A stretch of DNA of 64,000 nucleotides from Sulfurimicrobium lacus (GTDB lineage Bacteria; Pseudomonadota; Gammaproteobacteria; Burkholderiales; Sulfuricellaceae): contig NZ_AP022853.1 in NCBI RefSeq assembly GCF_011764585.1, positions 2,699,501 through 2,763,500 of the forward strand. Direction: 5' to 3'. Shown piece after piece: positions 1 through 64,000 of the stretch (position 1 is its first letter; each line of letters starts with the position of its first letter). The notes beneath the pieces were generated by a model. The model had not been told where the DNA came from. It was given only the letters and a program-made list of their open reading frames with translations, and searched no databases. A program made the position numbers and the translations under genes.

Positions 1-424
1 AGACCCAGGAGCAGAACGTGCGCCCGCCCAGCGCCAGCCACAGGACGAAAACCGTACCGGTACCGATCAGCAGGTTGACGATGATGTGCTTGTGCGCCAG
101 CATCACCTGCAGCGCGGAATTCAGGTCGATCAGGTGGAAGCCGAGCATGCGCGATGCAGTCAGTGCGCCTTCCAGTATCTGGATGTCGAACCAGAACGAC
201 ACCGTGAACAGCAGGTTGATCGACAGCAGCGCGATCCAGCGCCTCTTGAGCCAGTATTTCTTCTTCTGGTGTGCGCGCGCCTCCAGCTTGAGCGCGTCGA
301 AGTCATGCTTCTCGCTCTTCTTGTAGAAGTGGATGGTCTTGGCTTCTTCAGTGTAGTCGACGGGGCCGGGCTTGCGCGGATCGCCGCCCAGCATCACACG
401 CACCGATTCAAGATATTTGTTCAT
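1..424 (-). CDS. nosH: NosH/NapH-like membrane ferredoxin protein, N-terminal part
   Basis: The gene runs off the left edge; about 141 N-terminal residues are visible, starting MNKYLESVRVMLGG. Two hydrophobic segments (around LLSINLLFTVSFWF and NLLIGTGTVFVLWL) are followed by GGRTFCSWV, which matches the conserved GR-FC-WVC start of the NapH/NosR polyferredoxin family. In that family the protein sits in the inner membrane and passes quinol electrons toward periplasmic partners. The ATG overlaps the nosG stop codon by one base (TGATG), so the two are translationally coupled. The Fe-S motifs lie outside the window. The family call is firm; the nos-specific name rests on the neighbours. Confidence 0.85.
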   Translation of the reverse strand, partial: MNKYLESVRVMLGGDPRKPGPVDYTEEAKTIHFYKKSEKHDFDALKLEARAHQKKKYWLKRRWIALLSINLLFTVSFWFDIQILEGALTASRMLGFHLIDLNSALQVMLAHKHIIVNLLIGTGTVFVLWLALGGRTFCSWV

Positions 425-1263
425 CAGACGCTCCAGCCTTTGCGCGCTTCCACCACGATTGCCGCCAGATCGGGCGGGCATACCATTTCGCACACTCCAC
501 AGCCGACGCAGGCTTCATGCACCACGGGCGAATGGATCTCGACACCATTTTCCTTCACGATTTCCATGGAAATCGCGTTCTTGATCGGGCAGGTGCGCAC
601 GCACAGGTCGCACAGTTCGAGGTCGTACGGGTGATCGCGCAGCGGGATGGGCTTCCAGCGATCCACTTCCATGAAACGCATCGTGCCCTCGAACGACTGC
701 CCTCGAGCCGCGCCCTTGATGCCCTTGCCCTGGCGCGCGAGGCATTTTTCCGGGCGCACCAGGACAGCCAGGCCGCTGCGCTCCTTCAGGTTCAGCGTGG
801 GTTCCGGGCTCTTTTCCTTGGCAAGCAGGATGGGAGGGGCTGGCAACACCATCTCGCTGCGCGTCGGCATGAAGGTGGGCTTCTTGTAAACCAGCGCACC
901 CGTGGGACAGGCCAGGATGCACTGCACGGCATCACAGGAAAAATCGCAAGCCTGGGTGCGCGAGTCGATATAGGGCACGCCCACACCAAAACCCTGATCG
1001 AGATCGTCGAGCTTGATGGCCGCGACCGGGCAAACCTGGACGCACTGGCCGCACTTGATGCAGGAAGAAAGAAAATCCGGCTCTTCCAGCGCGCCCGGCG
1101 GCCGCATGCGCACATTCCATGCCCTGGCCACCGGAATATAGCCGACCGAGGAAATGCCCAACACCGCCGCGCCCAGCACGACGGAGCGCAAGAATTTCCG
1201 CCGCGCCTCCAGCTTGCGCTTGTTGATCAGGGGATTGCTTGCTCGTGGTTTCTCATCGCTCAT
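424..1263 (-). CDS. nosG: NosG/NapG-like periplasmic ferredoxin
   Basis: A 279-residue ferredoxin-type protein. A twin-arginine signal RRKFLRSVVLG near residue 22 precedes a hydrophobic stretch, so export is probably by Tat with clusters already inserted. Four cysteine clusters can be read: CIKCGQCVQVCP, CDAVQCILACP, CDLCVRTCP and CVGCGVCEMVCP. The start was set at the ATG that overlaps the nosD stop (ATGA); the reading frame stays open upstream but lies inside nosD. In clade II nos clusters NosG and NosH are thought to form an electron route from menaquinol toward NosZ. That role is family knowledge, not shown by the sequence itself. Confidence 0.9.
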   Translation of the reverse strand: MSDEKPRASNPLINKRKLEARRKFLRSVVLGAAVLGISSVGYIPVARAWNVRMRPPGALEEPDFLSSCIKCGQCVQVCPVAAIKLDDLDQGFGVGVPYIDSRTQACDFSCDAVQCILACPTGALVYKKPTFMPTRSEMVLPAPPILLAKEKSPEPTLNLKERSGLAVLVRPEKCLARQGKGIKGAARGQSFEGTMRFMEVDRWKPIPLRDHPYDLELCDLCVRTCPIKNAISMEIVKENGVEIHSPVVHEACVGCGVCEMVCPPDLAAIVVEARKGWSV

Positions 1264-2690
1264 GGCCTGGCACTCACTTTCTGGGAACTCGCTTTCTGGC
1301 CCTTTTTCCAGGGATCGTTGAACAGGGGCTTTTCGTCCCGCAACAATAATGTTGGACTGGAAAAAGGCGCCAACCGTTCGAGAAAATCCAGCACTTCCAG
1401 CGCGGGCGCAACCTTGAAAAAGCGCGCCTGGGGAATTTCCATCCATATGCTGTCCGCGTAGGCATACAGGTCGTAAGCGGAGTCCCCGCGACCGTCATTG
1501 TTGCGGTCGAAGCCTTCGTAGTCGTCCCAAAAATTGCCGCGCCATTCATTGCGCTGCCCCGAGCCTGCGCCGCTCACGGAAAGATTCGAGATATTGCCCA
1601 CGAAGGAGTTGCCGTGCACCACCCAGCCGCTCAGCTCGCTGTTGAAAGCGATGGCGACGCCGTTGTAAGCGATGCGGTTGTTCTTGACGACGATCTTGCT
1701 GTCGGGCTGAAACGGTGAGAGATCGGCCATGAGGCCGAGGGAAGAGTAAATGATCTCGTTACCTTCGATCAGTGACCCGCTCGCTTCCTTGAAGCCGATA
1801 CCCATCCCGGTTGGCCCGTTGGAATGCGAGATAATATTATTGCGCAGAGTGGTATTCTGGTTGTACATCAAATAGATGCCGACCGCATTGTCGTAAAACT
1901 CGTTGCCGTCGACGACGTTGTTGTTGGCGAACATGAAATGCAGCGAGTAACGGCTGCGCGTGCCGTAGTTGTGGTAGAAAACGTTGCCGTTCGAGTACCA
2001 CGCCACGTTGTCGCGCGAATCCACCACCCGGTTGTTCTCGATGCGGTTTTCCATGCTGTACCAGAGACGGATACCATCGCCACGCACGCCCATATCGACT
2101 GGCTTGGAACGCACGCTGTTACCGCGCACGATATTGCGGTTGGACTGCTTGAGGTCGATACCGAACAGGCAATTGTCGATCACATTGTTTTCGATCACAT
2201 TGCGGTGGCCGCGCACGTTGAGACAGGCATCGTCGGTGTCGTGCGACGATCCGGAGCCGGTGAGATGCAGGCCGCGCACCGTTGCGCCACTGGTCTCGAT
2301 CACGAACACCGTTCCCTTGTCGCCGCCATCGACCGTGGCCTTGCCGCCGCCGTCGATGATCAACGGCTTGGTCAGATGCACCGGACCGGCGTAGCGACCG
2401 GGCTTGAGCCGCAGCGTAGAGCCCGCCGGAGCGGCATCCACCAGCGACTGCAACGGCGTGAGGCCCCAGATGCGCTTGTCGCGCATATAAAGTGGCACCA
2501 GTACCACTGGCTTGTCCACATCGACCCGCGGCGCCGTACTCAAATCCACACCCGTTACACCTGGGCCTTTCGGCGTTGCGTGTACCGAGGTATCGTCCGC
2601 GCCAATGTCAGGGATATCATCTACGCCAGCAGCGCTTGCCAGCGTTGCGGTTGCAGCCAGCAGAAGCAAAAATATTTGCCGCAATTTCAT
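1260..2690 (-). CDS. nosD: NosD, copper-site maturation protein of nitrous oxide reductase
   Basis: A 476-residue periplasmic protein starting MKLRQIFLLLLAATATLASA, a clear Sec signal peptide. The body is a run of parallel beta-helix (CASH/NosD) repeats rich in Asn and Gly, such as NVIENNVIDNCLFGIDL, NRIENNRVVDSRDNV and YNQNTTLRNNIISHSNG. NosD works with the NosFY ABC transporter in building the CuZ sulfide-bridged copper cluster. The upstream in-frame extension to 2783 was rejected because it would precede the signal peptide. The gene follows nosB after 108 nt and overlaps nosG by four bases. Confidence 0.95.
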   Translation of the reverse strand: MKLRQIFLLLLAATATLASAAGVDDIPDIGADDTSVHATPKGPGVTGVDLSTAPRVDVDKPVVLVPLYMRDKRIWGLTPLQSLVDAAPAGSTLRLKPGRYAGPVHLTKPLIIDGGGKATVDGGDKGTVFVIETSGATVRGLHLTGSGSSHDTDDACLNVRGHRNVIENNVIDNCLFGIDLKQSNRNIVRGNSVRSKPVDMGVRGDGIRLWYSMENRIENNRVVDSRDNVAWYSNGNVFYHNYGTRSRYSLHFMFANNNVVDGNEFYDNAVGIYLMYNQNTTLRNNIISHSNGPTGMGIGFKEASGSLIEGNEIIYSSLGLMADLSPFQPDSKIVVKNNRIAYNGVAIAFNSELSGWVVHGNSFVGNISNLSVSGAGSGQRNEWRGNFWDDYEGFDRNNDGRGDSAYDLYAYADSIWMEIPQARFFKVAPALEVLDFLERLAPFSSPTLLLRDEKPLFNDPWKKGQKASSQKVSARP

Positions 2691-2798
2691 CACTCGAAAA
2701 TTTATGGACTGTAGTCCGCAAAGTAAACAAGGCGCACCAGGTCGCATCTGCAGGCGAGAGGCGGATGGGCAGACAACGCCCACATCCGCCCCGCGGAA

Positions 2799-3776
2799 CT
2801 AGTTAACTTCCGGGTCCCCGCGCATCAGCTTGCGGCGGATCAGCAGGGCCAACAGGGCACAAGCGCTGACGCCGAGCAGCATTGCATAGCCGTAATACGG
2901 GTAGGAATAAGTGCTGAACTGCGCTACCTTGCCCTCACCGAATACGGTCGGCATGAAGGGTTTGACGGTGAAGGCGCCCCAGGGATGGAGGTTGTGTCCA
3001 AAGAACCACAGCCAGCCGGCATAATCCAGCACGAAGAAAACGGGCAACAAGGCCGGAACCAGGACAAGCAGCAGGGAAAACTTCCGCACTTTCCACACCC
3101 CGAGCATGACAATACCCATGGCGACGATCAGCCCGGCAATGGACGCCTTGGTGGCCCATTTCAGATTACCAACCCATCTGTCGAGAACCTCAGGCTGGTT
3201 GAAAAACTTGCTCGCCTCTTCATGATAATGCGTAGCGAATACGTTCATCTGCCCCAACACCAGTTGGTCCGTTACCATCCAGGCGGCCACGCCGGCAAAG
3301 CCCACCCCCAGAATCAGGAGCTGCCGTTTGCGTTGCGTCGCCATGAAGCCCGCCATCATGACGGCAAGGAAGCCGAAGATGAACTTGGACAGGCGCAACT
3401 CCACCGGAGAACCGGTATCGATCGGGTACATGCCCACATAGTGGTTGATGGTGTTCATCTCATCCACGCAATTCAGTCCCAACTCCTGTTTTTTCAGGTC
3501 CATGCCAGGATTTTCGCGCGCCGCAAGGTCATCGCCCAGGTCGGACTGCATCAGCTCGGCTTGGCGGCCGGTCTGTACGATTGCGGTCTTGCAGCCGTTG
3601 AACACGCCGTTGAAGTGAAAATGGATGCGAATCCCATCTGGGAAAGCATCCTTTGGATAGTTGGGCGCCGTCAACGACACCCACCAGATGGGGCTGAAAT
3701 AGGCCGCCACCATCAGTACCATCGCGATAAAGGTCAGCACCCTTATCGTAATCATTTGTTTTTTTGTATTGCTCAT
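2799..3776 (-). CDS. nosB: NosB-like multi-span membrane protein
   Basis: A 325-residue integral membrane protein with about six hydrophobic helices, for example VLTFIAMVLMVAAYFSPIWW near the N-terminus, LLILGVGFAGVAAWMV, and FSLLLVLVPALLPVFFVLDY. A large periplasmic loop rich in charged residues follows helix 1. Clade II nos clusters (Wolinella, Dechloromonas) carry a membrane protein of this kind, NosB, between nosZ and nosD; its biochemical role is not established. The start is placed at MSNTKKQ, preceded by GAGAG, rather than five codons upstream where no ribosome site is seen. The assignment rests mostly on position and topology. Confidence 0.75.
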   Translation of the reverse strand: MSNTKKQMITIRVLTFIAMVLMVAAYFSPIWWVSLTAPNYPKDAFPDGIRIHFHFNGVFNGCKTAIVQTGRQAELMQSDLGDDLAARENPGMDLKKQELGLNCVDEMNTINHYVGMYPIDTGSPVELRLSKFIFGFLAVMMAGFMATQRKRQLLILGVGFAGVAAWMVTDQLVLGQMNVFATHYHEEASKFFNQPEVLDRWVGNLKWATKASIAGLIVAMGIVMLGVWKVRKFSLLLVLVPALLPVFFVLDYAGWLWFFGHNLHPWGAFTVKPFMPTVFGEGKVAQFSTYSYPYYGYAMLLGVSACALLALLIRRKLMRGDPEVN

Positions 3777-3897
3777 TTTTAGCGCTCTCATCTGGCATTA
3801 AACGTTACACACGTCCCCCGCCATCTAGGAAGTGAATTGACGGAAACACGTTCCGCCATTCCTTCTCTGCTTTTATGCTGCAAATACATGCAAGACG

Positions 3898-3925
3898 GCC
3901 ACGGGAGAACAATGTTCCCCGTGGC
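3898..3925 (-). terminator. Hairpin between diheme cytochrome and nosB
   Basis: Perfect 8-bp arms GCCACGGG and CCCGTGGC enclose 12 nt. No T-run follows on the minus strand, so it is more likely a partial terminator or an mRNA-processing/stability hairpin than a full stop. It would allow cytochrome mRNA to be more abundant than the nosBDGH part. Confidence 0.5.
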
Positions 3926-3936
3926 TGATAGTAGCA

Positions 3937-4674
3937 TTATTTCTTTTTCGCGCCTGCCTTGCACATCGAACCCGGCATGCTGATGCTGGACATGTACTCG
4001 ACCACCGCATCCAGATCCTTGTCGCTGTATTTCTTCACGATCTTGACCATGTCCGGGTTGGCATTGCGACGCTTGCCATCACGGATATCGGTCACCTGGC
4101 GCAGCAGGTACTTGTAATGCTGGCCGGCCAGTACCGGGTAGAACTTTTTGGCATCGCCCTCGCCGTTGGCGCCATGGCAGGTGGTGCATTCCTTCACGTA
4201 CAGTTCCTTGCCCTGAGCCAGCAGCTTGGCGTCGCCCGAACCCTTGCCGTGATCAGTCGGTATGCACAAGGTCTGGATGTACGCCGCGACGTCCGCCAGT
4301 TCCTGCGCATCGGTCAGGGTCTGCGCAAAAGGATACATGGTAGGGTTGTCACGCAAACCGCCACGAATGTCGGCGATCTGCTTGATGATTACGGTTGCAT
4401 GCTGCCCCGCCAGTTGCGGGAAAGTACCATCGGGACGGCCGGCACCGGAAGGCAGATGGCAGGCGCCGCAAATTTCATACGCCTCCTTGCCTGCCTTGAC
4501 GTCGCCCTTCTTGTGCAGCGCTTCGATTTTCTCGCCGCCGCCGGACTGATCATTCCACACATAGCCCTTGGCCTCGATACCCGCCTTTTTTTCCGCCACA
4601 TTGGGGTTTGCGGCCAGAGCTGCGGCAACCGGGGTCAGTGCCAGTGCCAGTGCAATTACTAAATGCTTTTTCAT
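3937..4674 (-). CDS. Diheme cytochrome c (c4-like), nos cluster
   Basis: A 245-residue exported protein with a signal peptide MKKHLVIALALALTPVAAALA and two heme c sites: CGACH near residue 72 and CTTCH near residue 163. Each begins a c4-type half-domain ending in a methionine-containing helix. The ribosome site is AAAGGAAA. Clade II nos clusters carry nosC1/nosC2 cytochromes that feed electrons to NosZ in the periplasm, and this gene fits that role. It has its own FNR-type promoter just upstream, separate from the monoheme cytochrome gene. C4-type cytochromes also serve oxidases, so the electron acceptor is inferred from context. Confidence 0.88.
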   Translation of the reverse strand: MKKHLVIALALALTPVAAALAANPNVAEKKAGIEAKGYVWNDQSGGGEKIEALHKKGDVKAGKEAYEICGACHLPSGAGRPDGTFPQLAGQHATVIIKQIADIRGGLRDNPTMYPFAQTLTDAQELADVAAYIQTLCIPTDHGKGSGDAKLLAQGKELYVKECTTCHGANGEGDAKKFYPVLAGQHYKYLLRQVTDIRDGKRRNANPDMVKIVKKYSDKDLDAVVEYMSSISMPGSMCKAGAKKK

Positions 4675-4708
4675 TTCAATTTCCTTTCAAGATCCAGTAT
4701 GTAAAACC

Positions 4709-4750
4709 ATTCTAGACACTGTACCGGGTATCGTCCTTGACTTAAGTCAA
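4709..4750 (-). promoter_or_regulatory. FNR/DNR-type class II promoter of the diheme cytochrome gene
   Basis: The dyad TTGACTTAAGTCAA (4737-4750) is a perfect palindrome related to the FNR consensus TTGAT-N4-ATCAA. On the minus strand a -10 hexamer TAGAAT (4714-4709) lies 29.5 bp from the dyad centre, which puts the dyad at about -41.5 from the expected start near 4702, the class II activator position. The ATG is 28 nt further on. Confidence 0.75.
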
Positions 4751-4769
4751 CGCTTGTAAATACTTGGGA

Positions 4770-5090
4770 TCAGGGTTTAAGTTTAGACACGTAAGCCGCG
4801 ATATCCTTGACATCTTGATCGCTTACCAGAACCATCACGCCCTTCATCGCCGCACTGTTGCCGTTGGCACGGGCACCGCTCTTGATATCGTTCATCTGCT
4901 TGATCATGTAGGCTTCGTTCTGGCCTGCGATCTTTGGATAATCCGGCATCAGCGGGGTTTTGGCATCCTTGCCATGGCAAGCCGTACAGGTCTTTTCTGC
5001 AAACAATTTCGCGCCGTCGGCGGCAACAGCCTGGCCGTTCAGCATGGCCGTAGAAACCGCTGCAAACAGCATTATTGGCAATAATTTCAT
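4770..5090 (-). CDS. Monoheme cytochrome c, nos cluster
   Basis: A 106-residue exported class I cytochrome c. The signal peptide is MKLLPIMLFAAVSTAMLNGQ, the heme site is CTACH, and a C-terminal KDIAAYVSKLKP helix closes the fold. The start at 5090 is preceded by AAGGAG at ideal spacing; the longer in-frame extension to 5174 would run through the promoter and was rejected. It lies between the nosZ terminator and the diheme cytochrome promoter, so it is probably transcribed from its own FNR-type promoter. A role as small electron donor to NosZ is inferred from position. Confidence 0.88.
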   Translation of the reverse strand: MKLLPIMLFAAVSTAMLNGQAVAADGAKLFAEKTCTACHGKDAKTPLMPDYPKIAGQNEAYMIKQMNDIKSGARANGNSAAMKGVMVLVSDQDVKDIAAYVSKLKP

Positions 5091-5128
5091 TACTAATCTC
5101 CTTAAACATTTCATTAAGCAACAGTCGC

Positions 5129-5171
5129 ATTCTATGCTGCTTGCGTCACGCGTGGCGTTGACATGGATCAA
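5129..5171 (-). promoter_or_regulatory. FNR/DNR-type class II promoter of the monoheme cytochrome gene
   Basis: The dyad TTGACATGGATCAA (5158-5171) differs from TTGAT-N4-ATCAA at one conserved position. A -10 hexamer TAGAAT (5134-5129) lies 30.5 bp from the dyad centre, so the dyad sits near -41.5/-42.5. The same TAGAAT hexamer is used at the next promoter downstream. Confidence 0.75.
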
Positions 5172-5235
5172 CATTTTTTCAAGACGTTAGCTCTGCCTAT
5201 CGATATCCATCCATTGAGAACGGTTATAGCGGGCA

Positions 5236-5270
5236 GAAAAAATGCGGGGAGGCATTACGCCGCCCCGCAT
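5236..5270 (-). terminator. Rho-independent terminator of nosZ
   Basis: Read on the minus strand, arms ATGCGGGG and CCCCGCAT enclose a 13-nt loop and are followed directly by a run of six T. It lies 27 bp past the nosZ stop and separates nosZ from the cytochrome genes. Confidence 0.85.
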
Positions 5271-5296
5271 CCGGTGTTACAGCCCGTCAGGACGGC

Positions 5297-7591
5297 TTAC
5301 TTGCCAGCCTTCTTGGCGCCGTGCTCTTCCAGGTAGGTCTTGGCACGCAAACCGATGTCGGCGGCTTTAACCTGGTACTGCCACCATTGGCCAGCCCAGA
5401 GGGTTGCATTCTGCCAATCGCTCTTCTTGGCAGCGTCTTCCATCTTGGCCTTGGCTTCCTTGGCCCTGTTAAGCTGGTCGGTTGCGTCGTCAACCAGAGC
5501 TACCACAGGCGGGAAGTCCTTGTAGTTGACGCTGGTGATGTAGCCCACCACGCTATCGATCACGGCCTGAGTATCCACGTTGGTCTTGACCTGTTTGTCG
5601 TAGTCAGCCTTGGTGTAAACGGCTTTTGCTTCAACAGTCTTGACTTCCTTGTAACCCTTAGGCTTGACCAGCAGGTAGCCTTCCATTTCCAGGTGCAATG
5701 CAGAGCAGAACTCGGTGCAGTAGAAGGGGAACACGCCTTCCCTGTCGGCCTTGAACTTGACCGTTACAGTCTTGCCCGGTTCGACCGAAGCGTGAACGTT
5801 ATAGGTATCTACCGTAAAGCCGTGAGTTTCGTCCTCGGCACGTTCCAGATTGGTCAGGTGGATGGTAACTTCGTCGCCCACTTCCGCCTCGATGGTTTCC
5901 GGCGTGATGTGCGAACGGATTTCCGTACCGAACACTTCAACCGACTTGCCCTTGCGCACTACCCTTTCTTCACCGGCCCTGGTCGCGCCCTTGGAAGGCT
6001 CGTCAGTGCGGCTGTCGGTACCCACTTTGTAGCGGATGCCCGGCTTGAGGGTGGTGGACTTGATCGCCACGACATAGTGCGGTTCACCCAGCGGCAACGG
6101 CATGTCGTACAGCAACTGCATCTTGTCTTCGCTGATGTCGATCAACTGGTGGTTCTGCGGATGCAGCGGGCCAACCGGGATGAAGCGGTCGATAGCCAGC
6201 TTGTTCAACGCCACCAGGTAATGGCCCTTCGGATGCTCGGTATCGCCCTCCATGGTCATCAGGTGGCCGATGTTGTAGTGGATGTTGAGCTTGTCCAGCA
6301 CCTTGCCTTCGCAGTAGTTCCACTTCGCCACTTGAGAGTCCACATACAGAGATGTGTAGGCGATACAGGGCTTGGAGTCATACTGTGTGTGCAGCGGCCC
6401 GAGGCCAAGTGCCACCTGCGTGTGCAGAGAGTCCTTCATGCTCAGCACGGGGATGCCGTAGGGGTCCTTGCTCTCGAACTTGCCGGCCTTGATCTGCGCC
6501 ATGATCTTGTCGAAGCTGTAGACCGATACGTGCGAGTCGAGCTTGCCGGCCACCGTGATGAGCTTGCCATCCGGGGTCACGTCCACGCCGTGCGGGCTTT
6601 TCGGCTCGGGGATCAGGAACAGGATGCCTTCCTTGACGGCGGTATCCATCATGATCACGTCCATTCCGTTGATTTTCTTGGCCTTGCCTTGCTTGACCAG
6701 CTCGGCAGCCTTCTTCCAGTTGATCATGTGCAGGTAGTCGGTGTCCTTGGCGGAGCAGCCGGCTTCATAAGGAGGGCGACCCTTTTCGATACCGCCCACA
6801 TAGCGCTCGGTACAGAAGGAGTTGGTGAAGGACCAGCCGTCTGACACCAGCTTGCCGGCGTCGGACAAATCCTGGCTATAAGGTGGCAATTCCACGGTGA
6901 AAGACTGCTTGGGATCGATCTTGCCGGACTTGCGATCGAATTTCCAGTACGTTACGCCGCCGCGATATTCCTCGTTGAAGCGCTCGAGCGGTACGAACTT
7001 CTTGCTATACGGCGCGGGATACTGCGATGCCTCGATAACATAATCGGTGTTAGGCGTAACGAAGGCGCCACCGTGCTCCGATTTGTACAGGGGGTTGACC
7101 ACGATCTGCTTGGTTTCGAAGTCACGCAGGTCGATCACCGCCAGGCGCGGGTTGGCCTTGTCGTTAATGAACAGGAACTGGCCGTCATAATCGCCGTTGG
7201 TTTCGGAAAGCGCCGGGTGGTGAGTATCGCCCCAGTTGATTTCCTTGCCGTCGATGTTGCCCTGGCGCAGCACTTTCTTCGACTCTTCGTCGAAGCCATA
7301 GCCCTGCCATGGCTCGGGTGTGAACACGCCGATGTATTTCATGATGCGCATGGACGGAATGCCATACACAATAATCTGGCCACTTTGGCCGCCGGATGCA
7401 AAAGCGGTGAATTCATCACGTCCGCCAGTTGGCACATAGGTCTTGGCTGCAGCCAGCAGATTTTGTTGTGTCAAACCCCGGGCCTTCATCACGTCCTGCA
7501 ATGACTCGGCGGCCCAAGTACTTCCTGCAGCGCCGACTCCAAGCGTTGCCGCAACGAGCAACGAGGTTGTTCGCTTATTGAATGGCTTCAT
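5297..7591 (-). CDS. nosZ: Nitrous oxide reductase, Sec-type (clade II), with C-terminal tail
   Basis: A 764-residue periplasmic enzyme that reduces N2O to N2. The signal peptide (about residues 1-27) has no RR-x-F twin-arginine motif, which fits the Sec-exported clade II enzymes. An N-terminal beta-propeller carries GDTHHPALSE near residue 125, a CuZ histidine pair. The C-terminal cupredoxin domain carries the CuA site CTEFCSALHLEM (Cys, Cys, His, Met near 625-636). About 110 helical, Lys/Ala-rich residues follow the CuA domain, which the roughly 640-residue classical enzymes lack. The start is the ATG at 7591 (AAAGGA upstream), not the GTG one codon earlier. It is transcribed alone between an FNR-type promoter and a strong terminator. 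Confidence 0.97.
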   Translation of the reverse strand: MKPFNKRTTSLLVAATLGVGAAGSTWAAESLQDVMKARGLTQQNLLAAAKTYVPTGGRDEFTAFASGGQSGQIIVYGIPSMRIMKYIGVFTPEPWQGYGFDEESKKVLRQGNIDGKEINWGDTHHPALSETNGDYDGQFLFINDKANPRLAVIDLRDFETKQIVVNPLYKSEHGGAFVTPNTDYVIEASQYPAPYSKKFVPLERFNEEYRGGVTYWKFDRKSGKIDPKQSFTVELPPYSQDLSDAGKLVSDGWSFTNSFCTERYVGGIEKGRPPYEAGCSAKDTDYLHMINWKKAAELVKQGKAKKINGMDVIMMDTAVKEGILFLIPEPKSPHGVDVTPDGKLITVAGKLDSHVSVYSFDKIMAQIKAGKFESKDPYGIPVLSMKDSLHTQVALGLGPLHTQYDSKPCIAYTSLYVDSQVAKWNYCEGKVLDKLNIHYNIGHLMTMEGDTEHPKGHYLVALNKLAIDRFIPVGPLHPQNHQLIDISEDKMQLLYDMPLPLGEPHYVVAIKSTTLKPGIRYKVGTDSRTDEPSKGATRAGEERVVRKGKSVEVFGTEIRSHITPETIEAEVGDEVTIHLTNLERAEDETHGFTVDTYNVHASVEPGKTVTVKFKADREGVFPFYCTEFCSALHLEMEGYLLVKPKGYKEVKTVEAKAVYTKADYDKQVKTNVDTQAVIDSVVGYITSVNYKDFPPVVALVDDATDQLNRAKEAKAKMEDAAKKSDWQNATLWAGQWWQYQVKAADIGLRAKTYLEEHGAKKAGK

Positions 7592-7668
7592 CACAAAATC
7601 CTTTCATCAAAAGTTGAACTACAATCCATCCCGTCGCCGATGATGCACGTGCGACAATTTGTCACAGG

Positions 7669-7739
7669 ATTATGCGGGCTAACAGTACCCCGATCATTGA
7701 CATGAATCAAGAAATAATTAAGTACTTGCACCCTATAAT
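7669..7739. promoter_or_regulatory. Bidirectional FNR/DNR-type promoter between nosZ and the tlpA-like gene
   Basis: One dyad, TTGACATGAATCAA (7697-7710), lies between the divergent genes. Toward nosZ, CATAAT (7674-7669) begins 29.5 bp from the dyad centre. Toward the thioredoxin gene, a perfect TATAAT (7734-7739) begins 30.5 bp away. Each is the class II position (about -41.5), so one bound regulator could activate both genes in low oxygen or with nitric oxide. The regulator (FNR, DNR or NNR) cannot be told from the site. Confidence 0.75.
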
Positions 7740-7761
7740 TGCGGACTCCTGAGGAGTTGCG

Positions 7762-8277
7762 ATGCTTAAACACATAATTCTTATGCTGGTGCTGCTGTCA
7801 CCGTTGACCGAAGCAGCGGAAACCAGTACCACCTCCGCGCCGCTCTATACCGCGACTTTTCCCGGCCTGGATGGCCAGCCCGTGAGCCTGTCCCAGTTGC
7901 GGGGCAAGGTGGCAGTTGTAAATTTCTGGGCGACCTGGTGCCCGCCCTGCCGCAAGGAGATGCCCGATCTGGTGGCGGCTTACGCTAAATATCATGACCG
8001 TGGCGTCGCATTTGTCGGCATCGCGGTCGAGGACGACGCCGAACGGGTGCAGGAATTCGCCCGCGCTTACAAGGTCGAGTACCCCCTGGCGACCGGCAAG
8101 GCGGAAGGCATCGCACTGCTGCAAGCGCTGGGCAATAGTGTGGCCGGACTTCCCTACACCCTGGTGCTCGATACACAGGGGAACATCGTCGACAGGAAGC
8201 GCGGCCCGATCAGTCCAGATCGGCTGGAAGGGGCGCTGCAAGAGGCCATGGTCGCTCCCGCCGCGGATTCCAAATAG
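7762..8277 (+). CDS. TlpA/ResA-like periplasmic thiol-disulfide oxidoreductase
   Basis: A 171-residue exported thioredoxin-fold protein. After a signal peptide (LILMLVLLSPLTEA) it has NFWATWCPPCRKEMP with the CPPC active site at residues 60-63, and a conserved cis-proline region GLPYTLVLD. TlpA/ResA proteins reduce disulfides in apo-cytochromes or in copper sites before metal insertion. Divergence from nosZ at a shared FNR-type dyad suggests it helps mature heme c or CuA proteins during N2O respiration. The ribosome site GAGGAG lies inside a short palindrome (ACTCCT-G-AGGAGT, 7745-7757), which could hide it by folding. The partner substrate is not known. Confidence 0.88.
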   Translation: MLKHIILMLVLLSPLTEAAETSTTSAPLYTATFPGLDGQPVSLSQLRGKVAVVNFWATWCPPCRKEMPDLVAAYAKYHDRGVAFVGIAVEDDAERVQEFARAYKVEYPLATGKAEGIALLQALGNSVAGLPYTLVLDTQGNIVDRKRGPISPDRLEGALQEAMVAPAADSK

Positions 8278-8282
8278 GCGTT

Positions 8283-11200
8283 TCAGCGCGAAGAAAGGGG
8301 CACTAGCCATTTCAAGAAATCCTCGGCCGGCACCGGCCGGCTCTTGAGATAGCCCTGGTAGTAATCGCAACCCTGGGACACGAGGAAAGCCAGCTGTTCT
8401 TCCGTCTCCACCCCTTCGGCCAGAACCTTGAAGCGCAGCGTATGCCCCATGGCGACGATGGTGGCGGCAATTTCCATGTCGTCGCGCAGGTGGGGAATAT
8501 CGTCGACGAAGCTCTTGTCGATTTTCAGCACATCGAGCGGGAAGCGCTTGAGATAGGCCAGGGAGGAATAGCCGGTACCGAAATCGTCGAGCGCGAGGCG
8601 CACGCCTAGGGCACGAATACGCTGCAGGATTTCGACCGCTTCGCCCTCACGCTCCATCAGGGCGGACTCTGTCAATTCGAGTTCCAGCCACTCCGCCGGA
8701 TAACCCGTTTCAGCGAGGATTTTCGCCGTCATTGCGGCGATATCGCCGTGGCGTATCTGGTAAGGCGAGACGTTGACCGCCAGGGTCACTGGCGCCATGC
8801 CGGCGTCCAGCCAGGCCTTGCCCTGGCGGCAGGTTTCCCTGAGCACCCAGGTCCCGATGGCGTCGATCAGGCCGGTTTCTTCTGCCACAGGTATGAAACG
8901 GACGGGCGGTATCAGCCCCTCCTCCGGGTGCTGCCAGCGCACCAATGCCTCAGCCCCGGTAATGCGGCCGCTCTTGATCTCGACCTGGGGCTGGTAATGG
9001 ACGCGCAACTCGTTTTGCGCGATGGCGCGGCGCAAACGCGCCTCCAGCGCAATGCGCTCGCGTGCGCCGCGCGTGAGTTCCTCGCTGAAATACTTGAAAC
9101 GGCCGCGGCCCTCGGCTTTGGCGCGATAGAGGGCGGCATCGGCCTGCTGCAGGAGTTCCTGCTCCGTCCCGCCGTGGTCGGGATAGAGCGCGATGCCGAT
9201 GCTGGTGCCGACCCTGACTTCGATTCCGTTGGACAGCACGAAAGGCTCGTTCATGGCAGCGATGAGTTCGTCCGAGACCCTCGCCGCATCTTGTGGATGG
9301 CCTAGATCTTCCAGCAGCACGGTGAATTCGTCGCCGCCCAGCCGGCTGATGGTGTCCGCATTTCGCAGCCGCGCCGTCAGGCGTGCTGCCGCCTGTTGCA
9401 GCAACTCGTCGCCCACGGCGTGGCCGAAGCTGTCGTTGACATCCTTGAAGCGGTCGAAATCGAGCAACAGCAAGCCGAGCCGTTTCCGCTCCCGGCTCGC
9501 ATGGTCGAGGGCGTACTCGAGACGGGCGGTGAGCATCATCCGGTTGGGCAGACCGGTAAGCGGGTCGTGCCGTGCAAGGTAATCGAGCCGCGCCTCCGAT
9601 TCCTTGAGGTGGGAAATGTCCGTAAACACCGCCACATAGTGCGTCAACTGGCCGCTGTCATCCTTGACGGCACTGATGGACAGTAACTCCGGGTATACCT
9701 CGCCATCCTTGCGCCGGTTCCAGATTTCGCCCTGCCAACGACCGATTTCGTGAATACTTGCCCACATGGCGGTATAGAAAGCACGGTCGTGACGCTCGGA
9801 TCTGAGAATTTTGGGCGTCAGGCCCAGAACCTCTTCCGCAGCATATCCGGTCAGCGCGGTGAAAGCCCGGTTCACCATCAGGATATTTTCTTGCGCATCG
9901 GTCACCACCACGCCCTCGCTGCTGCTTTCGAACACGCTGGCGGACAGGCGCAACTGTTCACGGGCCTTTTCCTGGGCCGCATCGATTTCAGCTACTTCCA
10001 GCGCATAGCTGATGTCTTTGGCCAGCTCTTCGAGCAGCGCCACTTCGGATCGGTCGAAAAAACCGATTTCATGGCTGTACAGGGTGAACGCTGCATGCTT
10101 CTGCCCCTTCACGTCAATCGGTATGCTGGCAGCCGAGCCAAGCTGGTGGGCCAGTATCTTGTCCAGCCATGGCGCCATGAACTGGGTTTCGGGAAGATTG
10201 TGGATGACTGACGTCCGTTTCTCGCGCAAGGTCGAACTGACGGCGGATTCGCCTTCATAACCGGCCAGCTGGGTGATGAGTTCCTGCAGGGAATCCATCG
10301 AAACGCCGGAACAGGCAAGAGGGGAAATATGCCCGTCGTCGTCCATCATGGCAACCCAGGCGATGACGAAACCGCCGTCTTTGACCGCGATGTCGCAGGC
10401 CGCCTGGTAAAGCAGTTCCGGCTCCGGACGGTGTACGATCAATTCGTTGATGGAAGAAAGCACTCGATAGAGGCGATTGAGCTTGCTGGCCTCGGCTTCG
10501 GCCTGACGGCGCAACGTGACATCCCGGTTGCCGGCGCGAGTTCCACGGTACGCTCCGCTTCGGTCGAATACCGGCCTGCAAGAGTGGTTGATCCAGCGAA
10601 TTTCGCCATCTTTCCTGACGATGCGGAACTCGGCCTCCCCTGCGGCATGTTGATGGTAGTGGATTTTATAGTGCGACTGGTATAGCCCCCGGTCGTCCGG
10701 GTGCACGATGGCTTCCAGCAGGCCCGGGTCGGCAGTGAACTCCGCCACATCGTAACCGGTTCTTTCCTTGCAGGAGGGCGACATATAAACAATTTCGCCC
10801 GCGGTTCCGACCCAGTATTCCCAGTCGGTGGTGTAATCCGCTACGAGGTGGTATTTCTGTTCGTTTTCGCGCAGGTCGCACAGGGTTTTCAGGCGCAGGA
10901 GGTTCTGCGCGCGATCGCGCCGATGCCAGAAGCCAATGCCCAGCAAACCGATTAGCCAGATAACGCCATGGGAAACATCCAGGCTGATTATGCGCTCGGA
11001 CTCGTTCGCGGTGAAAGGCGCCATCGGGACGTCTGCGCCGATACCGCCGCGAATTTCGCCCAGGCGGTAACCATTTTGTTCATGACACTTAAGGCATTCG
11101 TCGACCACGACAAAAGGCCGCAGCACCCTGACATAGGATTTGCCGTCGATTTCCTGCAGTTCCACCCGCTCCTTGCGCGCTGTCTCGAAGCCGCGCAATG

Positions 11201-11636
11201 CCTTGGCCTCCCACGCATCAGGGGCATTGTTCGGGTTGACCGGCTTCAAGCTCGTAATACGTGAACGTGCCCCATATTCGCCGGGGAAATCCTGCTGCAT
11301 CTGGCGCAGCATATAGGCCGGATTCATCAGGGTAAGTTTGATGCCCGTGGTCGTAACGACTTCCTGTCCAGGCAGACGGAGATAGGGATTGGGTGGGGTA
11401 TGCCCGGTGACGGGCACATATACGCCGCCGTGCGATGCGCCCCACTTGCGGAAGGAGATGTCCTTGTTGATGGCCGACTGAGCGGCGGCAGTCGCCGTTG
11501 CCAGCGCGGCATTCTCCACCTGTTTCAGGTTCCACGACAGCGACGCGCCGACCAGAAGGCTCCAGACAATGGCGATCACGCCGAGCTTCCACCACCATAC
11601 CGTCGCGATGTTCTTACCGGCTTGAACTGCTTCCAT
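8283..11636 (-). CDS. Membrane c-di-GMP protein: DUF3365 heme sensor, PAS, GAF, PAS, GGDEF, EAL
   Basis: 1117 residues. A first membrane helix (about 18-32) is followed by a periplasmic DUF3365 domain with a covalent heme motif CLKCH at 181-185, then a second helix (GVIWLIGLLGIGFW, about 224-237). In the cytoplasm come a PAS domain, a GAF domain, a second PAS with PAC, then GGDEF (RLGGDEF, residues 767-771) and EAL (AEALVRW, residues 896-898, with ELELTES and DDFGTGYSS). Both catalytic signatures look intact, so it could make or break c-di-GMP. The heme suggests redox, oxygen or NO sensing. It converges with the tlpA-like gene. Confidence 0.92.
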   Translation of the reverse strand: MEAVQAGKNIATVWWWKLGVIAIVWSLLVGASLSWNLKQVENAALATATAAAQSAINKDISFRKWGASHGGVYVPVTGHTPPNPYLRLPGQEVVTTTGIKLTLMNPAYMLRQMQQDFPGEYGARSRITSLKPVNPNNAPDAWEAKALRGFETARKERVELQEIDGKSYVRVLRPFVVVDECLKCHEQNGYRLGEIRGGIGADVPMAPFTANESERIISLDVSHGVIWLIGLLGIGFWHRRDRAQNLLRLKTLCDLRENEQKYHLVADYTTDWEYWVGTAGEIVYMSPSCKERTGYDVAEFTADPGLLEAIVHPDDRGLYQSHYKIHYHQHAAGEAEFRIVRKDGEIRWINHSCRPVFDRSGAYRGTRAGNRDVTLRRQAEAEASKLNRLYRVLSSINELIVHRPEPELLYQAACDIAVKDGGFVIAWVAMMDDDGHISPLACSGVSMDSLQELITQLAGYEGESAVSSTLREKRTSVIHNLPETQFMAPWLDKILAHQLGSAASIPIDVKGQKHAAFTLYSHEIGFFDRSEVALLEELAKDISYALEVAEIDAAQEKAREQLRLSASVFESSSEGVVVTDAQENILMVNRAFTALTGYAAEEVLGLTPKILRSERHDRAFYTAMWASIHEIGRWQGEIWNRRKDGEVYPELLSISAVKDDSGQLTHYVAVFTDISHLKESEARLDYLARHDPLTGLPNRMMLTARLEYALDHASRERKRLGLLLLDFDRFKDVNDSFGHAVGDELLQQAAARLTARLRNADTISRLGGDEFTVLLEDLGHPQDAARVSDELIAAMNEPFVLSNGIEVRVGTSIGIALYPDHGGTEQELLQQADAALYRAKAEGRGRFKYFSEELTRGARERIALEARLRRAIAQNELRVHYQPQVEIKSGRITGAEALVRWQHPEEGLIPPVRFIPVAEETGLIDAIGTWVLRETCRQGKAWLDAGMAPVTLAVNVSPYQIRHGDIAAMTAKILAETGYPAEWLELELTESALMEREGEAVEILQRIRALGVRLALDDFGTGYSSLAYLKRFPLDVLKIDKSFVDDIPHLRDDMEIAATIVAMGHTLRFKVLAEGVETEEQLAFLVSQGCDYYQGYLKSRPVPAEDFLKWLVPLSSR

Positions 11637-11671
11637 GGGTAGTCCTGTTTTGTACCGCGAAATCAGGTACG

Positions 11672-12070
11672 CTACTTGCCGCCATTACAAACGAAGTTCA
11701 GCATGAGTTCGTCGATGCTTCCCTTGGTTATGGGCGCATCCTGCGGCGACTGTATCTGCAGCTTGCTGATCAGAACCATTTTTTCGTCGTAAGCCGCGGT
11801 GGCGAGCTGAGCCAGAATCCGGGAATCACAATTGGCGCGGTATTGAATCTGGAGATATTTTGCTTCGTGCCGCTTTACCTTGTATTCATTCAGGTCAGCG
11901 AAAGTATGGCGCGCGGTAAACATCACTGTGGGGCCGATTCTCGCAATGCTTGCCTTATCGACCTCGCGCACCGTATGCTCATCTATCTTGAGCGGAGACC
12001 ATTCCGCCGCCAGCGCCTGACCGCCGGCCAGCAGCGCCAACAACACCGTCACACAAGTCCACTTGCACAT
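11672..12070 (-). CDS. Small secreted protein, surface-adhesin E-like
   Basis: A 132-residue exported protein. The start is placed at MCKWTCVTVLLALLAGG because AAGGAG lies at ideal spacing; the longer version adds seven residues. After the signal peptide the pattern AEWSPLKIDEHTVREVDKAS...GPTVMFTARHTF resembles the adhesin-E-like family, in which a short beta-rich domain starts with a W and a D-x-x-S motif. Two cysteines (NCDSR and FVCNGG) could pair. It is transcribed ahead of the c-di-GMP gene after a 36-nt gap, so they may be co-expressed. The family call is tentative. Confidence 0.6.
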   Translation of the reverse strand: MCKWTCVTVLLALLAGGQALAAEWSPLKIDEHTVREVDKASIARIGPTVMFTARHTFADLNEYKVKRHEAKYLQIQYRANCDSRILAQLATAAYDEKMVLISKLQIQSPQDAPITKGSIDELMLNFVCNGGK

Positions 12071-12218
12071 CGAATACTCCTTGGGAACCATTCTGGAATT
12101 AAACTTTCCTTACTTTAAATCAATGCCATCAGGCGGAAATTGATTTATAACAACCAAATGCATAATAGCAATGAGACACGTCGACAGGGCGTGTTTCTTA
12201 AATTAGAGGAAGGTGGCA

Positions 12219-13103
12219 ATGATTGTAAAACGTGGATTCCTGGCGCTGTATCTGCTCTCCCTGGCCGTTGCACTGCGCGCTGCCGAGGTTCCCGCCGATG
12301 CCGGATTGGCGGAAGTTCGTAGCCTCGGACTCCTTAACGGCGAGGCGCTGGCCTGTTCCTACCCGGAAGCCGTCTCCCACATCAAATTGATCATTATCCA
12401 GCGCGCGCCAATATCGCGCCGCTACGGCGATGCTTTCGAACTGGCCACCAAAGAGGCTTACCTTGGAAAAATCAGGGAAGGTCAGGAATCCTGCCCGAAG
12501 GTGGCTGCGCTAACCAGTCAGGCGGATGAACTTGCGACACGCCTGCAGGCTGCCGTTTCGCCGAAAGCACCGAAGCAGCAAGACGATGAAGGACAGTCCG
12601 ACGTCGGAATCATTCCGCGGTACCTGCTCATGGACACAAAAGGACAGGCCATTACGCAACAGAATTTCCCGGGAAAATTCCAGCTCATCGCCTTTGGCTA
12701 CACTTTCTGCCCGGACATCTGTCCGACCACTCTGGCGGAAATGACGATCATCATGGGCAAACTGGGCAACCTCGCCGACCGGCTGCAACCGATTTTCGTC
12801 TCGGTTGATCCTGAACGTGATACACCTGAAAAATTGGCCCAGTACACCACCTTCTTCGACCCGCGCATCGTTGCCCTTACCGGCTCTCCGGAACTGGTAC
12901 GCCATGCCGCAAACAACTTCAAGGTGCGCTATGAGAAGCACTTTGAACCGGGCGCCGCACCGGACAAATATTCAGTCGACCACTCCGCGGGCATGTACCT
13001 GCTGGGGCCGGATGGACGTTACCTCGGCAAGTTTGCCTACCGCACGCCGCCCACGGAAGCCGCCGAGCGGATCCGAGTGTTGATGGATAAGGAGTCCAAA
13101 TAA
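12219..13103 (+). CDS. Sco1/SenC-family copper chaperone with extra N-terminal domain
   Basis: A 294-residue exported protein with signal MIVKRGFLALYLLSLAVALR. The C-terminal thioredoxin-fold Sco domain (about 125-294) has the copper ligands CPDIC (Cys164, Cys168) and the distal histidine in SVDHSAGM (His255). Sco proteins deliver copper or reduce the CuA site of heme-copper oxidases, and some serve nitrous oxide reductase. About 100 residues between signal and Sco domain contain Cys pairs (ALACSYPEA, QESCPKV) and are not part of the usual fold. GAGGAAGG precedes the ATG. Given the nos cluster nearby, CuA assembly of NosZ is a reasonable guess, but oxidase maturation is equally possible. Confidence 0.88.
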   Translation: MIVKRGFLALYLLSLAVALRAAEVPADAGLAEVRSLGLLNGEALACSYPEAVSHIKLIIIQRAPISRRYGDAFELATKEAYLGKIREGQESCPKVAALTSQADELATRLQAAVSPKAPKQQDDEGQSDVGIIPRYLLMDTKGQAITQQNFPGKFQLIAFGYTFCPDICPTTLAEMTIIMGKLGNLADRLQPIFVSVDPERDTPEKLAQYTTFFDPRIVALTGSPELVRHAANNFKVRYEKHFEPGAAPDKYSVDHSAGMYLLGPDGRYLGKFAYRTPPTEAAERIRVLMDKESK

Positions 13104-13176
13104 CCGTCTCCTTGCACTGAATCGCAATGGCCAAACTTGCGCTGCAAACACAACTCTGAGTAAATGAGCCTTCTCG

Positions 13177-15786
13177 CTAGGGCGCGTTAACCCGATGCAC
13201 ACGCCGAGTTTCATAATACTGGAATGCCTCACGCAAGTTTTCCCGCAACGCCGTGTCGTCCCAGGGTTTTTCCAGGAATTTGTAAATCTCGCCGCGATTC
13301 ACCACGTCGGTCACCGATTTCAGATCGGTGTAGCCGGAAAGGATGATTCGCACCGTGTCGGGATACATGACCCGCACCTTGGCGAGGAATTCCGCGCCGG
13401 TCACGTGCGGCATGCGCTGGTCGGACATCACCACCGCCACCTGGTGTGTGGCAAGCAGCTCCATTCCCTCAGCGGCGCTGGTCGCGGTAAGTATCTGGTA
13501 ACCCTCGCGCCGCAGCACCCGTTTCAAGGCGGAAAGAATCGAAGGCTCGTCGTCCACCAGCAACAGGGTCTGTACCGGCAATTCCGCAGCGGCGGGAAAT
13601 ACCAGCTTGCGTCTTTCGCGCAGCAATTGTTCGAACTCGGCGCCGGGCAGCGGCTTGCTGAAATAAAACCCCTGCATCTCGTCGCAGCCACGGGTGCGCA
13701 GAAAATTCAGTTGCGCTTCGGTTTCCACCCCCTCGGCGACCGCCGACAGCCCCAAACCATGCGCCAGCGCAATGACCGTTACGGCGATGGCTGCACTGTC
13801 TGGATTCTGCACGATGTCGCGGACGAAAGACTGGTCGATTTTCAGCCGGTCAAGGGCGAAACGCTTGAGGTAGCTTAAGGAAGAATAGCCGGTGCCGAAG
13901 TCGTCGATGGACAAGGTGACCCCCAGACCCTTCAGTGCTTCCGTTACCCCGATGAAAGCATCGGCATTGCCCATTGCCGCGCTCTCGGTCAGTTCCAGTT
14001 CCAGGTAACTGGGGTCGAGGCCGGTTTCGCGCAGCACCTGTGCGGTCAGTGCCACGATATCCTGCCCCTCGAATTGCCGCGCCGACAGATTGACCGCCAC
14101 CGCCACCGCAGGCAGCCCCGCCGCTTGCCACGCCAGGTTCTGCGCACAGGCAGTGCGCAGCACCCATTCGCCGATCGGGACGATCAGGCCGGTTTCCTCG
14201 GCCAGCGGAATGAATTCCATCGGCGAAACCAGCCCGCGCAGCGGATGCTGCCAGCGCAGCAACGCCTCCATGCCGATGATCTCGCCGTTACGCAAACTCA
14301 TTTGCGGCTGGTAGTAGAGCAGCAACTCGTTGCGTTCCACGGCGCGACGCAACTCGCTTTCCATGTTGAGCCGTTCCAGCGAGTGGGCGTTCATCTCGGC
14401 AGAGTAGAAAAGGAAGTTGTTGCCGCCGCTAGCCTTGGTGCGATACATCGCCGCACTGGCGTTTTTCAACAGTGCTTCACCGTTCTCGCCGTCCTGAGGA
14501 AACATGGCGATACCGATGCTGGCGGACAGGAACAAGTCCCGTTCCTCGACCAGGAACGCCTGGTCCAGCACCTTCAGAATTCTCTGTGCGATCGAAACGG
14601 CTTCTCCGTTGTCCCCGGTTTCTGCCAGCAGGACGAACTCGTCCCCGCCCATGTGCGCGAGGGTATGAATTGTCTCGTTGACGACAGCCAGTCGACCCGA
14701 TACCTCCAGCAGCAGCTGGTCGCCGACACCGCGCCCCAGGCCGTCGTTAATTTCCTTGAAGCGGTCGAGCTTGAGCACCATCACTGCCAGGTTTTTTTCG
14801 TTCTGGCGGCAGCGCGTCACCGCCTGGGCAAGGCGGTCAGTCAGCAGATTGGGGTTGGGCAGACCGGTCAGATCGTCGAAATTTGCCTGGCGTTCCAGTT
14901 GTGCCTCATAGCGTTTGCGCTCGCGGATGTCCCGAAAGCTCGCCACCGCGCCGACAACCACGCCCCCCTCCATGACAGGCACGCTGGAATACAGCACCGG
15001 TAACGGGGAGCCGTCCTTGTGCCACAGCGTTTCCTCTATTTCCCGAACCGCGATGCCGCCGACCAGGGCGAGGTGGATCGGGCAATCATCGCGCGGATAA
15101 GGGCTGCCGTCCGACTTGCTGTGATGCAAGGTATCATGAGAATCCTTCCCCATCAGCTCATCCCGCGTATAGCCCAGGAGCGAGGCTGCGGCGGGATTGA
15201 CGAAGTAGATGCGGCCAGCAGGATCTGCGCCATAAATGCCCTCTCCTACCGATGCCAGGATCAGCTCATTCTGGCTGTTCAGCCGCGCCCGTTCCCGGTT
15301 TCCCGCCTCCTGGATCGACAGGTTCTCGGCCACGCGCCGCGTCACTTCGGCCTCCAGATAGGTATTCTGGTCGCGCAGCCAGTCGCGCGCGCGCTTGAGC
15401 TCCAGTTGGGCTTGTACCCGCGCCAGAATGATGAGCGGGCGGTAGGGCTTTGCAATGTAATCCACCGCGCCAAGTTCGAGACCGCGTTGTTCGTCTTCGA
15501 TCGAGTCCATCCCGGTGACGAAGAGGACCGGGATATCGCGGGTGACGGGATTGTCACGCAGACGGACGAGTACATCGTAGCCGTCCATCTCCGGCATCGA
15601 CACGTCGAGCAGGATCAGATCCGGTTTCTGGGCGTTGGCGATCTGCAATGCACGCGCCCCGGAAGGGGCGGCAAATACATCGTAATGCGGCTGAAGCAAG
15701 CTGCCGAGCGCATCCAGGTTGCCTGGGTCGTCATCCACCACCAGAATTCTTGCCCGTGCCGTCTCGACAGGCTTGTCCGTGTTCAT
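13177..15786 (-). CDS. Response regulator: receiver, PAS, GGDEF, EAL, receiver
   Basis: 869 residues. The N-terminal receiver (about 12-130) has VVDDDPG and the phosphoacceptor motif [14 protein letters not shown] coiled linker and a PAS domain lead to GGDEF ([10 protein letters not shown], about residue 380) and EAL ([11 protein letters not shown], about residue 505, with ELELTES and DDFGTGYSS). A second receiver at the C-terminus ([18 protein letters not shown]) resembles those of RpfG-type regulators. Two receivers flanking a complete c-di-GMP module is uncommon. The ATG overlaps the stop of the hybrid kinase gene by four bases, so the kinase, with its HPt domain, is the likely phosphodonor. 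Confidence 0.93.
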
Positions 15787-18700
15787 TTTTCCACCATCCT
15801 GGAAACCTCGGTTGACCGCTCCAGTGCTTGCTTCAGTATTTCCAAAGCCTCGGGGTAAAGGAAATGCTCGATGCGCTGCTCCAATTCTGCGCCCAGGGAG
15901 CCGAGCGCGGCCCTGAGCAGCGCGGCGTGGATTTCGATGCGCTGGTTGGCCTGCATGTTGGCAGCCGCCAGCAGAGGTTCCAGCTCGACCAGAACCTGCC
16001 GCACCACCGTCCAGTCCACTTCGCCAGCAAAGGGGGCCGCCGTTTCCTCCGGCAGGACCGCGCGGATCGCTGCGGCGAGCTGCTGAAACTCCCTTTCGAC
16101 TGCGCCGGCCAGCTGTTCGATTGCTGCCGCGTCGCTGCCATCCCTGATCGCCGCCTCCAGTTCGGCGGCCAGGCGCTGCACGACGCTCGCACCCAGACTG
16201 CCCGAACTGCCTTTCAGGGTATGCGCCAGCCGCCTTGTCTCGTCCCGCTCTCCTTGGGACAAGTGCCGCCGCAGTTTGTTCATGTCGTCAGCATGATCGG
16301 CCGCGTAGCGGCGCAGCAGGCGCTGGTAGGTGGCCACGTGGCCATCCAGCGCACTGAGGCCCCGCGCGGTTTCGAGACCGGGGATCGCCCCGAGTTCGGC
16401 GGGAAGCGCCCCCTCTTCGCTGCGGACGACAGGCGGAACCATCGCCCTGGCCGGCAGCCAGCGCGCCAACGTGCCGAACAGCTGCTCGGGATCGACCGGC
16501 TTGGCGATGAAGTCGTTCATGCCCGCGGCCCGACAGAGTTCGCGATCCTCGTCGAAGGCGTTGGCGGTCATCGCCAGAATGGGCAACATCGCACAACCGG
16601 GCAGCGCGCGGATGGCGCGCGTCGCCTCCAGACCGTCCATGCCCGGCATCTGCATATCCATCAGGACCAGGTCGTAGCCGCCACCACGCACCTTCTCCAG
16701 CGCCTCGAACCCATCGCTGGCGACCTCCACCTTCAGTCCGACCCCGGTCAGCAGTTCCACCGCGACTTCCTGGTTGATCCGGTTGTCCTCGGCCAGCAGG
16801 ATGCGGACGCCGGCCGGCATGGCTTGCAGGCCCAACTCGGCAACCGCGGGCGACTCGGCTAATTCTTCCAGGCCGAGTTGGCTTTTGCCGAGACGGGCGG
16901 TAAACCAGAACGTGCTGCCCTGGCCGAGGACGCTCTCTGCGCCGGCTTCGCCGCCCATGAGGCGCGCCAGACGCCGGGTGATGGTGAGCCCGAGGCCGGT
17001 ACCGCCATAGCGGCGCGAGGTGGTGACATCGACCTGCTCGAAGGCTGCGAACAAGCCCGCGATCTTGTCCGGCGCAATGCCGATGCCGGTGTCCGTCACT
17101 TCGAAGCGCACCAGCAGGTCGGTTGCCGATTCTTCCGCCTTGGAGAGGCGTACGGTGATCTTGCCGTGTTCGGTGAACTTGACGGCGTTGGAAAGGTAAT
17201 TGAGCAGGGCTTGCGCCAGCCGGGTGGAGTCGCCCACCAGCACCGGCGGCAGACCGCCGCGCTCGACGCTGAGTCCCAGGCGTTTTTCGCGCGCCTTGGG
17301 TCCGATCATGGAGACGACGTTGTCCAGCATGCGGTCGAAGGCGAAGTCGGCACTATTGAGGCCCAGCTTGCCCGCCTCGATCTTGGAAAAATCGAGGATA
17401 TCGTTGATGACCGAGAGCAGGTGGCGGGAGGCGTCGACGATCTTCGCCAGCTTCTCCTTCTGCGCCGGATCGGAACTGCCGCGCAGCAGCAGGTGAGTGA
17501 GCCCGACGATGGCATTCAGGGGTGTGCGGATTTCGTGGCTCATGTTGGCGACGAAGGCGCTCTTGGCCGCGTTTGCCGCCTCGGCCGCGGCCTTGGCTTG
17601 CGCCAGTTGGCGCGTGCGGGTCTCGACCAGTCTTTCCAGGTGGTGGCGATGTTGATCCAGTTCCTCGGCAGCGCGCTTTTTCTCGGTCAGGTCACGGCCG
17701 ATGGCCAGGTAGCGACCATCCGGCAGGCGTCCAGTGGTGAGTTCGACATTGACGATGCCACCATCCATGCGCTTGAGCGACCACTCTCCCCGCATGATTT
17801 TCTCGGTTTGCAAAAGAGCCAGATGCGATGTCAGTTTGGCCCGCTCCTCGTCCGACACCAGATCGGAGATATACAAGCCTTGCAGCTCTTCCAAGGAGTG
17901 GGCCGTAAGCTTGCAGGCCGAAGGATTGGCGAATACATAGCGGCCTTCGCTATCGGTGATCCAGATGGCGTCCCCAGCTTCTTCCAGCACGAGGCGCAGC
18001 TGCTCCTCGGACTTCTTGAGCTCGGTAATGTCCTGCCCCGCACCAAGGATGCCGACGATATGGCCCGCGTCGTCGAAGAGCGCGGCGTTGTGCCAGCCGA
18101 TCAGGCGCTGGCGGCCGTCTCGGCATGCGACCGTGTTATCGTGATATTCCACTGATGACAGATCGCCGGCCATGACCCGTTTGAAGACAGAAAAGGCATC
18201 GTCGGCCTCTGCCGCGCTGGGCATGCTGGTTTCGAACCAGTTGCGCCCGAGCAACTCGCTTTCCTGATACCCGAGCAATTCGCAGCCGGCGCGGTTGATC
18301 ATGGTGATCCGCCCCTCCGCATCCAGGGCCAGCATGAAGGACGGCACGGTATCGAGATACTTCTGCTTGCGGTCACGTTCCCGTTCGACCGTCGCTTCCG
18401 CTGCCTTGCGGTCGCTGATGTCGCGCATCGTCGCCTGCAGCGATAGCTGTCCGCCCGCCTCCATGCGCGTCAGCAGGATGTCGGCGGCAAAGACTTCGCC
18501 GTTCAAGCGCCGGTGCTCCCATTCAAAAAAATGGGAACCTTCGCGCACCGCGGTCGCGATCATCTCCAGTGCCTTCTCGGCCGAAGGACGTCCGTCCGGC
18601 TGACGTTCCGGCGAAACGTCCCATGGGGCGAATGCGGCGAAATCGTCCTTGCTGGCAAATCCGAACAATTTCAGCGTGGCGGGGTTCGCATCGGTGAAGT

Positions 18701-19190
18701 GCCACGACGGCGGAATCAGCACCATCAAGGCATCGCGCGAGCTCTCATACAAGCACCGGTATTTTTCTTCGCTCTCGCGCAGCGAGCACCGTGCTCGCGC
18801 CTCGTCAAGGGCGCGTGTCAGGGCCGGTCCGAGCTGTTGCAAATGATGTTTGTAGACGTAGTCGGTCGCCCCCTGGCGCAACGCATCGAGGGCGGTGGAC
18901 TCCAGAATGGTGCCGGAAACGAAAATGAAGGGCACGTCGGGGCAGCGTTCGTAAGCGATTTCGAGCGCTCTGCGACCGGAAAAGTGGGGCAGGGTCCAGT
19001 CTGACAGGATGGCATCGGGCAGTCTCTCGTCGAGGGCGGCGCGAAAGGCGGGCTCGTCGTCCATCCGCCGCACCGCCGCCACTAGCCCGGCCTCCCGCAA
19101 GGCGTCGGCCTCCAGTTCCACATCGACGAGCGAGTCCTCGACCACGATCAGGTCGAGTGGATCTGCTCGCCCGGCGTGCTGCCCGGTCAT
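15783..19190 (-). CDS. Hybrid histidine kinase: receiver, three PAS, HisKA, HATPase, receiver, HPt
   Basis: 1135 residues without membrane helices, so probably cytoplasmic. The order is: receiver (phosphoacceptor Asp64 in ILSDWTLP), three PAS/PAC domains (about 145-525), a coiled coil, HisKA with [14 protein letters not shown] (about 565), HATPase with GTGLGLTI, a second receiver ([13 protein letters not shown]), and an HPt domain with [12 protein letters not shown]. An input receiver at the N-terminus means another protein can phosphorylate it; the HPt end can pass phosphate to the downstream receiver-GGDEF-EAL protein. Both neighbours overlap it by ATGA, so the set is coupled in translation. 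Confidence 0.94.
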
Positions 19191-19639
19191 TTTATTTCGC
19201 CCGGCAACTTGTTGAGTAGCATCCAGTAGAGTCCCAGTTCCCCCACCGCCCTCATGAATGCCTCAGATTCGACCGGCTTCACCAGGAAGCTGTTGGCACC
19301 CAGGTCGTAGGCGCGCACGATGTCGACCTCCTCGCGGGACGAGGTCAGCACCACCACCGGCAGCCGCCGCGTGCGCTCGTCGGCACGCACGGCGCGCAGC
19401 ACCTCGATACCGTCCACGCGCGGCAGGCGCAAATCGAGCAGGATCAGCCTCAGGCGGTGGGTTTCCGCAGCCGAGTCGGTGCCGCGGCCAAACAGGACAT
19501 CGAGCGCCTCGGCGCCGTCCTTGACCCATTGCACCTTGTTGACCAGGCCGCCCTCCCGCAGCGCGTCCATGGTGAGTTCGGCATCGGCCGGGTTGTCTTC
19601 CACCAGCAGAATCTGCAGTTCCTGTTCATTTGCGGTCAT
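19187..19639 (-). CDS. Single-domain response regulator (Rcp1-like)
   Basis: A 150-residue stand-alone receiver. It has [10 protein letters not shown] at the acidic pocket, [13 protein letters not shown] with the phosphoacceptor Asp, the VVLTSS threonine/serine and FLVKPV lysine. It has no output domain. Receivers of the Rcp1 type usually pair with bacteriophytochrome-like kinases; the kinase immediately upstream is of that class. It overlaps the kinase upstream and the hybrid kinase downstream by ATGA at both ends. It may shuttle phosphate between the two kinases. Confidence 0.94.
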
Positions 19640-21159
19640 GATGCGTGTCCTCCTGAAAGATGGTCGTCCGGCATGGGCGATGGCAAAGCGAAGCGGAACG
19701 TGGCGCCCGCGTCCGGTTTGCCCTCGCCCCAGATGCGGCCGTTGTGGCGGTGCAGGATGCGCTGGGCGATGGCCAGGCCGACGCCGGTTCCCTCGAACTC
19801 GTCCTGGCGGTGCAGGCGCTGGAACACGCCGAACAGCTTGTCGGCATATTGCATGTCGAAGCCGGCGCCATCGTCCTTGACCCAGTAGATGACTTCCCCG
19901 CCTTCAGTCTGTCCGCCGACCTCGATGTGCGCGACCTGGCGCAGGCGCGAGAACTTGACGGCATTGGCGAGCAGGTTCACCCACACCTGCCGCAGCATGG
20001 CGGCGTCGCCCGAGGCGCGCGGCAACGGCGAGAAGGCGAACTCGATGGCGCGCTGCGGCTCGGCCGCGCGCAATTCGTCAGCCACGCTTCTGACCATCGC
20101 GTCCATGTCGAGCGGCTGCGAGGCCATCTCGCGGCGCCCCATGCGCGAGAAGGCGAGCAGGTCGTCGATCAGTTTTCCCATGCTCTGGGCATTGTCGCGC
20201 ACCACCTGGAGCAGGCGCCGGCCTTCGTCGTCGAGCTTGTCGCCATAGCCCATTATCACCTTGCGCGAGAAGCCGTCGACGGCACGGAGCGGCGCGCGCA
20301 GGTCGTGGGACACCGAGTAGGCGAAGGCCTCCAGTTCCTTGTTGGCGGCCTCGAACTCGGCGGTGCGCCGCTGTACCCGCTCCTCGAGTTCGGCGTTGAG
20401 CTGGTGAATTTCCCTCTCGGCTTGCCGGCGCCGGGTCATTTCATCCTTCAGCTTGTCGGTGAATGCATTGAAGGAATTCGCGAGCGCACCCAGCTCGTCC
20501 GCGGTGGCAAGCTGTATCTGGTGTTCGAGGTCGCCCGCGGCAACCCGGCGCACCCCGTCTTCGAGTTGGTCGATGCCCAGCATCAGCCGCCGCCCCATCA
20601 GCGTCAGCAACGTCATGCTCAAACCGGCAAGCGCGGCAAGCGCCACCGTGATGATGGCGATAGCCCGTCGCTGGAATTTCATCACCTGCTGGCGCTGGAT
20701 GTCGGCGAACTGCCGTGTCTTCGCGCGTATCTCCTGGGTCTTCGTTTGCAATGCCGCAACAATCTGTTCGCGCTCTGCCGTCTTGCTTTCCAGTAGCCGA
20801 TTGAAGATGCTGCCCAGTTCCTGGTGGCCGTGCAGCAACGCCTCGACCAGCGCGTGTTCCTCGGGTTCGTCGGATTTCAATCGTGCCAGCACTTCGCCCA
20901 TGGATTGATGGTTGATGCGAAACTGGCTTTCGACCGGTATGCCGCCAAACAGCAGATACTCCTGGGTCAGGATGTTCAGCTCGAAATTCAGGCGTAGCGC
21001 CTTCTCGGCCATTTCGGCATCGTGGCGCGCCTGGTCGACCTTGAGCGTGGCAACCCACATGACGCTAGCGATCGCTAGCGCAAAGACTGCAGGAAGCAGC
21101 GCTACCAGCCGGAGTTGGGTCTTGATGAGCATGGGGGTGGGTGTTCTTCCTTTTTTCAT
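19636..21159 (-). CDS. Membrane sensor histidine kinase (HAMP, phytochrome-type kinase domain)
   Basis: 507 residues. A first helix (LVALLPAVFALAIASVMWVA) and a second (AIAIITVALAALAGLSMTLL) flank a helical periplasmic domain of about 140 residues, followed by a HAMP domain (GDLEHQIQLATADELGAL), a coiled coil and a kinase core with FAYSVSHDLRAPLRAVDGF and GTGVGLAI. The kinase core is of the SVSHDLRAPL phytochrome-associated class. The start is taken at MKKGRT because its ATG overlaps the stop of a 32-codon ORF (TGATG). An internal Met nine codons later is a second choice. Confidence 0.92.
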   Translation of the reverse strand: MKKGRTPTPMLIKTQLRLVALLPAVFALAIASVMWVATLKVDQARHDAEMAEKALRLNFELNILTQEYLLFGGIPVESQFRINHQSMGEVLARLKSDEPEEHALVEALLHGHQELGSIFNRLLESKTAEREQIVAALQTKTQEIRAKTRQFADIQRQQVMKFQRRAIAIITVALAALAGLSMTLLTLMGRRLMLGIDQLEDGVRRVAAGDLEHQIQLATADELGALANSFNAFTDKLKDEMTRRRQAEREIHQLNAELEERVQRRTAEFEAANKELEAFAYSVSHDLRAPLRAVDGFSRKVIMGYGDKLDDEGRRLLQVVRDNAQSMGKLIDDLLAFSRMGRREMASQPLDMDAMVRSVADELRAAEPQRAIEFAFSPLPRASGDAAMLRQVWVNLLANAVKFSRLRQVAHIEVGGQTEGGEVIYWVKDDGAGFDMQYADKLFGVFQRLHRQDEFEGTGVGLAIAQRILHRHNGRIWGEGKPDAGATFRFALPSPMPDDHLSGGHAS

Positions 21160-21257
21160 CAGGCATTCTCTTTCGCCTTACGTGCCAAACGGTTGTAGGC
21201 GTCTTTGCGCAGACGCCCCACGATGCCCGAAATATTTATCTCTTTCAGCTCTTCCAT
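21159..21257 (-). CDS. 32-residue small protein heading the signalling operon
   Basis: ATG at 21257 is preceded by AAGGAG seven bases upstream, a near-ideal ribosome site. The product starts MEELKEINISGIVGR and ends YNRLARKAKENA; it is basic and predicted helical, with no signal peptide. Its TGA overlaps the kinase ATG (TGATG), so translation of the small ORF would feed directly into the kinase. It may be a real small regulator or simply a leader ORF used for coupling. I recognise no family. Confidence 0.6.
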   Translation of the reverse strand: MEELKEINISGIVGRLRKDAYNRLARKAKENA

Positions 21258-21619
21258 TTCAAGACTCCTTGTTACCGATCATGAAAAAGATATCAGCAAG
21301 TAACGACTGGCGCTGTGCGCTAACGCACATAAAAATGTCGGTGGAATTTTGTGGGTTATCGAACGGAAAGAAACCGTTACTGTGCGCATGCTTGGAGCGG
21401 CGCTTCAGCGCTTCGCTGTTCGCGCCAGACCCGGCTCGATCGCCGGAGGGCGCGGGCCGACATTAGAGGTCATTATTCAAGTCGATCCGTCCCTACGAGC
21501 TCGCTCAGGGTTCAATGTTCGCTAGCGCACTGACAGGTGCGCCAGGCTGGGCTATCGTGCATCATTAAAACAGGAAGCATCATCGCCGGCGTATCACTGC
21601 AGGTCGTGCGGGCTTATTT
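21258..21619. other. Intergenic region between the signalling operon and the FecR gene
   Basis: About 360 bp without a supported gene. It must hold the promoters for the minus-strand operon and the plus-strand FecR-like gene. I see a small inverted repeat TGTGCG-CTAA-CGCACA (21314-21329) and no convincing -35/-10 pair. Confidence 0.5.
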
Positions 21620-21639
21620 AGGGCGTGTTAACACTAATT
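21620..21639 (+). repeat. 20-bp intergenic repeat, copy 1
   Basis: The sequence AGGGCGTGTTAACACTAATT occurs here and, identically, at 55287-55306. It contains the perfect palindrome GTGTTAACAC. It ends 12 nt before the FecR-like start codon, directly ahead of the ribosome site AAGGAA. Confidence 0.7.
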
Positions 21640-21651
21640 AAGGAACACACC

Positions 21652-23610
21652 ATGTCGAATCCATCGCGCTTTTTTGCCCTCATGGGTGTACTGCTGTTCT
21701 CGCTGTGTACTGCGTCGACTGCGAACGCGGCCTATGCCGATCCTTCAGGGCGCGTGGCGCGCCTGAGCCACACCCAAGGCACCGTGAGCTACTCGCCGGC
21801 TGGCGAGGACGAGTGGTTTGGCGTGGTGCGCAACCGTCCGCTGATCCGCGGCAATCGGCTCTGGACCGATCGCGATGCGCGCGCGGAGTTTCAGGTGGGC
21901 AGCGCCTCCCTCCGGCTCGGCTCCAACACCAGCGTTGAGATCCTGGACCTGAGTGATCGTATCGCGCAAGTCCAGTTGACGCAGGGCACGCTCAACCTGA
22001 GCGTACGGCGCGTCTATCCTGGCCAGACCTATGAAATTGCTACGCCGACACTGGCATTTACCATTAACCGATCCGGTCGCTATCGCATCGACGTCGACCC
22101 GCGCAATGCTGTAACCACTATCGTGGTTTGGGAAGGTGCCGGCGAGGCCTACGGAGAAAACTCCAGGTTCCCGCTGCGCGCAGGCGATTCGGTGCGTTTC
22201 TACGACACCGATTTGCGCGACTACGAGATGTACGGTCTGCCACGTGAAGACGATTTCGATCGCTACAGCCTTGAACGCGACCGGCGTCTGGAACGCTCGG
22301 CATCGCTGCGCTACCTGGACGACGATGTGGTGGGTTACGCGGACCTGGATGAGTATGGCAACTGGCGCCCGGTGGGCAGCTACGGCAACGTGTGGTTCCC
22401 CAGCCAGGTCGAAGCCGGTTGGGCGCCCTACCGGGACGGCCATTGGGTTTGGCAGGAGCCGTGGGGCTGGACCTGGGTGGACGACGCACCCTGGGGTTTC
22501 GCGCCCTCGCACTACGGACGTTGGGTCAACGTATCCAATCGCTGGGGCTGGATCCCGGGTCCGCGCCATGTTCGCCCCGTCTATGCACCCGCGCTGGTCG
22601 CCTTCGTCGGCGGCAGCGGCTGGAGCGTGTCGCTCTCGCTCGGGGGTAATTCGCCGATCGGCTGGTTCCCGCTTGGACCGCGCGAAGTTTATGTGCCGTC
22701 CTATCGTGCCAGTCGCGACTATTTCAAACGGGTCAACGTAAACAATACGGTGGTCAACAACACGACCATCACCAACGTCTATAACAACTATTCCAGCGGC
22801 ACGATCAATATCAACCAGGTGAAATATGCCAACCGCACGGTTTCCGGCGCCGTCACTGCGGTACCGAGAACCGTGTTCGTCAATGCGCAACCGGTGCAAC
22901 ATTCCGCGCTTCGTCTCGACCGCCAGGCGGTCACCACTGGCGAGATCACACGCGTCGCTCCGGTCGCACCGAGCGTGCGGAGCGTAATCGGAGCAGGTAA
23001 GGCCTTAGAGGCGCGACCGCCGCACGAAGCGATCGACCGACGGGTTTTCGTGCGCAATGCGCCACCGCCCGGCGAGCGTCCATTTGCCGCGCGCGAACAG
23101 CAGCTGCAGAAAAATCCGGGGCGGGTGCTGGAGCCCAGCGCCACCACAGCCGTGCAGAATCGCGACGACAAAACCGCGCAGAAGGTGCGCGTGATCGGTG
23201 ATCAACGCGGCGCGGTGGACGCGCGTGCAGCCGGATCACGCCGCACTGGCGATAAGCCTGGCACACCTTCTGCGGCGCCTGTCCAGTTGCGACCGCTGGA
23301 TCGCGCGGTCGCACCCAAGAAGGAACCGAGGGCAGGGACGGTCGAGCACAGTCGGGATAAAGCACTCAAAGATCAGGGCGATGCGCAGGAGCAGCTTCAG
23401 CGCAAGGCCGCCAGCGATAGACAGGCCGCCGAGCAAGAGCAGGCCGAACGCCAACGTCAGGCTGAGAAACAGCAGCAGGAGCAGCTTCAACGCAAGGCTG
23501 CCAGCGAGAAGAAGGACGCCGAGCAACATCAGCCCGGGCGTCGACGCCAGCCTGACAAGCAGTTGCAGGAGGACGCCGACAATCCGAACGTGGACAAGAA
23601 CCGCAAGTGA
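21652..23610 (+). CDS. Exported FecR-domain protein with DUF6600-like region and Gln/Lys-rich tail
   Basis: 652 residues. The start at MSNPSRF has AAGGAA upstream and leads into a Sec signal ending TASTANAAYA. Residues about 40-185 form a FecR domain (VARLSHTQGTVSYSP, RLGSNTSVEIL, AGDSVRF). The middle is Trp/Tyr/Pro-rich (HWVWQEPWGWTWVDD, SHYGRWVNVSNRWGW), as in DUF6600 proteins. The last 130 residues are charged and contain a tandem unit EQLQRKAAS in two copies among Gln/Lys/Glu runs. FecR domains usually relay signals to sigma factors, but no sigma factor is adjacent, so a cell-surface or matrix role is as likely. A strong terminator follows 128 bp after the stop. Confidence 0.85.
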   Translation: MSNPSRFFALMGVLLFSLCTASTANAAYADPSGRVARLSHTQGTVSYSPAGEDEWFGVVRNRPLIRGNRLWTDRDARAEFQVGSASLRLGSNTSVEILDLSDRIAQVQLTQGTLNLSVRRVYPGQTYEIATPTLAFTINRSGRYRIDVDPRNAVTTIVVWEGAGEAYGENSRFPLRAGDSVRFYDTDLRDYEMYGLPREDDFDRYSLERDRRLERSASLRYLDDDVVGYADLDEYGNWRPVGSYGNVWFPSQVEAGWAPYRDGHWVWQEPWGWTWVDDAPWGFAPSHYGRWVNVSNRWGWIPGPRHVRPVYAPALVAFVGGSGWSVSLSLGGNSPIGWFPLGPREVYVPSYRASRDYFKRVNVNNTVVNNTTITNVYNNYSSGTININQVKYANRTVSGAVTAVPRTVFVNAQPVQHSALRLDRQAVTTGEITRVAPVAPSVRSVIGAGKALEARPPHEAIDRRVFVRNAPPPGERPFAAREQQLQKNPGRVLEPSATTAVQNRDDKTAQKVRVIGDQRGAVDARAAGSRRTGDKPGTPSAAPVQLRPLDRAVAPKKEPRAGTVEHSRDKALKDQGDAQEQLQRKAASDRQAAEQEQAERQRQAEKQQQEQLQRKAASEKKDAEQHQPGRRRQPDKQLQEDADNPNVDKNRK

Positions 23611-23738
23611 CCGATATCCCCGCCGTCATGCGGTTGGCGGAAACAGCGCATTCTAGCGCCCTAATGCACTTGTCAGCGGTACGTACTGACCCGGTGATCT
23701 CACGTTCGCCCACGAAACATAAAACCCACAAAAAACAA

Positions 23739-23766
23739 AGCCCTGATCGTTAAATCAGGGCTTTTT
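23739..23766 (+). terminator. Rho-independent terminator after the FecR-like gene
   Basis: Perfect 9-bp arms AGCCCTGAT and ATCAGGGCT around CGTTAA, followed by TTTT. It lies seven bases before the tRNA-like attachment repeat and marks the end of the core-genome side. Confidence 0.9.
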
Positions 23767-23772
23767 ATCTAC

Positions 23773-23796
23773 TGGCGGAGAGGGCGGGATTCGAAC
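23773..23796 (-). repeat. attL: remnant of tRNA-Ser 3' end
   Basis: 24 bp identical to the tRNA 3' end at 43808-43831; it begins TGGCGGAGAGGGCGGG and ends TTCGAAC on the plus strand. The rest of the tRNA is missing, so this is the distal attachment copy. Confidence 0.8.
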
Positions 23797-24124
23797 TAAC
23801 GCCGCCAGTACAATTATAAATCAATCACTTGCATCATCAGTCAGTGCCCGGTGTGTAGCAGTTTTGTGTTGCAGTTTGCAAGCCGTTTCAGTTTAGCCAA
23901 TGTACTCACAATTCGCAATTGTTGTATTTCGGCTGCGGGCATCCAAAAAATCTGAGTTGACACCAACCAATCCGACTTCCAATAGCCGCACGCGGAGTCA
24001 TGACCTGCCCCCCCCCACATTCCAATCGTGGCAACGCACTTGCGGGTTGAGGATGGCCAAGATCGTATCAGCCTTCTTTGCGGGGAAAAGCCCGACTATC
24101 ACCGCACATCATGCGGCGAATAAC
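23797..24124. other. Non-coding left end of the island
   Basis: About 330 bp without a supported gene. It holds a 21-bp segment (23853-23873) made of GTGTAGCA and GTGTTGCA separated by GTTTT. A matching segment (18 of 21 bases) is found at the other end at 43722-43742. I infer integrase arm-type sites. Confidence 0.45.
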
Positions 24125-24160
24125 TTGCTGATGCGGAGATTGCGGCTCATAATCTCCGCA
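24125..24160 (+). promoter_or_regulatory. Promoter and inverted repeat at the fic start, probably leaderless
   Basis: TTGCTG (24125-24130), a 17-bp spacer and CATAAT (24148-24153) place the start of transcription at about the A of the ATG. No ribosome site is present, which fits a leaderless mRNA. A perfect inverted repeat TGCGGAGATT / AATCTCCGCA (24132-24141, 24151-24160) overlaps the promoter, so a repressor there would block it. The encoded protein ends in a winged-helix-like domain, so autoregulation is possible. Confidence 0.6.
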
Positions 24161-25278
24161 TGAATAGCGGCGCTTACAAATACATATGGCAGGCCAGTGA
24201 CTGGGCGACCTGGTGCTTCGACTTGGCGGCACTGGCTGAGCCCTTGGCCGATGTTAGTCGCGCCCAAGGGCTCTTGATGGGGCGCCTGGCCGACGTGGGC
24301 ATGGCGCTGCGCGATCAGGCGAGCCTCGCGGCGCTCACCGAAGACGTGGTCATGACCAGCGAGATCGAGGGTGAGCAGCTCAATGTCCAATCCGTGCGTT
24401 CGTCCATCGCCCGCAGGCTGGGCGTGGACATCGGTGCCCTGGCCCCGGTGGATCGACACGTCGAAGGCATAGTCGAGATGGTGCTTGATGCCACCGCCAA
24501 CTGCCATGCACCTGTGTCACGGGAGCGTCTGTTCGGCTGGCATGCCGCGCTGTTTCCCACCGGCTACTCCGGCCTCTCCAAGATCAAGGTCGGCGGCTGG
24601 CGCGATGATGCCAACGGCCCGATGCAAGTGGTGTCTGGCCCCCTCGGCCGCCAGCGGGTGCATTTCGAGGCGCTGCCCGCCGACCGTCTGGAGGCCGAAA
24701 CCAGCCGATTCCTCGACTGGGTGAATGGCGCATCGAACGAACCGGCGCTGCTCAAGGCTGGTCTCGGCCATCTGTGGTTCGTCACCTTGCACCCGTTCGA
24801 CGACGGCAATGGTCGTATCGCCCGGGCTATCGGTGACTTGCTTCTGGCGCGTGCCGACGGTAGTCCGCAGCGTTTCTACAGTTTGTCGGCGCAGATCCAG
24901 CGGGAGCGCAAGGCCTACTACGACATCCTGGAGCGGACCCAGAAGCGGTCGATGGATGTCACCGAGTGGCTCGCCTGGTTCCTCGACGCCCTCCATCGCG
25001 CCGTCGATCAGGCACAGCATACGCTTGACGCCGTGCTGATCAAGGCGCGTTTCTGGCAGCGCTGGGCGACCACACCATTGAACGAGCGACAGGTGAAGCT
25101 GCTCAATCGGATGCTTGACGGCTTCGAAGGCAAGCTCACCAGCAGCAAGTGGGCAGCTATTGCCAAATGTTCGCCGGACACGGCCCTGCGCGACATCAAC
25201 GACCTGCTTGCGCGGAGCGTGCTGCGGAAATCGGATGCGGGCGGGCGCAGTACCAGCTATGAACTGAACGACCTGTGA
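24160..25278 (+). CDS. Fic-domain protein (DUF4172 N-terminal, winged-helix C-terminal)
   Basis: 372 residues. The N-terminal part (YIWQASDWATWCFD) matches the DUF4172 type. TSEIEGEQLN near residue 66 has the form of the inhibitory (S/T)xxxE helix. The catalytic motif HPFDDGNGRIAR starts at His211 and is complete. The C-terminal 70 residues (LTSSKWAAIAKCSPDTALRDI) look like a winged helix. Fic proteins usually transfer AMP from ATP to target proteins; the inhibitory helix keeps them off by default. The target is unknown. It is the only plus-strand gene of the island. Confidence 0.92.
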   Translation: MNSGAYKYIWQASDWATWCFDLAALAEPLADVSRAQGLLMGRLADVGMALRDQASLAALTEDVVMTSEIEGEQLNVQSVRSSIARRLGVDIGALAPVDRHVEGIVEMVLDATANCHAPVSRERLFGWHAALFPTGYSGLSKIKVGGWRDDANGPMQVVSGPLGRQRVHFEALPADRLEAETSRFLDWVNGASNEPALLKAGLGHLWFVTLHPFDDGNGRIARAIGDLLLARADGSPQRFYSLSAQIQRERKAYYDILERTQKRSMDVTEWLAWFLDALHRAVDQAQHTLDAVLIKARFWQRWATTPLNERQVKLLNRMLDGFEGKLTSSKWAAIAKCSPDTALRDINDLLARSVLRKSDAGGRSTSYELNDL

Positions 25279-25317
25279 GTAGCCGCGTCTTCTGGAATTG
25301 ACTTGGCTCGTGGGCAT

Positions 25318-25493
25318 CGTGACGATATTAATTCCTCCCTGGAGTCCAATCGGGTCACTTTCGTAGTGCGTCCAGTGGGCATTGAGGGGCAGATCGGTTT
25401 TGGCGCTGAGCGTGTAGCTGCCTGCCGGGGCGTTTCGCCAGGTAACGGTGTAGGGCACGGCGGTCGCCGTGCCGATCAGGGTGGTTCACCTAT
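25318..25493 (-). pseudogene. Relic of an Ig-Rhs toxin gene
   Basis: On the minus strand one frame reads TLIGTATAVPYTVTWRNAP and AGSYTLSAK, a piece of the Ig-like repeats found three more times in the island. It is joined after about 13 residues to ESDPIGLQGGIN, the Rhs core end motif. The remaining core and tip are gone and there is no start. It is a deleted fourth copy of the module, between fic and the IS21 element. Confidence 0.75.
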
Positions 25494-25520
25494 GTGCCCG
25501 GTCTATACAATCCCTCCAGA

Positions 25521-25538
25521 CAAATTTCGAAGCTGACC
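25521..25538 (-). repeat. Divergent copy of a module-boundary sequence
   Basis: Contains CGAAGCTGACC, shared with the 18-bp sequence at 28171-28188 and 34049-34066. It lies just past the Rhs relic. Confidence 0.4.
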
Positions 25539-25703
25539 TTTTTTGCGGTTGTGGCCTTTGAGTGTTGGCGCGCATTTAAAACTGACCACCTGTGCGCGTT
25601 GAATTTTGACCAGGTGCTATAGCGATGTAGCGTACTACACGGCTGGGGGCAAGTCGACCAGACTGAGATGGCATTAACCTCCTGCGGAAGTGAATGATGT
25701 TTG

Positions 25704-26516
25704 TCAGAACGGCTCCGTTTCCTCCAACGGTGATGACCGTTTTTCCTTCTCCCGATCCTTGATACGATCCTTAGCCGTTGCGCTGCTTTGCTTGAAGCGA
25801 TAGGACTCGTTGCCGGTCTCGACGATGTGGCAATGGTGGGTCAGGCGGTCCAGCAATGCCGTGGTCAGTTTGGCATCGCCGAACACGCTACTCCACTCGG
25901 CGAAGGTCAAATTGGTGGTGATGATGACGCTGGTCCGCTCATACAGCTTGGACAGGAGATGGAACAGCAACGCCCCGCCTGCCTGCGAGAACGGCAGGTA
26001 GCCCAGCTCATCCAGTATTACCAGATCCATCTGCATCAAACTGAGCGCCAACTTGCCCTGCTTGCCCGCAGCCTTCTCCCGTTCCAGCGTATTGACCAGG
26101 TCCACCGTGGAGTAGAAGCGCACCCGCTTGCCATGATGCTGGATACCAGCAACACCGATGGCCGTAGCTAAGTGCGTCTTGCCCGTCCCCGTGCCACCGA
26201 CCAGCACCACGTTCTGAGCGGCATCGGTAAACTGCAAGGTGGCGAGTCGGCCGAGCAGTGACTTATCGACCTTGGACTGGCTGAAGTCAAAGCCGGCCAG
26301 GTCGCGGTGGACAGGGAATCTGGCGACGTGCATCTGGTAACTGATGGAACGGATGGCACGATCCGTCGCCTCGGCTTCCACCAAATGCCGCAGCAGCCAT
26401 TCGGAAGAGGCCATGGATGCCGTCGCGCCTGACGCGCCCTGGTTTTTTAATTCGACATAGCTCTCTGCCATGCCGTGCAACTTGAGCGCCTTGAGTTGGC
26501 TGACGAGATCAGACAT
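25704..26516 (-). CDS. istB: IS21 helper ATPase IstB
   Basis: 270 residues, AAA+ type. It has Walker [10 protein letters not shown], Walker [12 protein letters not shown], a sensor segment [19 protein letters not shown], and [14 protein letters not shown] near the end. IstB assembles on DNA and stimulates the IstA transposase and target choice. The start at MSDLVSQLK is chosen because GGGGAGGT precedes it; it overlaps istA by eight bases. The C-terminal 25 residues are charged and typical for the family. Confidence 0.93.
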
Positions 26517-28008
26517 GGGACACCTCCCCAGCATTCAAGCTGTCGTAGCGTGCGGTATCCGCCAGCGGTTCCTCGATGAGCGTCAGGCCGGTTTCCACCT
26601 GCGCTGGCATTGCCTCCTGCTTGAGGCGTGCCAGCATGTTCAGCACATGCTCGACGCTTGGCACACCGGATTCCAGCACCAACCCCACCGCAACCAGGAC
26701 GGCATCCAGCCCGTGCGTTGGCACGGTGGCCAGAACGGATGCCATGACGCGATCACCCAGATTCCGTTCGCGTCGTCGCAAGGCGGCTTGCAGCATGATG
26801 AAGGGCATCGCCATATCACCGAATGGCGCCCCATTGCGTAATGCGCCAGGTTTGCGCTCAATGAGTGGAATGTAATGCTGCCAGTCATAGCTGGTCTGGT
26901 CACGATGGTGCAGGCGCGGATGACTGGCTACGACCGCGTTATCGGCGTAGGCCTCAATCCGGTCGGGATACAGATGAACGGCTATCTTATGGTTGGCCAG
27001 ATGGCACGGCACCGAATAGCGGTTGCGCTGCACGCTCACCAGGCACGTGCTGGAAACGCGAGCCAGCACTTCGACGTAGCCATCAAACGGGGTCGGCATG
27101 GGCATCAAATAGGCCTGCTCCTGTTCAAGCGCATCAGCGATAGTGATGCCCACATGGTCCGGATGCTCCATTGCCGCCCACAAGGTGCGGCAGCGTACTT
27201 CCAGCCAGGCATTCAACTCACCGAATGTGCTGAATCGCTGTTCTTTGGCCTCCATCCACACACGGCGGCGGGAATCCTGGACGTTCTTCTCGACGACGCC
27301 TTTCTCCCAGCCTGAGGCGACGTTGCAGAAATCAGGGTCGAACAGGTAATGTGCCGTCATGGCAAAGAACCGTGTATTGACGACGCGGCATTTGCCCTTG
27401 CACACCTTGTCTACGGCGGTCTTCATGTTGTCGTAGATGCCGCGCCGGGGAATGCCACCCAGGGCCGTGAAGGCCCGGGTGTGCGCATCGAACAACATCT
27501 CGTGGCTTTGCGTGGGATAGGCCGATAGCAGGAATGCACGGCTGGCGCACAGTTTGGTGTGTGCGGCCAGAATCTTGCGGTGAATGCCGCCAATCACCAG
27601 CCATTCCTCGCTCCAGTCAAACTGGAAGGCTTCGCCGAGTTCAAACCTGAGAGGAACATAAGCAGACTTGCTGGGAGCGGTCACATTCCGCCAGTTGCGC
27701 ATGAATTCGGTGACCCGTGCGTAGCAGCCGGTGAAGCCCTCCTTCTTGATGGCTTCAAACATCATCAGTGCGGTACGTCGGTCGCGCTTGGGGCGGTGTG
27801 AGTCGGCTTCCAGCCACAACCTCAGCCTGGCCTCAAATGGCGTCAGCTTGACGATGGCTTTGGCTCTGGAATACGCGGGCTCGGTACCGTCTGGCGCCCG
27901 GAGCCACTTCTTGATGGTGTTGCGCGACAGGCTTGTGCGCCGCCCGATCTCGCTGATGGATAGATGTTCCCGGAAGAACATCCGACGTACCTTTGCATAC
28001 ATGACCAT
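26509..28008 (-). CDS. istA: IS21 transposase IstA
   Basis: 499 residues. An N-terminal helix-turn-helix ([21 protein letters not shown]) is followed by a DDE integrase core ([45 protein letters not shown]) in which the three acidic positions can be placed at D, D and E. A DNA-binding C-terminal part follows. Start ATG at 28008 has AGAGGTG upstream. IstA cuts and joins the element ends in the presence of IstB. Confidence 0.93.
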
Positions 28009-28170
28009 GGTAATCACCTCTTCATTCCTCCTGCTTAAAAAAACAGGATACGTCGTGGGTTACCTGGTCAAACTTCAACGCGCATCCGCGCGTCTAAATG
28101 GTCAATATTGGTTTAGCGCCAACACTTTGAGGTCAGATGCCGTCATCTGCGTATTGCCGCCTCCTTCAAG

Positions 28171-28188
28171 ACTATTGCGAAGCTGACC
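28171..28188 (-). repeat. Module-boundary repeat, copy 1
   Basis: ACTATTGCGAAGCTGACC on the plus strand, identical to 34049-34066. It lies about 105 bp past the immunity gene of module A and is not part of the IS element. Confidence 0.6.
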
Positions 28189-28293
28189 CCCTTTAGTTCA
28201 ATAGGCAATGTCACTGGGGCACACATTGCTGCAATCCAAAGTCGGCTCTTCTTTGTCATAATTAAAATTAGATTCCTAGACCTAGCATTTCGA

Positions 28294-28770
28294 TCACTCA
28301 GAACGTAGCCGTTCCTCGACCTCCTCCCTGAGCTGCTGAAATCGTCCTTCGTCGCTGCGATATTGCTCCAAAGTTTGAAGAGCATCGGAATACTCTTTCC
28401 GTCCCATCTGGGCTTTTGCCTTCTCAAAATTGAGTTCGTGAAGTTGCTTTTGAGCTTGCTCTATACCCCTATCAAAAACATCAATCGCCTCTTTGCTTTG
28501 ATCGAGTACAGCATCCAATAGACACCCCAATTCAATATAAGCTGGGACAGCCGCTGGATCTATTTCTATGATAGTGCGAAGCAACCGTTCGGCATCGCCC
28601 AACGAATACTCATTACCATCCGAAAGCTGAATTGCACGTGCCTTGTTAATTGCCAGAGCGGTGGGAAGAGGAACATCCTCAATCGACTTAAAGAAACAAG
28701 TCAACTCATTTGGATTGTTGGTCTGCCTCGCGGTCATATAGCGATTGATCAATTCTGTAAGTGAGATCAT
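28294..28770 (-). CDS. Putative immunity protein A (TPR-like, cytoplasmic)
   Basis: 158 residues, no signal peptide and no membrane helix. The sequence is helical with repeat-like stretches (DAERLLRTIIEIDPAAVPAY, EAIDVFDRGIEQAQKQLHEL, YSDALQTLEQYR) typical of TPR folds. The ATG overlaps the toxin A stop (TGATG) with GGGGGAAA just before it, so it is made together with toxin A. This position and coupling are the standard layout for Rhs immunity genes. Base composition is more AT-rich than the Rhs part, as usual for exchanged tips. No enzyme or family is recognised. Confidence 0.65.
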   Translation of the reverse strand: MISLTELINRYMTARQTNNPNELTCFFKSIEDVPLPTALAINKARAIQLSDGNEYSLGDAERLLRTIIEIDPAAVPAYIELGCLLDAVLDQSKEAIDVFDRGIEQAQKQLHELNFEKAKAQMGRKEYSDALQTLEQYRSDEGRFQQLREEVEERLRSE

Positions 28771-30311
28771 CACTTTCCCCCAAGCTTTTCCATTAGACGC
28801 TCTTGTTGCTCGATAAGCTTTTTCATTTTCACGGCTTTGTTGGCAAGATCACCTTTCCCCTTTGCCATCTGGCACAACTCTGCGTAAGAGTTCTCCTCCA
28901 ATTCCGATGCGTATGAACTAGAGCGCCGAGTTTGCCCACGAATCAAATCGCGAGCAGGCGTGAGCGCACGTTGAATAACAGATGCCTGCTCTGGATTGGC
29001 AGCCTCAAGGAGCGTTTGGAGTTCGCCAACATCCCCGCGGCGAATTGCCTGTTCGATCGCTGAATCGACTGTTGTGCGCGCCAATCCAAGCGGATCAACG
29101 TAGCTTAGCGGGTTACCATTAACATAGGTGTAGGTATTAATGCCGCCCCTAAGTCCAATCGGATCACTGGTGACGTATCCACCGCGAGCCGGATCATAAT
29201 CCCTGAAGTAGTTGTAATGAAGGTTGGTTTCCCTGTCGAAGTACTGCCCCGGGAAGCGCAAATTCAAGGTGAACGGCACCCCATCCCCATCCGGGTCCTG
29301 CTCCGGCGCAGCCGTGCCGAACGGCTCCGCCAGCGGGTCGTTGCGCCACACGATGCGGTTCTGTTCGTCGGTCACCACCCTTGGGGTGTCGAGGTGGTCG
29401 CTGTGCAAGTAGTAGACCTGCAGTCCCGCCGGGCTGACGGTGATGCTTGCGGCTGACGCGTACCTCTCCCCTCCCCCGTTGTCGATGGCCTTGGCGGTGA
29501 GGCTGTATTGGCCTGCCGCGACGTTCTGCCAGGTGGCGCTGTAGGGGGCGGCGGTGGCGGTGCCGATCAGGGTGGTGCCCTGGTAGTACTCGACCCGGGC
29601 GATCTGTCCGTCCGTGTCCTGGGCGCTGGCGGCAAGGTCGATGGTCGCCGGGGCGGTGAAGGTCTGGCCTGCGGTCGGCCCGGTGAGGGTGATGCTCGGC
29701 AGCTGGTTGGGCAGGACGATGATGGTCACGGCGGTTGAGGTGGTGGTTGCGCCTTTGTCGTCAGTGGCCTTGGCGGTCAGGCTGTATTGCCCTGCCGGGG
29801 CGTTTTGCCAGGTGGCGATGTAGGGCGCGGATGTTGCCGTGCCGATCAGGGTGGTGCCCTGGTAGTACTCGACTTTTGATATGGTGCCGTCGCTGTCGCC
29901 GGCGGTGGCTGTCAGGGTGACGCTGGCCGGGGCGATGTAGACTGCTTTGTTGGCCGGGGCGGTGAGGCTGACCGTCGGCGGTGCGTCGACGATGATCTGC
30001 ACCGGCGCCGAGGTGGTGGTCGCGCCACTTTTGTCGGTGGCTCGGGCAGTGAGCATGTGGATGCCTGCCGGTGTATTCGTCCAGTTGATGCTGTAGGGGG
30101 CGGCGGTGCCCGTGCCGATCAGGGTGCTGCCCTGGTAGAACTCGACCTTGACGACTGTGCCGTCGCTGGTGGTGGTGGCGGCGGCCAGGGTGATGCTGGC
30201 CGGGGCGAGGTAGAGCTGGCCGGCCGTGGGGCTGGTGAGACCGATGGCTTGGGCCTGCCCGGTAGCCAGCGCGGCCGCCAGCCCCCACAAGATCATCCAG
30301 CGCTTGAACAT
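28770..30311 (-). CDS. Exported Ig-repeat/Rhs-core toxin A
   Basis: 513 residues. Signal peptide MFKRWMILWGLAAALATGQAQA; three Ig-like repeats of about 90 residues (24-295), each with APASxTL, YYQGTTLIGTA and TAPY/TSAPY motifs; then the Rhs-associated core (VYYLHSDHLDTPRVV, FPGQYFDRETNLHYN). The core ends in DPIGL, 18 residues, DPLGL, the aspartyl autoproteolysis signature. The tip (about 103 residues, from ARTTVDSAIEQAI) is unlike the other two tips and ends in a basic helix (NKAVKMKKLIEQQERLMEKL). Toxin activity is not identified. There is no YD-repeat shell in this polypeptide; that is the separate gene 49 nt upstream. Confidence 0.8.
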   Translation of the reverse strand: MFKRWMILWGLAAALATGQAQAIGLTSPTAGQLYLAPASITLAAATTTSDGTVVKVEFYQGSTLIGTGTAAPYSINWTNTPAGIHMLTARATDKSGATTTSAPVQIIVDAPPTVSLTAPANKAVYIAPASVTLTATAGDSDGTISKVEYYQGTTLIGTATSAPYIATWQNAPAGQYSLTAKATDDKGATTTSTAVTIIVLPNQLPSITLTGPTAGQTFTAPATIDLAASAQDTDGQIARVEYYQGTTLIGTATAAPYSATWQNVAAGQYSLTAKAIDNGGGERYASAASITVSPAGLQVYYLHSDHLDTPRVVTDEQNRIVWRNDPLAEPFGTAAPEQDPDGDGVPFTLNLRFPGQYFDRETNLHYNYFRDYDPARGGYVTSDPIGLRGGINTYTYVNGNPLSYVDPLGLARTTVDSAIEQAIRRGDVGELQTLLEAANPEQASVIQRALTPARDLIRGQTRRSSSYASELEENSYAELCQMAKGKGDLANKAVKMKKLIEQQERLMEKLGGK

Positions 30312-30360
30312 CCCTTTCTCCCAGGTTTTATGTTTTTACTTGTTCGTTGTTCTTCGGGTC

Positions 30361-33300
30361 TTACTGCAGCACTACCAGCGGGATGTCGTTGAGGTAGACG
30401 TATTCGCGCAGGGTCTGGCCGCTCGGGGTGGTTTCGGCAATGAGGTGGCCGGCCGTGTCGTAGAGGTAGACGGTGTCGGCGCTGCCGCTCTTCCGGATGC
30501 GCTGCCCGAGGGCGTTGAGCTGGTAGTGCGTGGTGCCGGCTGCGGTGACGGCTTGGGCGAGTCGGCCTTTGGCGTCGTAGGCGAGCTGGTTTGTTCCATC
30601 ATTGGTGGTGCTGCCGTTGGCGTCGTAGGCGTAGTTCTTTGCCGGGCTGTCGATGGCGAGCAGCCGGTTGCTGGCGGGGTCGGTGGTGTAGCTGCGGGTG
30701 GCGGCGCCGGTGGTCTGGCTGACGCGGTTGCCGTTGGGGTCGTAGGCGTAGCCGTAGTTGGTGGTTGGCAGGACGGCGCCGGTGAGGCGGTCGAGGTTGT
30801 CGTAGCCGTAGACGGCGCTGTGGGCGGCGTCGCCGCCGTCGATCTGGGCGGTGATGCGGTTGGCAAGATCATACCCGAGCAGCCAGGTCTGGCCGGCGAG
30901 ACTGTAGGCGGCTATGCGGCCGTCCTGGTCGTAGCTGCGGGTGTGGGTCTGGCCGCTGCCGTCGGTGTAGCTTTTAATGCCGCCGAAGGGTTGGTATTGG
31001 ATGTTGCCGGCGAGGACTTTGCTCTGGCCGTTGTCGGTGAGGCGCACTTCGCTGATGTGGCCGCTGCTGTCGCGGGTGTAGGCGAGTTGGCGTCCGCTGG
31101 GGTAGGTAAGACCGGCGAGGCGTCCGCCGCTGTAGCTGTAGGCGGTGGTGTAGCTGATGCCGTTGAGGATGCGGGTTTCTGTGTTGACTCGGCCTTGCGG
31201 GTCGTAGCTGTATTGGTTGGCGCTGGTGAGGACGCCGCCGGTATAGTCTTCGATCTTGCCGAGCCGGCCGAGGCCGTTCTGGCCGAGGTCCCAGGTGTAG
31301 CGGGTTTCGCTGCCGTCGTAGGCGTTGGCGGTGTTGCGGTTCAGGGGGTCGGTGATGCCGGTGAGGTTGCCGTTGGCGTCGTAGCGGTAGGCGGTGCTTT
31401 GGTTCTGGGCGCCGATGTCTTGGGCGAGCCGGTTGAGGGCGTCGAAGACGCGTTGGCGCAGTTGGGTGAGGGTGCCTGACGGGTCGTGTATTTCTTCGCG
31501 GGTGCGGTTGCCGATGGCGTCGAGGGTGTAGTCGATCCGGTTGCCGAGGCTGTCGCTGATGCGGGTGAGGCGGTGGGCGTCGTCGTAAGTGTAATTGAGA
31601 CTGCTGCCGTCGGGCTGGACGATTTGGGTGAGTTGGCCGACGTTGTCGTATTGGTAGCGGGTGGTTTCTCCGCCGACGCTGCGGCTGGTGAGGCGTTGGC
31701 GCAGGTCGTAGCCGAGTTGGGTGGCGAGGCCGTTGGGGTCGATGAGGGTGAGCGGGTTGCCGTTGAGGTCGTAGGCGCTGATCTGGGTGGTGTAGCCGAG
31801 GGCGTTGGTGAGGCTGGCGAGGTTGCCGCGTTTGCCCAGGTCGGGGTCGGTGGGGCCGTAGTATGTGTACGTCGTGAGGTCGGCGACGTCGGTTCTCGGG
31901 CCGTCCAGGGTGAGGATCTGGCCGTAGGGGTTGTAGGTGTAGGTCCAGGTGCGCGGTGTCCCCACCGGGGTGGCGCTGAGACCTTGGGCGCCGGTGGCGT
32001 CAAGGGTGGATTGGAGGGTCTTGGTGAGCGGGTTGCCTTGGGCGTCGTAGGTGTAGCTGGTGAGGCGTTGGGGCTCGGCGATCTTGAGCGGCAGGCGGTA
32101 GCTGGGGTGCCAGCTGGTGCTGATGGTGCGCGCCTGGGGCGTGCCGACGGCTTCAATGCGGCTGGTTTCGAGGTTGCGGGTGAGGTCGTAGCTGTAGGTG
32201 GTGCGGGTGCCGTTGAAGTCGGTGCGGCTGGATAGGTTGCCGTCTCCGTCGTAGGTCTGGGCGCTGCTCGCGGCGCCACAGCCGGAGCCGCCGGGTTGGT
32301 TGGTGCCGGTGCTCTTGGCGACGCCGAGGATGGTCTGGAAGTTGTAGGTGCGCACAGTGCCGAGCGGGTCGGTGACCGCAGTACTGTTGGTGCCGAAGTT
32401 GAGTCCGTATGTATCGACGTTGCCCGCGTGGGCTTCGCCGATGGCGCGGCCGCTGCTGTCGTAGCTGTATGTCGCGTAGCGCACGCCGTTCTCGTCGGTG
32501 ATGCCGGTGAGAGCGTGCGGCAGGTTGGCTCCGCCGGTGTTGGCGGCTTCGTTGTAGTGGTAGGTGCGAACCTTGTTGTCGGGGTAGGTGACGCTCTTGA
32601 GGTTCCTGTTGGCGTCGTAGGCGTAGCGGTATTTCCCGCCGGCGGGGTCGGTGATCATGACGATTTGAAGCGAGATGTCGTAGTCGAAGCGGAGGAAGCG
32701 GCCGTTCGAATCGGTCAGCCGGATGACCCGGCCAAGTGGCAGGATCATGGTCGTGGCATTGCCGGCAGCGTCCAGCACATAGCCGCCGTTCGGGCCGGCG
32801 GTGCCGTCGCTGTAGGTCAGCGTTTGGGTCCGTTGTTGACGGTCGGCGATGCTCAGCAGTCTGCCATTGGCATCGTAGGTTTCGAGTGTGTCGTCGGCCT
32901 TCCGCAACGTCCAGCCCACGGTGGTGCCGGAGGCATCGGCCAGGCGCGTCAATTTCTCAGGCACGTCGCCGTCAGCCACCCACTGGTTGTTGTTCAGGGT
33001 ATATTTGAGCGCCCGGTTGTCGATGCCGTTGACCTGGGTTTCGTAGTAGACGATGTGCGTGACCGCGCTCTGGATGCCGGTGCGCCAGTTGTAGCCGATC
33101 CGGCTGAAGAAGTCCGCGCGGCCGTTGTATACCCGGGTGATCTTCAGCGGGAATGGGCCGCCGCCGACGTAGTCCGTCTCCGACAAATACTTGTTGCCGC
33201 TGCCGATGCTGATGGGGTTGGGGGTTTGCGGACTTGACTCGGTGCAGGCGCCGAAATTCTTGGGGCTGATGGGAAGGCAGCTCGAGTTCGATGCGTAGAA

Positions 33301-33858
33301 TCCTGCGTTGCAGGCGCAAACTCCGTTGCTGGAGGTGCTGTTGGGGGGACAGGTGGTGGTGTATGCACTGAGGGTGGTCCCGCGCGCACCCTCGGCAGAA
33401 ACCATCTCGCACCAGGGGTAATCGCCCAAACCCAGTACGCTCCCGGCAAATAGCGGGGAATGACGGCATGCTTGCACATCGTTCGACGCCTTCAGCAAGG
33501 CCAGGCAAGCTTCTGCCGGGTCTGTTTTTACGCCGCTACGGACTGACCCCCATACACCACCGGGTTCCAGCACCGGGCAGCAGCTGTCGCCGCCGCAGTA
33601 CAGGACACTGTAAAACTCGACCGAAACCGAGAGTGGTGTATTCCCATCCGCGTGGGCTTGAAAAGTGCTCGGTAGAAGACAAGAAAACAACATCACCAGA
33701 ATCAGCAACCGCTGGTATGCGCTCGCGCGCCGATTAATGCCGCTGATTTCGGGCAAACACAAGTGCCTGATACCGTCCTGGATGGCCGTTATCGCGAGGC
33801 CGGACATCCGCGTAAGGAATGAATCGACGGACATCACCATCTCGTTGCTTTTTTGCAT
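30361..33858 (-). CDS. Exported YD-repeat (Rhs shell) protein A, lacking the core
   Basis: 1165 residues. An N-terminal extension of about 48 residues precedes a signal-like hydrophobic stretch (LLILVMLFSCLLPSTFQAHA). Next comes a Cys-rich region (CCPVLEPGG, CPPNSTSSNGVCACNAGF), a DUF6531-like segment (NPISIGSGNKYLSETDY) and then YD repeats (TYSYDSSGR, RYAYDAN, NYAYDANGS). It stops at REYVYLNDIPLVVLQ, exactly where canonical Rhs proteins continue into the YYxHxDHLGTPR core. The shell would form the beta-cocoon that encloses the toxin. AAGGAA precedes the ATG. It is nearly identical to the gene 6384 bp to the right. Confidence 0.85.
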   Translation of the reverse strand: MQKSNEMVMSVDSFLTRMSGLAITAIQDGIRHLCLPEISGINRRASAYQRLLILVMLFSCLLPSTFQAHADGNTPLSVSVEFYSVLYCGGDSCCPVLEPGGVWGSVRSGVKTDPAEACLALLKASNDVQACRHSPLFAGSVLGLGDYPWCEMVSAEGARGTTLSAYTTTCPPNSTSSNGVCACNAGFYASNSSCLPISPKNFGACTESSPQTPNPISIGSGNKYLSETDYVGGGPFPLKITRVYNGRADFFSRIGYNWRTGIQSAVTHIVYYETQVNGIDNRALKYTLNNNQWVADGDVPEKLTRLADASGTTVGWTLRKADDTLETYDANGRLLSIADRQQRTQTLTYSDGTAGPNGGYVLDAAGNATTMILPLGRVIRLTDSNGRFLRFDYDISLQIVMITDPAGGKYRYAYDANRNLKSVTYPDNKVRTYHYNEAANTGGANLPHALTGITDENGVRYATYSYDSSGRAIGEAHAGNVDTYGLNFGTNSTAVTDPLGTVRTYNFQTILGVAKSTGTNQPGGSGCGAASSAQTYDGDGNLSSRTDFNGTRTTYSYDLTRNLETSRIEAVGTPQARTISTSWHPSYRLPLKIAEPQRLTSYTYDAQGNPLTKTLQSTLDATGAQGLSATPVGTPRTWTYTYNPYGQILTLDGPRTDVADLTTYTYYGPTDPDLGKRGNLASLTNALGYTTQISAYDLNGNPLTLIDPNGLATQLGYDLRQRLTSRSVGGETTRYQYDNVGQLTQIVQPDGSSLNYTYDDAHRLTRISDSLGNRIDYTLDAIGNRTREEIHDPSGTLTQLRQRVFDALNRLAQDIGAQNQSTAYRYDANGNLTGITDPLNRNTANAYDGSETRYTWDLGQNGLGRLGKIEDYTGGVLTSANQYSYDPQGRVNTETRILNGISYTTAYSYSGGRLAGLTYPSGRQLAYTRDSSGHISEVRLTDNGQSKVLAGNIQYQPFGGIKSYTDGSGQTHTRSYDQDGRIAAYSLAGQTWLLGYDLANRITAQIDGGDAAHSAVYGYDNLDRLTGAVLPTTNYGYAYDPNGNRVSQTTGAATRSYTTDPASNRLLAIDSPAKNYAYDANGSTTNDGTNQLAYDAKGRLAQAVTAAGTTHYQLNALGQRIRKSGSADTVYLYDTAGHLIAETTPSGQTLREYVYLNDIPLVVLQ

Positions 33859-34030
33859 ACCCTGTTTCCTTAAATTGCTCTCATCGGAGCACTTAACATT
33901 GCCTGCCGATTAATGAACGAGCCCGGAACATGAACGGCTAAACCACTGGCTTTTGTGGCGTATTGAAGGGTTGTTGCTAAACCCATTTTTTGTTTCATCC
34001 GACTTCTTTGGGTTATTTGGATAGCGCATG
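33859..34030 (-). repeat. Upstream region of shell gene A, duplicated at shell gene B
   Basis: About 170 bp ahead of the ATG align with 40234-40410 (shared stretches include ATTAATGAACGAGCC, GAACATGAACGGCTAA and ATAGCGCATGATCA). The duplication therefore includes the likely promoter. I cannot pick out a convincing hexamer pair. Confidence 0.6.
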
Positions 34031-34048
34031 ATCAAGCTTCCTTTAAGT

Positions 34049-34066
34049 ACTATTGCGAAGCTGACC
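34049..34066 (-). repeat. Module-boundary repeat, copy 2
   Basis: ACTATTGCGAAGCTGACC, identical to 28171-28188; here it lies 10 bp past the immunity gene of module B and just before the shell A upstream region. Confidence 0.6.
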
Positions 34067-34075
34067 CTCTTTAAG

Positions 34076-34462
34076 TTACGAACCACAGGCATTAGGCTTG
34101 GCTTCGGCTGGGTACACGATGCAACTCCAGGCTACCTTACCTCGCGAGATTATTGGCTCTTGAATTACAACAACTCCGTATTTCTTGCTATGTACCACTA
34201 TGGCACCGCCCGCTGTGACCCAACCCAAGTCTATAGGCACAACCATCAAACCATCGTCCCGCGGTTTAAGCAGCAATGTGCCAGCATTTGGCACAGTTTT
34301 GCCATTGGACAACGCTTGTGCAATCTCTTCTCGCACCAGCTTTGTGTCACCATAGAGCAGGCCGACATAGGAGCGTGGCGTGATTTCGTCAACGTGGCTA
34401 CATGCCGCGCCTGCCAACAAAAGCAGTAGGTAGCCAATGTACTGAATAGTCTTTATCTGCAT
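34076..34462 (-). CDS. Putative immunity protein B (lipoprotein-like)
   Basis: 128 residues starting MQIKTIQYIGYLLLLLAGAA followed by Cys, a signal peptide ending in a lipobox-like AGAAC. The mature part (about 105 residues) is soluble and would sit in the periplasm on a membrane anchor. The start codon lies inside the toxin B gene (10-base overlap) with AAGGA upstream, so the pair is coupled. A periplasmic immunity protein fits a toxin with a peptidase motif that acts in the cell envelope. No family is recognised. Confidence 0.62.
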   Translation of the reverse strand: MQIKTIQYIGYLLLLLAGAACSHVDEITPRSYVGLLYGDTKLVREEIAQALSNGKTVPNAGTLLLKPRDDGLMVVPIDLGWVTAGGAIVVHSKKYGVVVIQEPIISRGKVAWSCIVYPAEAKPNACGS

Positions 34463-36636
34463 ATACAATCCTTGTTCGCGTTGCGCGTCTTAATGTACTT
34501 CTCAATGATTTTTTGAGTCGCCATTGCATTAGCCTTATCGTCAAGCTGCCGATGGAAGTATCCGATCGGATTACCCATTCGGAAGCTATTACTGAGCAAG
34601 CGGCGTGGTATCGATTCGTTAACGTGCAGCATTTCATGCGCCAAGGTCTGAAGAAACTGGTATTCGTCCCCTCTTTTCACGCATTCAGAACTGCCACCGA
34701 ATCGGTTTGAATTCAGAGTGATGTTGTTTCCCCAGTCCGTCATACCCAGTCCGTTTTCCCCCATCGGAAAAGGTGTCACAGACGCGGGTGGCTTTGAGAA
34801 ATCCTGCGGATAGCTGCTTGTTAGCGTTTGCACAGCAGCGCTGATTTCCGACTGGGTCGCCAACCCCATCGGATCTGGGTTACTGAGTGGGTTCCCCAAT
34901 GCATAGGTGTACGTATTGATGCCCCCCGCGAGTCCAATCAGATCGCTTTGCTTGTAAGCCCCTGTCTGCGGATCGTAGTCCCGATAGTAGTTGTAGTGAA
35001 GGCTGGTCTCCCGATCGAAGTACTGCCCCGGGAAGCGCAAATTCAAGGTGAACGGCACCCCATCCCCATCCGGGTCCTGCTCCGGCGCAGCCGTGCCGAA
35101 CGGCTCCGCCAGCGGGTCGTTGCGCCACACGATGCGGTTCTGTTCGTCGGTCACCACCCTCGGGGTGTTGAGGTGGTCGCTGTGCAGGTAGTAGACCTGC
35201 AGTCCCGCCGGGTTGACGGTGATGCTTGCGGCTGACGAGTAGCTCTCCCCTCCTCCGTTGTCGATGGCCTTGGCGGTGAGGCTGTATTGGCCTGCCGCGA
35301 CGTTCTGCCAGGTGGCGCTGTAGGGGGCGGCGGTGGCGGTGCCGATCAGGGTGGTGCCCTGGTAGTACTCGACCCGGGCGATCTGTCCGTCCGTGTCCTG
35401 GGCGCTGGCGGCAAGGTCGATGGTCGCCGGGGCGGTGAAGGTCTGGCCTGCGGTCGGCCCGGTGAGGGTGATGCTCGGCAGCTGGTTGGGCAGGACGATG
35501 ATGGTCACGGCGGTTGAGGTGGTGGTTGCGCCTTTGTCGTCAGTGGCCTTGGCGGTCAGGCTGTATTGCCCTGCCGGGGCGTTTTGCCAGGTGGCGATGT
35601 AGGGCGCGGATGTTGCCGTGCCGATCAGGGTGGTGCCCTGGTAGTACTCGACTTTTGATATGGTGCCGTCGCTGTCGCCGGCGGTGGCTGTCAGGGTGAC
35701 GCTGGCCGGGGCGATGTAGACTGCTTTGTTGGCCGGTGCGGTGAGGCTGACGCTCGGCGGTGCGTCGACGATAATCTGCACCGGCGCCGAGGTGGTGGTC
35801 GCGCCACTTTTGTCGGTGGCTCGGGCGGTGAGCGTGTAGCTGCCGGCCGGGGCGTTCGTCCAGTTGATGCCGTAGGGGGCGGCGGTGTCCGTGCCGATCA
35901 GGGTGGTGCCACGGTAGAACTCGACCTTGGTGATGCTGTCGTCGCTGTCGGCGGCGGTGGCCGTGAGCGTGACGCTGGCCGGGGCGGCGTAGACTGCGTT
36001 GTTGGCCGGTGCGGTGAGGCTGACCGTCGGGGGCGCGTCGATGCTGATCTTCGCCGGGTTTGAGCTGCTCGTGATGCCCTTGTCGTCGGTGGCCTTGGCG
36101 CTGAGTGCGTAGTACCCTGCCGGAGCATTCGTCCAGGTGATACTGTACGGAGCAGCGGTCGCCGTGCCGATCAGGGTGGTGCCTTGGTAGAACTCGACTT
36201 TGGTGATGGTGCCGTCGCTGTCCGAAGCGGTGGCCGTGAGGGTGACGCTGGCCGGGGCGATGTAGGCCTGGCCGGAGGTGGGACTGGTGAGGCTGACCGT
36301 CGGCGGCGCGTCGACGGTGATCTGTACCGGTACCGAGGTGGTGGTTGTTCCCTTGAAGTCGGTGGCCTTGGCGGTGAGCGTGTAGCTGCCGGCCGGTGCG
36401 TTCGTCCAGTTGATGCTGTAGGGGGCGGCGGTGCCCGTGCCGATCAGGGTGCTGCCCTGGTAGAACTCGACCTTGACGACTGTGCCGTCGCTGGTGGTGG
36501 TGGCGGCGGCCAGGGTGATGCTGGCCGGGGCGAGGTAGAGCTGGCCGGCCGTGGGGCTGGTGAGACCGATGGCTTGGGCCTGCCCGGTAGCCAGCGCGGC
36601 CGCCATCCCCCACAAAATCATCCAGCGCTTGAACAT
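34453..36636 (-). CDS. Exported Ig-repeat/Rhs-core toxin B with HExxH motif
   Basis: 727 residues: the same signal peptide as toxin A, five Ig-like repeats (about 24-478), the Rhs core (VYYLHSDHLNTPRVV) and a tip of about 135 residues. The autoproteolysis signature is DLIGL, 18 residues, DPMGL; the first Pro is replaced by Leu but both Asp remain. The tip carries LAHEMLHVNES, a zinc-peptidase HExxH motif near residues 667-671, and Cys residues near the end (KDCICR). A metallopeptidase of the M91 (NleD-like) kind is possible. Its upstream partner is shell B. Confidence 0.8.
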   Translation of the reverse strand: MFKRWMILWGMAAALATGQAQAIGLTSPTAGQLYLAPASITLAAATTTSDGTVVKVEFYQGSTLIGTGTAAPYSINWTNAPAGSYTLTAKATDFKGTTTTSVPVQITVDAPPTVSLTSPTSGQAYIAPASVTLTATASDSDGTITKVEFYQGTTLIGTATAAPYSITWTNAPAGYYALSAKATDDKGITSSSNPAKISIDAPPTVSLTAPANNAVYAAPASVTLTATAADSDDSITKVEFYRGTTLIGTDTAAPYGINWTNAPAGSYTLTARATDKSGATTTSAPVQIIVDAPPSVSLTAPANKAVYIAPASVTLTATAGDSDGTISKVEYYQGTTLIGTATSAPYIATWQNAPAGQYSLTAKATDDKGATTTSTAVTIIVLPNQLPSITLTGPTAGQTFTAPATIDLAASAQDTDGQIARVEYYQGTTLIGTATAAPYSATWQNVAAGQYSLTAKAIDNGGGESYSSAASITVNPAGLQVYYLHSDHLNTPRVVTDEQNRIVWRNDPLAEPFGTAAPEQDPDGDGVPFTLNLRFPGQYFDRETSLHYNYYRDYDPQTGAYKQSDLIGLAGGINTYTYALGNPLSNPDPMGLATQSEISAAVQTLTSSYPQDFSKPPASVTPFPMGENGLGMTDWGNNITLNSNRFGGSSECVKRGDEYQFLQTLAHEMLHVNESIPRRLLSNSFRMGNPIGYFHRQLDDKANAMATQKIIEKYIKTRNANKDCICR

Positions 36637-36744
36637 CCCTTTGCTCCCTTTCCTTTGTTTTCTTGCTCGTTCTTTTTCTTTTTGCTGCTTTTCTTTGGTT
36701 CTGTTGTTCTCTTCGTTTCCTTGTTCTTCGCTTTCTTCTTTCGG
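36637..36744 (-). other. Low-complexity purine-rich spacer between shell B and toxin B
   Basis: On the coding strand 108 nt consist almost only of A and G runs with scattered C. It replaces the 49-nt spacer of module A. A similar but shorter tract precedes toxin C (42943-43020). It ends in the ribosome site AAAGGGAGCAAAGGG. Confidence 0.7.
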
Positions 36745-39700
36745 CTATTGCAGCACCACCAGCGGGATGTCGTTGAGGTAGACGTATTCGCGCAGGGTCT
36801 GGCCGGCCGGGGTGGTTTCGGCAATGAGGTGGCCGGCCGTGTCGTAGAGGTAGACGGTGTCGGCGCTGCCGCTCTTCCGGATGCGCTGCCCGAGGGCGTT
36901 GAGCTGGTAGTGCGTGGTGCCGGCTGCGGTGACGGCTTGGGCGAGTCGGCCTTTGGCGTCGTAGGCGAGCTGGTTTGTTCCATCATTGGTGGTGCTGCCG
37001 TTGGCGTCGTAGGCGTAGTTCTTTGCCGGGCTGTCGATGGCGAGCAGCCGGTTGCTGGCGGGGTCGGTGGTGTAGCTGCGGGTGGCGGCGCCGGTGGTCT
37101 GGCTGACGCGGTTGCCGTTGGGGTCGTAGGCGTAGCCGTAGTTGGTGGTTGGCAGGACGGCGCCGGTGAGGCGGTCGAGGTTGTCGTAGCCGTAGACGGC
37201 GCTGTGGGCGGCGTCGCCGCCGTCGATCTGGGCGGTGATGCGGTTGGCAAGATCATACCCGAGCAGCCAGGTCTGGCCGGCGAGACTGTAGGCGGCTATG
37301 CGGCCGTCCTGGTCGTAGCTGCGGGTGTGGGTCTGGCCGCTGCCGTCGGTGTAGCTTTTAATGCCGCCGAAGGGTTGGTATTGGATGTTGCCGGCGAGGA
37401 CTTTGCTCTGGCCGTTGTCGGTGAGGCGCACTTCGCTGATGTGGCCGCTGCTGTCGCGGGTGTAGGCGAGTTGGCGTCCGCTGGGGTAGGTAAGACCGGC
37501 GAGGCGTCCGCCGCTGTAGCTGTAGGCGGTGGTGTAGCTGATGCCGTTGAGGATGCGGGTTTCTGTGTTGACTCGGCCTTGCGGGTCGTAGCTGTATTGG
37601 TTGGCGCTGGTGAGGACGCCGCCGGTATAGTCTTCGATCTTGCCGAGCCGGCCGAGGCCGTTCTGGCCGAGGTCCCAGGTGTAGCGGGTTTCGCTGCCGT
37701 CGTAGGCGTTGGCGGTGTTGCGGTTCAGGGGGTCGGTGATGCCGGTGAGGTTGCCGTTGGCGTCGTAGCGGTAGGCGGTGCTTTGGTTCTGGGCGCCGAT
37801 GTCTTGGGCGAGCCGGTTGAGGGCGTCGAAGACGCGTTGGCGCAGTTGGGTGAGGGTGCCTGACGGGTCGTGTATTTCTTCGCGGGTGCGGTTGCCGATG
37901 GCGTCGAGGGTGTAGTCGATCCGGTTGCCGAGGCTGTCGCTGATGCGGGTGAGGCGGTGGGCGTCGTCGTAAGTGTAATTGAGACTGCTGCCGTCGGGCT
38001 GGACGATTTGGGTGAGTTGGCCGACGTTGTCGTATTGGTAGCGGGTGGTTTCTCCGCCGACGCTGCGGCTGGTGAGGCGTTGGCGCAGGTCGTAGCCGAG
38101 TTGGGTGGCGAGGCCGTTGGGGTCGATGAGGGTGAGCGGGTTGCCGTTGAGGTCGTAGGCGCTGATCTGGGTGGTGTAGCCGAGGGCGTTGGTGAGGCTG
38201 GCGAGGTTGCCGCGTTTGCCCAGGTCGGGGTCGGTGGGGCCGTAGTATGTGTACGTCGTGAGGTCGGCGACGTCGGTTCTCGGGCCGTCCAGGGTGAGGA
38301 TCTGGCCGTAGGGGTTGTAGGTGTAGGTCCAGGTGCGCGGTGTCCCCACCGGGGTGGCGCTGAGACCTTGGGCGCCGGTGGCGTCAAGGGTGGATTGGAG
38401 GGTCTTGGTGAGCGGGTTGCCTTGGGCGTCGTAGGTGTAGCTGGTGAGGCGTTGGGGCTCGGCGATCTTGAGCGGCAGGCGGTAGCTGGGGTGCCAGCTG
38501 GTGCTGATGGTGCGCGCCTGGGGCGTGCCGACGGCTTCAATGCGGCTGGTTTCGAGGTTGCGGGTGAGGTCGTAGCTGTAGGTGGTGCGGGTGCCGTTGA
38601 AGTCGGTGCGGCTGGATAGGTTGCCGTCTCCGTCGTAGGTCTGGGCGCTGCTCGCGGCGCCACAGCCGGAGCCGCCGGGTTGGTTGGTGCCGGTGCTCTT
38701 GGCGACGCCGAGGATGGTCTGGAAGTTGTAGGTGCGCACAGTGCCGAGCGGGTCGGTGACCGCAGTACTGTTGGTGCCGAAGTTGAGTCCGTATGTATCG
38801 ACGTTGCCCGCGTGGGCTTCGCCGATGGCGCGGCCGCTGCTGTCGTAGCTGTATGTCGCGTAGCGCACGCCGTTCTCGTCGGTGATGCCGGTGAGAGCGT
38901 GCGGCAGGTTGGCTCCGCCGGTGTTGGCGGCTTCGTTGTAGTGGTAGGTGCGAACCTTGTTGTCGGGGTAGGTGACGCTCTTGAGGTTCCTGTTGGCGTC
39001 GTAGGCGTAGCGGTATTTCCCGCCGGCGGGGTCGGTGATCATGACGATTTGAAGCGAGATGTCGTAGTCGAAGCGGAGGAAGCGGCCGTTCGAATCGGTC
39101 AGCCGGATGACCCGGCCAAGTGGCAGGATCATGGTCGTGGCATTGCCGGCAGCGTCCAGCACATAGCCGCCGTTCGGGCCGGCGGTGCCGTCGCTGTAGG
39201 TCAGCGTTTGGGTCCGTTGTTGACGGTCGGCGATGCTCAGCAGTCTGCCATTGGCATCGTAGGTTTCGAGTGTGTCGTCGGCCTTCCGCAACGTCCAGCC
39301 CACGGTGGTGCCGGAGGCATCGGCCAGGCGCGTCAATTTCTCAGGCACGTCGCCGTCAGCCACCCACTGGTTGTTGTTCAGGGTATATTTGAGCGCCCGG
39401 TTGTCGATGCCGTTGACCTGGGTTTCGTAGTAGACGATGTGCGTGACCGCGCTCTGGATGCCGGTGCGCCAGTTGTAGCCGATCCGGCTGAAGAAGTCCG
39501 CGCGGCCGTTGTATACCCGGGTGATCTTCAGCGGGAATGGGCCGCCGCCGACGTAGTCCGTCTCCGACAAATACTTGTTGCCGCTGCCGATGCTGATGGG
39601 GTTGGGGGTTTGCGGACTTGACTCGGTGCAGGCGCCGAAATTCTTGGGGCTGATGGGAAGGCAGCTCGAGTTCGATGCGTAGAATCCTGCGTTGCAGGCG

Positions 39701-40233
39701 CAAACTCCGTTGCTGGAGGTGCTGTTGGGGGGACAGGTGGTGGTGTATGCACTGAGGGTGGTCCCGCGCGCACCCTCGGCAGAAACCATCTCGCACCAGG
39801 GGTAATCGCCCAAACCCAGTACGCTCCCGGCAAATAGCGGGGAATGACGGCATGCTTGCACATCGTTCGACGCCTTCAGCAAGGCCAGGCAAGCTTCTGC
39901 CGGGTCTGTTTTTACGCCGCTACGGACCGACCCCCATACACCACCGGGTTCCAGCACCGGGCAGCAGCTGTCGTTCTCGCAGTACAGGACACTGTAAAAC
40001 TCGACCGAAACCGAGAGTGGTGCGTTCCCATCCGCGTGGGCTTGAAAAGTGCTCGGTAGAAGACAAGAAAACAACATCATCAGGATTAGTCGTCGCTTCC
40101 AGCAAGGATCACTGGTTCCGGGTTTACAGCAACGGAACCGCTTGATGCCGTTATGGATGGCCGTTATCGCGAGGCTGGACACCCGCATGATGAATGAATC
40201 GACGGACATCACCATCTCGTTGCTTTTTTGCAT
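36745..40233 (-). CDS. Exported YD-repeat (Rhs shell) protein B, lacking the core
   Basis: 1162 residues from the ATG at 40233 (AAGGAA upstream; the longer frame to 40305 is not needed). From the Cys-rich region to the end it matches shell A almost base for base at a constant offset of 6384, again ending REYVYLNDIPLVVLQ. The first 80 residues differ more (RFRCCKPGTSDPCWKRRLIL in place of the shell A segment) but keep the signal MMLFSCLLPSTFQAHA. Such identity over 3 kb with a divergent 5' end points to recent duplication or gene conversion. Confidence 0.85.
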   Translation of the reverse strand: MQKSNEMVMSVDSFIMRVSSLAITAIHNGIKRFRCCKPGTSDPCWKRRLILMMLFSCLLPSTFQAHADGNAPLSVSVEFYSVLYCENDSCCPVLEPGGVWGSVRSGVKTDPAEACLALLKASNDVQACRHSPLFAGSVLGLGDYPWCEMVSAEGARGTTLSAYTTTCPPNSTSSNGVCACNAGFYASNSSCLPISPKNFGACTESSPQTPNPISIGSGNKYLSETDYVGGGPFPLKITRVYNGRADFFSRIGYNWRTGIQSAVTHIVYYETQVNGIDNRALKYTLNNNQWVADGDVPEKLTRLADASGTTVGWTLRKADDTLETYDANGRLLSIADRQQRTQTLTYSDGTAGPNGGYVLDAAGNATTMILPLGRVIRLTDSNGRFLRFDYDISLQIVMITDPAGGKYRYAYDANRNLKSVTYPDNKVRTYHYNEAANTGGANLPHALTGITDENGVRYATYSYDSSGRAIGEAHAGNVDTYGLNFGTNSTAVTDPLGTVRTYNFQTILGVAKSTGTNQPGGSGCGAASSAQTYDGDGNLSSRTDFNGTRTTYSYDLTRNLETSRIEAVGTPQARTISTSWHPSYRLPLKIAEPQRLTSYTYDAQGNPLTKTLQSTLDATGAQGLSATPVGTPRTWTYTYNPYGQILTLDGPRTDVADLTTYTYYGPTDPDLGKRGNLASLTNALGYTTQISAYDLNGNPLTLIDPNGLATQLGYDLRQRLTSRSVGGETTRYQYDNVGQLTQIVQPDGSSLNYTYDDAHRLTRISDSLGNRIDYTLDAIGNRTREEIHDPSGTLTQLRQRVFDALNRLAQDIGAQNQSTAYRYDANGNLTGITDPLNRNTANAYDGSETRYTWDLGQNGLGRLGKIEDYTGGVLTSANQYSYDPQGRVNTETRILNGISYTTAYSYSGGRLAGLTYPSGRQLAYTRDSSGHISEVRLTDNGQSKVLAGNIQYQPFGGIKSYTDGSGQTHTRSYDQDGRIAAYSLAGQTWLLGYDLANRITAQIDGGDAAHSAVYGYDNLDRLTGAVLPTTNYGYAYDPNGNRVSQTTGAATRSYTTDPASNRLLAIDSPAKNYAYDANGSTTNDGTNQLAYDAKGRLAQAVTAAGTTHYQLNALGQRIRKSGSADTVYLYDTAGHLIAETTPAGQTLREYVYLNDIPLVVLQ

Positions 40234-40554
40234 ATCCTGTTTCCTTAAATTGCTCTCGTCGGAACACTTAACATGCCTGCCGATTAATGAACGAGCCGCG
40301 AACATGAACGGCTAATCCACTGGTTTTTTGTGGGGTGTTGAAGGGTTCTTGCTAAACCCGTCTTTTAGTTTCACTCCGATTTCTTTGGGCTATCTTGGAT
40401 AGCGCATGATCACGCTTTATTCTTTTGCCAAATCTAATTCGAGTCTTACCCGTTATCACTCCAGACCCGTTGTCCAGGATATTTATCACGTGCGGCGCAA
40501 CGCGCTTCGCTTGTTGGCGCCCTACCGGGTGCGTTTTACGCGCGTTATGCAAAT
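40234..40554. other. Intergenic region upstream of shell gene B
   Basis: About 320 bp. The 170 bp nearest the gene match the upstream region of shell A. Further out lies an imperfect inverted repeat GGCGCAAC / GTTGGCGCC (around 40495-40522). I see no supported gene. Confidence 0.5.
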
Positions 40555-40671
40555 TTAAGCGACCCTGCCCCCTTTGATTGCAGCATTCCCATATGGCCCC
40601 ATTCCAGGATTGTCCAATCCACTTGGGTCCACCTTACTCATCGAGTTCCCGCCGACATAGGCATAGTTATT
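40555..40671 (-). pseudogene. Orphan Rhs core end (displaced tip remnant)
   Basis: Right after immunity gene C, a frame reads NNYAYVGGNSMSKVDPSGL followed by about 18 residues and TAA. This matches the last stretch of the Rhs core (compare NTYTYVNGNPLSYVDPLGL of toxin A), with no upstream core. Fragments like this are left behind when a new tip and immunity gene are inserted ahead of the old ones. Confidence 0.75.
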
Positions 40672-41053
40672 TGCGAGGCACATTTCCGTTTGCTTTGCCT
40701 CGGCCTCTTAAGAAACGCCGAAAGACAACACTACTTGAAATCAAAAAGACAAACAGTACGAGATATCGGACTACTTTGACGAACCACGTCTCCTGCATCG
40801 CAGCTAAAACAAGTGGTACAGGGACGAGTGCGGCAACAATCCAGTCAAACAGCCAAAGCCTACGCAATCCAGCAGTAAGCTGCAGATTGGGTGACGCCAA
40901 AAAAGCGACGAATACAGCTATCCCCGCGATTATTGAGAAAAAAATGGAGGAACTAGCATTGGTTAAACGAATGCACAGGAATATGGCAACACCCGCTGCG
41001 GCGCTTGCGATCGTTGCAATCAGGAAACGCCAAAAAATGCTAAGAGCTACCAT
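40667..41053 (-). CDS. Putative immunity protein C (polytopic membrane protein)
   Basis: 128 residues with four hydrophobic helices (FLIATIASAAAGVAIFLCI, IFFSIIAGIAVFVAFLA, WIVAALVPVPLVLAAM, VVRYLVLFVFLISSSVVF) and a basic C-terminus. The ATG overlaps the toxin C stop by seven bases (ATGGTAG). A membrane-embedded immunity protein fits a tip that acts on the inner membrane, as with pore-forming colicins. No family is recognised. Confidence 0.62.
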   Translation of the reverse strand: MVALSIFWRFLIATIASAAAGVAIFLCIRLTNASSSIFFSIIAGIAVFVAFLASPNLQLTAGLRRLWLFDWIVAALVPVPLVLAAMQETWFVKVVRYLVLFVFLISSSVVFRRFLRGRGKANGNVPRK

Positions 41054-42942
41054 TTAAATCCCCAGGAGTTACTTACAGATTGACCCTCACCATAAAAGAC
41101 GCCGTATCCTTCACCAAAAGTCCCCTTGGACGCTGAAATCCCTCCATCTCCTACATTCACTGATGCGCCGACGCCCGGTCCCCAGCCGGCTGCAATACCC
41201 ATGTAGTCTGATTTTTGAGGAGACGATAGACCTTTGCACATTGTATCCCCGATACCACCACCAGCTTGCCCCCCCCAACCAGCATATGCGCCATATACAT
41301 TTTTGTTTATTACCGTGCCCTGAAAACCGAGCGCGACACCAGTCTCGGCAATAGTTATTGAAACATTGACGTCGATACCACCACCGCGCCCCCACCCTGC
41401 AGCAGCTGTAACGCCAAGGCCAAATGAAACGCTTGATTCAAGTCCATACAGATCAACACGAGAAATCGGATTCCCGCTCACATAGCTATAGGTATTAATG
41501 CCACCTTTGAGCCCAATCGGGTCACTGGTGGTGTATCCACCGCGAGCCGGATCATAATCCCTGAACCAGTTGTAATGAAGGTTGGTTTCCTTGTCGAAGT
41601 ACTGCCCCGGGAAGCGCAAGTTCAAGGTGAACGGCACCCCATCCCCATCCGGGTCCTGCTCCGGCGCAGCCGTGCCGAACGGCTCCGCCAGCGGGTCGTT
41701 GCGCCACACGATGCGGTTCTGTTCGTCGGTCACCACCCTTGGGGTGTCGAGGTGGTCGCTGTGCAAGTAGTAGACCTGCAATCCCGCCGGGCTGACGGTG
41801 ATGCTTACTGCTGACGCGTAGCTCTCCCCTCCCCCGTTGTCGATGGCCTTGGCGGTGAGGCTGTATTGGCCTGCCGCGACGTTCTGCCAGGTGGCGCTGT
41901 AGGGGGCGGCGGTGGCGGTGCCGATCAGGGTGGTGCCCTGGTAGTACTCGACCCGGGCGATCTGTCCGTCCGTGTCCTGGGCGCTGGCGGCAAGGTCGAT
42001 GGTCGCCGGGGCGGTGAAGGTCTGGCCTGCGGTCGGCCCGGTGAGGGTGATGCTCGGCAGCTGGTTGGGCAGGACGATGATGGTCACGGCGGTTGAGGTG
42101 GTGGTTGCGCCTTTGTCGTCAGTGGCCTTGGCGGTCAGGCTGTATTGCCCTGCCGGGGCGTTTTGCCAGGTGGCGATGTAGGGCGCGGATGTTGCCGTGC
42201 CGATCAGGGTGGTGCCCTGGTAGTACTCGACTTTTGATATGGTGCCGTCGCTGTCGCCGGCGGTGGCTGTCAGGGTGACGCTGGCCGGGGCGATGTAGAC
42301 TGCTTTGTTGGCCGGTGCGGTGAGGCTGACGCTCGGCGGTGCGTCGACGATAATCTGCACCGGCGCCGAGGTGGTGGTCGCGCCACTTTTGTCGGTGGCT
42401 CGGGCGGTGAGCGTGTAGCTGCCGGCCGGGGCGTTCGTCCAGTTGATGCCGTAGGGGGCGGCGGTGTCCGTGCCGATCAGGGTGGTGCCACGGTAGAACT
42501 CGACCTTGGTGATGCTGTCGTCGCTGTCGGCGGCGGTGGCCGTGAGCGTGACGCTGGCCGGGGCAACGTAGATTGTGTTGTTGGCCGGGGCGGTGAGGCT
42601 GACCGTCGGGGGCGCGTCGATGCTGATCTTCGCCGGGTTTGAGCTGCTCGTGATGCCCTTGTCGTCGGTGGCCTTGGCGCTGAGTGCGTAGTACCCTGCC
42701 GGAGCATTCGTCCAGGTGATACTGTACGGAGCAGCGGTCGCCGTGCCGATCAGGGTGGTGCCTTGGTAGAATTCGACCTTGGTGATGGTGCCGTCGCTAT
42801 CGGCGGCGGTGGCCGTCAGGGTGACGCTGGCCGGGGCGAGGTAGAGCTGGCCGGCCGTGGGGCTGGTGAGACCGATGGCTTGGGCCTGCCCGGTAGCCAG
42901 CGCGGCCGCTATCCCCCACAAGATCATCCAGCGCTTGAACAT
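41047..42942 (-). CDS. Exported Ig-repeat/Rhs-core toxin C with Gly-rich tip
   Basis: 631 residues: the shared signal peptide, four Ig-like repeats (about 24-385), the Rhs core, and a tip of about 130 residues. The signature is DPIGL, 18 residues, DLYGL. The tip is Gly-rich with few charges (VTAAAGWGRGGGIDVNVSI, GGQAGGGIGDTM, IAAGWGPGVGASVNVG), like a membrane-active or beta-rich domain. Start MFKRWMILWG at 42942. No shell gene lies upstream; the broken integrase does. It may use a shell made by the other modules or be an orphan. Confidence 0.78.
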   Translation of the reverse strand: MFKRWMILWGIAAALATGQAQAIGLTSPTAGQLYLAPASVTLTATAADSDGTITKVEFYQGTTLIGTATAAPYSITWTNAPAGYYALSAKATDDKGITSSSNPAKISIDAPPTVSLTAPANNTIYVAPASVTLTATAADSDDSITKVEFYRGTTLIGTDTAAPYGINWTNAPAGSYTLTARATDKSGATTTSAPVQIIVDAPPSVSLTAPANKAVYIAPASVTLTATAGDSDGTISKVEYYQGTTLIGTATSAPYIATWQNAPAGQYSLTAKATDDKGATTTSTAVTIIVLPNQLPSITLTGPTAGQTFTAPATIDLAASAQDTDGQIARVEYYQGTTLIGTATAAPYSATWQNVAAGQYSLTAKAIDNGGGESYASAVSITVSPAGLQVYYLHSDHLDTPRVVTDEQNRIVWRNDPLAEPFGTAAPEQDPDGDGVPFTLNLRFPGQYFDKETNLHYNWFRDYDPARGGYTTSDPIGLKGGINTYSYVSGNPISRVDLYGLESSVSFGLGVTAAAGWGRGGGIDVNVSITIAETGVALGFQGTVINKNVYGAYAGWGGQAGGGIGDTMCKGLSSPQKSDYMGIAAGWGPGVGASVNVGDGGISASKGTFGEGYGVFYGEGQSVSNSWGFKW

Positions 42943-43109
42943 CCCTTTGTTCCCTTCCTTTATTTTCTTGCTTGTTCTTGTCTTTTTGCTACTTTGCTTT
43001 TGGGCTGCCTTTCTTTGGGCTGCGCTTTTCTTCTTGGCGTATATATTGCAATGGGATATCACAATAGCATGACCGAACAAATCGGTGAGATGACTTTCTC
43101 GAACATGGG

Positions 43110-43705
43110 GCGGGTATGCCAGGAATAGGCTGCACATCAGGGGTTGGCACTTCAAGCCCTTCGGCTCGCTGCAACTGTTTTCCCGCAGTGCGGGCAACAG
43201 TCCGGGCAAACGCCAGGCGAAGCTTGGCGTACAGGGGATCAGATGATGAGACGTTTAGGCCCAGGTCGCGTAGAAAGTTACGCAGGCCGGATTCAACGAT
43301 CTTGTGCTCGCCACGTCCGACGACAATGCGGATGGTTTCTTCGAAGTCACGAAGCCGTTCAATCCGCTCCTCGATTTCCTCTCCTATCTCTCCGTATTCA
43401 AAGCCGGCTCCCCGATCTTTGTCGTCGCGAAACAGATTGTGGGATTCCCATTTGGAGCAGATCGCGGCGATCAACTCTGGCGTTAACGCGCGGAGCGTGT
43501 CATCCCGTTTAGGAGCGCCTGCGCGGTAATTGGCGAATTCGGCTTCGAGTTCCGCAGTCCGTATGGCAGCCAGTACTTTCGCCTTGGAGCGGTCTGTGGT
43601 TTTAAGGCTGTAATAGAACTCTTCGCGATCCTAATGAATCAGGAGGTCACGGGGGACGCGCATCCGGAATTGATAAACTTTGCCGCGCAAGGAAAGGTGA
43701 TACAT
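43110..43705 (-). pseudogene. Broken tyrosine integrase of the island
   Basis: The ATG at 43705 starts MYHLSLRGKVYQFRMRVPRD, the arm-binding N-terminus of DUF6538-type phage integrases. Codon 25 is TAG (43633-43631). The frame then continues (YYSLKTTDRSKAKVLAAI and on) to about 200 residues and runs into unrelated sequence ahead of toxin C. The catalytic R-H-R-Y half is absent. It lies about 100 bp from the tRNA, the usual place for an island integrase. Confidence 0.8.
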
Positions 43706-43721
43706 GTCAGATTCCTGGTCT

Positions 43722-43742
43722 GTGTTGCGGTTTTGTGTAGCA
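43722..43742. other. Putative integrase arm-type site near attR
   Basis: GTGTTGCG and GTGTAGCA separated by GTTTT; 18 of 21 bases match the segment at 23853-23873 at the other island end, in the same orientation. Confidence 0.4.
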
Positions 43743-43807
43743 CCAGGACTGACCGAAGTCTTTGATTTAGCTATTTTTCTTGCCACATCAATAGCTTGTA
43801 ATGTTAG

Positions 43808-43898
43808 TGGCGGAGAGGGCGGGATTCGAACCCGCGTTAGGATATTATCCTAAACACGCTTTCCAGGCGTGCGACTTAAACCACTCATCCACCTCTCC
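43808..43898 (-). tRNA. tRNA-Ser(GGA)
   Basis: 91 nt with encoded CCA. It has a GGAGAGG acceptor, the anticodon stem CACGC/GCGTG with loop CTGGAAA (anticodon GGA, at 43864-43862), a long variable arm (TTTAGGATAATATCCTAA) and the T-arm GGTTCGAATCC. The last 24 bases form the island attachment repeat, so the gene stayed intact after integration. Confidence 0.97.
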
Positions 43899-43912
43899 GT
43901 GGGAAGCGCGCC

Positions 43913-43941
43913 ATTATATTGAGGTCGGCGCCATCCGTCCA
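43913..43941 (-). promoter_or_regulatory. Promoter of tRNA-Ser
   Basis: TGGACG (43941-43936), a 17-bp spacer and a perfect TATAAT (43918-43913), with the expected start about eight bases before the tRNA. It lies just past, and partly at, the end of the HDOD gene. Confidence 0.75.
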
Positions 43942-43943
43942 GT

Positions 43944-45404
43944 TCATTTCTCCACATCTTCCGCCCATACCAAGGCATCGACATGGGCGGCGTTGACCTG
44001 GGCCGCCGTCAGCCCGCACGCACTCGCCAGCAAACCGATCTGTTCCTGGTCGAATTCCTCGCAGGCCATGGCCAGATCAAGATAGGGCGCATAGATTCCC
44101 TCATGCTCCAGCAGTGCCTGGGACACTGGAGATGGCAAATGGAAGTTGGTCAATGCCGTTTCCATCGGCACGTTCAACAAGACATCGAGCAGCGAGAGGA
44201 TGCCCACCAGGAACAATCCATCCCGGTCCTCTTCGGAAATATTCTCCTTGCCCAGCAGTTCCACCAGGCGCGCGCGCACCAATGCATTCTTCAGCAGTAC
44301 CTGGCTGCGCCCATCGCTCTTTTCGCCGCTGAACAGCAGCAACGTCAGCCAGCGGTACATCTGATCGTAGCCCAACAGTGTCAGGGCGTGCGCGATGGAG
44401 CGAATTTCCTGCTGCAAGCCGCTAGCCGGGGAGTTAATGTAGCGCAATATCTTGTAGGTAATGGCCGCATCGCGCTTGACGCTGGCTTCGAGTTCCTTGA
44501 TTTCGGCGTGATTACGCACTAGGTTGAGCAGTTCGATCACCTTGATGCGATGATTGTCCAGACGGTGCGGCGCGGAAGGCTGCGGCTTGGCGAAATAGTA
44601 GCCTTCGAAATAATTGAAAGCCAGCTTGCGACTGGCCTCGAAATGCTCCTCCGAGTCCACGCCCAGCGCGATAAGGGGGCGCACCGCCATTTTCAGGATC
44701 GCCACCACCACCTTGCCGAGCTCCAGCGCATCGATCTGGGAAATATTGAAGCGCACGTAATCAGCCATTTGCAGCCAAGGCAACAACCCCGTCTGATCAC
44801 GGGGGTTGTCGAGTGCGAATTTGAATCCGTGCTCCTTCAACTGGCGACAACGGGCAATGATCTGCTCGGCGAACTCATCCTGCGGCTGCAACGCAAGTAC
44901 GATATTGTGGCTTGGCAAGCGCTCCAGCAGCGGGTGATCCAGGATCAGCGGCGTGACGCTGACAAACGCCCGCTTGCCCTGCAACAAACGCTCGACGCCC
45001 AGATCCAGGATGCTTTTCAGCAGCATCTGGTCATTCATCAGCATGACCGTTTGGTCCGGTTTTATATCGGCGAGCGAATGCCGGTTACGCAGAGCCAGCT
45101 CATAACCAATCAGCTGTTCGGCCCGGTCCAGCACCGGCTCACGCCGCAAGAAGCGCAATCGCAGCGCCACCGCATCGCTGCGATTGCCGTTGGTTTCGAT
45201 ATCCAGCAGACTGCTCACCGCTTCACTGGGCGCATCGTCTCCGGTATCCACTACTTTGGCATCGTAGGGAGACGGTTGAGGCTTGTCGTCTGGCGATAAC
45301 TGAGGCAAAGGAGGCAATTCATGCGGCGCGCTCTCGACCGTCTCGGCAGTGTGAGAAGGTTGCGGCTGGGTTGGCCTTAGTAAGGACTTGATTTTCTCAA
45401 ACAT
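43944..45404 (-). CDS. Degenerate EAL plus HDOD signalling protein (YuxH-like)
   Basis: 486 residues. A Pro/Ser-rich N-terminal 100 residues precede a degenerate EAL domain (RREPVLDRAEQLIGYELALR, with FALDNPRDQTG in place of the catalytic DDFG) and a C-terminal HDOD domain (IKELEASVKRDAAITYKILR, HALTLLGYDQMYRWLTLL). The catalytic EAL residues are missing, so it is unlikely to cleave c-di-GMP. HDOD proteins act as regulatory scaffolds in motility and cell-cycle control. It is a core gene next to the tRNA and is not part of the island. Confidence 0.88.
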   Translation of the reverse strand: MFEKIKSLLRPTQPQPSHTAETVESAPHELPPLPQLSPDDKPQPSPYDAKVVDTGDDAPSEAVSSLLDIETNGNRSDAVALRLRFLRREPVLDRAEQLIGYELALRNRHSLADIKPDQTVMLMNDQMLLKSILDLGVERLLQGKRAFVSVTPLILDHPLLERLPSHNIVLALQPQDEFAEQIIARCRQLKEHGFKFALDNPRDQTGLLPWLQMADYVRFNISQIDALELGKVVVAILKMAVRPLIALGVDSEEHFEASRKLAFNYFEGYYFAKPQPSAPHRLDNHRIKVIELLNLVRNHAEIKELEASVKRDAAITYKILRYINSPASGLQQEIRSIAHALTLLGYDQMYRWLTLLLFSGEKSDGRSQVLLKNALVRARLVELLGKENISEEDRDGLFLVGILSLLDVLLNVPMETALTNFHLPSPVSQALLEHEGIYAPYLDLAMACEEFDQEQIGLLASACGLTAAQVNAAHVDALVWAEDVEK

Positions 45405-45689
45405 GGGTAACGCTCCCTGGCAAACGACGCCTGATTGGCTTCATTGTGCCGGACATGCCTGTGATGTCAAGCCGGATGCCACGGTGGCGAAAACACCCCT
45501 GGCTCCGCGCACCTTCCAGACGATTGCCCCCATTCCGGGGAATGCAAATCTCGACACGGTTTGACGAAATGGCCACAAACCGATATTTTGTCGCAAGAGC
45601 TGGGGTAACCAAGACATACAAACAAAACATCAATAATCCCAGCCAAATCCACAGAAACGACATTCACTTACCAGAGGAGTTGAGAATCC

Positions 45690-46046
45690 ATGCATAAGAT
45701 CATGATCGCGTTAGCCGGAGCAGGTTTGTTGGCATTGGCTGGCTGCGCAAGCACCATGCCCGAAAAAGCAGAGGCGCCGCAAGCTGCCGCCAAGCCCCAG
45801 GAAGCGCCTAAAGCGCAACTGACGGAAGAAGCGAAGCTGGCGCTGGCCCAGGCAGAAGCTGACGTCAAAGCTGCGCAAGCCAAAAAAGCGCTCTGGACAA
45901 CCGCTCAGGACGCCTTGAAACAAGCCAAGGCTGCTGCAGAGAAAAACGATAGCGCTGCGGTCATCAAGCATGCCAAAGAAGCCAGCGAATTCGCGCGGCT
46001 CGGCATTGAGCAAACCCAGTATCCGGTAACGACCATCAGCAAGTAA
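45690..46046 (+). CDS. Small Ala/Lys-rich lipoprotein
   Basis: 118 residues. The signal MHKIMIALAGAGLLALAGC ends in the lipobox LAGC, so the protein is lipid-anchored, probably in the outer membrane. The mature part is helical and rich in Ala, Lys, Glu and Gln (KLALAQAEADVKAAQAKKAL), like a long coiled helix of the Lpp or DUF4398 type. GAGGAG precedes the start. A hairpin terminator follows 14 bp after the stop. The 285 bp upstream of it hold no supported gene. Confidence 0.85.
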   Translation: MHKIMIALAGAGLLALAGCASTMPEKAEAPQAAAKPQEAPKAQLTEEAKLALAQAEADVKAAQAKKALWTTAQDALKQAKAAAEKNDSAAVIKHAKEASEFARLGIEQTQYPVTTISK

Positions 46047-46060
46047 TAACTGCAGATTCG

Positions 46061-46081
46061 GGAGGGGGCCTCGCCCCCTCC
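46061..46081. terminator. Hairpin terminator between the lipoprotein gene and pgl
   Basis: Nine-bp arms GGAGGGGGC and GCCCCCTCC around CTC. It is followed on the plus strand by a weak T-rich tract. It can serve both converging genes. Confidence 0.75.
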
Positions 46082-46789
46082 TCAATTTGTATTTTCTCCC
46101 AGCGCCGCAGCATCGATCCAAACGTCAACCCCGTCGGCAGGTTCTATCGCAACGGCTGGAATCTCCTCCCCGCTCCGCCATTTCCTGACTGCCGCCTCCT
46201 TGTCCTTCCCCTGCACCAGAAACCATACGCTTCTTGCCTCACTCAAGCGCCATGCGCTCAGGGAAACCCGGTCTGCTGGAGGTTTGGGGGATTGATGCAC
46301 GGCAAGGACCGCAGGCTGACAAGAATCAGACCCGTAATTCTGGCCGGGGAACAGGCTGGCGGTATGTCCATCCAGACCCAGTCCCAGCAGCACCAGGTCG
46401 AACTTTTCGACCGACTCAATTGACAAGGCATAGCGCCTAGCCGCCTCTTCGGCACCAAGTTCAGCGGGAATAACGTGAATTTGCGTGGCGGGAATTGCTA
46501 CATGTGCAAGCCATGCCTGCGATGCCATCGTGCTGTTGCGCTCGGCATGACCTGCGGGCAGGCAACGTTCGTCACCGAAATAGATATGCCAGGATTGCCA
46601 TGCGGTCTTGATGTCATGCAGGCGTTCATAAACGGCACACGGCGTATTGCCCCCGGCCAGAACAACTCGAAACGCACCGCGCGCGGTTATCGCTTCCGCG
46701 GCAAGCCGCTCGATCCCTTGCGCGGCTCGCTGGTGAAGCAGTGCCGCCTCGGGGTAAACATGCCACACACAAACCTGAGCGGAAGGCAT
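46082..46789 (-). CDS. pgl: 6-phosphogluconolactonase
   Basis: 235 residues from MPSAQVCVWHV. It carries the DevB-type motifs VVLAGGNTP, IYFGDERCLPAGHAERNS and LLGLGLDGHTASLFPG. The enzyme hydrolyses 6-phosphogluconolactone to 6-phosphogluconate in the oxidative pentose phosphate pathway, in the cytoplasm. No glucose-6-phosphate dehydrogenase gene is next to it. The upstream extension to 46897 was not accepted because it runs into the yqjK-like gene; no clear ribosome site decides the start. Confidence 0.9.
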   Translation of the reverse strand: MPSAQVCVWHVYPEAALLHQRAAQGIERLAAEAITARGAFRVVLAGGNTPCAVYERLHDIKTAWQSWHIYFGDERCLPAGHAERNSTMASQAWLAHVAIPATQIHVIPAELGAEEAARRYALSIESVEKFDLVLLGLGLDGHTASLFPGQNYGSDSCQPAVLAVHQSPKPPADRVSLSAWRLSEARSVWFLVQGKDKEAAVRKWRSGEEIPAVAIEPADGVDVWIDAAALGENTN

Positions 46790-46799
46790 GGGCTTTTGT

Positions 46800-47090
46800 T
46801 TAGATGCTGCCCAGTCGCTGACGCAACCTCTGCACCAATTTCCAAAGCGACCAGCCACGTCCCAACCAGGCAAGGGCGCGACGCGGGCGCAAAGCAACGA
46901 ACAAGCCCACCGCCCCGGCCACCAGTCCCGGGTGTCGTTGCAGGAAGCGCACCGCAGCGACGCCCTTGTCAGCGACAGCGAAAACGCCTTTCAAGGGAAC
47001 GACGTGACGAGCCAATTCACCGCGCTGCGCGGCAATCTTGGCAACCAGCCGCTCGCGACGTTCGGCCAATTCGATCAGGCGGCTATTCAT
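46800..47090 (-). CDS. YqjK-like protein
   Basis: 96 residues with a basic N-terminal helix (LAERRERLVAKIAAQRGELA) and one hydrophobic segment (GLVAGAVGLFVALRPRRAL). It matches the YqjK family in size, composition and place: after yqjE and the DUF883 gene. The function is not known; the trio is associated with the stress envelope. It overlaps the yqjE-like gene by four bases. Confidence 0.75.
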   Translation of the reverse strand: MNSRLIELAERRERLVAKIAAQRGELARHVVPLKGVFAVADKGVAAVRFLQRHPGLVAGAVGLFVALRPRRALAWLGRGWSLWKLVQRLRQRLGSI

Positions 47091-47482
47091 AGGCGGGACG
47101 ACAAATGGTCCTGGTCTTTGGACAACTCGGCCAGACTGGCAGCAAACAGTTTGGGCTGGGTACGGGCAAACTTCGCTGCGGCAACCAGCGCGGCGATGCC
47201 CAATCCCAGAAAAAGCACGGTGAACATGCCCAACGCCAGCAGGCGATGACTATCCCACAACACAACCGTTAGAAACAAGGCCGCAAAAATAATGCCGAGA
47301 CCGATAAAAAAAAGCGCAGCCAACCCAAGAACCAGCTGGGTCAGCAAACGCTCTTTTTCTTCCGCCAGCTCGGTGGATAGCAACTCCAGCCGGGTGCGAA
47401 CCATCGCAACGCCCGTTGCGCCAAAACCCTTTATCGATTCGAAAAGACCGGCATGGCTAGCGTTATTGGGTGGTTGAGCCAT
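47087..47482 (-). CDS. YqjE/holin-3-6-like membrane protein
   Basis: 131 residues with two adjacent membrane helices (LVLGLAALFFIGLGIIFAAL and LALGMFTVLFLGLGIAALV) after an amphipathic N-terminus (VRTRLELLSTELAEEKERLL). This is the YqjE (phage_holin_3_6) pattern. The family sits in the inner membrane beside DUF883 proteins; there is no sign of phage genes here. Confidence 0.8.
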   Translation of the reverse strand: MAQPPNNASHAGLFESIKGFGATGVAMVRTRLELLSTELAEEKERLLTQLVLGLAALFFIGLGIIFAALFLTVVLWDSHRLLALGMFTVLFLGLGIAALVAAAKFARTQPKLFAASLAELSKDQDHLSSRL

Positions 47483-47490
47483 GGCTGGAA

Positions 47491-47823
47491 TTAACGGCGG
47501 CCTACCAGCAACCCGACGATGAATCCCGCCCCGGCAGCAATGCCGACAGCTCTCCAGGGATTGGCGCGAACATAGTCATCCGTTGCTCTAGCTGCGGCCT
47601 TGGTGCGCTCCAGCATGGCTTCTTCGGCGCGAGCCAGGCGGATCTTGGCGTTACGCAGGTTTTCTTCAGCCTTGACACGGATCTCGGCAATCTTCTCGCC
47701 AGCCTGATTCGCCGTTGCACGCAGCAGTTCTTCAGCATCGGCAATCACGACTTTCAGGTCGGAAACCAGTTTTTCCCGGGTTACCATATCCGTTGCCACT
47801 GCATCATCAATTTCGGTGTACAT
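47491..47823 (-). CDS. DUF883 (ElaB/YqjD-like) membrane-anchored protein
   Basis: 110 residues: a long amphipathic helix (KLVSDLKVVIADAEELL, ENLRNAKIRLARAEEAML) followed by DDYVRANPWRAVGIAAGAGF and a glycine-rich C-terminal membrane helix ending GRR. In the family the helix can contact ribosomes while the tail sits in the membrane. Start ATG at 47823 with GTGGAGG ahead; the GTG four codons upstream was rejected. Confidence 0.88.
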   Translation of the reverse strand: MYTEIDDAVATDMVTREKLVSDLKVVIADAEELLRATANQAGEKIAEIRVKAEENLRNAKIRLARAEEAMLERTKAAARATDDYVRANPWRAVGIAAGAGFIVGLLVGRR

Positions 47824-47919
47824 GATTGCCTCCACTTGAATGTTGTTTGAGATTAAAACCCAGCTCTAGGTTACTGCTTCGGACCAATTCAATCAACTGT
47901 CATGCCCGTTAATTCCCGG

Positions 47920-48795
47920 CTAATGTCCGGCTGTTTTCTTGGTCGACGCCCTTAACGGCGATTTCTTCACGGCGCGGGGACGTCGTGGCGGCTCCGAGCG
48001 TTTGTGCTCCGCCTTGTCCTTGATAACCGGCTTGTTGCGCGGCACCTCGCGCGCTTCCGGCAACACGACGCCGGCCCAGTTCAACACCGCAGCCACCTGT
48101 TCCGGCTCGAGCTCCAACCAGCGCCCGCGCTTCACCCTGGGCGGCAGGCTCAGCATACCGAAGCGCACCCGCATCAGGCGGCTCACCGTCAGCCCCATGT
48201 GTTCGAACAGGCGCCGCACTTCGCGGTTGCGCCCCTCTTTCAAAACGCCGCGATACCAGTGGTTGCTGCCCTCCCCGCCCTGGTCCACCAGGCTCTCGAA
48301 TTTGGCAGTGCCGTCTTCCATTTCGATGCCGGTCCTGAGCTGCTGCAACTGGTCGGGCGTCAGCTCGCCGCGCACGCGGATCGCATATTCGCGCTCGACC
48401 TCGAAGCGCGGGTGCATCAGGTGGTTCGCCAGGTCGCCGGAAGTGGTGAAAATCAACAGGCCGCCGGTATTGAAATCCAGGCGCCCGACGGCGATCCATT
48501 TCGCGCCGCGTACCGGCGGCAGGACATCGAACACGCTTTCGCGCTTTTCCGGGTCGTCACGACTGACAATCTCGCCTTCCGGCTTGTGATAGAGGAGGAC
48601 ACGCGGCAACTTCGAGGCACGCTGGAATCTGACGATGCGGCCGTTCACCTTGACCACGTCTTCCTCTTCCACCTGGGCGCCGATTTCGGCTACCTGCCCG
48701 TTCACCGTCACCTTCCCGGTGCGGATCAGTTCTTCCATCTCGCGGCGCGAGCCTACGCCGGCCTGGGCCAGCATTTTATGCAATCTTTCAGACAT
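47920..48795 (-). CDS. rluB: Ribosomal large subunit pseudouridine synthase B-type
   Basis: 291 residues. An S4 RNA-binding domain ([20 protein letters not shown]) precedes the RsuA-type catalytic domain with [14 protein letters not shown] (catalytic Asp) and HRxx-like [15 protein letters not shown]. The C-terminal 40 residues are basic ([20 protein letters not shown]). RluB makes pseudouridine in helix 89 of 23S rRNA. The start at MSERLHK overlaps the scpB end by eight bases. scpA-scpB-rluB is a usual betaproteobacterial order. Confidence 0.93.
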
Positions 48796-49402
48796 GTTCT
48801 TCAATTCCGACTGTGCCGTCAGGAAGGCTGTCCAGCGCGGCCAGTTCTTCCAGTGGTGGCAATTCATTCAAGGTGCGCAAATTCAGGTCATCGAGGAATT
48901 TGCGCGTTGTGGCCAGCAAGGCCGGCCGCCCCGGCACCTCGCGATGGCCGACGGCATCGATCCAGCCGCGTTCTTCAAGCGTTCTGATGACCTGCGTGGA
49001 AACCGCCACGCCGCGGATTTCCTCGATATCGCCGCGTGTCACCGGCTGACGGTAGGCGATGATCGCCAGGGTCTCCAGCACGGCACGCGAATAACGCGGC
49101 GGTTTCTCGGGATTCAGCCGGTCCAGGTATTTCTGGTACTCAGGCCTGCTCTGGAAACGCCAGCCGCCCGCCACGCTGGTCAACTCGACGCCGCATCCGG
49201 ACCAATCACTGCGCAATTCATCCAGCAGCTTGCGCAAGGCTTCCGCGCCAGGCGCCTCATCGAACAGCTTGCCCAGCTGATGCAGGGTAAGCGGCTCCTG
49301 GCTCACCAGCAAGGCCGTCTCGAGGATGGTTTTGATTTCGCCAGGAGGGGTCACGAGAGTAATCGCTTCAGCTTTCTGCGCCTGATTCGGCGAGCTTAAC
49401 AT
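48788..49402 (-). CDS. scpB: Segregation and condensation protein B
   Basis: 204 residues with the two winged-helix domains of ScpB ([57 protein letters not shown]). ScpB dimers bind ScpA and the SMC ATPase to organise the chromosome. It overlaps scpA by 35 bases and rluB by eight. Confidence 0.95.
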
Positions 49403-50171
49403 AGATCGGGGCGAACACTTCCGCCTGGCTGATTTCCACCAGCGACTCGCGTGCCAGTTCGAGCATGGCGAGAAAAGTCACGACCACTTCCGCCACGCCG
49501 TTTTCCACCGCGAACAGGGTGGCGAACTCGACGAATTGCCGCCCCTGCAGTCGGCGCAGAATCAGGGTCATATGCTCGCGCACCGAGAGTTCCTCGCGGC
49601 TCACGTGGTGGTGGCGATGCGCGCGCACGCGGGCGACCACCGCCGCCCAGGCGGCACGCAGGTCATCCTGATTCACCTCGGGCAGGCGTTTCTCGCTGGC
49701 CTGCTCCAGCCACACCTCCACCAGGGCGAAATCCCGCCCTGCCTGCGGCAAGGCGTCGAGCTGCCGCCCCGCCAGCTTCATGCGCTCGTATTCCAGCAGG
49801 CGCCGCACCAGATCGGCACGCGGGTCGTGCTCCTCATCCTCGGCGTGCACCGGGCGCGGCAACAACATGCGCGACTTGATCTCGATCAGCATGGCCGCCA
49901 TGAGCAGGTACTCCGCCGCCAGTTCGAGTTGCCGGGCGCGCATCGCCTCCACGTAGGTCATGTACTGGCGCGTCACTTCCGCCATGGGAATGTTCAGCAC
50001 ATCGAGGTTCTGGCGCCGGATCAGGTACAGCAGCAGGTCGAGCGGGCCTTCGAAGGTTTCGAGGAACACTTCCAGCGCATCGGGCGGGATATACAGATCC
50101 AGCGGCAACTCCATGAGCTGCTCGCCGTAAACCCTGGCAACTGGCTGGTTTTCAATTACGACCGTATTCAC
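49368..50171 (-). CDS. scpA: Segregation and condensation protein A
   Basis: 267 residues. [20 protein letters not shown] is the kleisin N-terminal signature, followed by [19 protein letters not shown] and a C-terminal winged helix ([17 protein letters not shown]). ScpA bridges the SMC heads. The start is set at GTG 50171 because AGGAGA lies six bases before it; the GTG at 50189 has none. The 110-bp gap to prfB holds the promoters of both divergent operons. Confidence 0.94.
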
Positions 50172-50243
50172 TCGTCTCTCCTCTCGCACCCATTATGCCG
50201 CGTTTCAAGACCGGTCGCCGCAGCAAATGGCAAGCCGCTCTTC

Positions 50244-50252
50244 TGGTATAAT
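50244..50252 (+). promoter_or_regulatory. Extended -10 promoter of prfB-lysS
   Basis: TGGTATAAT, a perfect -10 hexamer with an upstream TG, 28 bases before the prfB ATG. No good -35 is seen, as is common for extended -10 promoters. Confidence 0.65.
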
Positions 50253-50280
50253 TCCGCGCTTTTAGTTTGAAGATTTTCCC

Positions 50281-51385
50281 ATGGAAGCCGAACAACTCAA
50301 CGCCATCGAAAACCGCGTCGCCGACCTGATGAAGCGCAGCGCAGATCTTCGGGGGTATCTTTGACTACGACGTCAAGCAGGAACGCCTGACCGAAGTCGC
50401 GCAACTGCTGGAAGACCCGGCAGTGTGGACCGACGCCAAGCGCGCGCAGGAACTGGGCAAGGAACGACGCGAACTCGAAAACGTCATCGACACGCTCACC
50501 AAGCTCGACCAGTCGCTGCGCGATGCCCGCGAACTCTTCGACATGGCCAAGGAAGAAGGGGATGACGAGTCCCTGCTCAGCATCGACCAGGATGCCGCCG
50601 GGCTGGAAAAGATCGTCGCGGAGATGGAGTTCCGCCGCATGTTCTCCCACCCCATGGATCCCAACAACTGCTTCCTCGACATCCAGGCCGGCTCGGGCGG
50701 CACCGAAGCCCAGGACTGGGCTTCAATGCTGCGGCGCATGTACGTGCGGTATGCCGAGCGTCACGGCTTCAAGGTGGAAGTATTGGAGGAATCCGAGGGC
50801 GAAGTCGCCGGCCTGAAGAGCACATCGCTCAAGATCAGCGGCGATTATGCCTTCGGCTACCTGCGCTCCGAATCCGGCGTGCATCGCCTGGTGCGCAAAT
50901 CTCCCTTCGATTCCGGCAACCGCCGCCATACCTCGTTCTCCAGCGTGTTCGTCTATCCCGAGGTGGACGATTCGATCGAAATCGAGATCAACCCCGCCGA
51001 CCTGCGCACCGACACCTTCCGCGCTTCCGGCGCCGGCGGTCAGCACATCAACAAGACCGATTCGGCGATCCGCATCACCCACCTGCCCACCAATATCGTG
51101 GTGCAGTGCCAGAACGACCGTTCGCAGCACCGCAACCGGGCAGAGGCCATGCTGATGCTGAAAGCACGCCTGTACGAACTGGAAATGCGCAAACGCACCG
51201 AGGAAAAACAGGCCATGGAGGACTCCAAGACCGACATCGGCTGGGGCCACCAGATCCGCTCCTACGTGCTGGATCAGTCGCGCATCAAGGATCTCCGTAC
51301 CAACTACGAAGTCGGCAACACCCAGGCAGTGCTCGACGGCGACCTGGACGGCTTCATCGAAGCAAGCTTAAAACAAGGGGTTTAA
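50281..51385 (+). CDS. prfB: Peptide chain release factor 2, with programmed +1 frameshift
   Basis: 367 residues made from two frames. Codons 1-27 run from ATG 50281 to CTT, then TGA (50362-50364) stands in frame. The canonical slippery context GGGGG-TAT-CTT-TGA-C is present, and reading shifts by one base to GAC at 50363. The main part has the stop-codon reading tripeptide SPF ([11 protein letters not shown]) and the catalytic GGQ ([13 protein letters not shown]). RF2 ends translation at UGA/UAA and controls its own level by this frameshift. lysS follows after three bases. Confidence 0.97.
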
Positions 51386-51388
51386 CGC

Positions 51389-52894
<1,506 letters not shown>

Positions 52895-52904
52895 GGAAGG
52901 AACC

Positions 52905-55283
52905 ATGTCAGCTTCGAACAGCCGCATCGAACTCCCCGTCGCGGGCATGACCTGCGCCGCCTGTTCGACGCGGCTGGAGAAGAATCTCAACAAGCTGCCC
53001 GGGGTCAAGGCGAACATCAATCTGGCGGCGGAAAAAGCCCAGATCGAATACGACCCCGACCAGGCCACGCCAGAGAGCCTGATCCAGGCCATCGCGAAAA
53101 CCGGCTTTTCCGTTCCCCCGCAACAGCTCCAGCTCTCGCTCGAAGGCATGACCTGCGCCGCCTGCGCCACACGCATCGAGACTGTGCTGAACAGGATCGA
53201 GGGCGTGACCGCCACGGTCAATTTCGCGACCGAAACGGCACACATCTCCTACCTGCCCGGCACCACCAATCCCGAACTGCTGATCGCCGCGATCAGCAAG
53301 GCCGGGTACGGCGCGCATGTCAGCGGCGAGTCCAGCCGCGATGCCGAACGTGCCAGGCGCGCGGCAGTGTATCAAAAAGAGCTGCGCGTGTTCTGGCTGG
53401 CCGCCGCCCTGACCCTCCCGCTGGTGGGACAGATGGGGTTCATGTTCAGCGGCCACCACGCGGACGTGATTCCGCGCTGGCTGCAGTTCGCCCTCGCCAC
53501 GCCGGTGCAGTTCTGGGCCGGCAAACGCTTTTATGTCGGCGCCTGGCATGCCTTGCGCGGCGGCGGCGCCAACATGGACGTGCTGGTGGCGCTCGGCACC
53601 AGCATGGCTTGGGCTTTCAGCGCCGTGGTCACGCTTTGGGCGCTACCGCAGCACGTCTATTTCGAGGCCGGCGCCGCGGTCATCACCCTGGTCCTGCTGG
53701 GCAAACTGCTGGAAGCGCGGGCCAAAGGCAAAACATCAGCGGCCATCGAGGAACTGGTCAAGCTCCAGCCGCGCACCGCCTGGGTGGAACGCGACGGCAA
53801 AACCCAGGAAGTGGATATCGGCAGCATCAAGGTCGACGAGATATTCATCGTGCGTGCGGGCGAGAACGTGCCGGTGGACGGCGAAGTGATCGAGGGAAAT
53901 TCCAACGTGGTGGAAGCCATGCTGACCGGGGAAAGCCTGCCCGTCTCCAAGGCGAGCGGGGCAAAGGTGTATGCCGCCACTCAGAATCAGGACGGCATGC
54001 TGCGCTGCCGCGCCACCGGCGTCGGCTCGCACACCCTGCTGGCCGAGATCATCCGCCTGGTGGAGCAGGCGCAGGGCTCCAAGGCCCCCATCCAGCGCCT
54101 GGCCGATGTCATTTCCGGCATCTTCGTTCCCACCGTCGTCGCCGTCAGCCTCGCCACCTTTGTCTTATGGTGGTGGCTGGGCGGCAGTTTCACCACAGCG
54201 CTGATCAACGCCGTCGCGGTGCTGGTGATTGCCTGCCCATGCGCGCTGGGCCTGGCGACGCCCACCGCGATCATGGTCGGCACCGGCAACGGCGCCAGGG
54301 CCGGCATCCTGGTGAGGAATGCCGCCGCGCTTGAGCGCGCCGAAAAGATCCGCACCCTGCTGGTGGATAAAACCGGCACCCTCACCGAGGGCAAGCCTGC
54401 CGTCATTGACATCGTGCCGGTTGGCGTCGCGACGGAATCCGAACTGCTACGTCTTGCCGCCACACTGGAGAAAGGCTCGCAGCATCCGCTGGCACACGCC
54501 ATTCTGACCAAAGCCGGGGAGCATGGCCTCGAGTTGCCGCCGCTAGGCAATTTCCAGTCCATTTCCGGCAAAGGCGTATCGGGCGTAATCGCGGAAAAAA
54601 TCTGTCACCTCGGTTCCCCTGCCCTGATGCTCGAATTGGGCATGACGCCGGATGACGCGTTGCTGCAACACATGCAAGCACAAGGCAAAACCGTGGTCTG
54701 CGTTGCGCAAGGATCGAACCTGCTAGGTTATCTGGCCATCGCCGACCGGCTGCGCGCCAGTTCCCCTCGCGCAGTAGCACGCCTTCAGGCAATGGGCATC
54801 GAAGTCGTCATGCTCACCGGAGACAATCGCGCCACGGCGCAAGCCATCGCCGATCAGGCAGGCATCCGCAATTACTGCGCCGAAGTCTTGCCCCGAGACA
54901 AGGCCGAGGAAGTGGAAAAACTAAAAGCCCGTGGCACATTAGTCGGGATGGTCGGCGACGGCATCAACGACGCGCCGGCCCTGGCGGCAGCGGATATAAG
55001 CTTCGCCATCGGCGCGGGTTCCGACGTGGCGATAGAGGCGGCTGACATCACCCTGATGCGCAACGACCTGAACAGCGTGGCCGATGCCATCAGCTTGTCC
55101 CGTGCCACGCTTGGCAAAATACGGCAGAATCTGTTCTTCGCCTTCATTTACAATATCATGGGTATTCCCCTGGCAGCGCTAGGCATGCTGAACCCGGTGA
55201 TAGCCGGCGCTGCGATGGCGATGAGTTCGGTTTCCGTGGTCAGCAATTCATTGCTGCTGAAGAGATGGAAAGCGCAAAAATGA
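52905..55283 (+). CDS. copA: Cu(I)-exporting P1B-type ATPase
   Basis: 792 residues. Two N-terminal metal-binding domains carry GMTCAAC (CxxC at 17-20 and 84-87). Eight membrane helices follow, with the transport motif CPC at 444-446, the phosphorylation site DKTGT at Asp488, the SQHPLAH nucleotide motif, and GDGINDAPAL. This set is that of CopA, which pumps Cu(I) out of the cytoplasm. In this context it may also supply copper to periplasmic enzymes such as NosZ. It starts 10 bp after lysS. A copper chaperone gene follows. Confidence 0.95.
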   Translation: MSASNSRIELPVAGMTCAACSTRLEKNLNKLPGVKANINLAAEKAQIEYDPDQATPESLIQAIAKTGFSVPPQQLQLSLEGMTCAACATRIETVLNRIEGVTATVNFATETAHISYLPGTTNPELLIAAISKAGYGAHVSGESSRDAERARRAAVYQKELRVFWLAAALTLPLVGQMGFMFSGHHADVIPRWLQFALATPVQFWAGKRFYVGAWHALRGGGANMDVLVALGTSMAWAFSAVVTLWALPQHVYFEAGAAVITLVLLGKLLEARAKGKTSAAIEELVKLQPRTAWVERDGKTQEVDIGSIKVDEIFIVRAGENVPVDGEVIEGNSNVVEAMLTGESLPVSKASGAKVYAATQNQDGMLRCRATGVGSHTLLAEIIRLVEQAQGSKAPIQRLADVISGIFVPTVVAVSLATFVLWWWLGGSFTTALINAVAVLVIACPCALGLATPTAIMVGTGNGARAGILVRNAAALERAEKIRTLLVDKTGTLTEGKPAVIDIVPVGVATESELLRLAATLEKGSQHPLAHAILTKAGEHGLELPPLGNFQSISGKGVSGVIAEKICHLGSPALMLELGMTPDDALLQHMQAQGKTVVCVAQGSNLLGYLAIADRLRASSPRAVARLQAMGIEVVMLTGDNRATAQAIADQAGIRNYCAEVLPRDKAEEVEKLKARGTLVGMVGDGINDAPALAAADISFAIGAGSDVAIEAADITLMRNDLNSVADAISLSRATLGKIRQNLFFAFIYNIMGIPLAALGMLNPVIAGAAMAMSSVSVVSNSLLLKRWKAQK

Positions 55284-55286
55284 TCG

Positions 55287-55306
55287 AGGGCGTGTTAACA
55301 CTAATT
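55287..55306 (+). repeat. 20-bp intergenic repeat, copy 2
   Basis: Identical to 21620-21639. Here the flanks GGGCGTG and CACGCCC can pair as a hairpin, between the copA stop and the copZ ribosome site. Confidence 0.7.
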
Positions 55307-55330
55307 TCACGCCCTACAAGGAGATAGAAA

Positions 55331-55537
55331 ATGGAAAAAATCACACTGACCGTCAAGGGCATGACCTGCATGGGCTGCGTACGTAGCGTAAAAAACGTGC
55401 TGGAACCGATACCGGGGGTATCGAGCGTAGACATCACGCTGGAAAATGGCCAGGTAGTTATCGCCTACGATCCCGCCAAGAGTGGCGTGGAACAATTCAC
55501 GGGCGCGATTAACGACGCCGGTTACGAGGTCGTTTAA
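55331..55537 (+). CDS. copZ: Copper chaperone CopZ-like (heavy-metal-associated domain)
   Basis: 68 residues, one HMA domain with VKGMTCMGCVRSV (CxxC) and the usual ferredoxin-like end (GAINDAGYEVV). CopZ carries Cu(I) to CopA. The ribosome site AAGGAGAT is strong. It lies 47 bp after copA and is probably co-transcribed. Confidence 0.9.
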   Translation: MEKITLTVKGMTCMGCVRSVKNVLEPIPGVSSVDITLENGQVVIAYDPAKSGVEQFTGAINDAGYEVV

Positions 55538-55615
55538 CACTGCTCAGGCGGAAAACACGCTAAAATCCGCGCATAGCGTGTCTTCAATTATAAAAACAGG
55601 GTTTAACTATCAGCA

Positions 55616-56161
55616 ATGTTCTCATTCCTATCCAGGGACAAACCATCAGGTATCGGCAAACGCACCCTCAAAGCCATCAACGATGAAGTCATTCACTTCC
55701 TCGAAGCACGGGAAGTGCGGCACTTCAAAGTCTACACTATCGATTATGAGAACAATCCGGTGGTTCTGATACAGGCGGAGCCGCAGAAAAAACTGCGTTT
55801 CTCGAACATTCTCGAGGTCCAGATCAAACGCCATTTGCGGGAGAAACTGGGGTTTCAGGTTCCAGCTGTTTTTTGGCGTTTCAAAACCGACACCAGCGAA
55901 GAACCCGGGCCGGAACAAGCCGATTACGAGTTCGAGGAAAAGCCGGAGTATCCGCAAGACCTGCCTGCTGGAGAGCAGGCAACTGCCGCACCGGAATCCG
56001 TCGATACGACAGAGTCTGGCACAGCAAACACATCAAACTCTGGCGGCGAACACTATGACGTCCGCCACCTCGCCCGTAAGGGCATGGAAGTGGAAGAGAT
56101 TTCCATGGGCGAGTTCGACGAATTTCTCAAGGGCAGTGCTGCCGACGATAGTTCCCCGTAA
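55616..56161 (+). CDS. Conserved-looking protein of unknown function
   Basis: 181 residues, no signal peptide. The first 85 residues form a compact domain (KAINDEVIHFLEAREVRHFK, VVLIQAEPQKKLRFSNILEV, FQVPAVFWRFKTD), and the rest is acidic and rich in Ser/Thr/Glu, with an ordered end (HYDVRHLARKGMEVEEISMG). The end pattern suggests a short binding motif. I recognise no family. The base composition is like its neighbours. An inverted repeat ACACGCT/AGCGTGT (55555-55581) precedes it. Confidence 0.75.
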   Translation: MFSFLSRDKPSGIGKRTLKAINDEVIHFLEAREVRHFKVYTIDYENNPVVLIQAEPQKKLRFSNILEVQIKRHLREKLGFQVPAVFWRFKTDTSEEPGPEQADYEFEEKPEYPQDLPAGEQATAAPESVDTTESGTANTSNSGGEHYDVRHLARKGMEVEEISMGEFDEFLKGSAADDSSP

Positions 56162-56181
56162 CTCCCCCAGACGGGAAATGC

Positions 56182-56511
56182 TTACCAGTTAAGCATTTTG
56201 TTGATTTCAGCTTCTGCGTCCAGCCAGTCCTGAATCTCATTTTCAGGAGAGAAGCCACGGCGCTCCGCCCTGTAAAAAGCTGCCTCGCAGATCATCAGGT
56301 AACGCTGCTCCGGCGTTACGCTCTTCTTGGATTTGGCTTTGGTTGCTGCCGGCTTTTTCGCTGCCGTTGTGACTTTGGCTTTGGGAACTGCCGCCTTCGC
56401 TACTTTTGCAGCCGGTGCTTTTTTCGTCGCGATTTTTACTGGCTCTGCCGGTTTGCTAGCGACGCTGACTTTTTTTTCTTTCACTGCAGTTTCTGTTTTC
56501 GCTTCAGCCAT
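56182..56511 (-). CDS. DUF2934-type protein with Lys/Ala-rich N-terminus
   Basis: 109 residues. The first 65 are low-complexity Ala/Lys/Val/Pro (a histone H1-like tail). The last 40 (VTPEQRYLMICEAAFYRAERRGFSP and on to DWLDAEAEINKML) match the DUF2934 domain. The tail probably binds nucleic acid by charge. Start ATG at 56511 with AAGGAG upstream. Confidence 0.82.
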   Translation of the reverse strand: MAEAKTETAVKEKKVSVASKPAEPVKIATKKAPAAKVAKAAVPKAKVTTAAKKPAATKAKSKKSVTPEQRYLMICEAAFYRAERRGFSPENEIQDWLDAEAEINKMLNW

Positions 56512-56815
56512 GACATCCACTCCTTAAAAATTTAATACCATCTTGTTTCAAGATTAATGCCGCCACATGACAAATGTATTACGCATTGCGGCCATCGTAG
56601 CAGAAAAAGTAATTATCTAAGCAACATGAAGCACCGAGCAATAAGCGTTCCAGACTGTTTCGTTGACTGCGGCTCATTTGAATAAAAAGAATAGCACGAA
56701 TAATCAGTATGATGAAAAGCAGATACCATGTTTTAGGCTGGCGCTTAGCAAAAAACTTGTTGCTCTGATACGCCCGGTACTGGTGCACGCCATCGAGCGT
56801 AGAGCAGAACATGAA
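56512..56815. other. Intergenic region, no feature found
   Basis: About 300 AT-rich bases. A 77-codon minus-strand frame lies here but lacks a ribosome site and any recognisable domain. No terminator or dyad stands out. Confidence 0.5.
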
Positions 56816-57121
56816 TTACTGCAGCAGCTTTTCCAGAGTTCCATCCGGGTTGATGCGGTAGTGTTCACTGCCCTCATTGCGGCCTCGAACGTAGTGATTT
56901 ACCTGTATTTCCCGGCGGTTCTTCACGAAGCTGATCTCGTAGTACTGGTAGTTCTTGAACACCTCTTCGAAATTCAGTCCATGCCCAGGCTGCCATGGCC
57001 TCTGCTGGGGATCGAAATGTTCGAAGTAATAGGGTATATCAGGCGCGAAAGGCAGTTCGTCCGCCGCTGCCAAGGCATATCCCGCAAGCCATGGCAATAT
57101 TGCGGCGAGCAGAAACCTCAA
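56816..57121 (-). CDS. Small exported protein of unknown function
   Basis: 101 residues beginning [18 protein letters not shown], a signal peptide. The mature part ([37 protein letters not shown]) is aromatic and charged. The only plausible start is TTG overlapping the tldD stop (TTGA), so translation would depend on tldD. No family is recognised. Confidence 0.65.
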
Positions 57122-58593
57122 GCCGTGCCGCCGACAGTCAGGCCGTCCACCCGCAGCGTAGGCTGCCCTACGCCCACCGGCACGCTCTGCCCTTCCTTGC
57201 CGCAGGTGCCCACGCCGGGATCGAGCTTCATGTCGTTGCCGATCATGGATACCCGCGTCAACACATCCGGACCATTGCCGATCAGCGTGGCGCCCTTCAC
57301 CGGGTAGGTGATTTTGCCATCCTCGATCATGTAGGCTTCCGCGGCGGAAAACACGAACTTGCCGCTGGTGATGTCCACCTGACCGCCGCCGAAATTCGCC
57401 GCATACAAGCCGTGCTTGACCGAGGCGATGATTTCCTGCGGATCCTTGTCACCGTTGAGCATGTAGGTGTTGGTCATGCGCGGCATGGGGATGTGTGCAA
57501 ACGACTCGCGCCGCGCGTTGCCGGTCGGAGCCACGCCCATCAGGCGGGCATTGAGCGAATCCTGCAGGTAGCCTTTCAGGATACCGTTCTCGATCAGCAC
57601 CGTGCATTGGGTCGGATTACCTTCATCGTCGACATTGAGAGAGCCGCGTCGACGCGCGATGGTGCCATCGTCCACCACCGTCACGCCGTCCGCCGCCACG
57701 CGCTCGCCCACCCTGCCGCTGAAGGCGGAACTGCCCTTGCGGTTGAAGTCGCCCTCCAGGCCGTGACCTATGGCTTCGTGCAGCAATATGCCTGGCCAAC
57801 CGGCGCCCAGCACCACGGTCATCGATCCTGCAGGCGCAGGACGCGCATCCAGGTTGATCAGCGCCTGATGCACGGCCTCCTTGGCGTAGCGTTCCAGCAC
57901 TTCGTCGCAAAAATAAGCGTAATCGAAGCGCCCGCCGCCGCCGGCGCTCCCCTGCTCGCGCCGTCCGTCCTGTTCGGCGATCACCTGGATTGACAGGCGC
58001 ACCAGAGGCCGCACATCGGCCGCCATCAAGCCGTCGTTGCGCGCCACCAGCACTACTTCGTATTCCCCCGCCAGGGATGCCATAACCTGGGTGATGCGCG
58101 GGTCAAGGGCACGAGCGATGCGCTCCAGCTTTTCCAGCAGCTTCACTTTCTGCACATCGCTCAGACTGGCAATCGGGTCATGTGGCAAATACAGCGACCG
58201 CCCTTCCGTGCGCTTCACGGCATGGATTCTGCCCTCCCCGCCCTGCTTGGCGATGGCGCGGGTTGTTTCAGCAGCCTGCCCGAGCGCCGACAAACTGATT
58301 TCGTCGGAATAGGCAAATGCCGTCTTCTCGCCGCTCACCACCCGCACACCCACGCCCTGATCGATATCGAAGCTGCCGGACTTCACCTGCCCTTCTTCCA
58401 GGCTCCAGCTTTCAGCGCGGCTATACTGGAAATACAGATCGGCATAGTCGGCGCGATACGCCATGATCTGACCGAACACCTTCTGCAGTTTGCCGCTATC
58501 GAGATGATAGGGCTTGAGCAATGTGCTTTCGGCGGTGGCGAACAGCGTGCCGGGTTCGATCGTGGCTTCTTGCGGCTGGGAATGAGCGGTCAT
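57118..58593 (-). CDS. tldD: TldD metalloprotease subunit
   Basis: 491 residues. The zinc motif [18 protein letters not shown] is intact, followed by the family segments [15 protein letters not shown] and [20 protein letters not shown]. TldD forms a heterodimer with TldE (PmbA) and degrades unfolded peptides, for example in microcin and antitoxin processing. No tldE is in the window. The start at MTAHSQPQ is used; the upstream frame runs into the nitrilase gene. It lies 10 bp after that gene. Confidence 0.95.
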
Positions 58594-58603
58594 GTAATGG
58601 TCT

Positions 58604-59488
58604 TCAGCAATGGTGAATGGTACGGTGTTGCAAGGCCGGCAGGCTCTGGCGCAAGCTCGCCTGATAAGCACGGTTGACGCTGGCGATCACCACGCCGGAG
58701 CCGCGCGGCAGGCGGTCGAGGATCACGCCCCACGGGTCCACGATCATGCTGTTGCCGTGGGTTTCGCGACCGGACAGGTGATAGCCGCCTTGCGCCGACG
58801 CAACAACGTAGGCCAGGTTCTCGATGGCACGGGCACGCACCAGGGTTTCCCAGTGCGCCTTGCCGGTGGTATCGGTGAAGGCGGAAGGCAGCACGATGAG
58901 ATCGACGTCTTTCATCGCGCGATAAAGTTCGGGAAAACGCAGGTCGTAGCACACCGACAAACCGATGCGGCCGAACGGCGTTTCCAGCACGACGATCTGA
59001 TCGCCGGGCTCGATGGTTTCTTCCTCGCTGTAATGCTCATTGCCGAGATCGAGCCCGAACAAATGAATCTTGTCGTAGCGTGCCGCGAGCTTGCCCTTGT
59101 CGTCATATACCAGACAGCTGTTGCGCACCTTGCCCGGCACCGAAGCCTCCAGCGGCACAGAGCCGCCCACCAGCCATATCTTGTGCTTTTTTGCCTGCGC
59201 GCCGAGAAATTTCTGGATCGGGCCTTTGCCTTCGGTTTCGCAAACCGCGACCTTGTCCGTTTCCTTCATGCCCATGATGCAGAAATATTCGGGCAAAACC
59301 ACCAGCTTCGCGCCCTGCGCCACCGCCATGTCGATCAAGCGTTCGGCTTCGGCCAGATTGGCGGACACATTGGGACCCGAGGCCATCTGGATCGCAGCTA
59401 CCCGGCAAGTACCGGGTTGCGGCTCCGTCTTCAGCATAGTGGTGCGCGCCTTGGGTTTGGCGAAACTGGATTTTATCTTGCTCGTCAT
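58604..59488 (-). CDS. Carbon-nitrogen hydrolase (nitrilase superfamily, Nit1-like)
   Basis: 294 residues with the catalytic triad: Glu in [11 protein letters not shown], Lys in [14 protein letters not shown], Cys in [14 protein letters not shown]. The sequence is of the Nit1/YbeM type, whose members hydrolyse deaminated glutathione; other amides are possible. Start ATG at 59488 with AAGGGGAA ahead. It overlaps the gene upstream by four bases and sits between it and tldD. Confidence 0.9.
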
Positions 59489-59838
59489 GGGTTCCCCTTG
59501 TTTTCAAGTGTGATGCCGACCAATTCCAGATTCAAGCCTCGGGCATCGTTTTCTGTATTCAATTCGATACGCTTGCTGTCCACCGCCAAGGCAATCAGCC
59601 AGGCGCGCAACTCTTCGGCCTGGGATACGGCTTCGTCGGAAGCGCCGTGGTGGATAAGCAAACGTGCGTGCGGATGTGCCAGCAGTTCCGCCACGCTGTG
59701 CTGCAACACCGGCTGCGCCACGATAAGGGCAGCGCTGCGCGGGCTGTCCCACAGCTCAGCGGGCAGCGCAGTGCGCTCCGCGCGCGCCAGGCCGCTCAAC
59801 ATGAGACATAAAAATACCAGTGCTAATTGCCGTCCCAC
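59485..59838 (-). CDS. Small exported protein of unknown function
   Basis: 117 residues. GTG start at 59838, with AGGAAAG before it, inside the end of the yhdP gene (16-base overlap). Signal peptide MGRQLALVFLCLMLSGLARA. The mature part (LLIHHGASDEAVSQAEELRA and ENDARGLNLELVGI) has the shape of an OmpA-like periplasmic fragment, but the family is not certain. Translation is coupled on both sides. Confidence 0.7.
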   Translation of the reverse strand: MGRQLALVFLCLMLSGLARAERTALPAELWDSPRSAALIVAQPVLQHSVAELLAHPHARLLIHHGASDEAVSQAEELRAWLIALAVDSKRIELNTENDARGLNLELVGITLENKGNP

Positions 59839-62800
59839 GTTTTGCTTTCCTCGACCTTTTTCTTTAACTTTGTCACAACTGGATTATCCCATGTTCCGGT
59901 AATGCTGTACTCAAAGGCATTGATTTGACCAACCGGGTCCTTGAGCATCTTCTGCACCAGCAGCGCTGTCAAGCCTACCACCGGCCCGCCGAGCAGCGTC
60001 GCGGCGCCGGACAAGGTATCGCCGAACAGCGGCACGACGCGCACCCGCAAGTTCTGCGTTTCCCGTGCCAGGTCGGCTTCGCCGCTCATCACGACCTTGG
60101 CCGCCGGGCCATCCATTTTGAAATCGTTACCGCTTACGACTCCCTGATTGACTTTCACGCTACCGGAAATATCGTCAAAGGCGAAACCGTCGCTGAATAC
60201 ATCGCGGAAATCGAGGGTGATGCGACGCGGCAAGGACTGCAGGCTCAACACACCGAGCAGTTTGCCGATGCCGGGTTCGATTTTCGAAAACTGCCCCTTG
60301 TGCGCCTCCAGCGACATGAGACCGCTCAGAGTGGCATAGTTGAATTCCGTTGGACTGCCGACCCAGTAAAACTGCCCCTTCAGTTTGGCAGTGCCGCCCT
60401 TGACGCTGTCCGGATGACCCACGCGCGCCAGCAATTTGCCGACATCGCTGGTTTCCAGTTGCAGGTTGACCCGGCTTCTGGGCTGCTGCAGCCAGTCCTG
60501 CCACACGCCATCCATGGAGAGCACGCTTTCAGGCGTGGTCAACTTCAGCTTCTCTATGCGCCAATCGCGCGTGTTCGGCGCAGCCAGCAACTCGAGGTGA
60601 CCGAGTTGCATGTTGCGCACGGAAAAATTGTCGGCAACGATATCGAGTGCCGGCAACTCGGAATTCGTGCCATTCGCGGCCGGTGTTGCGTTAACGGACG
60701 GCTCGCTAAGCTTGGGCGGCGCGGAAGACGGCACGGTGAGCGATTTGAAGCGCCCTATGACCCGTCCTGCGCCGCTGCGAGTCCAGTTAACGTTGCCGCT
60801 CATTTCACGGCTTTCCAGTGCAGCCTGCCATGAACCGTTTCGCGCTACCGCATTCAGTCGCAGATCATTGAAACGCTTGCCGAACACATCAACTGTGGTC
60901 AGGTTGAAATTGATGCCGTCGACAGCAACTTCAGCGCCCGCGCTCGCCCCCCCGGCCGGACTCGACACGTTGCGCCAGAAATCAAGGTCGAGGTATGGCA
61001 AGGACCCGGTCAGCCAAAGCCCGCTCGCCGGTAGATTCAGCTGGCCGCCACCGAGGTTGATCGCACCGCGCTCGACTTTCATCTCGTTACCCTCGCGCTG
61101 CCTCATCAGTTGCGCGGCCAGCACCTTTCCATAGCTGACGCTGATGGTGTCCTGATCGAGACTGGTAGCCCTGCGCTCCAGCCGCAACGCCACGCTGTCG
61201 CCTACCTTCTTGTTGAACGGCAGGGGCAATTCACTGCCCAGGCCCTGTAAATTGCTGCTGAAAACCGCATCGGCCAGCTTTTTGCGCAGGGTGATCTGGC
61301 CATTCCATTTCGTGCTGCCCTGCAGGCGGCGCAACATGGGATGGGCAAAGGCCTTGTTCAAGCCCGCTGCCGTCGCCTTGCCACTGGCATTGACTTGCAC
61401 GACGCCCTGCTGCGTCGCGGCGACAAGCGTGGCGGGACCGCCCAGGAACTGGGCCGTGATGCGGGGAATCGTCACGGAAGATCCGGTGAACTGGAGCGCG
61501 CCATTCACCTGCTCCAGCATCGGCGCGCCTGGCCCCAACTGGACGTTGTTGTTCTGGAACGCATAACTGCCCGCCACAGTCATGTCATCCAGGCGGCGCA
61601 AAGGGATTTTCAGGCTAAGCTTGAACAAACCGGTGCCAGAGGCCTGCATGCCTTCGGTAAAGCCATCGATCATGCCGTTGACCGGACTTTGCGCAACGAA
61701 CTTCAGCATATCGACTGTGGGTCCACGCGCTTCGCCATCAACCGTCAACAGTTCGTCCATATGCATCAGGTCGGCGATTTGTACGTGAACCTTCTGCAAC
61801 TGCATGCCATAGGTGTGGCCGGCACGTGCGTAGATATCCATGCTCTTGCCGCGGAACAGCAGATCCACACCGATGCCTTCGATTGCCGGCCAGCCCGGCG
61901 CATATTCCAGCACGCCGCCACTCCCCTTGACAGCCACCTCGAACAATCCGGACTTGCCGTCGGCGAAGGGGAAATTAGCCAAATCCCCTTTCAGGCGCAA
62001 TCGCACATCGTTGGATTGTCCTGCCTTGATCGATTTCTCCAGCCAGTCCCGGGTTTCCTTCCCCACCACCAGCGGCATGTATGCGCTGACGAAGCGCGCA
62101 TCTGCACGTGTAAGCTGTCCGCTCAGGTCAATTTTGCCCGGGCCATTGGTGACCGTGCTATAAGTGCCGTAAGCCGTCCCGGCCAGGTGGTTGTTGGCGA
62201 ACGAGGCGCTGTCGAGCTTGAATTCGTGCTGCCCCGCCTTGCTGCTCCATTTCACTTGGGCAGTCAGAGTATCCAGTTCCAGCTGATGATCGAACACGCC
62301 CGGCAAGTCCAGACTCATGCGATGGCGCGCATTCACGCCCGCCGAGCCGCCCTTCTCGTTTGCATCGATGTTGCCGCTCAATCCGGAAAAACCGGGCAAG
62401 GCATTGCCCGGTGATAAAACATAGGGCCGAACCGCGAGATCGGCGAATTTTCCCTTGACCGCGTAATGGATGGGTGCTTCCCAAGTGCCGCTCCAACTCA
62501 CCGCCAGTTCGCGCAACACCCCCTTCGGCTGCAACAAGCGCAGTTTTTCACGCACATCGGCGTCCAGCGGCAGATAATTGGCGAGCTCCAGCAACGGCGC
62601 GAACGCCAGCCCGTCCACTTGCAGTTCGACCACGGCGGGCGTCTTCACGCGCTCAGGAACCGATTTGAAACGCACGCCAGTCGGGCCGAAAGTCAGCGCG
62701 TCGCGGATAGCGAAGCTCAATTTGCTCGCCTGCAATTCCAGGCCCGGATTCAGATCGCGCCAGCTCAACCGTCCGCTGACGTTTTTCAGGTCCAGTTGCG

Positions 62801-63668
62801 GCAACTCCGGCTTGAGGCGAGTCAGCACATCATTGAGCCGCACATCTGCGGTGACGCCGCGTACGCGCTTGTTGCCGATGGCCAGCCATGCCTGCACCCC
62901 GCCGCTGCCGCGCTCCAGTTGAAACGGCAAATCCAGCCAGCTGCGCCAGGCAGTGATATTCGTGTAATCAAGGCGGGCGTACAACGTGCCGGACCAGTCG
63001 GCAAAACTCTGCAACGAGTTCCCCTTCAGGTCGCCGCGGACATCCAGGGGAAATGCCAGGGCTTGCGGAGGATCGGCGCGCAGTCCGAAACGGTGACGAT
63101 GGCCCCGGTTTTCCAGGCGCAGGTTGGCGTTGTTCAGCACCAGCAGCGGCGCGTGGCGCATATCGTCGAGCCAGGTCACAGTTGCGCCGCGCACCAGAAC
63201 GCGGTGCTGACGCAGCACCCAGTCGCCGAAACCGCTTTCCGTATCGGGTTGGTTGACCCACACGCCGCCGACGTATATCTCGCCCTTGGCGGTGCGGTGC
63301 AGCGCCAGCTTGGGCTGGTCGATTTCCAGCGAATAGAGCCGCACTTCACCCAAGGCAAGACTCCACCAGGCCAGGGTGCTTTCGATGTGGGAAAAGGACA
63401 GCGCGGGCATGCCGGCCCGATCGTAAACCTTCACGTCGCGCAGGCTGAGGTGTGGCCGCAAACCGTCCCAACCGGCGACGATGCTGCCGATGTTCACGCG
63501 CTGCCCGGCAGCATGCGTGATGGTAGCCGAAATGATATGGCGATATTCCGCGATATTAGGCAGCAACCAGTAGCGCAAGCTGAGGACTATGACGGCGAAC
63601 AGAAGCCCGGCGAGGATAAATGCCGAGAGGAGGAAACGGTGCAGCCAGCGGGCAGAAGATTTGAGCAT
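59823..63668 (-). CDS. yhdP: YhdP, AsmA-like intermembrane lipid transport protein
   Basis: About 1281 residues. One N-terminal membrane helix (FLLSAFILAGLLFAVIVLSL) is followed by a very long beta-rich periplasmic region with the DUF3971/AsmA pattern (RHIISATITHAAGQRVNIGS, LSLRDVKVYDRAG) and a C-terminal AsmA-like end (FDDISGSVKVNQGVVSGNDF). YhdP forms a bridge for phospholipid flow to the outer membrane. Length and position before nitrilase and tldD are typical. The start is uncertain: Met at 63668 gives the best signal anchor, but Met at 63698 or 63707 is possible. It has no clear ribosome site. Confidence 0.92.
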   Translation of the reverse strand: MLKSSARWLHRFLLSAFILAGLLFAVIVLSLRYWLLPNIAEYRHIISATITHAAGQRVNIGSIVAGWDGLRPHLSLRDVKVYDRAGMPALSFSHIESTLAWWSLALGEVRLYSLEIDQPKLALHRTAKGEIYVGGVWVNQPDTESGFGDWVLRQHRVLVRGATVTWLDDMRHAPLLVLNNANLRLENRGHRHRFGLRADPPQALAFPLDVRGDLKGNSLQSFADWSGTLYARLDYTNITAWRSWLDLPFQLERGSGGVQAWLAIGNKRVRGVTADVRLNDVLTRLKPELPQLDLKNVSGRLSWRDLNPGLELQASKLSFAIRDALTFGPTGVRFKSVPERVKTPAVVELQVDGLAFAPLLELANYLPLDADVREKLRLLQPKGVLRELAVSWSGTWEAPIHYAVKGKFADLAVRPYVLSPGNALPGFSGLSGNIDANEKGGSAGVNARHRMSLDLPGVFDHQLELDTLTAQVKWSSKAGQHEFKLDSASFANNHLAGTAYGTYSTVTNGPGKIDLSGQLTRADARFVSAYMPLVVGKETRDWLEKSIKAGQSNDVRLRLKGDLANFPFADGKSGLFEVAVKGSGGVLEYAPGWPAIEGIGVDLLFRGKSMDIYARAGHTYGMQLQKVHVQIADLMHMDELLTVDGEARGPTVDMLKFVAQSPVNGMIDGFTEGMQASGTGLFKLSLKIPLRRLDDMTVAGSYAFQNNNVQLGPGAPMLEQVNGALQFTGSSVTIPRITAQFLGGPATLVAATQQGVVQVNASGKATAAGLNKAFAHPMLRRLQGSTKWNGQITLRKKLADAVFSSNLQGLGSELPLPFNKKVGDSVALRLERRATSLDQDTISVSYGKVLAAQLMRQREGNEMKVERGAINLGGGQLNLPASGLWLTGSLPYLDLDFWRNVSSPAGGASAGAEVAVDGINFNLTTVDVFGKRFNDLRLNAVARNGSWQAALESREMSGNVNWTRSGAGRVIGRFKSLTVPSSAPPKLSEPSVNATPAANGTNSELPALDIVADNFSVRNMQLGHLELLAAPNTRDWRIEKLKLTTPESVLSMDGVWQDWLQQPRSRVNLQLETSDVGKLLARVGHPDSVKGGTAKLKGQFYWVGSPTEFNYATLSGLMSLEAHKGQFSKIEPGIGKLLGVLSLQSLPRRITLDFRDVFSDGFAFDDISGSVKVNQGVVSGNDFKMDGPAAKVVMSGEADLARETQNLRVRVVPLFGDTLSGAATLLGGPVVGLTALLVQKMLKDPVGQINAFEYSITGTWDNPVVTKLKKKVEESKTWDGN

Positions 63669-63718
63669 CGATAATCGAAAAAAAACGAACCGCAGCATGC
63701 AAGCCATGCCGCGGTTCG

Positions 63719-63724
63719 ATTATA
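63719..63724 (-). promoter_or_regulatory. Possible -10 box of yhdP
   Basis: TATAAT on the minus strand, 12 bases from the first possible Met and 51 from the chosen start. No good -35 is seen. Confidence 0.35.
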
Positions 63725-63791
63725 CGCGCTAAGGGCCTATTCCAATTTCATTACAATTGCGTCACGCGCAATTCAGGTCAGCCCCTTCCAG

Positions 63792-64000
63792 CTACTTCAC
63801 GGCGTTCTTGAGCTGCTCCAGGATCGCCGGGTTTTCCAGGGTGGAGGTATCGGAGGTGATCTCTTCGCCCTTGGCGATGGCGCGCAACAAACGGCGCATG
63901 ATTTTGCCGGAACGGGTCTTGGGCAGGTTGTCGCCGAAGCGGATCTCGTCCGGCTTGGCGATCGGGCCGATTTCGTGGCCCACCCAGTTGCGTAAGTCGG
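63792..64000 (-). CDS. acs: Acetyl-CoA synthetase, C-terminal end
   Basis: The last 69 residues of a gene entering from the right edge: [20 protein letters not shown], then [20 protein letters not shown]. This is the conserved C-terminal domain of AMP-forming acetyl-CoA synthetase, including the Lys in RSGKIMRR that is acetylated in regulated enzymes. It makes acetyl-CoA from acetate. The rest is outside the window. Confidence 0.92.

Follow-up and report, generated by a model that had tools for sequence, protein, structure and literature searches.

One FNR/DNR-type site between nosZ and a tlpA-like gene of Sulfurimicrobium lacus: a predicted two-way class II promoter with a candidate RegA-type operator on the nosZ arm

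Bacteria with a clade II nitrous oxide reductase are a major biological sink of N2O, and the regulation of the reductase in them is poorly known. In Sulfurimicrobium lacus the gene for such an enzyme, nosZ, stands back to back with a gene for a TlpA-like periplasmic protein, and a first-pass annotation of the locus had proposed that one FNR-type dyad is placed to drive both genes, predicting their strict co-induction. The locus thus raises the question whether a single regulator dimer can serve two genes facing away from each other and, if so, whether the two would be made strictly together. The reading that we favour after comparing the window (the whole stretch of 64,000 nucleotides analysed) with related loci, and to which we give a probability of about 60%, is that one FNR/DNR site would serve both arms, that a RegA-type regulator would act in addition at nosZ only, and that the place of the divergent gene is an exchangeable slot.

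The product of nosZ (5297–7591, minus strand) matches TIGR04246 with 908.2 bits (cut-off 625) and is a Sec-dependent, clade II enzyme. Behind nosZ the minus strand carries a c-type cytochrome gene (gene 1, 4770–5093, PF00034), a second c-type cytochrome gene with two haem domains (gene 2, 3937–4674, two PF00034 stretches) and, within 424–3776, genes for a membrane protein, NosD (TIGR04247) and a ferredoxin of the NapG/MauM type, in this order. The membrane protein, for which no family match was obtained, and the ferredoxin are presumably nosB- and nosG-like, names given to them by position. Both cytochrome genes have an FNR-type dyad of their own with TAGAAT at class II distance: 5158–5171 with the hexamer at 5134–5129 (minus strand) upstream of gene 1, and 4737–4750 with the hexamer at 4714–4709 (minus strand) upstream of gene 2. 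Dyads downstream of nosZ recur in 14 of 15 nos clusters examined in the family.

The intergenic region between nosZ and the tlpA-like gene (7762–8277, plus strand) measures 170 bp. It contains the dyad TTGACATGAATCAA at 7697–7710 (like the other dyads and palindromes described here assigned to no strand), which is common to both divergent promoters, is an exact match to TTGAY-N4-RTCAA and departs from TTGAT-N4-ATCAA at one position. From its centre at 7703.5 it is 29.5 bp to CATAAT, the −10 hexamer of the nosZ arm (7674–7669, minus strand; 22 bases past the dyad; 5/6), and 30.5 bp to TATAAT, that of the tlpA arm (7734–7739, plus strand; 23 bases past the dyad; 6/6); the coordinates and the class II spacing in both directions are as the first-pass annotation had given them. 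Judged from the −10 positions, transcription of nosZ would start at 7662 (minus strand), with the dyad centre at −41.5, and that of tlpA at 7746 (plus strand), with the centre at about −42.5; GAGGAG at 7751–7756 (plus strand), read from the sequence, is the likely ribosome-binding site of tlpA. For these predicted starts both arms have the properties of class II FNR/DNR promoters, namely a dyad near −41.5, a good −10 and a −35 sequence that by inspection is weak. A sigma-70 scan, neutral on activator-dependent promoters, called no promoter at either arm, and this result and the weak −35 sequences are what is expected under class II activation.

The arrangement exceeds what chance would give. 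The window holds three exact TTGAY-N4-RTCAA sites, as compared with a mean of 0.195 and a maximum of 2 in 200 dinucleotide shuffles, and none of these 200 shuffled windows had a site flanked by two −10 hexamers, one per side, that score 5/6 or better. When the local flanks were shuffled, 0.13% of cases gave a 6/6 hexamer on the tlpA side and 1.8% a hexamer of 5/6 or better toward nosZ, and the two occurred together in 0 of 20,000. The genome, a single 3.83-Mb contig, has 17 exact dyads versus 9 matches to the reversed control pattern, so that about half of the dyads genome-wide may be due to chance; 10 of the 17 are found within 32 kb around nir/nap/nos (binomial p 3e-17). Of 20 family loci examined, 18 include the start of nosZ, and every one of these has an exact dyad upstream of the gene.

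As to the regulator, the site does match the FNR type that had been named for it; this does not fix FNR itself as the activator. Among the 11 Crp-type regulators above cut-off in the genome there are, by reading of the sequences, both FNR-like proteins with a Cys cluster (L016, L019) and DNR-like ones (L017, L021), and the dyad sequence alone cannot tell FNR from DNR as the main activator. Since proteins of both kinds are encoded, NO may be a signal besides oxygen. We picture one dimer of the FNR/DNR family on the dyad, with RNA polymerase in contact with it at class II distance in both directions; loss of oxygen (through FNR) or the arrival of NO (through DNR) would then turn on nosZ from near 7662 and tlpA from near 7746.

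What the tlpA arm would deliver depends on the tlpA-like product, a periplasmic protein of the thioredoxin fold with a WCPPC motif and matches to Redoxin and AhpC-TSA. It matches models for ResA, TlpA, StoA and DsbE without exceeding the cut-off of any; with NCBIfam NF047696 (thiol:disulfide interchange protein TlpA) it reaches 76.8 bits, below the equivalog cut-off of 230, and is thus to be called "TlpA-like" only. A search of the PDB hit TlpA as well as ResA and CcmG and did not point to one function.

The distribution of the gene was followed in 85 nosZ loci. They combine 77 named loci, drawn from the 80 most similar ones among more than 589, with 16 stretches of the family itself, after removal of 8 duplicates; the relatives include Sulfuricella and similar bacteria. 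Two genomes of the family with partial nosZ contigs (G002 and G013, genus g2/g3) were kept outside the 85. Because the loci are related and the counts not independent, all p-values from this set are descriptive. A tlpA-like gene is the nearest divergent gene in only two of the 85 loci, that of the window genome and G018, where the hexamer on the tlpA side is only TAAACT (4/6) and the gap from dyad to gene is 97 bp; L130 has a divergent tlpA-like match as well, but at a greater distance. On this count tlpA was rejected as an ancestral, conserved partner of nosZ; it is a lineage-specific occupant of the divergent slot. Co-directional tlpA-like genes upstream of nosZ were found in 11 of the 85 loci, in the family of S. 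lacus typically in the order menB-menA-tlpA-menC (MenB, MenA and MenC assigned by reading of the sequences, not by family search). Menaquinone-type genes directly upstream of clade II nosZ and co-directional with it are present in many members of the family (e.g. L060, 8200–11531).

According to an excerpt of PMC7558416, the cysteines of the CuA site in oxidase subunit II are reduced by TlpA, and the CuA site of NosZ requires homologues of SCO and PCuAC. A CuA role for the protein of the window is by this precedent a reasonable inference: it would probably keep a Cys pair reduced, in the CuA site of NosZ, in a SCO chaperone or in haem c apoproteins. The alternative that it is a cytochrome c maturation protein or general thiol reductase, merely co-regulated and without a role at the copper site of NosZ, has almost an even chance of being right, for its matches spread over the ResA, TlpA, StoA and DsbE models, the nos cluster encodes c-type cytochromes, and in other members of the family tlpA stands amid menaquinone genes. 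Against it speak the reduction of CuA cysteines by TlpA in that excerpt and the presence of SCO or PCuAC, which serve CuA sites, in the divergent upstream region of 35 of the 85 loci.

Alignment of the loci on the dyad exposed a second element just past the −10 of nosZ, a 17-bp palindrome of the pattern TGYGRCA-N3-TGYCRCA. Its copy in the window, TGTGACAAATTGTCGCA (nosZ strand, 7650–7666), lies over the predicted nosZ start at 7662 and is a candidate RegA-type operator. Allowing one mismatch, the palindrome occurs in 59 of the 83 loci with enough upstream sequence for this count (the other two of the 85 are too short there), as compared with 0.07% of mononucleotide-shuffled upstream regions. 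An FNR-like site with at most two mismatches precedes it by 27–31 bp in 52 of the 59 loci, in 37 of them by 29, and the palindrome persists where the dyad has decayed, as in Dechloromonas. The asymmetry is complete in the 20 loci that have a homology-supported divergent gene at 110 bp or less (the close-divergent group, which includes L058, where the called reading frame overruns the dyad): all 20 carry the palindrome on the nosZ side and none carries it on the far side. One genome (G022, record of L078) has two nosZ copies (C33:72636 and 79543) with an exact palindrome before each.

Other palindromes can occupy the same spot. L059–L067, from sister genera without a full-length RegA, have a different one, GTGTGNCAAATNGCACAC, about 50 bp before nosZ, and a Burkholderiaceae-like group (L110, L117, L124, L141) has repeats of the CTAATCTGNNTTAG type (CTAATC type) with a T run after them, possibly an operator or an attenuator.

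The best candidate for a protein binding the 17-bp palindrome is, as judged from co-occurrence, a regulator of the RegA/PrrA/RegR type. Full-length RegA homologues (E 1e-40 or better) were found in 19 of 20 palindrome-bearing and in 3 of 14 palindrome-lacking genomes (Fisher p 1.3e-5), the 34 of the 77 named loci used in this test being hand-picked to cover both cases; the exceptions are the three palindrome-lacking genomes with RegA and one palindrome-bearing genome without it. All eight genomes of the genus of the window have RegA (in seven the palindrome is seen, one lacks the nosZ start), and so does 1 of 14 genomes of two sister genera, G008, which has a divergent nosZ; in G013 the RegA-like match is partial (E 2e-29). 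Thirteen loci have RegB-RegA genes upstream of nosZ, and each of them also has the palindrome. The window genome encodes two copies of RegA, a homologue being at G000:C1:76156-76707, and RegB beside cydB (CydB by sequence reading). None of the RegA-like proteins (0/22 and 0/34) reached the NCBIfam cut-off of 250 bits, the best having 204.

For RegR from B. japonicum the consensus GNGRCRTTNNGNCGC is given in an excerpt of PMC5506826, and the copy of the window, GTGACAAATTGTCGC, agrees with it by eye at 9 of the 11 specified positions, the two others having A in place of T. RegR binds the nosR promoter, according to an excerpt of PMC4064962.

Genome-wide the palindrome is rare: 14 RegA-bearing genomes together gave 30 forward matches versus 9 for the control, an approximately threefold excess, with one genome having 2 versus 2 and one having none. 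The window genome contains three exact copies (control, 0), at nosZ, near an lnt-like gene and before a TonB-dependent copper receptor gene; the last copy (G000:C1:53771-53787; L182, 2271–2287) is just upstream of the gene, whose product matches TIGR01778 with 796 bits. We take this receptor to be of the NosA/OprC type. Seventeen further copies were inspected in RegA-bearing genomes, and of these five are at nosZ, six within about 250 bp of genes for TonB, a TonB receptor, PCuAC or RegB (L165, L172, L173, L176, L177, L179), two 360–420 bp from SCO (L171, L174) and four without a clear target (L164, L167, L170, L180). Copies occur also in 2 of 10 RegA-lacking genomes, in one of which an exact palindrome (L162, 1501–1517) adjoins the gene of an NtrC-type response regulator.

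RegA-family sites are described as degenerate and dissimilar in the excerpt of PMC5506826, whereas the palindrome is very well kept, and another regulator is therefore possible: a Fis-type or NtrC-like protein other than RegA, or an unknown copper regulator. The copy beside the NtrC-type gene in a RegA-lacking genome would fit the former, and the several copies preceding copper-uptake or copper-chaperone genes the latter. We consider such a regulator unlikely, since the palindrome tracks the presence of RegA, RegB-RegA genes adjoin nosZ in the 13 loci mentioned, and copies precede regB itself in L176 and L179. With RegB/RegA as the most likely redox two-component system acting on the palindrome, RegA would tune nosZ as a repressor, or by release from one, according to the quinone or copper state, and would leave tlpA untouched.

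Whether the far side of the dyad is a promoter at all can be asked of the relatives. The −10 statistics draw on those 49 of the 85 loci in which an exact dyad lies no more than 260 bp from nosZ (48 once a near-duplicate is dropped); not included are loci with a degenerate dyad, e.g. those of Dechloromonas. Toward nosZ the best −10 match is highest at exactly 22 bases past the dyad (mean 3.06/6 versus a background of 1.53, sd 0.40; 49 loci), and a −10-like hexamer (at least 4/6, A2, T6) is present 22–24 bases past it in 27 of 48 loci versus 4.9% per locus at control offsets. On the far side the 20 close-divergent loci peak at 23 bases (2.55 versus 1.39, sd 0.22), where 14 co-directional loci have 1.29; the far-side spacing in the relatives is thus one base longer than that on the nosZ side, as in the window. 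By the strict rule a far-side −10 is found in 13 of 20 close-divergent and 0 of 13 co-directional loci (2.3% expected; Mann-Whitney p 2.5e-5), and in 3 of the 10 loci whose divergent gene lies farther off than 110 bp. As the far-side −10 goes with a divergent gene close by, a class II promoter in both directions appears to be a recurrent architecture; as far as sequence can tell, it is real and its partner genes differ. The proposal that the one dyad is placed to drive nosZ and the tlpA-like gene in both directions is in this respect borne out, at the level of promoter layout.

The partners in the close-divergent group are dominated by X158, an unnamed membrane protein of about 158 residues, which is the first gene in 17 of the 20 loci. 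SCO or PCuAC follows behind the first divergent gene in 7 of the 20, and cytochrome c is present in 11, ten times behind X158 and once, in L058, as the first gene. SCO or PCuAC, at 7/20, is not the usual close-divergent content. X158 is also the commonest divergent neighbour of nosZ overall, in 42 of the 85 loci (L122, L131, L140, L145, L146 and others); two members searched gave no Pfam match at E 0.1. Judged by its occupants, the divergent slot thus seems to take, interchangeably, genes for periplasmic assembly and for electron transfer; TlpA would be plugged in here and other such proteins in the relatives.

That the dyad serves nosZ only, the far-side TATAAT being a chance or constitutive promoter and tlpA outside FNR/DNR control, we regard as decidedly improbable. 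Such a view would accommodate the rarity of tlpA as nearest divergent gene (2/85), the weak tlpA-side hexamer of G018, the position of the closest tlpA homologues of other family members in a co-directional menB-menA-tlpA-menC-nosZ array, and the 13 co-directional loci, in which nosZ is the only gene that the dyad could serve. It has to contend with a 6/6 hexamer at the correct offset that local chance would give in 0.13% of cases, with the same far-side offset in the 13 of 20 loci that have other divergent genes, and with a −35 region so poor that a constitutive promoter is unlikely.

Very improbable, finally, is an RNA reading in which the palindrome is no protein operator and instead folds, at the start of the nosZ mRNA, into a stem-loop acting in stability or attenuation. 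A 7-bp stem with a 3-nt loop would indeed form where the message is predicted to begin, and different palindromes stand at this position in two other lineages. But the 5/13 pair in the 59 copies is A-C 14, G-T 23, A-T 13, G-C 7 and T-C 2 times, the non-pairing A-C being common and a compensatory trend absent, the choice between purine and pyrimidine fits a DNA motif, and exact copies also precede other genes. The hairpin was rejected as the main reading on these counts (A-C 14/59).

With the palindrome taken as a protein operator, the strict co-induction predicted by the first-pass annotation does not follow, because the nosZ arm would be additionally gated at its start, by an element that the 20 close-divergent loci have on this arm only, and because the arms should compete: with 84 bp between the predicted starts, two polymerases relying on a single dimer would be expected to get in each other's way. 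Nor does a partner that occupies the divergent slot in 2 of 85 loci fit strict co-induction. Likeliest instead, to go by the arrangement of the motifs, is a shared oxygen/NO switch with tuning specific to nosZ.

More tentatively, and as something less likely than not, the model may be extended to a group. In Rhodocyclales and Sulfuricella-like bacteria a RegB/RegA-type system would govern a small regulon for N2O and copper, comprising nosZ, PCuAC, TonB-type copper uptake and regB, via the 17-bp palindrome, which at nosZ is fixed 29 bp beyond the FNR site; the far-side gene would escape this control, so that assembly helpers (TlpA, or the X158 unit with SCO/PCuAC) would be made before or without NosZ. 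If true, the promoter would have a built-in order in which the copper site is prepared before NosZ. With a defined candidate for a second operator, a regulator proposed for it by name and a prediction that separates the two arms (a response of nosZ and none of the divergent gene), it becomes directly testable whether the redox or copper state gates N2O reduction apart from the sensing of oxygen and NO.

CRP of E. coli can activate divergently from a single site, one dimer facing class II promoters both ways. The nosZ–tlpA region is similar in that one dimer of the CRP/FNR family would stand at class II distance in both directions; it differs in that the arrangement is natural, recurrent and has exchangeable partners. 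Within the literature searched (open-licence papers; TlpA and nosZ, divergent nosZ promoters, RegA and nosZ, and the letters of the palindrome) we found no description of a two-way class II layout at nosZ or of the palindrome. Known are FNR-type sites before nosZ and RegA-type control of nos genes in two other groups; seemingly new are the two-way layout and the palindrome.

FNR-box-like sites upstream of nosZ are described for β-proteobacteria as part of the DNR regulon in an excerpt of PMC1274295, and the window resembles these class II FNR/DNR promoters in having such a site before nosZ and genes for CRP/FNR-family activators in the genome. It differs by two features that the excerpt does not mention, a divergent gene to which the site likewise stands at class II distance and a second palindrome over the nosZ start.

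RegSR controls the nos genes of Bradyrhizobium (PMC4064962, in part), and RegAB and FNR control nosZ in a Burkholderia (PMC8191878, in part); with these the window shares, as a prediction, the action of RegA-type and CRP/FNR-type regulators on nos genes. B. japonicum has a clade I nosR with imperfect, variably spaced boxes, in contrast to the well-kept 17-bp palindrome at a fixed distance from the FNR site before a clade II nosZ in the window.

For "Ca. Accumulibacter" (Rhodocyclales) an excerpt of PMC6446978 gives a predicted FNR site upstream of the nos operon, as in the window, and names RegAB as a possible co-regulator whose binding sites it states were not identified. The difference is that the palindrome was found here in eight Accumulibacter loci (L095, L101, L104, L106, L107, L108, L111, L116), and it would be a concrete candidate for the site of RegAB control that, by that excerpt, the earlier study had left unlocated.
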